Of a DNA stretch of 33,924 nt, positions 1 to 33,924 are shown one piece after another. Under the pieces are notes generated by a model, which saw nothing but the letters and a program-made list of their open reading frames with translations, was not told the DNA's origin and made no database searches. Position 1 is the stretch's first letter. Each line of letters starts with the position of its first letter. Source of the DNA: a virus; IMG/VR virus record IMGVR_UViG_3300035662_000096, positions 1 to 33,924 of that record; one strand, written 5' to 3'. The position numbers were made by a program, and so were the translations under genes.

Positions 1-1214
1 ACCTCCGCTCCCGCAACACCGGATGGGGCCAGTCCGTCCTGCAGCTCATCTGGAACGCCTTCAAGCGCTACGAGACCGCGATGTCCGGCCTCGAGTCGAT
101 GACATCCGATTCAGACGTCTTCGTTCACAAGATCCCCGGACTGTTCAACCGTATCGCCGCCGGCAACGAGTCCGACCTGCGCAAGCGCCTTGAAGCCAAC
201 AATCTCAGCCGCAGCGTCTACGGCGGGATGGTTGTGGACGTCGAAGAAGACATCAGCTTCATCAACCGCGCGCTGAGCAACATCGCCACCGCGACCGACC
301 CCTTCATCAAGGATCTGCAAGCCGCCACCGGCTGGCCCGCTTCCATCCTCATGGGTGACTCTCCTGGCGGTCTCGGTAAGGAAGGCCGCTTCGAAGAACG
401 TGTCTGGTCGTCCCTCGTTGAGCAATGGCAAGAGGTCTACTGCCGCACCCCAATCACCGAGGTCTTCACCTACATCTTCGCCTCACGCGAAGGACCAACC
501 CGCGGTCGCATCCCCGAGTCCTGGTCGGTGATGTTCCCCTCGGTCTTCACCCAGACCGAGAAAGAGAAGGCGGAGCTCCACCAGCTCAAAGCCGCTTCAG
601 ACGCTCAGTACATCCAGCTCGGCGTTCTGAACCCCCTGGAAGTCCGCGAGTCCCGCTTCGGCGGCACCACGTACTCACTTGACACAAAACTCAACGAAGC
701 CGTCACCCAGCAGCTCATCGCCAGCACGGACGCCCAGTTCCAATCCCAGATGGCGGGCTACGACGCTCAACTGCAGGCCGCCGCGCAACCCCCGGCGCTC
801 CCCGAGGGCGAAGAAGCTCCAGCCGAAGGTGGCGCTGTTCTGCCCCCCGCCGAAGGCGACCGCGGCGACGCCCTCTATGCCGAGGCCGAAGGCCTGCGCA
901 TCGTCATCACACACCGCCGCGGCGACGTCGTAGCCGGCCCACTCGTCGGACCCGACGGCCAGCGCATCGACAGCAGCGCTGCAGCCCCTGTGCTGATCCT
1001 AGGCCCACACCGCACGCGCACCCGCAAGCTCTACCGAGCTCGTTTCGCTCTCGACAGCGCCATCACCGATGGCCCTTACACCACCGGCTTCAATTCACTC
1101 CGCGCCGCCAAAGTTGCAGTCCAGCACTTCTTCCCCGGTCAGAATGTGGCAGGGCTTTCACCAGTGCCCGACGCCGAGGCTGACGCCTTCCGCGCCTACA
1201 ACGAGGGGTACTGA
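1..1214 (+). CDS. Portal protein, 3' part (DUF1073/Acb1-N-like portal family)
   Basis: The reading frame is open from the first complete codon at base 3 to the TGA at 1212-1214, so the start lies upstream of the window. Portals form the dodecameric ring at the DNA-packaging vertex. The visible part has the clip/stem-like region of DUF1073-type portals: a GWGQSV segment, then MTSDSDVFVHKIPGL, an FIxRAL-type helix and ATGWPASILMGDSPGGL, followed by a helix and an FPSVF..TEKEKAE segment. The last ~110 residues after an Ala/Pro/Glu-rich linker are a less familiar extension (LRIVITHRRGDVVAGPL onward). The next gene starts 3 bases after the stop. The family call rests on remembered motif patterns and gene context, since MuF and capsid genes follow. 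An alternative would be a different portal superfamily, but portal itself is well supported. Confidence 0.75.
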   Translation, partial: LRSRNTGWGQSVLQLIWNAFKRYETAMSGLESMTSDSDVFVHKIPGLFNRIAAGNESDLRKRLEANNLSRSVYGGMVVDVEEDISFINRALSNIATATDPFIKDLQAATGWPASILMGDSPGGLGKEGRFEERVWSSLVEQWQEVYCRTPITEVFTYIFASREGPTRGRIPESWSVMFPSVFTQTEKEKAELHQLKAASDAQYIQLGVLNPLEVRESRFGGTTYSLDTKLNEAVTQQLIASTDAQFQSQMAGYDAQLQAAAQPPALPEGEEAPAEGGAVLPPAEGDRGDALYAEAEGLRIVITHRRGDVVAGPLVGPDGQRIDSSAAAPVLILGPHRTRTRKLYRARFALDSAITDGPYTTGFNSLRAAKVAVQHFFPGQNVAGLSPVPDAEADAFRAYNEGY

Positions 1215-1217
1215 CCA

Positions 1218-4200
1218 GTGACGCCACGCAACACCACTCCCGAAGGATTCCGCACCGCGGCTTACCTGGCGACAAAAGCTCGCCTCGACGCCACAGCCCG
1301 CAGCCGCACCGGTAAAACAGCCCGCGGCGTCGATTGCAACCCACCCAACGTCAAATGTGGCGGCCGTTGCATCCCACCCAACTGGGATTGCCGCCTAGAG
1401 GGCAAGGGCCCTGACCCCCACCTGCGCGCCGTCCGCACCGACCCCGTCAGTGGCCTGGCCAACATCGAGCGCGGCGTCAAGCGCCTAGGCAAGGGCGTCC
1501 GCAAAGGCAGCTTCTCCGAGATCGAGGGCGGCAAGCGCGCCATTGTCCGCGGCATCGTCAAAGCCACCCCGGGCGACCTGCAGCGCAAGAAGGCCCTCCA
1601 AGCCCAGCTCGAGCGCCGCGCCGGCGGCATCGCCGCTGCTCTCGCTGTAGTCGGCTTCGGTCTGTTCACCCACAGCCAACTCAAGAAGGCCCCCTTCTAC
1701 CGCGACGGCGTGGGCCGCCAGATCGACGACGCCGTTGCTGCCGGCATCAACCGCATCCTGGATGCCACCCCGGGCATCCGCGGAGCTCGCGCTGAACGCC
1801 GGGCAGCTGGTGCCGCCACCGCCGGGGCTGCGGCAGCCCGCGCCGCCGGCGAAGCCGCCACGGGTCCGGAAGCACTCAGCGCCGCGCTACTCCGCACTCC
1901 CACCGAGCTCGAGCGCCGCGCCACCGACTACGGCAACGCCCGCGTGCTGCTCAATCGCGTCGGCGCTGTCGACGTTGATGCAGCCGGCCGCGGTGCCAAC
2001 GCAGAAACCTGGCGGCAGCAGAGTCTCGAAGCCTTCTGGAGCACCAAGCGCACCAACGCTGCCGGCGCCGGTGATGGCAGTACCTTCTCCGAGCCCGCCA
2101 CCCACGAGTATCTGTCGCGGCAGTTCGGCTTTCGCCTGGGCGCCAGTGCTTCAGATACCGACGTCCGCCGCCAACTCACAAGCGCGCTGAACCGCGAGGC
2201 CGCCAGTCTGCAGGCCCTCGCCCGTCAGCAAGGCGTCAACATCAACGACGCCACTCAGCGCAGCCGTTTCCTTAACCGCCTCGTCGGCCCCAGCACTGCC
2301 AACTTCCCCGAGAACGTTCGCGAACGCGCTGTCGGCAACCTGAATCAGATCCTCGGTGCCGCTCCGCGCACCCGGGAAGCCGCAGTGAGCCGAACCGAGC
2401 TCGCTAACCGCATCTACCGCGAGACCCGAGACGGTTTCGACCAGTACTTCGGCCGCATCGCTGACGAAGTGCGCCAGACCCCGGGCGTCGCCATGCCCAC
2501 CGAGCAGCGCCGCGCCGGCTACAGCGACTTGCTCAACAGCGCCCGCATCGGCCACTCCCGCTACCTAGCCCAGCGCCTTGCAAAGCCCGATAACGTCACT
2601 AGCCGCATCGGGCAAGGCCTCAGCGACGCCATCTCCAAGGAGTACTTCGCTCGCCAGGTAAACGGAAGCAGCACTTTTAGCCTTTCGGATCGGGAGACGC
2701 GCACCGCTGCCTCCGAGCTCGCCGGTCGCGACATCACCGGCCTAGCTGATGCCACCCGCTACCTGCAGCAAAACGGCTTCGAGCGCCTCGTGCCCGTCCG
2801 TGCCGCAGCTCAACCCGCCACCGGAATCCGCGCTGCAGCTTCGGCTACCCCACCCCGAGTACGCCGCAGCTCCCAAGCACAGATCACCGACCTCGCCCGC
2901 TCCCTCCGCGAAGCCGCCCAGCGCCGCGGCGAGACCATGAGCCTCGAGGCCTCTTACCGCGCCGCCCGCTCCGAAATCACCCGCCGCCAACGCGGTGACG
3001 CCCGCATCGACGCCGAGGGAAAGCCCTGCGGCGCCTCGCACATCCCTAAGGCACACGAGTGCCGGAAGAGCGGAGGCGCCGCTGCAGCCGCACAGCCCAC
3101 CGAGAGCGGTAAGCCCTCGGCCCGCACCGGTGCAGCCCTAGCCGCCGCAGCCGCCGGCGCTGCTCTGACCGTCGGTGGCCTCCTCGCCTACAAGCAGCGC
3201 CAAACGCTGGTGCCGTCCCTCAGCCAGAAAGCCATCCGAGGCCTCTCGGCTCCACAGGTCAAAGAGGGCCTCGACAAGTTGCCTGAGAAGTTCCGCGATC
3301 CTGCGCGTCAGTTAGTCGGCGATGCCAAGCTCGCCGCCGCCCACATGGCGCTCCGTGCTCAGGGCTCGCAGATTCGTGCTGTCGACATCAAGAACAACTT
3401 CTCCACCTGGGTGACCCCCAACGGCACACACCTTTCGGTGGGGTCCATCGGCGACAGCCTTCTGACTTTTGGTGCAGAGCGCAAAGGCAACGTCAGCAAG
3501 TTCCCTCAGTACGGCCTCGGCTTCACGATCGACAGCAAGTACGACGCTGCCGGTGGCATGCCCAGCGCCCAGGCCAAGCAGCTGATCCGCACAACCAAGG
3601 CGATGTACCAATCGCAACTGGAGATGCTCCCCGAGAACGCTGTCCTCTTCGCAGTCCCCCACAAGGACGATGGCAAAGGCGCCAAGCGTAAATCGATCTA
3701 CGAAGGCATGGGCTTCCAGGCCATCACTGGGTTGAAGACCGACCGCCTGTGGGCGCTGAAGAACCAGGGCAAGTTCACCAAGATCCCGGAGGAGCAGATG
3801 GGCTACATGGCGGGGCTGATCCGGGGAGACCGTGCCGACGCAGCTACAGGCAAACCCTGCGGTGCTTCTCACATACCCAAAGCACACAACTGCAGCAAGA
3901 CTGCTGGAGGCATAGCGACCGCAAAAAAGCCTAAAGAGGGTAGTAGCAATAAGCGCTTAGCCCTCGCCGCTGCCGCTGCCGGTGCTGCTGCCTTAGCGAT
4001 CACCGCCCCCGCATGGACACCAGCTGCCCAACGCATACTCAATAACGCGAAGCCATTCGATAAGAACAACCCCCCTCAGGGAGCCAAATACCTCACCGAG
4101 GGCGTTAGCGGCCGCACCTGGATCTCGCAGGACGATAAGTACGTAATTAAGACGCCTAAAGGTAAAGTAGATAAAGCAGCGTTCGCTAACGAGGTAAACA

Positions 4201-4664
4201 CACAGAACGCCCTGTACGCTGCAGGTATCAGCGTTCCTAAAATCCACAACGCAGATCCGACTAAAGGCGTAGTCATGATGGACTACCTAAAAGGCTACGA
4301 CACTGTTAAATCGCTTACATCTGAGCAGCGCGGTAAAGCTGTACAAGGAGCTTTACGTGAAGTAGAAAAGATGCACCGTCTAGGCTATTCCCATGGTGAT
4401 CTACACATGGGTAATGTCCTAACTAAAGGCAATGACGTAAAGCTAATCGACTTCGGTAATGCCGGCGCTACAGCTAAAAACGGGTTATCTGATATTAACA
4501 GCTTACTAAGCGCAGCAAAAGACACGAATACGCCGCTATACACCGCAATGGTAAACCGCAAAAAAGCACTACAAACAAAGATAAGCAAAGGAGAAGCACT
4601 TACTCAAAAAGACTTGCTAGCGTTTCACGAAGCAGTACGTCAAGACTTACGGCGTTCCACCTAA
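1218..4664 (+). CDS. Giant modular head-associated protein with repeated Cys tags, acetyltransferase-like and kinase-like domains
   Basis: 1148 residues from a GTG start, 3 bases after portal. Three modules are visible, each opened by a cysteine tag with identical spacing and a nearby Ala-rich hydrophobic stretch. Module 1: C40, C47, C51, C58; hydrophobic ~135-151; then a long helical Ala/Arg-rich region to ~600. Module 2: C604 and C615; hydrophobic ~637-658; then ~660-870 with a YEGMGF motif near 828 that recalls the end of GNAT acetyltransferases. Module 3: C881 and C892; hydrophobic ~913-935; then a kinase-like domain ~955-1148 with K978, E992, HGDLHMGN (D1061, N1066) and DFG (D1078). DNA for module 3 is AT-richer than the rest. 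It sits between portal and MuF and overlaps MuF by one base (TAATG), which suggests a virion or ejected protein. The overall function is unknown. The kinase call is fairly strong and the GNAT call weak. Confidence 0.8.
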   Translation: MTPRNTTPEGFRTAAYLATKARLDATARSRTGKTARGVDCNPPNVKCGGRCIPPNWDCRLEGKGPDPHLRAVRTDPVSGLANIERGVKRLGKGVRKGSFSEIEGGKRAIVRGIVKATPGDLQRKKALQAQLERRAGGIAAALAVVGFGLFTHSQLKKAPFYRDGVGRQIDDAVAAGINRILDATPGIRGARAERRAAGAATAGAAAARAAGEAATGPEALSAALLRTPTELERRATDYGNARVLLNRVGAVDVDAAGRGANAETWRQQSLEAFWSTKRTNAAGAGDGSTFSEPATHEYLSRQFGFRLGASASDTDVRRQLTSALNREAASLQALARQQGVNINDATQRSRFLNRLVGPSTANFPENVRERAVGNLNQILGAAPRTREAAVSRTELANRIYRETRDGFDQYFGRIADEVRQTPGVAMPTEQRRAGYSDLLNSARIGHSRYLAQRLAKPDNVTSRIGQGLSDAISKEYFARQVNGSSTFSLSDRETRTAASELAGRDITGLADATRYLQQNGFERLVPVRAAAQPATGIRAAASATPPRVRRSSQAQITDLARSLREAAQRRGETMSLEASYRAARSEITRRQRGDARIDAEGKPCGASHIPKAHECRKSGGAAAAAQPTESGKPSARTGAALAAAAAGAALTVGGLLAYKQRQTLVPSLSQKAIRGLSAPQVKEGLDKLPEKFRDPARQLVGDAKLAAAHMALRAQGSQIRAVDIKNNFSTWVTPNGTHLSVGSIGDSLLTFGAERKGNVSKFPQYGLGFTIDSKYDAAGGMPSAQAKQLIRTTKAMYQSQLEMLPENAVLFAVPHKDDGKGAKRKSIYEGMGFQAITGLKTDRLWALKNQGKFTKIPEEQMGYMAGLIRGDRADAATGKPCGASHIPKAHNCSKTAGGIATAKKPKEGSSNKRLALAAAAAGAAALAITAPAWTPAAQRILNNAKPFDKNNPPQGAKYLTEGVSGRTWISQDDKYVIKTPKGKVDKAAFANEVNTQNALYAAGISVPKIHNADPTKGVVMMDYLKGYDTVKSLTSEQRGKAVQGALREVEKMHRLGYSHGDLHMGNVLTKGNDVKLIDFGNAGATAKNGLSDINSLLSAAKDTNTPLYTAMVNRKKALQTKISKGEALTQKDLLAFHEAVRQDLRRST

Positions 4665-5527
4665 TGCAACTCCTTGAGCGCTACAACGCCGCCCTGCGTC
4701 GCTCCGAGGACGTCTCCATCGCCCAGCTCAATCGCATCCTCGACAGCAGCTTCAATCGCCTCCTCCGCCGCACCCGCATTCAGCTGCGCAGCGGCACGCC
4801 AGCCGCCGACCGCAACGTCGTTCTCCTCCAAGAGTTCCGCCAGCTGATCCCCGCCTTCCGCCCGGACCGCACTGACGGCTACGACCGTGTCCTACGTAGC
4901 CTCCTGCGCAGCTCCGAACGCAGTGGCACCGGCGTCGCCCGAGAACTTCTGCGCGACATCGCCCCCGGCCGCCGGCGCATCGACGTTTCCATCCCCATCG
5001 AGGCCACCGTGGCCGCTGCAGCTCAGGCCCGTGGCTACCTCCGCCGCCACGGTGAAGCTTTTGCCACCACCGCCACCGAGCTCGTCGCCCAGGGCATCGC
5101 CGAAGGCCGCCCCACCGACGCCATCACCAACGACCTGCGCCTGCGCCTCGGTGTTGTGAAATCGAGGGCGGACGTGATCACCCGCACGGAATCACTTCGT
5201 GCCTACAACGCCGCCAGCAATCAGTACTACGCAGCGAACGGCATCGATCTCGTGATGTGGTACGCCACCAGCGACGATCGAACCTGCCCCGTCTGCAATG
5301 CCCGGGCGGGCCGCATCTACAAGCGTGCTAGTACAAACGCACCGGCGCACCCGCGCTGCCGCTGCTACCTAGCACCCTGGGACCCCGAGATTGCCGCCAT
5401 CGACCCCGAGTACGCATCCCTACCCCGCCGCCACCGCGAAGAAGTCTCCCGGGTAGCGACCGTCGGCCCTGCTGACCTCAACAAAGCCGCAGTATTCGAG
5501 CAGTTCGCCCCTCAGCCATTCGATTGA
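4664..5527 (+). CDS. Phage head morphogenesis protein, Mu gpF-like (MuF)
   Basis: 287 residues; the ATG overlaps the previous stop (TAATG at 4662-4666), implying translational coupling. The C-terminal third carries the MuF signature: VITRTESLRAYN, a WYAT..DRTCPVC segment (C208, C211), and an HPRCRC segment (H229, C232, C234), which together resemble a small metal-binding site. The N-terminal ~150 residues are helical. MuF proteins are minor head proteins made next to portal and needed for head assembly or carried inside the head. In some phages MuF is fused to toxin or enzyme domains; here it is not, but the preceding gene in the same unit carries enzyme-like domains. The stop codon TGA shares the palindrome TGATCA with the stop of the convergent gene at 5528-5767. 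Confidence 0.9.
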   Translation: MQLLERYNAALRRSEDVSIAQLNRILDSSFNRLLRRTRIQLRSGTPAADRNVVLLQEFRQLIPAFRPDRTDGYDRVLRSLLRSSERSGTGVARELLRDIAPGRRRIDVSIPIEATVAAAAQARGYLRRHGEAFATTATELVAQGIAEGRPTDAITNDLRLRLGVVKSRADVITRTESLRAYNAASNQYYAANGIDLVMWYATSDDRTCPVCNARAGRIYKRASTNAPAHPRCRCYLAPWDPEIAAIDPEYASLPRRHREEVSRVATVGPADLNKAAVFEQFAPQPFD

Positions 5528-5767
5528 TCAGCCCAGAAAGCGCCGCTTGGCTTTGTCGAGAGCGACATTTGCACCAGTACCTGCCACACCAGATGGAAAG
5601 AACAGCGCAGCTGTAGTCATCCACCTATCGAGGCACGCGTTAGCGCTACCTCTGTTCAATAGGTTAGGTAGCTCACACGAACCTACAAAGAAAGTAGCAA
5701 ATACAAGCTGTCCAATCAGCAACCCAGAAGTTGCACCACTCCCAGCGACCAGTCGAAGCAAGTTCAT
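5528..5767 (-). CDS. Small predicted membrane protein on the opposite strand (moron-like)
   Basis: 79 residues from ATG (complement of 5765-5767) to TGA (complement of 5528-5530). Two hydrophobic segments are visible, ~12-29 (GLLIGQLVFATFFVG) and ~48-70, with a conserved-looking CLDRWM between them and a basic end (DKAKRRFLG), so an inner-membrane hairpin is plausible. I prefer this strand over the overlapping plus-strand frame (5547-5774) because its composition is membrane-protein-like, while the plus frame has no recognisable pattern. It is convergent with the MuF gene and fills the only gap in the plus-strand head cluster here. A single oppositely oriented gene with its own possible promoter fits a moron. 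Function unknown. Confidence 0.55.
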   Translation of the reverse strand: MNLLRLVAGSGATSGLLIGQLVFATFFVGSCELPNLLNRGSANACLDRWMTTAALFFPSGVAGTGANVALDKAKRRFLG

Positions 5768-5801
5768 GGTTTAGACCCACAGTTGCTTCAGCCTATCGGC
5801 C

Positions 5802-5832
5802 CCTATAGCACAGAGCAGCTACGCTGTGTGAA
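5802..5832 (-). promoter_or_regulatory. Possible sigma70-type promoter for the 5528-5767 minus-strand gene
   Basis: Read on the minus strand, TTCACA (complement of 5827-5832; 5 of 6 matches to TTGACA) is followed after 19 bases by TATAGG (complement of 5802-5807; 4 of 6 matches to TATAAT), about 35 bases ahead of the ATG at 5767. The spacer is longer than ideal. An independent promoter would be expected for a gene facing against the operon, but this is only a consensus match by eye. Confidence 0.25.
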
Positions 5833-5854
5833 GCAATACTCGGGGCTCTTAGCC

Positions 5855-6580
5855 ATGCCCGCCACCGCCCGCCGCTCCAAATCCGAGGCCTACGAGAAGG
5901 GCATCCGCGAAGGCCGCGCCATGGCCGCCCGCTCCCGCAACATCGAGCCCGAGGAGGGCGAAGAGGAAGAAGAGGAGATGGACATGGCCATGCAGCCTGG
6001 CTATTCACGCAAGCGCAGCGCTAAGGGCGCCAAGGCGACCAAGGCGCCCATGGATGGCGCCTACGGCAAGAAGCCCATGGACGCCGAGTGCGGTTGCAGC
6101 AGCAAAAAGGGTGGCAAATGTGATGGCAACTGCGGCTCGATGCGCAAGCGCGGCGACTCGCTCAGCCCCCTGGAGTACCTCGATGCCTGCGAGCTCGGCA
6201 TTCAGGACCGCAGCACCACCTACATCCGCGCCCGCCTCGACGCCGCTGAGCGTCTGGACCTGAAGTGTGGCAAAGGCTCCATCTCCGAGGGCGAAAAGTG
6301 CACCAAAGGTGCGGCGCAGAAGGTAAACCCTGTTCAAAAAGTGGTGCGAGCCTATAAGCGCAATCGTGCGAACAGCCGAGCAGCACAGGCTGAGATTAAA
6401 GCTATGAATCCTAAGTGGAAGAAACAGTACGAAAAAGCGAAAGCTAAAGGAGCTTCACGTCAGGAGCTGACTAATCTTTCCATTAAACAAGCAGGGGAAA
6501 TAGACAAAATCCTACGAAAAAACACCTCTAATGTATGGGCGGATGGCTTCTCCTCCAGCTCCAGCACCTACGACGTCTGA
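5855..6580 (+). CDS. Cysteine-tagged basic protein of the head accessory cluster, function unknown
   Basis: 241 residues from ATG 5855. The frame extends up to a TTG at 5783, but those extra codons lie in the divergent intergenic region, so I use the ATG. Order of features: basic N-terminus; a run of acidic residues ~31-41; Lys/Ala-rich stretch; a Cys cluster (C79, C81, C89, C93); helix; then the tag RLDLKCGKGSISEGEKCTKG with C138 and C149; a Lys-rich helical C-terminal region; and a terminal NVWADGF peptide (W228). The tag is almost identical to that of the next gene, and its Cys spacing matches the 1148-residue protein. DNA from ~6340 to 6540 is AT-richer than its flanks, suggesting recombined sequence. 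No enzyme motif seen. A DNA-interacting or head-internal protein is possible but unproven. Confidence 0.7.
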   Translation: MPATARRSKSEAYEKGIREGRAMAARSRNIEPEEGEEEEEEMDMAMQPGYSRKRSAKGAKATKAPMDGAYGKKPMDAECGCSSKKGGKCDGNCGSMRKRGDSLSPLEYLDACELGIQDRSTTYIRARLDAAERLDLKCGKGSISEGEKCTKGAAQKVNPVQKVVRAYKRNRANSRAAQAEIKAMNPKWKKQYEKAKAKGASRQELTNLSIKQAGEIDKILRKNTSNVWADGFSSSSSTYDV

Positions 6581-6583
6581 GCC

Positions 6584-7327
6584 ATGACCCTCACTCCCGG
6601 CACCCTCCGTCTCGACCTCAAATGTGGCCGCGGATCCATCTCCGAGGGCGAAAAGTGCACCAAAGGTGCCGCGCAGAAGGTACAGCCACAGCAGTACAAG
6701 CGCGGCAACGTCACCCCTAACACCAAAGCCGCCCAGCGTCTCCGCACCGCTGCAAACGTCGCAGCGGCCGCCGGTGCCCTCGCGCCTCTCGCTGGTCTGG
6801 CCGCAGGCGGCGGTTCAGGCCTGGTCGCCGGTTTTGGCGCGGCCAGCACTGCGTTCAAAGCAGCCGGCGCCCTCAACACCTTTGCCAAAGCACAAGAAAC
6901 CAGCAGTGCAGCAGGCAAAGCTCGCCTGAAGAAGGAAGCCACCTTCCGCGCAATCAGCGCAGGCGGCAGCGCCATCGGCACCGCCGTAGGCGCCGCCTCC
7001 ATGGCCCGGACAGCACGTCGCTCCAACCAGCGCGCCTCCTTGGAGCGCCTCTATCGCGGCCCCTCCGCCCGGCGCCCACCCGGTCTCGACTCCGAGGCAG
7101 CTGACGCAGAGTCCCGCATGGACCCCCGCGGCACCAAAGTCGCTGCCATGGAAGCTGAGCTTGCCAAGCAAGCCGCAGCCCGCGGCCTTAAGGGCGCCCG
7201 CGCCGAGGCCTACATCTACGGCACCCTCAACAAGATGGGCTACAAGCAGGGCAGCAAGACCACCCGCAAGGGCGCTGCCAAAGCCAAGCGCAGCGACTCC
7301 ATCTGGGCCGCCGGCTTCGACGCATGA
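6584..7327 (+). CDS. Cysteine-tagged Ala/Gly-rich hydrophobic protein, function unknown
   Basis: 247 residues; ATG 3 bases after the previous stop. The N-terminus MTLTPGTLRLDLKCG runs directly into the CG-x3-I-x5-C tag (C14, C25), followed by a long Ala/Gly-rich hydrophobic region ~47-83 that could span or insert into a membrane, then basic helices. It ends exactly at DSIWAAGFDA, matching tags in both neighbouring genes. The order tag then hydrophobic segment then basic domain repeats the module plan of the 1148-residue protein, here as a free-standing unit. Its stop overlaps the next start (ATGA). No enzymatic motif seen. A virion-internal or membrane-penetrating protein is a reasonable guess only. 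Confidence 0.7.
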   Translation: MTLTPGTLRLDLKCGRGSISEGEKCTKGAAQKVQPQQYKRGNVTPNTKAAQRLRTAANVAAAAGALAPLAGLAAGGGSGLVAGFGAASTAFKAAGALNTFAKAQETSSAAGKARLKKEATFRAISAGGSAIGTAVGAASMARTARRSNQRASLERLYRGPSARRPPGLDSEAADAESRMDPRGTKVAAMEAELAKQAAARGLKGARAEAYIYGTLNKMGYKQGSKTTRKGAAKAKRSDSIWAAGFDA

Positions 7328-8061
7328 ACCTCACCCCCGCGACGCTGCGCCTCCGCTCTGACGCTCGCGGGGTGGTTTTCGTCGACGCCAAACTGCACGC
7401 CGCCGTCAAAGCCGAGGCCAGACGCAAGTTCAAGATCTATCCGAGCGCCTACGCCAACGCTTGGATGGTCCGCGAGTACAAAAAGCGCGGCGGCACCTTC
7501 CGCAACGACGCCCTCGACAAGTGGTTCAAGGAGAAATGGGTGCGCATGAGCGGCACCGGCCGCATCCTCGGCCCTTGCGGCGACCGCACCGAGGGCGAAG
7601 GCAAGCCCAAATGCCTCCCGGCCGCCAAAGCCATGGCGCTCTCCCCCGCTGAGCGCCGCCGCCTCGTCGCCCGCAAGCGCCGCGAAGACCCACGCAAGGA
7701 GCGCACCGGCGCCCCCGTCATGGTGAGCTCCAAAACCGACGTCTGGGCAGCCGGCTTTGATGCCGAGGACGGCAAGAAGTACACCAAAAAGGTCCGCGAC
7801 CCCGAGACCGGCCGCACCCGCACCGTCCGCTACGGCGCAAAGGGCTACAAAATCGCCCCGGGCACCGACAAGGGCGACCGCTACTGCGCTCGCAGCTTCG
7901 GTGACATGAAATCCGAGGGCTACAACTGCGCCGGCGCCGAGCGCAACACCCCGCTCTGCCTCTCCCGTGCTAAATGGCGCTGCTCCGGTAAGACCAGCCG
8001 CCGCGACGAGGGCCTTACGCCGGCAACCCTTCGGCACCCCTCTATAGCCCTCGTAGCCTGA
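7324..8061 (+). CDS. Basic Cys-containing phage protein (DUF5872-like), function unknown
   Basis: 245 residues, start overlapping the previous stop (ATGA at 7324-7327). The N-terminal ~75 residues (AYANAWMVREYKKRGG, then a GxW-rich stretch) resemble a small basic domain I associate with DUF5872. Next comes a CGDRTEGEGKPKC segment, a basic helix, and SKTDVWAAGFDAEDGKKY with W141. The C-terminal region is Cys-rich (YCARSFGDMKSEGYNC, then PLCLSRAKWRCSGKTSRR) and may bind zinc. LTPATLR occurs at both ends (residues 3-9 and 231-237) with different codons. It shares these tags with the two preceding genes. High positive charge suggests nucleic-acid contact. Role unknown. Confidence 0.7.
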   Translation: MNLTPATLRLRSDARGVVFVDAKLHAAVKAEARRKFKIYPSAYANAWMVREYKKRGGTFRNDALDKWFKEKWVRMSGTGRILGPCGDRTEGEGKPKCLPAAKAMALSPAERRRLVARKRREDPRKERTGAPVMVSSKTDVWAAGFDAEDGKKYTKKVRDPETGRTRTVRYGAKGYKIAPGTDKGDRYCARSFGDMKSEGYNCAGAERNTPLCLSRAKWRCSGKTSRRDEGLTPATLRHPSIALVA

Positions 8062-8077
8062 TAGCAACAGCGCTATC
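8060..8077 (+). other. Small hairpin at the junction between the 7324 and 8083 genes
   Basis: GATAGC (8060-8065) and GCTATC (8072-8077) form a perfect 6-bp stem with a 6-base loop, overlapping the stop codon of one gene and ending 5 bases before the GTG start of the next. There is no U tract, so it is not a standard terminator. It could affect translation of the 8083 gene or mRNA processing, or be chance. Confidence 0.25.
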
Positions 8078-8082
8078 TACCC

Positions 8083-9348
8083 GTGGGCCAACGCATTGTC
8101 AACAACGATCGCTACGAACTCGAGTACGTTCGCGGCGACGTTGAATACCCAGTACCCGTACTCGCCAATACCGGCACAAGCGGTGATGCCTTCGGCCGCC
8201 TCCGTACCAGCTCTCCTTTCACAGTCTTCGATAGCCAGCATCGCTATCAAGAAAACGACAAGTGGGACACTGCACTAAACGGTGGCGCCTCTAAGACATA
8301 CGTCGCTAACGAAAGCTCCATCAATCTCACCGTTCCCACCACATCCGGCGCCTACGTCTATCGCGAAACCAAGCGCGTCTTCCCCTACCAGCCCGGCAAA
8401 TCGCTGCTGGTGATGACGTCCTTCGCCTTCGCCACCGCCCAGGCCAATCTGCGCCAACGCATCGGCTACTTCAGCGCCCAGAACGGCAGCTACCTCGAGA
8501 GCGACGGCACCACCACCTACTTCGTCCGCCGCAGCTACGTCACCGGCAGCGTGGTCAACACCCGTATCGCTCAAGCCGACTGGAACGGTGACAAGCTCGA
8601 CGGCACAGGCCTGTCCGGCCGCACCCTAGACCTCGCCAAAACCCAGATCTTCTGGATCGACATCGAGTGGCTTGGCGTCGGCGACGTCCGCTGCGGCTTC
8701 GTCGTCGATGGCCGCATGGTGATCGCCCACACATTCCACGGCGACAACGTCAACACGACCAGCTACATGACCACCGCCGTTCTCCCCCTCCGCCAGGAGA
8801 TCGAGAACACAGGCACCACCGCCGCTTCCGCAACCGCCAAGCAGATCTGCGCCACCGTCGCCTCCGAGGGCGGATACGAAGGCTTCAGCCGCCGCTACAA
8901 CCTCTCCACCGGATCCACCGCAGTCACGCTCGCGACCGCTGGCACCAGCTACCCAATCATGGCGATTCGCCTCAACAGCACGCGCCTGGACAGCGTGATC
9001 GTCCCCTCCAATGTCAGCGCCGCTGTTGAACAGACCACCAACAACAAGCTCGACATCGTCCAGTACCAGGTACTCCTGAACCCAACCATCACAGGCGGTA
9101 CTTGGTCCACGCACTTCAACAACAACGTCCAGTACAACACCACAATCAGCAGCTTCACCGGTGGCACCGAGATCGCCGGCGGCTACCTCACGAGCTCGTC
9201 GTCCCTCGACCTAGGCAGCATCACGGACTTCAACTTCCAACTCGGCCGCACCATCTCCGGCACCAGCGACGTCCTCCTCATTGCAGCTGTTCCCACCAAC
9301 GACGCCGCCAAGCTGTTCCTCGATCTGGCCTGGTTCGAGATCGTCTGA
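8083..9348 (+). CDS. Virion structural protein (cyanophage FGRLR-type structural family)
   Basis: 421 residues from a GTG start. The N-terminal region has DAFGRLRTSSPFTVFDSQ, a motif I recognise from structural proteins annotated in cyanophages and other marine phages. The rest is beta-rich with many Ser/Thr/Gly/Asn residues and ends in LFLDLAWFEIV, typical of a secreted or assembled beta-sandwich/jelly-roll protein. Its place between the accessory head cluster and the protease/scaffold suggests a head fibre or capsid-surface component, but tail or collar location cannot be excluded. No enzyme motif is seen. The stop forms TGATCA with the stop of the convergent regulator gene. Confidence 0.65.
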   Translation: MGQRIVNNDRYELEYVRGDVEYPVPVLANTGTSGDAFGRLRTSSPFTVFDSQHRYQENDKWDTALNGGASKTYVANESSINLTVPTTSGAYVYRETKRVFPYQPGKSLLVMTSFAFATAQANLRQRIGYFSAQNGSYLESDGTTTYFVRRSYVTGSVVNTRIAQADWNGDKLDGTGLSGRTLDLAKTQIFWIDIEWLGVGDVRCGFVVDGRMVIAHTFHGDNVNTTSYMTTAVLPLRQEIENTGTTAASATAKQICATVASEGGYEGFSRRYNLSTGSTAVTLATAGTSYPIMAIRLNSTRLDSVIVPSNVSAAVEQTTNNKLDIVQYQVLLNPTITGGTWSTHFNNNVQYNTTISSFTGGTEIAGGYLTSSSSLDLGSITDFNFQLGRTISGTSDVLLIAAVPTNDAAKLFLDLAWFEIV

Positions 9349-9564
9349 TCAAATATCTTTTACAAGCTCTTGCAGCCTTACGTCATAGACCTCGCTCAGA
9401 GCTATCAGCTTCATCACTGAAACCTCTATTTCACCTTTCTCTAACCGCGAATATGCAGCTTGACTAATCCCCAATCTCTCTGCAACTTCAAACTGCGTAA
9501 GCTTGTGGTACTCCCGTAGCGCTCTGATACGCCTACACAAAGTCAGCTGCCTATGAATCGCCAA
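9349..9564 (-). CDS. XRE/Cro-CI-family helix-turn-helix regulator
   Basis: 71 residues if started at TTG (complement of 9562-9564). The frame stays open further upstream to an ATG at 9636, but that extension lies opposite the start of the 9627 gene and looks like antisense, so I keep the shorter form. Helices ~8-20 lead into a clear HTH: LTQFEVAERLGISQAAYSRL (residues 22-41), then EKGEIEVSVMKLIALSEVYD, the usual XRE fold. Such proteins bind operator DNA as dimers. It has no C-terminal oligomerisation or peptidase domain, unlike CI/LexA. It is convergent with the 8083 gene (shared TGATCA) and divergent from 9627, so it may control the protease/capsid genes or itself. A single regulator inside the head operon is unusual. 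Confidence 0.75.
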   Translation of the reverse strand: MAIHRQLTLCRRIRALREYHKLTQFEVAERLGISQAAYSRLEKGEIEVSVMKLIALSEVYDVRLQELVKDI

Positions 9565-9626
9565 GTGCTGTAACCGCTCTGTGCATAAACCTAACCAAAC
9601 GCACAAGAACCGGTAAGCTCTTAAGC

Positions 9627-10904
9627 ATGGAAACATCAGTATCCAGGTACGACTTCGCTCCCATAACTGGCAGCGAGACCACCCCCGAGGGCTACCTCCG
9701 GGTCTGGTGCCGTGCTGCCCGCTCGGGCACACAGCTCTACCGCCGTGCTGATGGCTCCCAAGTCCGCGAATACCGCCCTCCGGAGGAGGTCAGTAACCCG
9801 GACTCCCTCTCCACGTTCGGCATGAAGCCCGCAACGTGGGGTCACCCACCTGTTCTTCTCGACTCCGCCAACACCAAACAGTTCCAGGTCGGCTACTCCG
9901 GTAGCCAGGTCCGGTACAACGACGGTTTTGTCGAAGTCGCGCTCGTCGTCACCGACGCCGACGCCATCGAGAAGATCAAGCGCAAGGATGCCACCGAGGT
10001 ATCCGCCGGCTACAAGGTCGACTTCGACCCAACCCCCGGGATCACCCCCGAGGGCGAAGAGTACGCCGGCGTCCAGCGCAACATCCGGGTGAACCACATC
10101 GCCATTGTCCCCCGCGGCCGGGCTGGCCCGGAGGTACGACTCTTGCTCGACCGAATGGATGCAGCCGATGCTGTAGCCGCCTTCCCCGAGCACGAAATGG
10201 CGCCCCAGTCCAGTTCAACTGCATCTCCCGTTATGGCAACCGTCAAACTCGACGGCCTGGAGATCGATCTGCCCGCAGAAGCAGCCAGCGCGGTCCAGTC
10301 CTACTCCCGGGACATGGGGCGCCAACTGCAAGCACTCACCACCGAGCGCGACGAGCTTGCCACCAAGCTCGATTCTCTGCAGGCCGACTTCGACGCTCTG
10401 GCCTACGACAAAGAGGCCGCTGAAGGTCGCGCCGACGCTCTCGAGGAGCAGCTCGCTGCTTCCGGTGAAGCCCGCATCGATACCGCCGAGCTCGACCAGC
10501 TCGTCGCCGAGCGCCTCGCCACCCTGCAGCGACTCGCCCCCGCGTTCACCGAGGACTTCAAGTTCGACGGCATCGACGACGCCTCCCTGTACGTCCAGGC
10601 CTTCGAGAACCTCACCGGCTCCGCCCCGCGCGAAGACGCCGAACCCGCCTACATCCAAGGCGTGGTTGAAGGCATCCTCGCCGCCCGCGCTGACGCCGAA
10701 GGCGACGAAGACGCCGACTCCGAGGACGACTCCGCCGAAGGCGACGAGGAGACCAAAGAGGACGCCGATTCCGACCGCGCCGACAGCACCACCGCCCTGC
10801 GTGACGCGCTGAAAGGTGCCGGCCAATCCACCGCCAACCCCATCGCTGCCTACCGCAGCCGCACGGTTGACGCCTGGAAACGTCCCCTCACCGCCACCAA
10901 GTAA
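9627..10904 (+). CDS. Prohead protease fused to scaffold (DUF2213 family)
   Basis: 425 residues. The N-terminal ~175 residues match the DUF2213 pattern: EGYLRVWCRAARSGTQLYRR, PPEEV near 51, a WGHPPVLL segment (H73), VSAGYKVDF (S126) and VNHIAIVPRGRAGPEVRLLL (H157). H73 and S126 are candidate catalytic residues of a herpes/HK97-type (U35-like) serine protease. After ~210 comes a coiled coil rich in Glu, Ala, Leu and Gln (DMGRQLQALTTERDELATKL onward) and a very acidic stretch ~350-395, then a Lys/Arg end. This is the layout of a scaffold that is cleaved away during head maturation. It precedes the decoration and capsid genes by 12 bases. The start is the ATG at 9627; no strong ribosome-binding site is visible. 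Confidence 0.85.
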   Translation: METSVSRYDFAPITGSETTPEGYLRVWCRAARSGTQLYRRADGSQVREYRPPEEVSNPDSLSTFGMKPATWGHPPVLLDSANTKQFQVGYSGSQVRYNDGFVEVALVVTDADAIEKIKRKDATEVSAGYKVDFDPTPGITPEGEEYAGVQRNIRVNHIAIVPRGRAGPEVRLLLDRMDAADAVAAFPEHEMAPQSSSTASPVMATVKLDGLEIDLPAEAASAVQSYSRDMGRQLQALTTERDELATKLDSLQADFDALAYDKEAAEGRADALEEQLAASGEARIDTAELDQLVAERLATLQRLAPAFTEDFKFDGIDDASLYVQAFENLTGSAPREDAEPAYIQGVVEGILAARADAEGDEDADSEDDSAEGDEETKEDADSDRADSTTALRDALKGAGQSTANPIAAYRSRTVDAWKRPLTATK

Positions 10905-10916
10905 GGAGTACTTCCA

Positions 10917-11537
10917 ATGGCCGTTTCTTTCACCCCCACCGTTGTCAGCAACCCGACCGGTGCTCAAGGCAGCTATCCCCTGGAGCTGACCGTGGGCCAC
11001 GAGGGCATGATTGCTGACCTGCAGGCCTATGTGTCCCGCAGCTACTACAACCAGTCCGGCGTCGCCATCCCCTTTGGCTCCCTGGTTGCCACCGACAACG
11101 ACCCCGTCGGTAACGATCCCTTCGCCGTCCTGCTGGCCACCAGCGGCACCGGTGTTGTGGGTCTGTCCGTCGACGGTCTGACCTTCGAGGGCGTCGGCGG
11201 CAGCTCCGCCTACACCCCCAACCCCACCAACGTCATCGGCGACGGCTCCCTCCGCGTGGGCTACCCCGACGGCAAGACCATGAACGTCGTCTCCAAAGGC
11301 GTCGTTTGGGTCTACAGCACCGCCGCCATCGCCCTCGGTGACGCAGTGCGCTTCTTCGGCGTTGACCACTCGTCCACCGTCACTGGTGCCTACGTGGGTC
11401 GCTTCACTAAGACCGCCGTGGCCAACAAGACCTTCGCCATGACTGGCGGAGCTCGCTGGCTGTCTGAAACCAGTGGCGCCGGTCTGGTCCTCCTCGAGAT
11501 CGACATCCCGGGGATCACCTTCACCGCCGACACCTGA
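10917..11537 (+). CDS. Head decoration / structural cement-like protein
   Basis: 206 residues; a good ribosome-binding site (GGAG at 10906-10909) precedes the ATG. The sequence is Gly/Val/Ser/Thr-rich and predicted mostly beta, with SRSYYNQSGVAIPFGSLV and KGVVWVYSTAAIALGDAV segments resembling DUF2190-like or phage cement proteins that stabilise capsid surfaces. Its position just before the major capsid gene is the usual one for decoration proteins. The name rests on context plus this general pattern; a head fibre is the alternative. Confidence 0.65.
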   Translation: MAVSFTPTVVSNPTGAQGSYPLELTVGHEGMIADLQAYVSRSYYNQSGVAIPFGSLVATDNDPVGNDPFAVLLATSGTGVVGLSVDGLTFEGVGGSSAYTPNPTNVIGDGSLRVGYPDGKTMNVVSKGVVWVYSTAAIALGDAVRFFGVDHSSTVTGAYVGRFTKTAVANKTFAMTGGARWLSETSGAGLVLLEIDIPGITFTADT

Positions 11538-11553
11538 TCCCGGAGCCCCTCCC

Positions 11554-12471
11554 ATGACCACCGAAATCCGTAACGACTCGGTCGGCCTCTTTCTTGCCCG
11601 CGAGCTGGAATCCATCCTGGCCCGCGCGTTTGAAGTCGAGTACGCCGACATCAAGTACAGCACTGTCATCCCCGTCTCCTCCGAGGTCGGCAACGGCGCT
11701 GATTCCTTCACCTATCGCGTCTTCGACAAGCAAGGCTCGATGAAGGTGATCGGCGACAAAGCCCAGGACCTGCCCCGCGCTGACGTGCTCCGCAAGGAAG
11801 TCACCCACCCGGTTCGCAGCCTCGGCGCTTCCTTCGCTTACACCGTCCAGGAAACCCGTGCCGCCGCCATGGTGCCCGGCATGAACCTGGAGCAGCGCCG
11901 CGCCAACGCCGTGCGCCGCGCCTACGAGGAGAAAGTGCAGGAGATCGCCTACTTCGGCGATGCCCCCTCCGGCATGAAGGGCTTCTTCAACAACAACCAG
12001 GTGGACAAGCTGGTGCCGGACCATTGGTTCGACACCGCGGACATCACCACCGACGAGATGCTGCAACTGCTCAACGAGCCCGCCACGCGGATCGTGCAGA
12101 ACAGCAACATGAAGGAGATGCCCAACACGATGCTGGTGCCCTACAACGTGTACCGCATCATCTCCACCACTCCGCGCAGCACCACCTCCGACACCACGGT
12201 GATGGAGTTCTTCCTGCGCACCAACCCCATGATCACCGCCATCGAGCCCATCAACGAGCTCGAGGCCTCCAAGTCCGGCGGCGTCCTCTCGAAGGACCGC
12301 GTGATCTGCTACGACCGCAGCCCCGACAAGCTGCAGCTGCACATCCCGCAGCCCCTCGAGTTCTTCCCGCCCGTGCGCACCGAGCTCGAGTTCTCCGTCG
12401 CCGCTCATGCTCGCATCGGCGGCCTCGCGCTCTACTACCCCAAGAGCGCCATCGTGCTCGAGAAGGCCTGA
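11554..12471 (+). CDS. Major capsid protein (DUF2184 / HK97-fold)
   Basis: 305 residues from ATG 11554, which has GGAG at 11542-11545. The open frame extends upstream to 11473 but that part overlaps the preceding gene. Recognisable features: an N-terminal helix FLARELESILARAFEVEYAD, the E-loop-like VIPVSSEVGNGADSFTYRVF, the long spine-helix region EQRRANAVRRAYEEKVQEIA followed by FGDAPSGMKGFFNN, then LVPYNVYRIISTTP and a C-terminal HARIGGLALYYPKSAI. This is the DUF2184-type capsid pattern. It builds the icosahedral shell. The strong codon bias (C/G-ending) fits a highly expressed gene. The cognate protease/scaffold lies two genes upstream. A 6-bp hairpin (AGGCCT at 12464-12469 and 12475-12480) brackets the stop codon, without a U tract. 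Confidence 0.9.
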   Translation: MTTEIRNDSVGLFLARELESILARAFEVEYADIKYSTVIPVSSEVGNGADSFTYRVFDKQGSMKVIGDKAQDLPRADVLRKEVTHPVRSLGASFAYTVQETRAAAMVPGMNLEQRRANAVRRAYEEKVQEIAYFGDAPSGMKGFFNNNQVDKLVPDHWFDTADITTDEMLQLLNEPATRIVQNSNMKEMPNTMLVPYNVYRIISTTPRSTTSDTTVMEFFLRTNPMITAIEPINELEASKSGGVLSKDRVICYDRSPDKLQLHIPQPLEFFPPVRTELEFSVAAHARIGGLALYYPKSAIVLEKA

Positions 12472-12523
12472 TCTAGGCCTGCAGCCTTGCGCTTGCTTTG
12501 TTGGCTCTTTCACCTTTCTGACC

Positions 12524-12937
12524 ATGATCCTCGTCTATCGCCCCGAACTCGAAAGTCCCCCGATGGACCCCGAGTGCACGATTGGCTTCTCGTTTGTCCA
12601 ACACAACGGACAGCCCGAAAGCATCCAGGTGAAGTCCGGCGTCAACCGCGACTTCCCCGAGAACGTGTGGGAGCAGATCAAGGGCTACGACGTCGTCAAG
12701 AACATGCTCAAACTCGGCGCCCTGCGCGTCGAAGAAGAGCAATCTTTCGTGGCCGACCCCGCAGCAGTCGCTGACGTGGACTCCATCGCGGACATGCCTG
12801 TGACCCAGGCCCTCCGCCTCGTGGAAGACAGCTTCGACGTCGCTCAACTCAAGCGTTGGGAGTCCGGTGAGCAACGCATCCGCGTTCGCAACACCATCAG
12901 CAAGCGCATCGCTGCCATCACAGAGGGCAACGGCTGA
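12524..12937 (+). CDS. Small head protein after capsid, function unknown
   Basis: 137 residues using ATG 12524; the frame is open further upstream but that would overlap the capsid gene. Begins MILVYRPELESPPMDPECTI, then GVNRDFPENVWEQIKGYDVV and a C-terminal helical part with VEDSFDVAQLKRWESGEQRI ending in a basic helix. Such proteins are common just after the capsid gene in siphophages, but I cannot name the family. Its stop overlaps the next start (TGATG). The ~50-base gap before it holds a small hairpin at the capsid stop but no clear terminator. Confidence 0.65.
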   Translation: MILVYRPELESPPMDPECTIGFSFVQHNGQPESIQVKSGVNRDFPENVWEQIKGYDVVKNMLKLGALRVEEEQSFVADPAAVADVDSIADMPVTQALRLVEDSFDVAQLKRWESGEQRIRVRNTISKRIAAITEGNG

Positions 12938-13245
12938 TGGCAGTCCCCACCTCCAACGAGTTTCTTATCCGCTTTCCCGAGTTCGGTGAGCTTGCCCTCG
13001 CCGTAGTCCAAAGCGCACTCACGGAGGCTGGCCGCTCCACCCCCGCGGCCAACTGGGGCACTGTTCATACCGAGGCCGTCAGCAATCTGGCGGCCCACAT
13101 CCTCTCCACTCGCGTCATGCAGGTCGGCTTACAGGTCGGAAGCCAATCCGGCCAGCCCCTCGGCACCGGTTTGACCGCCAGCTTGTACGGCCAGGAGTAC
13201 GAGCGCCTCAAAGGCAACCTCGCCCTCTCTGGATTCGCGCTGTAG
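12937..13245 (+). CDS. Head-tail connector / adaptor (DUF4054-like)
   Basis: 102 residues; the ATG overlaps the previous stop by one base. The N-terminus FLIRFPEFGELALAVVQSAL followed by helices with NWGTVHTEAVSNLAAHILST is the pattern of DUF4054/gp15-like adaptor proteins that sit under the portal as the first connector ring. The short length and place after the capsid gene match. It ends YGQEYERLKGNLALSGFAL, a typical adaptor ending where an extended tail follows the helical bundle. Confidence 0.75.
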   Translation: MAVPTSNEFLIRFPEFGELALAVVQSALTEAGRSTPAANWGTVHTEAVSNLAAHILSTRVMQVGLQVGSQSGQPLGTGLTASLYGQEYERLKGNLALSGFAL

Positions 13246-13247
13246 CC

Positions 13248-13652
13248 ATGGCCATCTCCGCTGCCACGATCGCCAACTACGCCCCCTGGGGCAATGCCCA
13301 GTTGGCGTTCGAGGTTGGTGGAACCACGCTCAGCACTGACGCGGACACCGGCAACACCGTGCAGACGCTCGAGACCGTCGAATACCTGGCTGCCCTCAAA
13401 CTCGAGGCTCCCTCGTGGAACGGTCAGCCCGGCGTCGACAACTCCAGCTACCGCTGCAGCGGACGCCTTTTGAGCCCCGACCGCCTGGACACCCGGATCA
13501 CAAACGGCAGCCAGGCGGAAGCCATCATCAATGGCTACCGCGGACGATTCGAGCTCGTCTTCGACCTCGACATGGACAGCGCTGCCTATCAAGACATCCG
13601 CCAGTCCATCCAAGGCACGTTCCGTGTCATCGGAGGCTCCATCAGTGGCTAG
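13248..13652 (+). CDS. Head-tail joining protein (stopper position)
   Basis: 134 residues, 2 bases after the adaptor stop. Mixed alpha/beta sequence with GNAQLAFEVGGTTLSTDADT near the start, YRCSGRLLSPDRLDTRI in the middle and a FELVFDLDMDSAAYQDIRQS segment near the end. No firm family match; the position between adaptor and tail-completion genes is that of the head-closure/stopper ring. The last bases overlap the next gene by 8 bases, and the ribosome-binding site of that gene lies inside this one. Confidence 0.55.
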   Translation: MAISAATIANYAPWGNAQLAFEVGGTTLSTDADTGNTVQTLETVEYLAALKLEAPSWNGQPGVDNSSYRCSGRLLSPDRLDTRITNGSQAEAIINGYRGRFELVFDLDMDSAAYQDIRQSIQGTFRVIGGSISG

Positions 13653-14016
13653 GCGCCCCCTTGATGCCCAGCTCCGCGCTGCCACCGCGCAAGCGACACG
13701 GCAGCTCGCTACTTGGCTCGACACCCGCTTCACGACGGAGATTTCCTCCGTCAAGTGGGAGTATCCCACACCCCCCAAGGTGCGGGACATCGTAGATACA
13801 GGCCGCCTCCGCGCCAGCCAGACTCGCGTCGTCAATCCTGACGGCTCGATCACCTTCACCTGGCCGGTCGAGTACGCCGCTCAGGTCCACGAGGGCGGAG
13901 TAGCCATCACTGGCCTCCGCTTCCCCGGTCGCCCCTGGACAAAAGCCCCTCTTGAGGAGGCCCCCGCCCAGTTCGACCTCTTTCTGCGCAACGCCCTCCG
14001 CGCTGAGCAGTCATGA
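13645..14016 (+). CDS. Tail completion / neck protein (HK97 gp10-like position)
   Basis: 123 residues if started at GTG 13645. An upstream ATG at 13531 is open but would overlap the previous gene by 122 bases, whereas GTG 13645 has a strong GGAGG at 13632-13636 with an 8-base spacer. The protein starts MARRPLDAQLRAATAQATRQ, then IVDTGRLRASQ, a Trp-Pro-Val beta stretch (SITFTWPVEYAAQVHEGG) and RPWTKAPLEEA near the end. The DTGRLRAS ... YA..VHEGG ... RPW order is the hallmark of HK97 gp10-type tail completion proteins. The stop overlaps the next start (ATGA). Confidence 0.75.
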   Translation: MARRPLDAQLRAATAQATRQLATWLDTRFTTEISSVKWEYPTPPKVRDIVDTGRLRASQTRVVNPDGSITFTWPVEYAAQVHEGGVAITGLRFPGRPWTKAPLEEAPAQFDLFLRNALRAEQS

Positions 14017-14486
14017 CGATCTCGACCAGCTGTCCCCCGGTGCGCTCACTGCGCACCACCATCGAGCGCTACATCCTCGACCTCTACGAGGCCGACGGCA
14101 CAACGCTCCGCTCCCAAGCCAGCTGGCCCGGCTACTACACGTTGCCAAACAACACCCGCATCCCCGCGGTCTACGTCGTGGGTGAAGCAATGGTTCCCTC
14201 GGACTGGGTGGTCACCGGCATCGAGTGCACCATCACCGACGTCCCCGAGATCGTCTCTCCTGGCTCCGTCGGAGCCATCGTGTCCTTCGAGCGCTGGCCA
14301 GTTCGTTTCACGAACTACGGCACCCGCAAGGGCACCCGCATGCCCGTCACGCTGCTGGACATCAGCCGCCGCCTGGCACGCACCTTTCCCCGGGACAGTG
14401 CCACGCACACACCCCGGACCGAGGCCACCTACGAGGCCTTGACGGTGTCCATCCTGGGCCCCGTTCTGAACCCCCCGATCCCCTAA
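14013..14486 (+). CDS. Tail terminator-like protein
   Basis: 157 residues, coupled to the previous gene by ATGA. The layout fits a tail terminator (lambda gpU-like): an N-terminal helix (RSLRTTIERYILDLYEADG) and then alternating beta strands, RFTNYGTRKGTRMPVTLLDI, a helix with Arg-rich DISRRLARTFPRD, and a final strand. Tail terminators cap the tube and set its length with the tape measure. The assignment depends mainly on position just before the major tail protein and on length. Confidence 0.55.
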   Translation: MTISTSCPPVRSLRTTIERYILDLYEADGTTLRSQASWPGYYTLPNNTRIPAVYVVGEAMVPSDWVVTGIECTITDVPEIVSPGSVGAIVSFERWPVRFTNYGTRKGTRMPVTLLDISRRLARTFPRDSATHTPRTEATYEALTVSILGPVLNPPIP

Positions 14487-14498
14487 GGAGTCCCAACC

Positions 14499-15509
14499 AT
14501 GGCCGACTACGCCATCGGGCTGTCGTTCCACAAGGCTCACCGGACCCTCGTCCGCGCCGTGGACCTGACGCCGCCCTGCCGCTACTTCGCTACCCGCGAC
14601 ACTGCCGGCATGATCACCCTGCCCACGCTGGACGCTGGCTCCCGCTACGTCGAGCTGCAGGGCGTCAGCAACACCACTTTCGCCATCAACGACACCAACC
14701 AGGAGTTCCGCCTCCTGGGTGACAACGGTTGGGGTGACTCGCTGATCACCGGCTCCACCGTGCAGGCCTCTGTGACGGCCTATTTCCTCAAGGACACGGG
14801 TATCCCGGCTGGACAGAATTGCCCACAGTTCCGTGGCAACTACGAAGAGGGCTTTGCTCTCATCGAAAAGGCCCGTTACAACAAAGACTACGAGATCTAT
14901 GTCGAATTCCTTAAGGAACTCGGCCAAGAAAATGGCACCAGCGGCGATTACATCTACGACTTCACCGGCTTCAACGCCGTCGTGATGAATTACAACGAGA
15001 ATCTCACGGCTGAGGGTCTCACCGAGGTCTCCTTCGACCTGATGTCCCGAGGTCGTCCAGTCTTCGGCCGCTACGACGCCGGCTCCACCGCCCTGGCCTT
15101 CGGTGGCGTGCAGTCAAGCCTGCTCTTCACCGCGCCTAGCTCCGGCACCCGCCGCTATGCCACGGTTCCCGCCAACAACGCGGGCTCGGTCGCTGTTGGT
15201 GACAACCTCACCGTCACCTACACCAGCGATGGCAGCACCGCTCTGACTCAGCTGTTCCTCGGCCAGACCGACGGGGGCGGTTTCCGCCTCGAGGTCGCTT
15301 CCACCGGCGTCCGCGTCCCTGCCACGGTCTCCCTGGCAAGCAACGTGGTCACCATCAACCCCACTGCGAACCTCACCGCTGCCACCATCTATCGCCTCGT
15401 TGTGGCAGATGGCGCCATCAAGCAGGCCCTCGACAACAGCGGCAACCCTTCTGCCAGCGGCGTGCTGTTCCCTCTCCAAGGCTTCACTACCCTCTTCACG
15501 ACCGCCTAA
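14499..15509 (+). CDS. Major tail (tube) protein with C-terminal Ig-like domain
   Basis: 336 residues; GGAG at 14488-14491 precedes the ATG. Residues ~1-205 look like a tube protein: beta strands, RLLGDNGWGDSLITGSTVQA, EEGFALIEKARYNKDYEIYV, a YDFTGFNAVVMNYNENLTAE strand pair and EVSFDLMSRGRPVFG. The remaining ~130 residues are a separate beta domain ending VTINPTANLTAATIYRLVVA and DGAIKQALDNSGNP, which resembles bacterial Ig-like (Big_5/SbsA) domains often displayed on tail tubes. It is the last gene before a strong terminator, which fits a highly expressed tail gene. Confidence 0.8.
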   Translation: MADYAIGLSFHKAHRTLVRAVDLTPPCRYFATRDTAGMITLPTLDAGSRYVELQGVSNTTFAINDTNQEFRLLGDNGWGDSLITGSTVQASVTAYFLKDTGIPAGQNCPQFRGNYEEGFALIEKARYNKDYEIYVEFLKELGQENGTSGDYIYDFTGFNAVVMNYNENLTAEGLTEVSFDLMSRGRPVFGRYDAGSTALAFGGVQSSLLFTAPSSGTRRYATVPANNAGSVAVGDNLTVTYTSDGSTALTQLFLGQTDGGGFRLEVASTGVRVPATVSLASNVVTINPTANLTAATIYRLVVADGAIKQALDNSGNPSASGVLFPLQGFTTLFTTA

Positions 15510-15539
15510 CGGTCAGACTGAGCTCGAGCCAACTACCCT

Positions 15540-15568
15540 GCCCCGCCACCGCGGGGCTTTTTTTTTTT
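15540..15568 (+). terminator. Strong intrinsic terminator after the major tail protein
   Basis: A 7-bp stem, GCCCCGC (15540-15546) with GCGGGGC (15551-15557), closes a CACC loop and is followed immediately by 11 T residues (15558-15568). This is a textbook rho-independent terminator, 31 bases after the tail-tube stop. It should end most transcripts of the head and tail-tube genes, with readthrough or a new promoter needed for the tape measure and tip genes. Confidence 0.93.
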
Positions 15569-15580
15569 GTTATCACCACG

Positions 15581-15814
15581 ATGCAACACGACCTCTTAAT
15601 GGATGCCGCCCACATGGTCTATGCAGTGAACTGCCAAGTACAGGGCGACACCCTTCACTGCGGCGCCTTGTACTTGGAGCCCCTGATCCCGTTTAAGTCT
15701 ATACGCCTGGCGTATGAAGCTGCTAGCGTGATGGTTGAACTACCTGACGAGCTCGTCAATCAAGCTGAGCCCTTCAGGTCCTGGTCCATCGATCTACCAC
15801 TCACCGATGTCTAA
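15581..15814 (+). CDS. Small protein of unknown function between tail tube and tail chaperone
   Basis: 77 residues from ATG 15581, 12 bases after the terminator. MQHDLLMDAAHMVYAVNCQV, two Cys residues (near 18 and 27), then mostly alpha/beta with an acidic C-terminus. It overlaps the next gene by 8 bases. No family recognised. No clear ribosome-binding site is seen before the first ATG, so an internal ATG (codons 7 or 12) is possible. It shows ordinary coding character and fills the gap before the chaperone gene. Confidence 0.5.
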   Translation: MQHDLLMDAAHMVYAVNCQVQGDTLHCGALYLEPLIPFKSIRLAYEAASVMVELPDELVNQAEPFRSWSIDLPLTDV

Positions 15815-16349
15815 ATACGCGTCGCTACTCTTTTCACCCGAGGAGTACCACGAGATTGGACCTTTCCGCTTTCCTGTTTACCACGACTTGGTACCCGGCG
15901 AAGCTAAAGGCATCGAAGCGCTAGGTCGCAAACAATCTAAATCAACCTTTCGCTCTATCAAGCTCGCGCAGCGAATCGCTAAAGATAAAGGCATCACAAC
16001 CAAAGAAGCAATCGACCTACTGAGCAGCTCTGCCGAGAACGACCAAGAGCTCCTCTACGACTACGCCGGCGATCTTGAAGAACTGCAGCGTGACTCGGTC
16101 GGCGCCGTCGAGCAGCAGGTGGCCTTCGTCACCCTCTTCATGCAATACCGCGGCGAAGCCAAGCTCCCCCGCTCCAAGGACTGGCAGAAGCTCGACGACT
16201 GGACCGAGGCCGACACCGAGGCCATCCCCACCCGGTTGATGGAGCAAATCTTTGAGCTTCTCACCTGGGAGCGCGATGGCTGGCCCACTGCGGAGGGAAA
16301 CGAACCGGAGGCCGAGCCCGAGTTCAGCCCACCCCCGAGCAAATCCTGA
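15807..16349 (+). CDS. Tail assembly chaperone, upstream frame (lambda gpG-like)
   Basis: 180 residues from ATG 15807 (MSKYASLLFSPEEYHEIGPF). An upstream ATG in frame at 15735 would run inside the previous gene and is not used. The protein is helical and moderately acidic at the end (EPEAEPEF). It sits between tail tube and tape measure, where lambda-type phages encode gpG. Near its 3' end the zero-frame codons GGA-AAC form a slippery heptamer GGGAAAC (16295-16301), at which a fraction of ribosomes would shift to the -1 frame and make the longer gpGT-like form. Chaperones of this type coat the tape measure during tail assembly and are absent from virions. Confidence 0.8.
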   Translation: MSKYASLLFSPEEYHEIGPFRFPVYHDLVPGEAKGIEALGRKQSKSTFRSIKLAQRIAKDKGITTKEAIDLLSSSAENDQELLYDYAGDLEELQRDSVGAVEQQVAFVTLFMQYRGEAKLPRSKDWQKLDDWTEADTEAIPTRLMEQIFELLTWERDGWPTAEGNEPEAEPEFSPPPSKS

Positions 16350-16780
16350 AGAACGCGGAGGACACCCTTCGTGCTCCACTAGCGGACTGGGACTCGGTCT
16401 ACTTCCGCCTTCGTGCCTCTCCAGTAGGGGGAGATTTCACACCGGCGCGCTTCCTCCGCACCCCAATCAGCACAATTCGCTGGCTGCTGCGCCAGATCGA
16501 TGATCTTGATCGCGGTCTGGCCAACATGCAGAGCATGAGCACCGCACGCCTCACCGCGGTGCTCATTCAAATCGCGCATGGCTTCTCAGGCTCGAAGCGC
16601 TCCGCGCCCAAAGCGCAACCGCGCGATTTCCTACCCTTCCCCGATTGGAAACCTGCATCGGCCACTGCCGATGGCCCCGATGCCCCCACGAAGTTCATCC
16701 TCTCCGAGCTCGTGCGCACACGTCGGGTACCTCTGCACGTCTACGCCTCTCTCGCAGCCGGCGCCTCTGACCCTGCGTAA
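15807..16780 (+). CDS. Frameshifted tail chaperone fusion (gpGT-like), -1 shift at 16301
   Basis: Predicted product of -1 frameshifting: 165 codons in the first frame up to AAC (16299-16301), then 159 in the -1 frame starting at CGA 16301 and ending at TAA 16778-16780, about 324 residues. The -1 frame is open and protein-like throughout (for example LRAPLADWDSVYFRLRAS and STIRWLLRQIDDLDRGLANM), yet its first ATG is at 16526, deep inside the coding region. This is what is expected of a T domain made only as a fusion. A standard six-frame annotation would wrongly show the downstream part as a short 84-residue gene. In lambda the equivalent heptamer is GGGAAAG. Confidence 0.85.
16295..16301 (+). 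promoter_or_regulatory. Programmed -1 ribosomal frameshift site GGGAAAC
   Basis: G GGA AAC fits the X-XXY-YYZ slippery pattern with GGA and AAC as zero-frame codons. The shift joins the upstream chaperone frame to a start-less open frame downstream, and the heptamer lies at the expected place near the 3' end of the gpG-like gene. A stimulatory downstream structure in the GC-rich stretch is possible but I have not shown one. Confidence 0.85.
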
Positions 16781-16783
16781 CAT

Positions 16784-16806
16784 ACGAGTAGCGCATAACG
16801 ACTCGT
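16784..16806 (+). other. Inverted repeat overlapping the tape-measure start codon
   Basis: ACGAGT (16784-16789) and ACTCGT (16801-16806) are perfect 6-base complements with an 11-base loop. The GTG start of the tape measure (16805-16807) lies in the 3' arm, and no strong ribosome-binding site is visible. It could reduce translation initiation of the tape measure; chance is also possible at this length. Confidence 0.3.
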
Positions 16807-19800
16807 GTCTGACTTTCGGCTCAACGTAATAGCTGAGACTCAGGCAGCCGAGCGCAGTCTGAAGCAGGTAGAGCAGGTTGCGGACAAAGCAACCCGAGAG
16901 CGGAAGCTAAACATTGATCTTAGGTCGCTAAATAAAAACTTCAGCAGCCTTACAAGTGACATAAAATCAGCTACCAATAACATTAAAACATTTTACAGTT
17001 TTAGTAAAAAAGTCCCAGGTCTAAGCGATAAAATTGAGCAGTACGAAAAATTAGCTAAAAGCACAGCATCGGCAGCTAAAGCAGGTATCGGACTAAAAGA
17101 GAACGCAAAAGCGGGCAGCATACTAGCTAACAGCCTAGAGTTTGCGGCAGGTAAGGGTGGGCAGCTCATCAATGCCTTAGCAAAAGTAGGCCTTGCCACG
17201 TTCGCGATTAAAGAAGCGGTCGGCGTATTGCAATCCGCGTGGAACGGCTTTTTTAACAACACGATTGGGCGTGAGATCAAGCTACGCGAGACAATCCTAA
17301 AGACTCAAACTACACTCGCTTCTACAAACCGCGTATTTGCCAACGGTCGCGAGATCACCGATCCCTACCAGAAAATCATCACATTGACCGGAGCGGTCAA
17401 GAAGAATATCGACTCCATCCGAGAGCGGTCCATCGCCCTCGCTGGTGTCACCTCCAACGACGTCATTGAAGTTTTTGGTCTCGTCGCTTCACAGATCGGG
17501 CAAATCGGCGGAGGTCTCAAAGATGCAGAAGACCTGGCGATCAACTTTGCGGCCGCCCTGGGGACCTTCGGCATCCCCCTGTATCAGGCCAACCAAGAGA
17601 TCGGTTCGATCCTGCGTGGGCAAATTACCGAGGACTCGAGGCTGGCTACAGCTTTGGGAATTCGCAGCCAAGACATTGTCAAGGCCAAGAGTGAAGTCGG
17701 TGGCGTAGTCAAGTTTCTCGAAGAGCGCCTCGCAGCCTCAGTTGCTGGCCAACGCATCGCCGCCCAAGGCTTCTCCGGCGTCGTCTCCAACATCGCCGAC
17801 CTCGGTGAGCTCATCGGCCAAAACTTCGGCCGTGGCTTGCTGGATCCACTGCTCGCGGGCCTCACCGCGGTCTTCGAGTCCCTGTTCCGCATTCGGACAC
17901 AGCTTTTCGACATCGCTTCCGGCGCAGGCGCTGCGATCGGTCGCGCAGGCCAGCTCATTGTGGGTCTCACCGCCGGCCGAACTGGCCTCGGCACCGGCGA
18001 TCCCAGCGCCGCAGCCAGCGCTGCTGCCTCCGTCGCCCAACGCGGCTTTGCCGAGCTCGAGCAAGTCGCACAGCGCACTGTCGGCGCGCTGTCACAGGCC
18101 ATCGAAGCACTGAAGCCCACCGCTCTGATCCTCGTCGACGCCTTCAAGAACATCGCCGAGGCCTTCGTCAACATCAAGGTCGGCACCTTCGAGGCTCTCG
18201 CATCCGCCCTGGCCAACATCGCCAGCGTTGTAGGCGCCCTCGCCCCGAGCGTGGCCACACTCTTCAACTTCTACGCTCGCTTCCTCAACACCCCGGCCGT
18301 CCAGTACTTCTCCGAGGTCGCCGCCGTCCTTGGCCTCCTCAAGCGCGTCGGCCTGGATGCCGCCACGCAGTTAGTACTGTTTGGTCGTTTTATATTTGGT
18401 AGTGTAATACCTGCTGTAGGTGGTTTAGGTACAGCTTTAGGTGGCCTTGTAGCCGTCATAGCCACAGTCGTAGTAGCACTAGGTAAGTTAATTGTTGTAC
18501 TAGCGGGTTTAGCTACAGCGCTTGTAGGTCCAGCCGCCGCTATTCCTGCGGTAGCTGCTGCGCTGAAAGCCTTAGGCATTGAGCTGTTAACTGTAGGCAA
18601 AGAAGCCATCGTCTCAGGTGGCAGGCTCAACGGACTCGCTGCCGGCTTCCGCGGTCTCGGCGCAAGCGCAAAAGCCGCCGGCGCCTCAATCCTCGCCTCC
18701 CTGGGCTGGGTAGCCGCCATTCAGATCGGCATCTCGGTCTTGGTCGACGCCCTCGGGCGCTACCAGCGTGCTCAGGAAAATCAACGCTCCAATGCCCGCG
18801 CGGTTGAGGCACTGCGCCGCTTGCAAACCACATACAAAGATGTAGGCGATACAGCCGACAGTGCGACTAAAGCTGCACGCGACTTTGAGCGTGCAATAGT
18901 TGACGCCAATTACAGCCGCAACATCGAACAGCTAGAAGAAGTACGTAAAAAGATCAACCAAATACGCTACGAACTCAAGCCCGGCATCCAAAGCTGGGGC
19001 GAATTCTGGGACGCACTGTCCGGCTCCGAGGCCGGTCGTTTTGAAGAGCGCTCGCGCCAAGTCCTTAAAGGACTGCAATCCGAAGAGGCCAAAATCAAAG
19101 CCCAGCTCCGAGGCGTCGATGCGCAGCGCGATCGTGAACGTGCCGCCGAGGACATCAAGCTCCAAGCCACTAACCGCGTCAATCTCGAGAAAGAAATATT
19201 CGAGCTACGTCGTCAGCTCGAGAGCGACCTATTCCAGCAACGCCAAGCCTTAGCCCAAAAGGAAGTAGAAATCTTTCGCGCTGCCGGCGAGCTCCGCATT
19301 AAGCAGATCGAGAAGGCCAACGCCAAACTCATCGAGGGCGAGGAAGGTGCCTCCCGCGCCGCTCTCGAGGCGCTCAACAATTACATCGCCACCCGCGAGC
19401 GCGGCGAGCTCGAGATCGAAGCTGCCAAGAAGACTATCGCCATCGAGGTCACCAACCTTGAAAAGGCCATCAGCGACTACCGCTACGAGACCGAGAAGAA
19501 GATCGCGGAACTCCGTAAGAAATCCGCCGACTACGAACGCGACTCCGCAGACGCCCGCCAGCGTGCTGCTGGCGGCACCACTGCTGCAGCTCCAGGCGTC
19601 GCCGCCGGCTTCCGCGTGGGCAGCACAGGCCGCAGCACCGGCCCTCACCTCGACATCCGCAGCCCAACGGGCAACAAGCAGGCCGTCATCGACGAGGCCA
19701 CGGCCATCATCAAGGCGTGGCAAGGCCAAGGCCTCGAGTACATCGAGCTCAGCAACGCCAAGATCGATGTCAAGAACATGTTCAACGAGGCCGAGCTTCG

Positions 19801-21598
19801 CAAGGCGCTGGCCAAGGAGCAGGCTGTGCACGCCAAGCGCTCCGGCGGTGGCGCCATCGATATCGCTGTCCCCGCAGGCACCCTGGTACCCACGCCTGCC
19901 GGTACTCCCTCCTGGGGCGGCGACGGCGGCTGGCAGGCCACATCCCTGCAGACCGGAAACCTGTTTCTCCACGGCCTGGGCACTTCAGTCGCGAGCCCGC
20001 GCGGCGGAGCCGCCGCTGCAGCTGCCGCTCCCGCTGCTCCCACCACGGGAGGCGACATGCCCTCCGCCAGTGCAGCAGCCCAGCGTTACGCCGAGGCCGT
20101 CCGCAGCCTGGCCGGCGCCATGGAGCGTCTACGTTCCCTTCAGGCCGCGCTTACCGAAGCAAACACCGCTGAGGCTTTCGATCAGATCGCTAAAGCTGCG
20201 TTCCCGCAAGTCGCTCTCGAACAGTATCAGGATCGCCTGGCTGAGCTCCGCTACACCTACGACGCTGTCAGCACAAGCTCCGAAGCCATCTTCGATCCTG
20301 AGCGCTCCGCCATCGAGGTCACGCGCCTGGCGCAGATCGCCACCAGCAATCGTGAGCTGCAGCAGATCCAGCAGGGCATCGCGAAACAGACCAAGCTCAC
20401 CGAGGACGAGCGCAAGCGTGCCCTCGTTGATCTGCAGACACGTCACGCCCAGTACCTACAGCAGCTCAATCAAGAAGCGCAGCTCAAACAGCGCATTCTC
20501 ACTTCAGAGCAGGTTACGAACTTCATCCGTCAGGCAACGACTGCGGCGCAGGACATCCGCAAGGAGATTGAAGCGCTGCAACTCCGCAACCGCCTAGAGG
20601 CCGAGGGCGTCGCACCTGAATTCATCCAGGCTGAGGTCGCGAAGTTAGAGATTAAACGTGAGGTCGAACGACTGACTAAGTCCCTTAACGAGCAGCTAAC
20701 TACCGAACTCGAGTTGCGCGATCAGCTCCAACAGCGCATCGTTACAGCAGCTGGCCCGGAAAAAGAAGCGCTTCAGAATCAACTCACTGACGCCCTCAAC
20801 ACCATTAATAACTTGCGCGAGCAATTGAAGAGCGTGGGTGCTGCTGGACAAGCACAAGCCGGCGCTGTGGACGCTCAAGCTCAAGCTCAGACCGCACCCG
20901 GCACGCGTATCGCCAGCTTCATCGGACAGGCCCAACGCCAGCTTCAGGACTACGAAGGCATGGCCATTCAGGTGTCACAGAGTGTAGGTGACGCAGTAGG
21001 TAACTCACTACAGAGTGGTATTACTGGACTGGTAGAAGGCACTACAACTATAAAAGATATATTCGCGCAGTTCTTAAAGGACATAGGCCAGATTCTGCTA
21101 AAACAAGCAACAACAATGATTGCAACTTATGTAGCAATAGGAGTTGCAAAGATATTCGCTTTCGGTAATCAAGGAAGCGTGGTTAAGGGCATCGATGTGC
21201 CAGTAGCACAAATGCCTGCAGGTATGGCATTTGCTGACGGTGGATTCGTAACTAGACCTACCAACGCCTTGATCGGCGAAGGCGGAGAACCTGAGTACGT
21301 CATCCCTGCCAGCAAGATGCGCACCGCGATGGGACGCTATTCAGCCGGCGCCCGTGGTTCCAGCGTCATCCCCGGCAACGGCGGCGAACCTGCTGCAGCA
21401 GGCGGTGGCGCCGCCACAATGGAGCCAATCGACGTGCGCTACAGCATCGAGCGCATCAACAACGTGGATTACGTGACCGCCGATCAGTTCCAGCGCGGCA
21501 TGGCACAAGCCGCGCAACAGGGCGCCATCCAAGGTGAACGCCGCGCCATGCGCACCTTGACCAATAGCGCTGCTGCACGCGGAAGGCTTCGTATCTGA
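16805..21598 (+). CDS. Tape measure protein with peptidase-like insert
   Basis: 1597 residues from GTG 16805, the longest gene here. The N-terminus (NVIAETQAAERSLKQVEQVA) and helical/coiled-coil regions (for example ~790-915, rich in Glu, Lys, Gln) are typical. Hydrophobic Gly/Ala/Val/Leu segments ~525-600 are the membrane-active part expected of tape measures. Around 935-1060 there is an insert with GSTGRSTGPHLDIR (H948, D950), H1009, AIDI (D1019) and NLFLHG (H1056), resembling a degenerate M23-type peptidoglycan peptidase. The C-terminus carries the classical ending ADGGFVTRPTNALIGEGGEP then EYVIPASKMR. It sets tail length and helps genome entry. Codon use changes abruptly inside the gene (AT-richer at ~16.8-17.3, 18.37-18.6 and 21.0-21.3 kb). 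The stop overlaps the next start (TGATG). Confidence 0.9.
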   Translation: MSDFRLNVIAETQAAERSLKQVEQVADKATRERKLNIDLRSLNKNFSSLTSDIKSATNNIKTFYSFSKKVPGLSDKIEQYEKLAKSTASAAKAGIGLKENAKAGSILANSLEFAAGKGGQLINALAKVGLATFAIKEAVGVLQSAWNGFFNNTIGREIKLRETILKTQTTLASTNRVFANGREITDPYQKIITLTGAVKKNIDSIRERSIALAGVTSNDVIEVFGLVASQIGQIGGGLKDAEDLAINFAAALGTFGIPLYQANQEIGSILRGQITEDSRLATALGIRSQDIVKAKSEVGGVVKFLEERLAASVAGQRIAAQGFSGVVSNIADLGELIGQNFGRGLLDPLLAGLTAVFESLFRIRTQLFDIASGAGAAIGRAGQLIVGLTAGRTGLGTGDPSAAASAAASVAQRGFAELEQVAQRTVGALSQAIEALKPTALILVDAFKNIAEAFVNIKVGTFEALASALANIASVVGALAPSVATLFNFYARFLNTPAVQYFSEVAAVLGLLKRVGLDAATQLVLFGRFIFGSVIPAVGGLGTALGGLVAVIATVVVALGKLIVVLAGLATALVGPAAAIPAVAAALKALGIELLTVGKEAIVSGGRLNGLAAGFRGLGASAKAAGASILASLGWVAAIQIGISVLVDALGRYQRAQENQRSNARAVEALRRLQTTYKDVGDTADSATKAARDFERAIVDANYSRNIEQLEEVRKKINQIRYELKPGIQSWGEFWDALSGSEAGRFEERSRQVLKGLQSEEAKIKAQLRGVDAQRDRERAAEDIKLQATNRVNLEKEIFELRRQLESDLFQQRQALAQKEVEIFRAAGELRIKQIEKANAKLIEGEEGASRAALEALNNYIATRERGELEIEAAKKTIAIEVTNLEKAISDYRYETEKKIAELRKKSADYERDSADARQRAAGGTTAAAPGVAAGFRVGSTGRSTGPHLDIRSPTGNKQAVIDEATAIIKAWQGQGLEYIELSNAKIDVKNMFNEAELRKALAKEQAVHAKRSGGGAIDIAVPAGTLVPTPAGTPSWGGDGGWQATSLQTGNLFLHGLGTSVASPRGGAAAAAAAPAAPTTGGDMPSASAAAQRYAEAVRSLAGAMERLRSLQAALTEANTAEAFDQIAKAAFPQVALEQYQDRLAELRYTYDAVSTSSEAIFDPERSAIEVTRLAQIATSNRELQQIQQGIAKQTKLTEDERKRALVDLQTRHAQYLQQLNQEAQLKQRILTSEQVTNFIRQATTAAQDIRKEIEALQLRNRLEAEGVAPEFIQAEVAKLEIKREVERLTKSLNEQLTTELELRDQLQQRIVTAAGPEKEALQNQLTDALNTINNLREQLKSVGAAGQAQAGAVDAQAQAQTAPGTRIASFIGQAQRQLQDYEGMAIQVSQSVGDAVGNSLQSGITGLVEGTTTIKDIFAQFLKDIGQILLKQATTMIATYVAIGVAKIFAFGNQGSVVKGIDVPVAQMPAGMAFADGGFVTRPTNALIGEGGEPEYVIPASKMRTAMGRYSAGARGSSVIPGNGGEPAAAGGGAATMEPIDVRYSIERINNVDYVTADQFQRGMAQAAQQGAIQGERRAMRTLTNSAAARGRLRI

Positions 21599-22056
21599 TG
21601 GAATTCAACTACGGCCACCTCTTTGAAGTTGGACCCGCCGGGCAAGCCACGCGATTCAACTTTCAAAACTTCAGGATTGGCGATCAAATCAACTACAGCA
21701 ACAAAAAGTATGACTACTTACCATTCGGTTTTGGTGGAGCAGTCGCCTCCTTAAAAGGTGACAATTTGGATGCCACCTTGCAACTGGCTAATACCGACAT
21801 CACGCGCAACTGGGCGACGCAAGCGCTACAAAATTTATGGGTAGGCAAAGTCACAACAGTCCTTTGGTCAGAAGCAAATATCGCCAGGGTGCTGTATTCC
21901 TACTGGGGCGTCTGCTCCACCGGCGGCTGGGATGAAACCGCCATCCAAATCTCCTTGAACAGCGTTCTGGACGCTGTTGACGCAAACGTACCAGCCCGCA
22001 AGCTAACCCGGTACTCTGTCGGCAACATTCCTTTTACCAGCGCTGTTCGTGTGTAG
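21598..22056 (+). CDS. Minor tail protein (lambda gpL-like position; DUF1833-like)
   Basis: 152 residues; one-base overlap with the tape-measure stop. Begins MEFNYGHLFEVGPAGQATRF, followed by a YDYLPFGFGG segment and LDATLQLANTDITRNWATQA, then beta strands. The position (first gene after the tape measure, before an NlpC/P60-like and a J-like gene) is that of lambda gpL/M-type tail-tip proteins. The family name is tentative; the sequence reminds me of DUF1833. The 3' end overlaps the next gene by 8 bases. Confidence 0.65.
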   Translation: MEFNYGHLFEVGPAGQATRFNFQNFRIGDQINYSNKKYDYLPFGFGGAVASLKGDNLDATLQLANTDITRNWATQALQNLWVGKVTTVLWSEANIARVLYSYWGVCSTGGWDETAIQISLNSVLDAVDANVPARKLTRYSVGNIPFTSAVRV

Positions 22057-22393
22057 CCATCTAATCGGCAGGCGCTACACATTCGGCAAAGACGACTGCA
22101 TCCATCTTGTTGTCGAAGTGCTGCAGGAATTAGGCAAAAATCCACCTGCAGTAGCGGCTCACTGGTACGAGCTGACACCGCGCCAGTTAGTCAGTGAAAT
22201 CAAGGCGTACTGTATGCCCATTGATCGTCCCGAGTACGATGGGGACATCGTGTTACTTGCGGCGGCGCCACCTACGTTCGGAGTCCTATGGCAGCGTGGC
22301 ATCCTGTTCATCAATCCATTGACTTTGACCGTCGACTGGAAACCGCCGGCAAACCTTACGATCCGCCGCTCCTACCGTATGAAATCGCGCTGA
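22049..22393 (+). CDS. Tail assembly protein, NlpC/P60-like (lambda gpK position)
   Basis: 114 residues from a GTG start overlapping the previous gene. The N-terminus IGRRYTFGKDDCIHLVVEVL is the catalytic-Cys part of an NlpC/P60 fold (Tyr, Gly, Asp-Cys then a helix). The usual downstream His is not obvious: the expected place reads FGVLWQRGILFINP, so activity may be lost or the His lies elsewhere. It ends DWKPPANLTIRRSYRMKSR. In lambda-like phages gpK is a tail-tip hydrolase assembled between L and J. Its last 106 bases are shared in another frame with the next gene. Confidence 0.7.
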   Translation: MCSHLIGRRYTFGKDDCIHLVVEVLQELGKNPPAVAAHWYELTPRQLVSEIKAYCMPIDRPEYDGDIVLLAAAPPTFGVLWQRGILFINPLTLTVDWKPPANLTIRRSYRMKSR

Positions 22394-25300
22394 TCGAAGC
22401 GCTGGGTTGCAGCGAGGAAGAATACAAAACTTTTGTTCGTTACGCCGCACAGCAGGCGTATATTCGCCCGGCTGAGTACGAGCATATTCCAGAGGTTTAC
22501 GCTGTTGCGCCTCTTGCTGCCGCAGGCTACTTAGCTGCAACTAGTGCAGCAGCAGCCAAAAGTGCAACCACAATTATCCTTACAAACCTTGCCATCGGTA
22601 TTGCGCTGACAGCCGCCAGCTTGTTGCTGGCACCAAAACCGCCAGCAATATCTGACAAGCGCATCAAGCAACGCGAACTGCGCGATCAAATTGGTCCGAC
22701 ACGCTTCAATCAGACTTCATCATTCGACAACATTGCATCCCTTGCCGAGTACGGGCAGGCGATTCCAATTCCGTTTGGTAGGTATGACTCCACCACCGGC
22801 ACCGGCGGCTTAACACTGGCGCCGGCACTTGTCTGGAGCCGTGTTTACTCGTATGGCACCTACCGCGCATTTGAAGGCATCTACGTTGTCGGGCAATACG
22901 GACTGGCGCAACCTCCCGAAATTGCCGGCGTACGCCTTGGCACTTTTGCCCTTAACAACCTCAATACTGACGAGTATGCGTTGTTTTGGTCGTCTAACCC
23001 AGGGTCGAATAATCCAACTTCTGAACGTGTTCTGATTGGTGGATCACAAGGTGACCGCCACAAAGGCACATCGGGCAGAAAGAGCCCGTTTACGGCACCG
23101 AGCATTACCGTTGATGTTGATGACGCCGCTTCAATGGCGTACTCCCCGCAATCGCAAGTGCAGTTTGGCACTGCAACACCGATTGCAAACGGCACTGCCT
23201 ACCGATACAACTGGGAGATCATCAGCGCGCCAAGCGTCAGTTTTGAAGGTGAAGGCGGCGAGGATGCCAAAAAAGAGACTCGTGCCCGCCGCAAAAAAAT
23301 TGCTGGTGCCGATGCTGACCAAGTAGGCGGTGAGCCTACCGGCAAATCCGGTCAACCTGGCATCGGTCGCGCCTATTCGCGCACGATGGGACTAACGCAT
23401 CACGTCACATCCAGCGCTTTTGCTAACTACGACAACAAAACCACAGTCAACGTAAGCAAAGGTGACATCTTAAAATTTACAGTATTCCGTCAAAATTATG
23501 AAAACCTAAACGATAATTTTACGTATAACGGTTACAAAACACAGGTCAATGTTAAGGACTTGCGTGATACAGCACGCGAATGGCGCGAGCAGTCATCTGA
23601 CCTGTTGAGCGTTGGCAGCGAGTGGTTGATTGGTGCAACCGTCTGGCGCGTAGTCAAAAATGCTGGCATTGATAATGTCGTCAGTCGCCTAGTGATCGAC
23701 TTGGAGTGCGTCGAAATTCTCGGCGACAACCGAGTTGGCATTGCGGGTGAAAGAGCAGTCAGCAATCCATTGGCTGGTTACGAAGGTCAGCAATTTGACG
23801 AAACGATCCACTGTGACATCAATCACTGGCCGCTGTGTCGCTATTTCTCGTTCACTATTCGCCCCGTCCGCAGGGACACTCGTGTCATCGAATTCGGCAT
23901 CCGCTCGCAGGTGTGGAATCGCGCAGACGGTTTATGTAACTTCAGCGTCATTCCAACGCCAGCAAAACTTGACCGCCTAGATCGTAAAGACGTCACGCTG
24001 ACAACACCGCGCCAGTCCCGATATTTTAAGCGTGCAAGTTTTTTCCAAATCGCAGTACGCCCTGTCCCCACGAGCACTCAAACATCTGACTGGTCCGTCA
24101 TCCCTCAACTGTTTTGCGTTGTAGGCAGATCCCCTATAGACCTGCACAACTACATTCGAATTAAAGCATCAGATTCTGCTTACTACGAGTACAAATTTAT
24201 TCCAAAAACTGGTGCTGACATTTACCACAACTACAGCAACAGCCGCGCATGGCGACTAAAAGCAGACGAAGCGCAGTTGCTGGACTGGACTCCGCACAAC
24301 ACCGACTACGGCGTGTTTTATGTGCAAACAAACGGCTTGGAGTTGACCGTAGCGGAATTGCTTAACTCCCCTCAAATGCTTACGGATAAAAGTGATGTAG
24401 GCAATGCACCCAATGTGTTGCCGACAATTATCACGCCATCTGCAGTTTCTATTACGCGCACCAGGGTTGACAAGGGCGATAACAAAGACACTGTTGACGC
24501 ATGGCTAACAAGCGTGCTCGGTTTAGCAACTAACGAAAACCTGCGTGGAACAACACAGCGGCATACGTTCACCATTGCAAAACCTGGAACGCCTGCGGAA
24601 ACAATGCAGTTGCGTGTTACGGCTACATCAGTAAAAAATCCGGAAAAACCAAAGGACAGTATCAGGCGCTGGACTTGGCAGGACATCAGCTTCAGGATCA
24701 ATAGTTATGTCGGCACATGGGCGCTTGGCACAGAAGGCGAAATTACTGTCACGGGTCTTAGCTGGCTGACCAATCCTTTTGCTGCCAAGCACAGATACAC
24801 AGCCGTCACACTGGTCATCAGCGTTGCGCAAGTGCAAGAAATTGTGCAAAGAGCACAAGATGCAGACGTAAGCACTGCTGAGCGATCCTTCGAGATTGGG
24901 ACTGGCGTTGCTGATTGCAGCTACTTTTCTGAAATTACAAAAAGCAATGACAGCAACCCAGAGCACGAGATTGTCTATGTAAACGAGTACGTCGAAAACG
25001 AAACGACACCCCAGTACACGGGCATGTCCGTTACAGCTTTAAGCCTGAAGAGCAGCGGGCAAATCAATAGCGTCGATCAGATGCGGATGTGGGTACCTGA
25101 CGGCATTGCTGTCCGTCGCCTACTAGATGACACCACTGGACCAAGCAACCTCTTTACTGATGCTGTTCTGTATCTACTGGAAAACCCCGATCAAGGCTTG
25201 GGCAACACAATCCCAGCACCACTGATCGACGAAACTAGTCTTGCAGTAACAGGTAGGTTCCTTCAGGCCAACGGCATCTTTTTTGATAGCGTCATCGAAG

Positions 25301-26148
25301 AACCAGAAAATTTGCGTTCGTTCCTTTACGACGCCGCATCGTTGCAACTGTGCAACTTCACAATTAAAAACGGTCGTTTTGGCATGATGCCTGCATTGCC
25401 CTACGACGCAAATGGCAAAATTTCAACTGCACCGATCAACATCGAGCAGATCTTTACGGCTGGCAACATCATCGAAGGCAGTCTGCAGGTCAACTACCTT
25501 GATGCCGCCCAGCGATTAAACCTGCAAGCTTTGGTGACCTGGCGGGAAAGCTTGAAGTACGACTTACCCAGTCAGCGCTCTGCCGTTGTCTCTTGGAGCG
25601 ACACTGCTGGCAACACGCAAAATCAACAAAGTTACGACCTGTCTGAGTTCTGCACCAACAGAGACCAGGCGATATTGACAGCAAAATTCCTGCTATCTAC
25701 AAGAAGAAAAATTACGCACAGTATTGCGTTCAAGACCGTGCCAGACGGACTTGATATTGAGCCCGGCTCGTACATCCGCGTCATTACAACAAGTACTACC
25801 TACTCAGCGCAAAACAATGGCGTGATTACGGACGCTGGCACTCTTGTGTCTGTTGACTCGATTGCAGATGGCGAATACAAAGCGCTTGTGTATAAACCGC
25901 AAACGGGAGAAATTGTAGAAAAGCAAATTACGATCGCATCTGACGCCGTGACTGATGCTGAAGTTTACGGCTGCTTATTCACGCTACTTTCCACGAAAGT
26001 CAATCAAGCGGTCTATCAAGTTGAGCAGCTCACGATCGAGGAAGATGGATTGGTTAGTGTCGCCGCGATCCACGTACCGGTTACCGACACAGGCGCTAGC
26101 GTGGTTGCAGATGATGTGCTGAACGGCTTGTTTGAGGTGGAAGAATAA
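22288..26148 (+). CDS. Tail tip / central fibre protein (lambda gpJ-like)
   Basis: 1286 residues from ATG 22288. After that ATG no other ATG, GTG or TTG occurs in frame for a long distance, and the N-terminal SIDFDRRLETAGKPYDPPLL looks like real protein, so the 106-base overlap with the previous gene seems genuine. A hydrophobic Ala-rich segment ~75-115 is followed by IPIPFGRYDSTTGTGGL and VVGQYGLAQPPEIAGVRLG, which recall gpJ N-terminal domains. Downstream parts are beta-rich. Near the end are a SLQVNYLDAAQRLNLQALVT segment and a DIEPGSYIRVITTSTTY stretch typical of tip attachment proteins. It forms the tail tip and likely triggers host contact. The DNA is AT-richer than the head genes. Confidence 0.8.
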   Translation: MAAWHPVHQSIDFDRRLETAGKPYDPPLLPYEIALIEALGCSEEEYKTFVRYAAQQAYIRPAEYEHIPEVYAVAPLAAAGYLAATSAAAAKSATTIILTNLAIGIALTAASLLLAPKPPAISDKRIKQRELRDQIGPTRFNQTSSFDNIASLAEYGQAIPIPFGRYDSTTGTGGLTLAPALVWSRVYSYGTYRAFEGIYVVGQYGLAQPPEIAGVRLGTFALNNLNTDEYALFWSSNPGSNNPTSERVLIGGSQGDRHKGTSGRKSPFTAPSITVDVDDAASMAYSPQSQVQFGTATPIANGTAYRYNWEIISAPSVSFEGEGGEDAKKETRARRKKIAGADADQVGGEPTGKSGQPGIGRAYSRTMGLTHHVTSSAFANYDNKTTVNVSKGDILKFTVFRQNYENLNDNFTYNGYKTQVNVKDLRDTAREWREQSSDLLSVGSEWLIGATVWRVVKNAGIDNVVSRLVIDLECVEILGDNRVGIAGERAVSNPLAGYEGQQFDETIHCDINHWPLCRYFSFTIRPVRRDTRVIEFGIRSQVWNRADGLCNFSVIPTPAKLDRLDRKDVTLTTPRQSRYFKRASFFQIAVRPVPTSTQTSDWSVIPQLFCVVGRSPIDLHNYIRIKASDSAYYEYKFIPKTGADIYHNYSNSRAWRLKADEAQLLDWTPHNTDYGVFYVQTNGLELTVAELLNSPQMLTDKSDVGNAPNVLPTIITPSAVSITRTRVDKGDNKDTVDAWLTSVLGLATNENLRGTTQRHTFTIAKPGTPAETMQLRVTATSVKNPEKPKDSIRRWTWQDISFRINSYVGTWALGTEGEITVTGLSWLTNPFAAKHRYTAVTLVISVAQVQEIVQRAQDADVSTAERSFEIGTGVADCSYFSEITKSNDSNPEHEIVYVNEYVENETTPQYTGMSVTALSLKSSGQINSVDQMRMWVPDGIAVRRLLDDTTGPSNLFTDAVLYLLENPDQGLGNTIPAPLIDETSLAVTGRFLQANGIFFDSVIEEPENLRSFLYDAASLQLCNFTIKNGRFGMMPALPYDANGKISTAPINIEQIFTAGNIIEGSLQVNYLDAAQRLNLQALVTWRESLKYDLPSQRSAVVSWSDTAGNTQNQQSYDLSEFCTNRDQAILTAKFLLSTRRKITHSIAFKTVPDGLDIEPGSYIRVITTSTTYSAQNNGVITDAGTLVSVDSIADGEYKALVYKPQTGEIVEKQITIASDAVTDAEVYGCLFTLLSTKVNQAVYQVEQLTIEEDGLVSVAAIHVPVTDTGASVVADDVLNGLFEVEE

Positions 26149-26513
26149 TGGCGTTCCCGTCCCTAACACCAACAAGCCGCGAGTTCTCGCCCGGCGACTG
26201 GCCGGTCAAGCGATTTAACTCGCAGTCTGGATCCGAAATTCGCATCCTGTACGGCAACCAACGCAGCAACGCAAAACTCGGTCTTGGCTACGACAACATC
26301 AGCGACACCGAAGCGCAGCAGTTTTTGACTGATTACGACGCACAATTCGGCACACTCCGCACTTTTGATTTGCCGGCAGCGGTCACCACTGGCACATCAG
26401 TTGCCATGCAATCACCCGCTGGCACGAAGTGGCGTTACGAAGCAGAACCGCAAGTGCGTTCTGTACGTCCGGGCATTAGCAGCGTTACAGTGAATTTGGT
26501 GGCGGTGTTCTAA
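26148..26513 (+). CDS. Small distal-tail protein (lambda gpM-like)
   Basis: 121 residues; start and stop overlap both neighbours by one base (TAATG). Features: SREFSPGDWPVKRFNSQSG then EIRILYGNQR, a helix DTEAQQFLTDYDAQFGTLRT, FDLP, and a final strand pair with VRSVRPGISSVTVNLVAVF. This resembles the phage minor tail protein M / distal-tail beta fold. No enzyme motif. Family call from pattern and context. Confidence 0.6.
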   Translation: MAFPSLTPTSREFSPGDWPVKRFNSQSGSEIRILYGNQRSNAKLGLGYDNISDTEAQQFLTDYDAQFGTLRTFDLPAAVTTGTSVAMQSPAGTKWRYEAEPQVRSVRPGISSVTVNLVAVF

Positions 26514-26938
26514 TGGCCAAGATCTACACTGGCAAAGACGGACGCCTGCTGCTTGACGGCATCGAGCAGGTCAAGGTCACCAACTGGACGCTAAGCGGTT
26601 CGCTTGAGATGCTGGAAACCACCAGCCTTGGTGAATCGCAGCGCAGCTACGCCCCAGGCGTACAGGAGTTCAACGGCAGCGCCACGCTCCTGTACTACAA
26701 AGACGCTGCAGGTCGCAATGACGCTGGTACAGCACTGCGCAAAATCATCAAGACTGATGGCGTTTCGGATGGCGACACCGTAACCATCAGACTACGCCTT
26801 GTTGATGGCGACACCACAAGCGACATAGCGCTAACCTCATACATCACAAGTGTCAGTATTGGCGCCAGCGTTGGCGAGATCAGTTCTGCCCAAATCAGCT
26901 TCCAAGCAACGGGCGCATTGCAAGCGGTAACAATCTAA
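26513..26938 (+). CDS. Tail tube-fold protein, minor (single domain)
   Basis: 141 residues, coupled to both neighbours by TAATG overlaps. KIYTGKDGRLLLDGIEQVKV, then TTSLGESQRSYAPGVQEFNG and YITSVSIGASVGEISSAQIS, ending FQATGALQAVTI: the strand order of phage tube proteins. A closely similar domain recurs in the C-terminal half of the next gene. Lying downstream of a J-like gene rather than next to the tape measure, it is more likely part of the tip or a second tube ring than the main tube, which is the protein at 14499-15509. Confidence 0.65.
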   Translation: MAKIYTGKDGRLLLDGIEQVKVTNWTLSGSLEMLETTSLGESQRSYAPGVQEFNGSATLLYYKDAAGRNDAGTALRKIIKTDGVSDGDTVTIRLRLVDGDTTSDIALTSYITSVSIGASVGEISSAQISFQATGALQAVTI

Positions 26939-27840
26939 TGGGCGTCTTTCTTGGCAACATCGGCAACGTCGAGCTGACGCGGCGATCTTTCGAGGGCGTC
27001 AAGCTGTCGCTGGTCAATCCCGGCGACGTCAACTACGAACGCAACCGCTTCAGCTTTGATTTTGCTGAAGGGATGCTGATCACTGGCGACCTAGTTGAAA
27101 TAACCGCAACCGACGGAACCAACCTTGATTTCATCTCTCCTGATGGCTGGAGCGATGGCGTAGTCCGCGAAAGCGGCAAGTGGTTTATCCATGTTGATGA
27201 ACTCGGCTCCATCCGCCTGTACGACAATTTTGATGACAGCCTTGAAGGCAGCACTGCAGGCTTGATCGAGCTGGCTCAGATCAGCCGCGACATTCCGATT
27301 AAGGTCGACGTCGAAGACACCTCAGGTCGCTTGCTCGCCAGTATTACGGATTATGAACTCAACACTAACCGCGAAACTGTCGACATCACATCGTTGTCGG
27401 ATGAATACCGGCAGCAGTACAGCAGTCTGATTACAGGTAGCGGACGCTTCACTGCGCAGTGGGATTACGTCAATGAATTGCAGCAGGAACCCGTCAACTA
27501 CTTGATGCAACTGGTGTTGCGCACCGAGATCGGTTCCGGCTTCCATGCCAAGCTGTACATCAAAACGCTTGGTGCCAGTGCTTCTGGTGGATCGTTCTCG
27601 GGAACGCAAGTCAACGATGCACTGTGGTGGGAGTTTGATGCGCTTGTCACTAGTAGCGCTACCAGCTTTGCACCTGGCGACATTGTGGTCAGCACAATAG
27701 ATTTTGTAGCGACAGGACCGATTAAGTTACGTGCTCGCACTACCCCACGCCGTCGATTGCTGCAAGAAACGGGCGATCCGATCAAGTTGGAAGCCAAGAC
27801 AGGCGATGGGTATCTGTTGCTGGAGGACAGTGATGTCTAA
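26938..27840 (+). CDS. Tail protein with tube-fold domain duplicated from the preceding gene
   Basis: 300 residues, TAATG overlap with the previous gene. The N-terminal ~110 residues are a separate beta domain (FLGNIGNVELTRRSFEGVKL, then ITGDLVEITATDGTNLDF). Residues ~110-285 align by eye with the 141-residue neighbour: SGRLLASI against DGRLLLDG, TSLSDEYRQQY against TSLGESQRSY, and DIVVSTIDFVATGPI against EISSAQISFQATGAL. It therefore looks like a duplicated tube domain fused to an extra domain. The C-terminal tail is basic (RARTTPRRRL) and then acidic. Likely a tail-tip ring component; not seen in classical lambda. Confidence 0.65.
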   Translation: MGVFLGNIGNVELTRRSFEGVKLSLVNPGDVNYERNRFSFDFAEGMLITGDLVEITATDGTNLDFISPDGWSDGVVRESGKWFIHVDELGSIRLYDNFDDSLEGSTAGLIELAQISRDIPIKVDVEDTSGRLLASITDYELNTNRETVDITSLSDEYRQQYSSLITGSGRFTAQWDYVNELQQEPVNYLMQLVLRTEIGSGFHAKLYIKTLGASASGGSFSGTQVNDALWWEFDALVTSSATSFAPGDIVVSTIDFVATGPIKLRARTTPRRRLLQETGDPIKLEAKTGDGYLLLEDSDV

Positions 27841-27869
27841 AATGATGGCATCGACTGACGAGCGCGTAC

Positions 27870-30347
27870 GTGTCTGACCTCAGAATCAGCGAGCTACTGC
27901 AGCTTGCCGGCTCCAACCTTGCCGCTGGCGACTTCCTGCCTGTAGCTGATGTCAGCGCAAGTGAAACCCGTAAGATCACGGTCACAGACTTTTTCGGTAA
28001 TGCGTCGACGCTGATTGCCGATGCAACCATTCCAAGCGCCAAAATTTTGTTTGGTGCTGGCTCTATTCCCGGCAGCGCACTGCAAGGCGAAACCGTTAAT
28101 ACTTCGCAAATCGCTAACGATGCAATTAACGCTGCAAAGCTTGGCAATAATTCCAGTGTTCGACTTGTAACTACGCTGCCCGCTTCTGGAGATTTTATTG
28201 GTCAGATCGCGCTTGACACCGATGATCTGAAGATCTACTGCTGGAACGGTTCCGTTTGGCTGTCGATCAAAGCAGCGGGCAGCATCAATACCATCGTCGG
28301 CGGCGACGCTGGCGTGGTGAACGTCACGGCTTCGCAGACTGGCGATACCGTCACCATCAACACGACACTTGATAACACCACCGCCGCAAGTCAGTTTCTC
28401 GCTGGTCCGACGTCCGGCGCTGGCGCAGTAGCTTACAGAACAATCCAAGGTGCCGATCTACCAACCGCCACGACGACCTCAAAAGGCGGTGTGATTGTCA
28501 ACGGAAACGGACTAACCGTTTCTGGCGACACCCTGGCAATCAACAACACAGTCGCCGCCAGCGGAACCAACTACGTCGTCACCTACAACGCTCAAGGTTT
28601 GGTGACGGGCGGTCGCGCCATCATTGGTTCCGACGTCCCAGTAGCAACTTCTGGATCTGTTGGCGTTGTTGCCCCCGGTGCCGGACTCGGCGTTAATGCC
28701 GCTGGCACAATCAGCCACACCAATAGTGTTACCCCTGGTACTTACGAAAAAGTCACGGTTGACGCCCAAGGTCACGTCACTGCCGGTGGTCAACTGGTCA
28801 GCGCCGATCTTGCTGACATCAACTTCAGCGCCAGCCAACTCACCACCGGCACAATCAGCGGTGATCGCTTTGCTGCCAATTCAATCACTGGCTCGAAACT
28901 AGCCAACTTCGCCGTTACGCAGATTGGCGGTTCAGGTTCCACCGCAGGCGTCGTTGTCTTCCCGACCGCTGATTACACCGGTCAGTATTTTTACGACTCG
29001 CTAAACGGCGATCTGTATTTGTACGACGGTAACGCTTGGCAGCCGATCACAATTACAGCAGGCGAAATTATCTTCGCTGGTACGTTTAGCGCCAATCCCA
29101 CATACAACAGCGGCGCCGGCAAAATCCTTACGCTGACTAGCGCTGGCTCAGCACTGGGACTGTCGGTTAATACCGCTCTCCCCGCTGCTGCGGCTACAAA
29201 CAGCAGGTATTACTTTGTGGTGTCGGAGGGTGGCACCCCGACTACCGGTAACGCACCTCAAGTTGCGCTTGCTCCACCGGACATTGTTCTGTCGGATGGA
29301 ACCGCTTGGACACATGTCGATGTGTCGTCGACGGTTGCAGCGCAAACTGCCTCGAACATTACAACCACTGCTATTTCCGGCGTAACCGGCAGCAATGTCC
29401 AGGACATGCTGGCATCGCTGAACACTATCAAAGCAAACAAGGCTGGAGATACTTTTACCGGAAATGTCACGCTAGACGCTGTCAGTCTTGTTTACGACAC
29501 CGGTTCGTTTAACACCACAATCTCGGCAGCTACCGCCTCAGCGGCTCGCGCAATTACTTTTCCAGATCTAAGCGGCACTGTTCTTGTTAGCGGTAATGCG
29601 AATATCGTCAATGCCGATGTTTCCGTTAGTGCTGCTATTGCCTACAGCAAGCTTGCGCTGACTGGCAGCGTTGTAAACGCTGACATTGGTGCTAGTGCTG
29701 CCGTCGCCTACAGCAAGTTGGCGCTAACAAATAGCATTGTCAATGCTGATATTGCGAGCAGCGCTGCTGTTGCTTACAGCAAGCTCAACCTGAGCAGCAG
29801 TATTGTCAATGCTGATATTGCTTCTGGTGCAGCGGTCGCTTACAGCAAATTGGCGCTCAGTAACAGCATTGTCAACGCCGACATTTCTTCAAGCGCTGCT
29901 ATTGCCGATAGCAAACTTGCCACTATTTCTACTGCGGGCAAGGTTAGCGGTGCAGCAATTACCAGCGGTACGATTGGAGGCAGCACTGCAATTAACACTA
30001 GTGGCGCAATCGCAACATCAAGCACGCTTAATGTTACAGGTCAAACCACGCTTAAAGAAATCAAGGAAACTATTTATGACCTGACTGGTACTGCTATTGA
30101 TCCCGCAAACGGAACGGTTCAGTACAAGTCATTGAGTGGTAACACTACATTCACCGAAGCACTGGAGAGCGGGCAGTCAGTATTGCTTCGGCTTGAGAAC
30201 GGAAGTAGTTATACGGTGACGTGGCCAACAATTACTTGGGTATCGGCGGGCGGCAATGCGGCTCCCGTACTTACCGCAAAAGATGTGCTGGTATTTTGGA
30301 AAATCAGCACAACCCTGTATGGTGCTTATGTCGGGAGTTATGTCTGA
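27870..30347 (+). CDS. Tail fibre protein with tandem repeats
   Basis: 825 residues from GTG 27870 (an in-frame stop at 27843 limits the start). The protein is rich in Gly, Ser, Thr, Asn and Ala, typical of fibres. IALDTDDLKIYCWNGSVWLS and a LYLYDGNAWQPITI segment are the familiar phage-fibre 'T..G..Y.W.G..W' strands. Residues ~579-688 hold five 22-residue repeats of the type IVNADIxSxAAVAYSKL. Likely a trimeric adhesin at the tail tip. It ends on one base of overlap with the next gene (TGATGA). No chaperone or peptidase domain is visible. Confidence 0.8.
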   Translation: MSDLRISELLQLAGSNLAAGDFLPVADVSASETRKITVTDFFGNASTLIADATIPSAKILFGAGSIPGSALQGETVNTSQIANDAINAAKLGNNSSVRLVTTLPASGDFIGQIALDTDDLKIYCWNGSVWLSIKAAGSINTIVGGDAGVVNVTASQTGDTVTINTTLDNTTAASQFLAGPTSGAGAVAYRTIQGADLPTATTTSKGGVIVNGNGLTVSGDTLAINNTVAASGTNYVVTYNAQGLVTGGRAIIGSDVPVATSGSVGVVAPGAGLGVNAAGTISHTNSVTPGTYEKVTVDAQGHVTAGGQLVSADLADINFSASQLTTGTISGDRFAANSITGSKLANFAVTQIGGSGSTAGVVVFPTADYTGQYFYDSLNGDLYLYDGNAWQPITITAGEIIFAGTFSANPTYNSGAGKILTLTSAGSALGLSVNTALPAAAATNSRYYFVVSEGGTPTTGNAPQVALAPPDIVLSDGTAWTHVDVSSTVAAQTASNITTTAISGVTGSNVQDMLASLNTIKANKAGDTFTGNVTLDAVSLVYDTGSFNTTISAATASAARAITFPDLSGTVLVSGNANIVNADVSVSAAIAYSKLALTGSVVNADIGASAAVAYSKLALTNSIVNADIASSAAVAYSKLNLSSSIVNADIASGAAVAYSKLALSNSIVNADISSSAAIADSKLATISTAGKVSGAAITSGTIGGSTAINTSGAIATSSTLNVTGQTTLKEIKETIYDLTGTAIDPANGTVQYKSLSGNTTFTEALESGQSVLLRLENGSSYTVTWPTITWVSAGGNAAPVLTAKDVLVFWKISTTLYGAYVGSYV
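29604..29930 (+). repeat. Five 66-bp tandem repeats in the fibre gene
   Basis: Units start at 29604, 29670, 29736, 29802 and 29868, each encoding 22 residues beginning IVNAD or VVNAD and containing AYSKL (ADSKL in the last). Units have diverged at many third positions, so the repeat is old and held at protein level. It lengthens the fibre shaft and gives a site for repeat-number change by recombination. Confidence 0.85.
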
Positions 30348-31639
30348 TGATTAGTAAGCTCTTGCTGTTGGCCGCAACCGGCGAACTCACCAAAGATTAT
30401 TGGATTGCACGTCTTTCGACAGCAAGCAACGATGAATACGTTAGTGGCATAGCAGTGACCGCAAATAATGATATTTATTTTTGCGGCAGATATCCGACAA
30501 GCCCTGGTTATGCGTTAATTGGAAAAATGGACAAAAATGCTAATCTTAGCTGGCAGCGGTCTTTGGGTTCTGGCGGATTTTACTCTTATGCCGCTGTTGG
30601 CATAGCTTTGGACAGCTCTGAAAACTCATATATCGCACTAAATGAAAGCGGAGGTGGCACACTTGCTGTTGTCTGCAGCTACTCTTCTTCCGGCTCCATT
30701 AGATGGCAGAGAAGAATTACAAATGCCTACATAAATGCTATAGCAACAAATTCAAGTGGCGATACATACATTGCCGGCTATACTGGCAGCTTTGGCGCGG
30801 AAGAAGCTTACATAGCAAAATACAATTCGTCTGGCGTGCTGCAGTGGCAAAAAATCTTATCAATGGACGAAGGCCAAAGCTCGCTTTATAGGGCAATTAC
30901 TCTTGACGCTAGCCATAATCCTGTTGTGTGCGGAAATTATGCTCCTAGCACTTTTAATCGTTTTTTAACAGTTAAATACAATTCATCTGGCGCTCTTCAG
31001 TTCCAGCGAAGTGTTCATACAACTGATGCAAACTGGACAGCAACGGCTATCGCAACAGACGCTTCTTCCAATGTATTTGTTTTTGGCAAAGGAAATGACG
31101 CGTTAGGCGCAATTAAATACACAAGCAATGGCACTTATTCGGCATCTACGATTATTAACCGAACAATTAACAGTGTTGCCGCCGCTGCAAAAGACTCTTC
31201 TGGTAATATATATATCGTTTCAACAGATAATATAGGTACTTATTTTTCGGGCACAGAAAGACGCAACGATTTTTATGCTGTAAAATATGACAACAGTCTT
31301 TCAGTGCAGTATCAACGTTATTTGGGTACCACAAATTCGGAAACGGCCTATGCAATAGCTGTGCAGCCATTCAGTTTGTATTTGGCAGGCGCAGCATTTA
31401 CATCTTTTGTTTTTGGGCCGACCGCCCCTAATGGCTTAGTCGCTCATTTGCCATTAAATGGCTCCGGAACTGGTACGTATGGCTCGTATTACTACAACAG
31501 CGCAAGTTGGAGCACTGCGTCTATGACTCTTCTTTTTAATACAACATCAATTAGCGACAACTCGGTAACGCTTACCGAAGCCGCATCGACCCTTGCCGAC
31601 TCCGCCGTTACACTAACAGTAACGAAAACTGACGTGTAA
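30347..31639 (+). CDS. Seven-bladed beta-propeller tail protein (SBBP-type repeats)
   Basis: 430 residues from ATG 30347 (overlapping TGATGA). An upstream in-frame start at 30221 lies inside the fibre gene and is rejected. Seven similar units are visible: VSGIAVTANNDIYFCG, VGIALDSSENSYIAL, INAIATNSSGDTYIAG, YRAITLDASHNPVVCG, ATAIATDASSNVFVFG, VAAAAKDSSGNIYIVS and AYAIAVQPFSLYLAG, with YNSSGxLQxQ strands between. This is the SBBP/beta-propeller repeat pattern. Propellers bind glycans or proteins, so a receptor-binding role is likely given its place between a fibre and a fibre-assembly chaperone. The last ~60 residues are a Ser/Thr-rich tail. The gene is AT-rich. Confidence 0.8.
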   Translation: MISKLLLLAATGELTKDYWIARLSTASNDEYVSGIAVTANNDIYFCGRYPTSPGYALIGKMDKNANLSWQRSLGSGGFYSYAAVGIALDSSENSYIALNESGGGTLAVVCSYSSSGSIRWQRRITNAYINAIATNSSGDTYIAGYTGSFGAEEAYIAKYNSSGVLQWQKILSMDEGQSSLYRAITLDASHNPVVCGNYAPSTFNRFLTVKYNSSGALQFQRSVHTTDANWTATAIATDASSNVFVFGKGNDALGAIKYTSNGTYSASTIINRTINSVAAAAKDSSGNIYIVSTDNIGTYFSGTERRNDFYAVKYDNSLSVQYQRYLGTTNSETAYAIAVQPFSLYLAGAAFTSFVFGPTAPNGLVAHLPLNGSGTGTYGSYYYNSASWSTASMTLLFNTTSISDNSVTLTEAASTLADSAVTLTVTKTDV

Positions 31640-32094
31640 TGCTCGCTTTTCTCGCTGACCCGCAAACGCCCATCGGGCGCCAGCAGCTCCAAGAGCGGTA
31701 TCCGCGCGTCAGTTTTCCAGCCGACCTCGAAAAAGCTGACCTCGCCTCCTACGGCGTGATCAGCATCCGCGAAGTCCCAATGCCCGAGTGCGATTACCGC
31801 ACCGAGCGCGTGGTGCAGCTTCCGGTTGAACAGGTCGAAGGCATTTGGACGCAGCGCTGGGACGTGCAGCCGCTGTCGAGCGAAGAGCAACAGATCATCG
31901 TCGACAACCATGCCAATGGCGTCCGCCGAGAGCGCAATGCACGTCTAACCGCTTGCGACTGGACCCAGCTCCCCGATACCGGTCTCGATGCTCAAGTTCG
32001 TATCAACTGGGCGAAGTACCGCGCTGAACTGCGCAACGTTCCATCGCAAACCGGATTTCCGTGGAACGTGACTTGGCCACAGCAGCCTGAGTAA
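31639..32094 (+). CDS. Tail fibre assembly chaperone (Phage_tail_APC-like)
   Basis: 151 residues, TAATG overlap with the propeller gene. The C-terminal half has RRERNARLTACDWTQLPDTG, then INWAKYRAELRNVPSQTGFP and WNVTWPQQPE. The order R-N..L...DWTQL ... W..YR..LR..P...GFP..V.WP is the signature of phage tail assembly chaperones (PF16778 type). The N-terminal half is a small alpha/beta part (LADPQTPIGRQQLQERYPRV). It is expected to help fold or attach one of the neighbouring fibres and to be absent from the virion. Confidence 0.8.
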   Translation: MLAFLADPQTPIGRQQLQERYPRVSFPADLEKADLASYGVISIREVPMPECDYRTERVVQLPVEQVEGIWTQRWDVQPLSSEEQQIIVDNHANGVRRERNARLTACDWTQLPDTGLDAQVRINWAKYRAELRNVPSQTGFPWNVTWPQQPE

Positions 32095-32117
32095 CCTGTA
32101 CTTACGGCACTGAAGTC

Positions 32118-32702
32118 ATGATCTACCCCGCTACCTACAACCTGACGATTCTGCAAAACGCAACTTGGAAAGGTTCGTTTCGTGCCACGCAGAACCGTCA
32201 AACGCTCAGCAGTATCAGCATTGCAGGCGGTACGCCTACTTTTAACTGTGATTGCCACGGCTTAACGGCTGGCGACAAGGTTGTATTTACAGGTGGCACC
32301 ACAATTCCATGTGGCTTGACGCTTAATACGATCTACTACGTCATCTCTGCGGGTCTTACCACAGGTGCTTTTCAAGTCAGCGCTAGCAGCGGCGGTAGCA
32401 GCATCAGCGTCACTGGCACAGCAACTGGCACGTTTTACGTCGCCGAGCCCGTCAACTTAACCAGCTACGGCATCGACGCTGACATCCGTGGATTGATCGA
32501 CAACAGTTCGATTGCAACATTCACGCCATCAATTACGACTGCTGCCGATGGTTTGTTTGAATTGCTGCTGCCAAAAGAAACCGCATTGACGCTTGCAGAA
32601 GGCCGCTACGGCTGGGATTTGTCGCTGACTACCTCCGGCGGTGAGCGTTACTATTGGCTTACAGGTGTCGCCACCGTACAGCGCACGTACTCACGGAATT
32701 GA
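32118..32702 (+). CDS. Small baseplate/fibre-adaptor protein with inserted beta domain
   Basis: 194 residues from ATG 32118. The flanks (YNLTILQNATWKGSFRATQN at the start; NLTSYGIDADIRGLIDNSS then LAEGRYGWDLSLTTSGGERY at the end) resemble BppU-type N-terminal adaptor domains that link fibres to the tail. Between them, residues ~37-110, sits a common phage insert: HGLTAGDKVVFTGG then TIYYVISAGLTTGAFQVSAS and a GTATGTF strand. It is followed after 3 bases by the last fibre gene, which it probably anchors. Function inferred from pattern and position. Confidence 0.65.
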   Translation: MIYPATYNLTILQNATWKGSFRATQNRQTLSSISIAGGTPTFNCDCHGLTAGDKVVFTGGTTIPCGLTLNTIYYVISAGLTTGAFQVSASSGGSSISVTGTATGTFYVAEPVNLTSYGIDADIRGLIDNSSIATFTPSITTAADGLFELLLPKETALTLAEGRYGWDLSLTTSGGERYYWLTGVATVQRTYSRN

Positions 32703-32705
32703 TCC

Positions 32706-33924
32706 ATGTCTGACGTACAAATTGCGGTTATTGACCAGCAGGATACGCAAATCGTGCTGGCGGTACCTGGCGTGCAAGGCGCTACCGGCAGCTCAATTCC
32801 ATCTGGCGGCACAGCAGATCAGGTGCTGCGCAAGAACAGCAGCACCAATTACGACGCCAACTGGTCGCAGGTGACCTCGGCGATGATCGCCGATGGAACC
32901 ATCGTTAATGCAGATGTCAACAACGGCGCTGCCATCGCTGGCACCAAGATCAGCCCGGATTTTGGCGGTCAAGCTGTTACGACCACAGGTCAGGTTAATG
33001 CTGCACGTGTCAACGTCACTGCAAACACAGCACCCAGCAACGGCATTTATCTACCTGCCTCAAACACCGTAGCGGTAGCAACTAATGGCACTGGGAGGTT
33101 GTTTGTTGATGCGAGTGGCCGCGTAGGGGTGGGCACTACGAGCCCTGCAAGCGGACGCGCGCTGACATTGGATAACGCTTCTAATTACTATGGATTAGAG
33201 TTGCAAGTAGGCGGCACAAGTATTGGAAGTTTAATCCAAGAATCAACGGGCCTTCTTTATTTGGGCACTACAACTGCAGGCGGCGCTCTTGTATTGAGAA
33301 GTGGTAATCAAGCAGAAGCCGCCCGCATCGACTCCAGCGGCAGATTAGGCATAGGGACTAGTTCGCCTGGGTTTAAACTTACAATTGAAGACAGCGCAAC
33401 ACCTCGAATTAGAATTGGCGATGGTGTCAGGCATCTAAACGTAGACGGTGGTTCTGCAAGTCAAAACGCAGCTATTGGCACAGATTACAGCGGTTCGTTT
33501 GGAATCTACACCAATGGCGCTGCAAATACTCGTCTTCATATAACCTCGGCAGGGCTTGTAGGGATTGGCACTACTGACGCTAGAGGCGTATTGCGGCTTG
33601 CAGGTTCATCTGCAAATGCTTTTCCAAACAACGGCGGTCTGTTGTGGCTTACCGATACGAACGCTGCAACGGACTACAAAAACTGGAGTGTAAGTTCTAT
33701 CAATGGAGACTTTGGAGTAGCAAGAGGAAGTGACGCCTTTAATACGGGTCAAAACGCATACAAGATCACTGGATCGGCGACGCAAGGATATGTAGGCGAA
33801 CACATCTGGTACACAAACAATTCAAGCGAGAAAGTCCGAATCTCAAACTCGGGGCAGCTCTTGGTTGGTACGTCTAGTGCGCTTAGCGGCCCCTACTGGA
33901 CCAATTTGGCAAACTTGCAGGTAG
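32706..33924 (+). CDS. Tail fibre protein, 5' part (runs off the window)
   Basis: 406 codons are visible from ATG 32706 with no stop before the window end. The N-terminus DVQIAVIDQQDTQIVLAVPG leads to a short collagen-like GVQGATGSS and then AMIADGTIVNADVNNGAAIA, the same module as the repeats of the 27870 fibre. The rest has repeated units VGVGTTSP, LGIGTSSP, VGIGTTDA and LLVGTSSA, each preceded by a (D/T/N)(A/S)xG turn, the usual shaft repeat of fibres that end in a peptidase S74 chaperone domain. That end is not in view. Likely a receptor-binding trimer. Confidence 0.8.
   Translation, partial: MSDVQIAVIDQQDTQIVLAVPGVQGATGSSIPSGGTADQVLRKNSSTNYDANWSQVTSAMIADGTIVNADVNNGAAIAGTKISPDFGGQAVTTTGQVNAARVNVTANTAPSNGIYLPASNTVAVATNGTGRLFVDASGRVGVGTTSPASGRALTLDNASNYYGLELQVGGTSIGSLIQESTGLLYLGTTTAGGALVLRSGNQAEAARIDSSGRLGIGTSSPGFKLTIEDSATPRIRIGDGVRHLNVDGGSASQNAAIGTDYSGSFGIYTNGAANTRLHITSAGLVGIGTTDARGVLRLAGSSANAFPNNGGLLWLTDTNAATDYKNWSVSSINGDFGVARGSDAFNTGQNAYKITGSATQGYVGEHIWYTNNSSEKVRISNSGQLLVGTSSALSGPYWTNLANLQV

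Follow-up and report, generated by a model that had tools for sequence, protein, structure and literature searches.

Terminal peptides shared by unrelated head-cluster proteins of an uncultured phage: candidate capsid-targeting signals beside a predicted head-protease site

In phage T4, otherwise different head cargo (IPI-III, Alt) has short terminal targeting sequences in common. The first 10 residues of IPIII are enough for head targeting, with processing set at residues 8 and 10, and the propeptide is cut off by gp21 at the three-residue motif L/I-x-E, the corresponding motif of phiKZ being S/A-x-E (PMC9026906). Head processing in phiKZ and SPN3US is characterized by the enrichment of a short motif in head proteins only, by self-cleavage of the protease and by ejection proteins (PMC9026906, PMC10052503). 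Their propeptides are mostly N-terminal and long, the P1 residue is Glu, and in SPN3US the P1' residue is Ser (PMC10052503). Encapsulins load unrelated cargo into an HK97-fold shell by means of terminal peptides, for example LTVGSLRR (PMC5959871). The polyvalent proteins of phages are multi-domain proteins of the head neighbourhood, typically with a metallopeptidase processing domain, whose enzyme domains are thought to be injected (Iyer et al. 2017, PMC5512222).

The window analysed here is the whole of a 33.9-kb phage fragment (33,924 nt, IMG/VR record IMGVR_UViG_3300035662_000096), and its features lie on the plus strand unless stated otherwise. It encodes, in this order, part of a portal protein (81–1214), a 1148-residue fusion protein (1218–4664), a MuF-type minor head protein (4664–5527), three genes named here by their start positions (5855–6580, 6584–7327 and 7324–8061), a virion structural protein of phrog_1645, a DUF2213 head maturation protease/scaffold (9627–10904), the PF09950 major capsid protein (11548–12471) and the tail genes. 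A helix-turn-helix-like ORF lies antisense just upstream of DUF2213 (9349–9732, minus strand), and Synechococcus phage S-CBS4 has a minus-strand gene annotated 'transcriptional regulator' at the matching place. S-CBS4 is the closest cultured relative by DNA search (64.5% over 14% of the query), because of which the host of these uncultured phages is probably a cyanobacterium; it has capsid genes in common with the window but lacks WAxGF. The proteins starting at 1218, 5855 and 6584 have no relative among 50,697 phages, and the 5855 protein has no Pfam or PHROG match. The motif survey covers 1.7 Mb of related phage DNA; because the contigs are mutually related, the counts depend on one another, and tests were therefore also run genome by genome.

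The three consecutive genes to the right of MuF carry two short peptides in different arrangements. Gene 5855 encodes an acidic/basic Cys-rich N-domain, an RGD/SLSPLEYL joint, a Cys loop and an exchangeable body, and closes with the long-form C-terminal tag NVWADGFSSSSSTYDV (6530–6577), in which WADGF begins with W228 (6536) and the usual upstream R-x-D is missing (NTSNVWADGF). Gene 6584 begins with the header MTLTPGTLRLD (6584–6616), with R-x-D at its end, and continues through a Cys loop and Ala/Gly-rich helices to the short-form C-terminal tag RSDSIWAAGFDA (7289–7324), where WAAGF (7304) is followed by DA as the final two residues. Gene 7324 has the header MNLTPATLRLRSD (7324–7362), a DUF5872 module, an internal tag VWAAGFDA (7741–7764, with WAAGF from W141 at 7744), a mobile KWRCSGK module and a C-terminal RRD-EG-LTPATLR, that is, RRD followed by EGLTPATLRHPSIALVA (7999–8058). 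LTPxTLR is located at 6590, 7330 and 8014, and no further WAxGF or LTPxTLR is found in any frame of the window. The original prediction had placed both peptides exactly. Its statement that one peptide is written in different codons also holds, with tag regions 50–64% identical in DNA, and so does its claim of selection at the protein level, as the codons vary, the distance to the C-terminus is fixed, the bodies are unrelated and the tags are confined to head-cluster genes. It had overlooked the Cys-loop repeat, the R-x-D that closes the header and usually stands before the tag, the form of the tag with Tyr in place of Trp, and the position of the tag, mostly at the extreme C-terminus of many unrelated proteins. 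The Cys loop is present as LDLKCGKGSISEGEKCTKGAAQKV in gene 5855 (6254–6325) and as LDLKCGRGSISEGEKCTKGAAQKV in gene 6584 (6611–6682), the two 24-residue copies being 96% identical in amino acids and 89% in DNA.

Related phages carry the same peptides far more often than chance controls allow. Among the first 95 related loci there are 98 matches to WAxGF against 5 to the reversed FGxAW, and 32 to LTPxTLR against 0 reversed. The search for the motif in other proteins of related phages, which had been proposed as a check, located [WY]AxGF near the C-terminus of 109 distinct proteins: over all loci, 109 unique tails have it no more than 14 residues from the stop, compared with 3 for the reversed motif and 0–1 for five scrambles. 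Exactly 9 residues follow the motif in 57 of the 109 tails and exactly 2 in 48, giving two fixed-length forms, RRDS[IV]WAxGFxP (+2) and RRDS[VI][YW]AxGFSPELDQLAI (+9), both of which run to the stop codon. Across 91 unique DNA contexts the tag residues are constant and the third codon bases variable. LTPxTLR forms part of a longer N-terminal header of standard form, M-x-LTPxx[LVI]RxD, behind which a two-Cys loop is often present, and 77 unique N-termini match M-x(0-3)-L[TS]Pxx[LVIM]RxD. WAxGF copies are also seen near the N-termini of proteins in loci L062, L063, L081 and L097 (for example MTRTSSVWATGFAPTTTR and MSFWAQGFEPRTDR), showing that the tag apparently functions or persists at the other end too.

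With portal, MuF, DUF2213 and capsid genes placed on the loci, the tagged genes map between MuF and DUF2213, so that MuF forms the left border of the cluster. WAxGF matches in whole contigs are concentrated in the same interval, with few outliers: one inside a primase-like protein, one in an antisense frame and a third at G015:17800. A tag, header or Cys loop is found in 47 of 100 head-side genes from ten divergent loci and in none of 117 capsid-downstream genes from nine records. A host origin of the tag was rejected, since a search with the short tag through 84,980 genomes of bacteria and archaea yielded only two chance matches, both antisense to a transposase-like ORF.

The occurrence of short terminal peptides on otherwise unrelated head-cluster proteins (77 headers, 109 tags) is what is seen for T4 targeting sequences, and the LTPxxLRxD header, with about 11 residues and R-x-D at its end, has the size and layout of the T4 targeting peptide (PMC9026906). 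The sequences differ, however, as do the protease family, the presence of signals at both ends and the two fixed C-terminal forms; the phage is siphovirus-like and its exchangeable cargoes are probably many. Cleavage at L/I-x-E by gp21 is established for T4, whereas both targeting and cleavage at R-x-D are predicted here from sequence. Encapsulin cargo loading offers a further parallel, as terminal peptides are predicted here to bring unrelated cargo into a shell of the HK97 fold. LTPATLR and the encapsulin LTVGSLR share L-T-x-x-[ST]-L-R, which is taken as a lead only. The shell is that of a phage capsid protein (PF09950 Major_capside, 2.6e-55), with no encapsulin family in the Pfam scan of the window, and the peptide, unlike those of encapsulin systems, is mostly N-terminal with R-x-D behind it.

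The bodies between these standard ends are diverse. With their tags masked, the 113 tagged proteins group into 14 clusters, a number that is only approximate because one large cluster is chained through shared sub-modules. They include a DnaJ domain (Pfam E 4e-7), DUF5872, a GNAT-like protein recognized by eye and many Ala/Gly-rich helical proteins. A J-domain is followed directly by the tag at the end of head-cluster proteins in L139 (2400–3752, reverse complement), L013, L019, L023, L059, L062 and L149, suggesting that these tagged proteins may be injected factors that recruit DnaK. The same bodies are found alone and fused. The 6584 body has its own LTP header in the window; in L008 and L011 it is joined to the end of the 5855 N-domain. 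Fused and separate versions have a common joint, RRTDSALSPKAVRQDLKCGKG within L139_450 corresponding to gene starts such as MVLTPSSIRSDLKCGRG. Module joints end in R-x-D, as in TLRLD/LKCGKG, RRD/SIWAEGF, RRD/AEDGKKY, SRRD/GALTPGK, ARID/AEGKPCG, DRAD/AATGKPCG and RGD/SLSPLEYL.

The 1148-residue protein between portal and MuF has a similar construction, with a GNAT-like middle and a RIO/APH-type kinase C-terminus, its modules separated by R-x-D and Cys loops (from about 2991 and 3831); Pfam gave kinase-type matches only, the GNAT-like middle being called by eye. As a single polypeptide that combines several effector domains and whose gene lies amid virion genes, it corresponds to the description of a polyvalent protein. 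Unlike in polyvalent proteins, the modules of this locus mostly occur as small genes of their own, with end tags in common and R-x-D at the joints. The protease of the window belongs by sequence to DUF2213 (phrog_530), and its R-x-D specificity is a prediction. A kinase-like module is a stand-alone 500-residue protein in L139. A four-Cys variant, CxPPNxKCGGRCIPPNWDC, is located near the N-terminus of the fusion (around 1356) and recurs in relatives, with no R-x-D nearby.

Gene 7324 illustrates how a terminal tag can come to lie inside a protein. The DUF5872 module is a separate gene ending in VSSKTDTWAVGFxx and a stop in L048, L050 and L054; in most relatives, as in the window, it is fused to the next module and the tag is internal. 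L046 has kept both modules and lacks exactly eight residues, VWAAGFDA; the tag is therefore a separable unit outside either fold. The WAxGF of gene 7324 is, on these alignments, apparently the former C-terminal tag of the DUF5872 module, internalized by gene fusion. Random loss of the motif among homologues, which would have pointed to drift, is not what was found: WAxGF is kept in 22 of 24 aligned 7324-type proteins, one of the exceptions having WGTGF and the other lacking exactly the eight-residue unit. The KWRCSGK module is mobile in its own right and is preceded, depending on the phage, by DUF5872, a CWEGYVQAG...VPNCVP module, an IQxYAPVQLQPP segment or a bare header. In relatives it is followed by RRD-GALTPGK (RRD + GALTPGKSSA(W)), by a stop, or by RRD-A-EGKPCG..IPKAHKC with a Cys loop and a hydrophobic helix. 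The AlphaFold model of the 7324 protein has a pLDDT of 45, with low confidence around the tag (blocks 24–37).

R-x-D has the statistics of a head-protease site. With genes called by a simple longest-ORF method that includes a few spurious ORFs, as also for the per-genome tests and the head and tail counts, R-x-D-[SAG] ranks top of 400 a-x-b-[SAG] pairs in head proteins of ten loci (152 against 42.1 expected), whereas in tail genes it ranks 340 of 400 (20 against 30.0 expected). Per genome, it is enriched in 10 of 10 head sets (p ≤ 0.005) and in 0 of 9 tail sets at p < 0.05. The window itself has 20 sites in 8 head genes (4.8 expected) and 4 in 18 post-capsid genes (4.1 expected); the portal protein has sites at about 861–872 and 963–974. 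Composition and homologue redundancy were considered as sources of the enrichment; the shuffles and per-genome tests argue against both. A short motif overrepresented in the scaffold and other head proteins, and not in tail proteins, is what would be expected of head-protease substrates and parallels phiKZ and SPN3US, from which this locus differs in having Asp rather than Glu at P1 and Arg at P3. The capsid protein and tape measure have fewer R-x-D-[SAG] than expected; the N-terminal IRND of the capsid protein is conserved, but its next residue is mostly E, T or D and it was not counted as a site.

R-x-D lies exactly at −5 to −3 of the aromatic residue in 48 of 101 unique C-terminal tags, where about 0.9 would be expected, and another 38 have basic-(x)-Asp nearby; it also lies within 14 residues upstream of 196 of 260 Cys loops. 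Of the three tags in the window, two are without it, namely that of gene 5855 and the internal tag of gene 7324 (KTDVWAAGF, no exact R-x-D), and the header R-x-D is followed by Leu rather than Ser, Ala or Gly in 48 of 77 cases.

The protein in which R-x-D-[SAG] is most abundant is DUF2213 itself, with 276 sites against 33.7 expected in 44 homologues. The window protein is a clear member of the family (PF09979, 3e-41; phrog_530, 4.5e-85), is encoded directly upstream of the capsid genes and is the proposed R-x-D protease. An R-M-D-A site (10152–10163) lies just past its protease domain and an R-A-D-S site (10776–10787) in its hypervariable acidic linker, where R384, D386 and S387 stay unchanged in all 24 sequences within gap-filled surroundings. 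H73, S126 and H157, candidates for the His, Ser and His of an assemblin-like active site, are likewise invariant in 24 sequences, and blocks like theirs can be seen in further sequences; the model is too poor to place them. AlphaFold gave a pLDDT of 54 with low confidence at the R-x-D sites at 176 and 384, so that accessibility of the sites is only suggested, and the models of both 7324 and DUF2213 were too poor for fold searches or docking. DUF2213 ends in AWKRPLTATK, ten residues that do not vary among the 24 relatives and are a candidate for the capsid-binding tail of the scaffold.

Some other members of the family carry comparable signatures. The DUF2213 of S-CBS4 (42% identical) has 5 R-x-D-[SAG] against 0.5 expected and that of Pantoea phage LIET2 has 7 against 0.6, while that of the T1-like Shigella phage Shfl1 (L162, 6039–6998) prefers K-x-D-[SAG] (9 against 0.8 expected). 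The DUF2213 proteins of RCIP0063, Vibrio 99E28-2 and Susan have no [RK]-x-D enrichment. This is the pattern that would be expected of a head-protease motif changing between phages, as it does between T4 and phiKZ. The Shfl1 capsid protein has a single K-x-D-[SAG] site, K-Q-D26/A, which is a testable candidate for its maturation cut; the literature searched contained nothing usable on a published DUF2213 or T1 capsid cleavage site.

The explanation we consider best, with slightly better than even confidence, is that LTPxTLRxD and WAxGF are terminal capsid-targeting peptides, with R-x-D as the adjoining head-protease site, and act as the address peptides of head cargo. A fuller version, to which we give somewhat less than even weight, is a two-ended cleavable address system in which LTPxxLRxD headers and [WY]AxGF tails would load interchangeable proteins, with chaperone-like, kinase and acetyltransferase-like proteins and membrane helices as the candidate cargo, and DUF2213 would free them after R-x-D, its specificity differing from one DUF2213 phage to another (R-x-D in the present group, K-x-D in T1-like phages). 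The genes between MuF and DUF2213 would encode exchangeable bodies with standard ends, either an N-terminal header, often with a two-Cys loop and a hydrophobic Ala-rich helix, or a C-terminal [RK]xDS[IV][WY]AxGF followed by 2 or 9 residues, or both. During prohead assembly these ends would dock the cargo on the scaffold or the inner capsid. The DUF2213 protease would then cut after R-x-D, the position after Asp being inferred and the P1' residue being usually Ser, Ala or Gly; this cut would detach the address peptide from its cargo and split fused modules. The address peptides would leave, and the cargo would accompany the DNA and enter the cell on ejection.

The idea that the tag serves binding or cleavage in connection with the head protease or scaffold comes close to this explanation, and the part of it that makes WAxGF itself the cut site fares poorly. 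WAxGF does sit at a module junction in gene 7324, but its position varies (2 or 9 residues from the end, internal or N-terminal), a cut in the short form would remove only 2–4 residues, the expected substrates, capsid protein and DUF2213 protease, lack the motif, and it is the upstream R-x-D-[SAG] that has protease-site statistics; this reading is scarcely credible and was rejected. Docking without cleavage deserves more weight, even if we think it unlikely: WAxGF and LTPxTLR would dock on a protein of the head, be it scaffold, portal, MuF or the capsid interior, and persist on the mature protein, with the basic-x-Asp flank as part of the binding motif. The strong conservation of the tag to its final residues, its occurrence at N-terminal, internal and tandem positions, and the lack of R-x-D at internal copies and of exact R-x-D at half of the tags are all compatible with this, whereas R-x-D-[SAG] is enriched far from tags too, most of all in the DUF2213 linkers but also in the portal, and marks the joints at which fused modules match separate genes.

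Shared ancestry with recombination, the tagged genes being paralogues with replaced middles and their ends recombination points rather than signals, would account for the close DNA identity of the Cys loops of genes 5855 and 6584 and for the evident shuffling of bodies between headers. It is improbable as the sole cause, as the tag codons have diverged and the peptide is retained, the distance to the C-terminus is fixed and the tag moves independently of the header. There is an even slighter chance that the tags work inside the infected cell and not during assembly, by membrane targeting, as a degradation signal or as a ligand of a host protein. Hydrophobic Ala-rich helices in many bodies fit such a role and the J-domain and kinase bodies suggest host targets, yet the tags are strictly confined to the head cluster and the bacterial and archaeal genomes contain no convincing C-terminal tag.

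If terminal targeting with cleavage at R-x-D is correct, the tags would provide a sequence rule that predicts the head-borne, injected proteins of uncultured phages, which are hard to learn without virions. An address peptide cleaved from the C-terminus would widen the paradigm set by T4. A cleavage rule would also be predicted for the DUF2213 head proteases, a family found in 1,436 phage records including T1-like phages, and the contents of the head would become testable in cultured relatives such as these.
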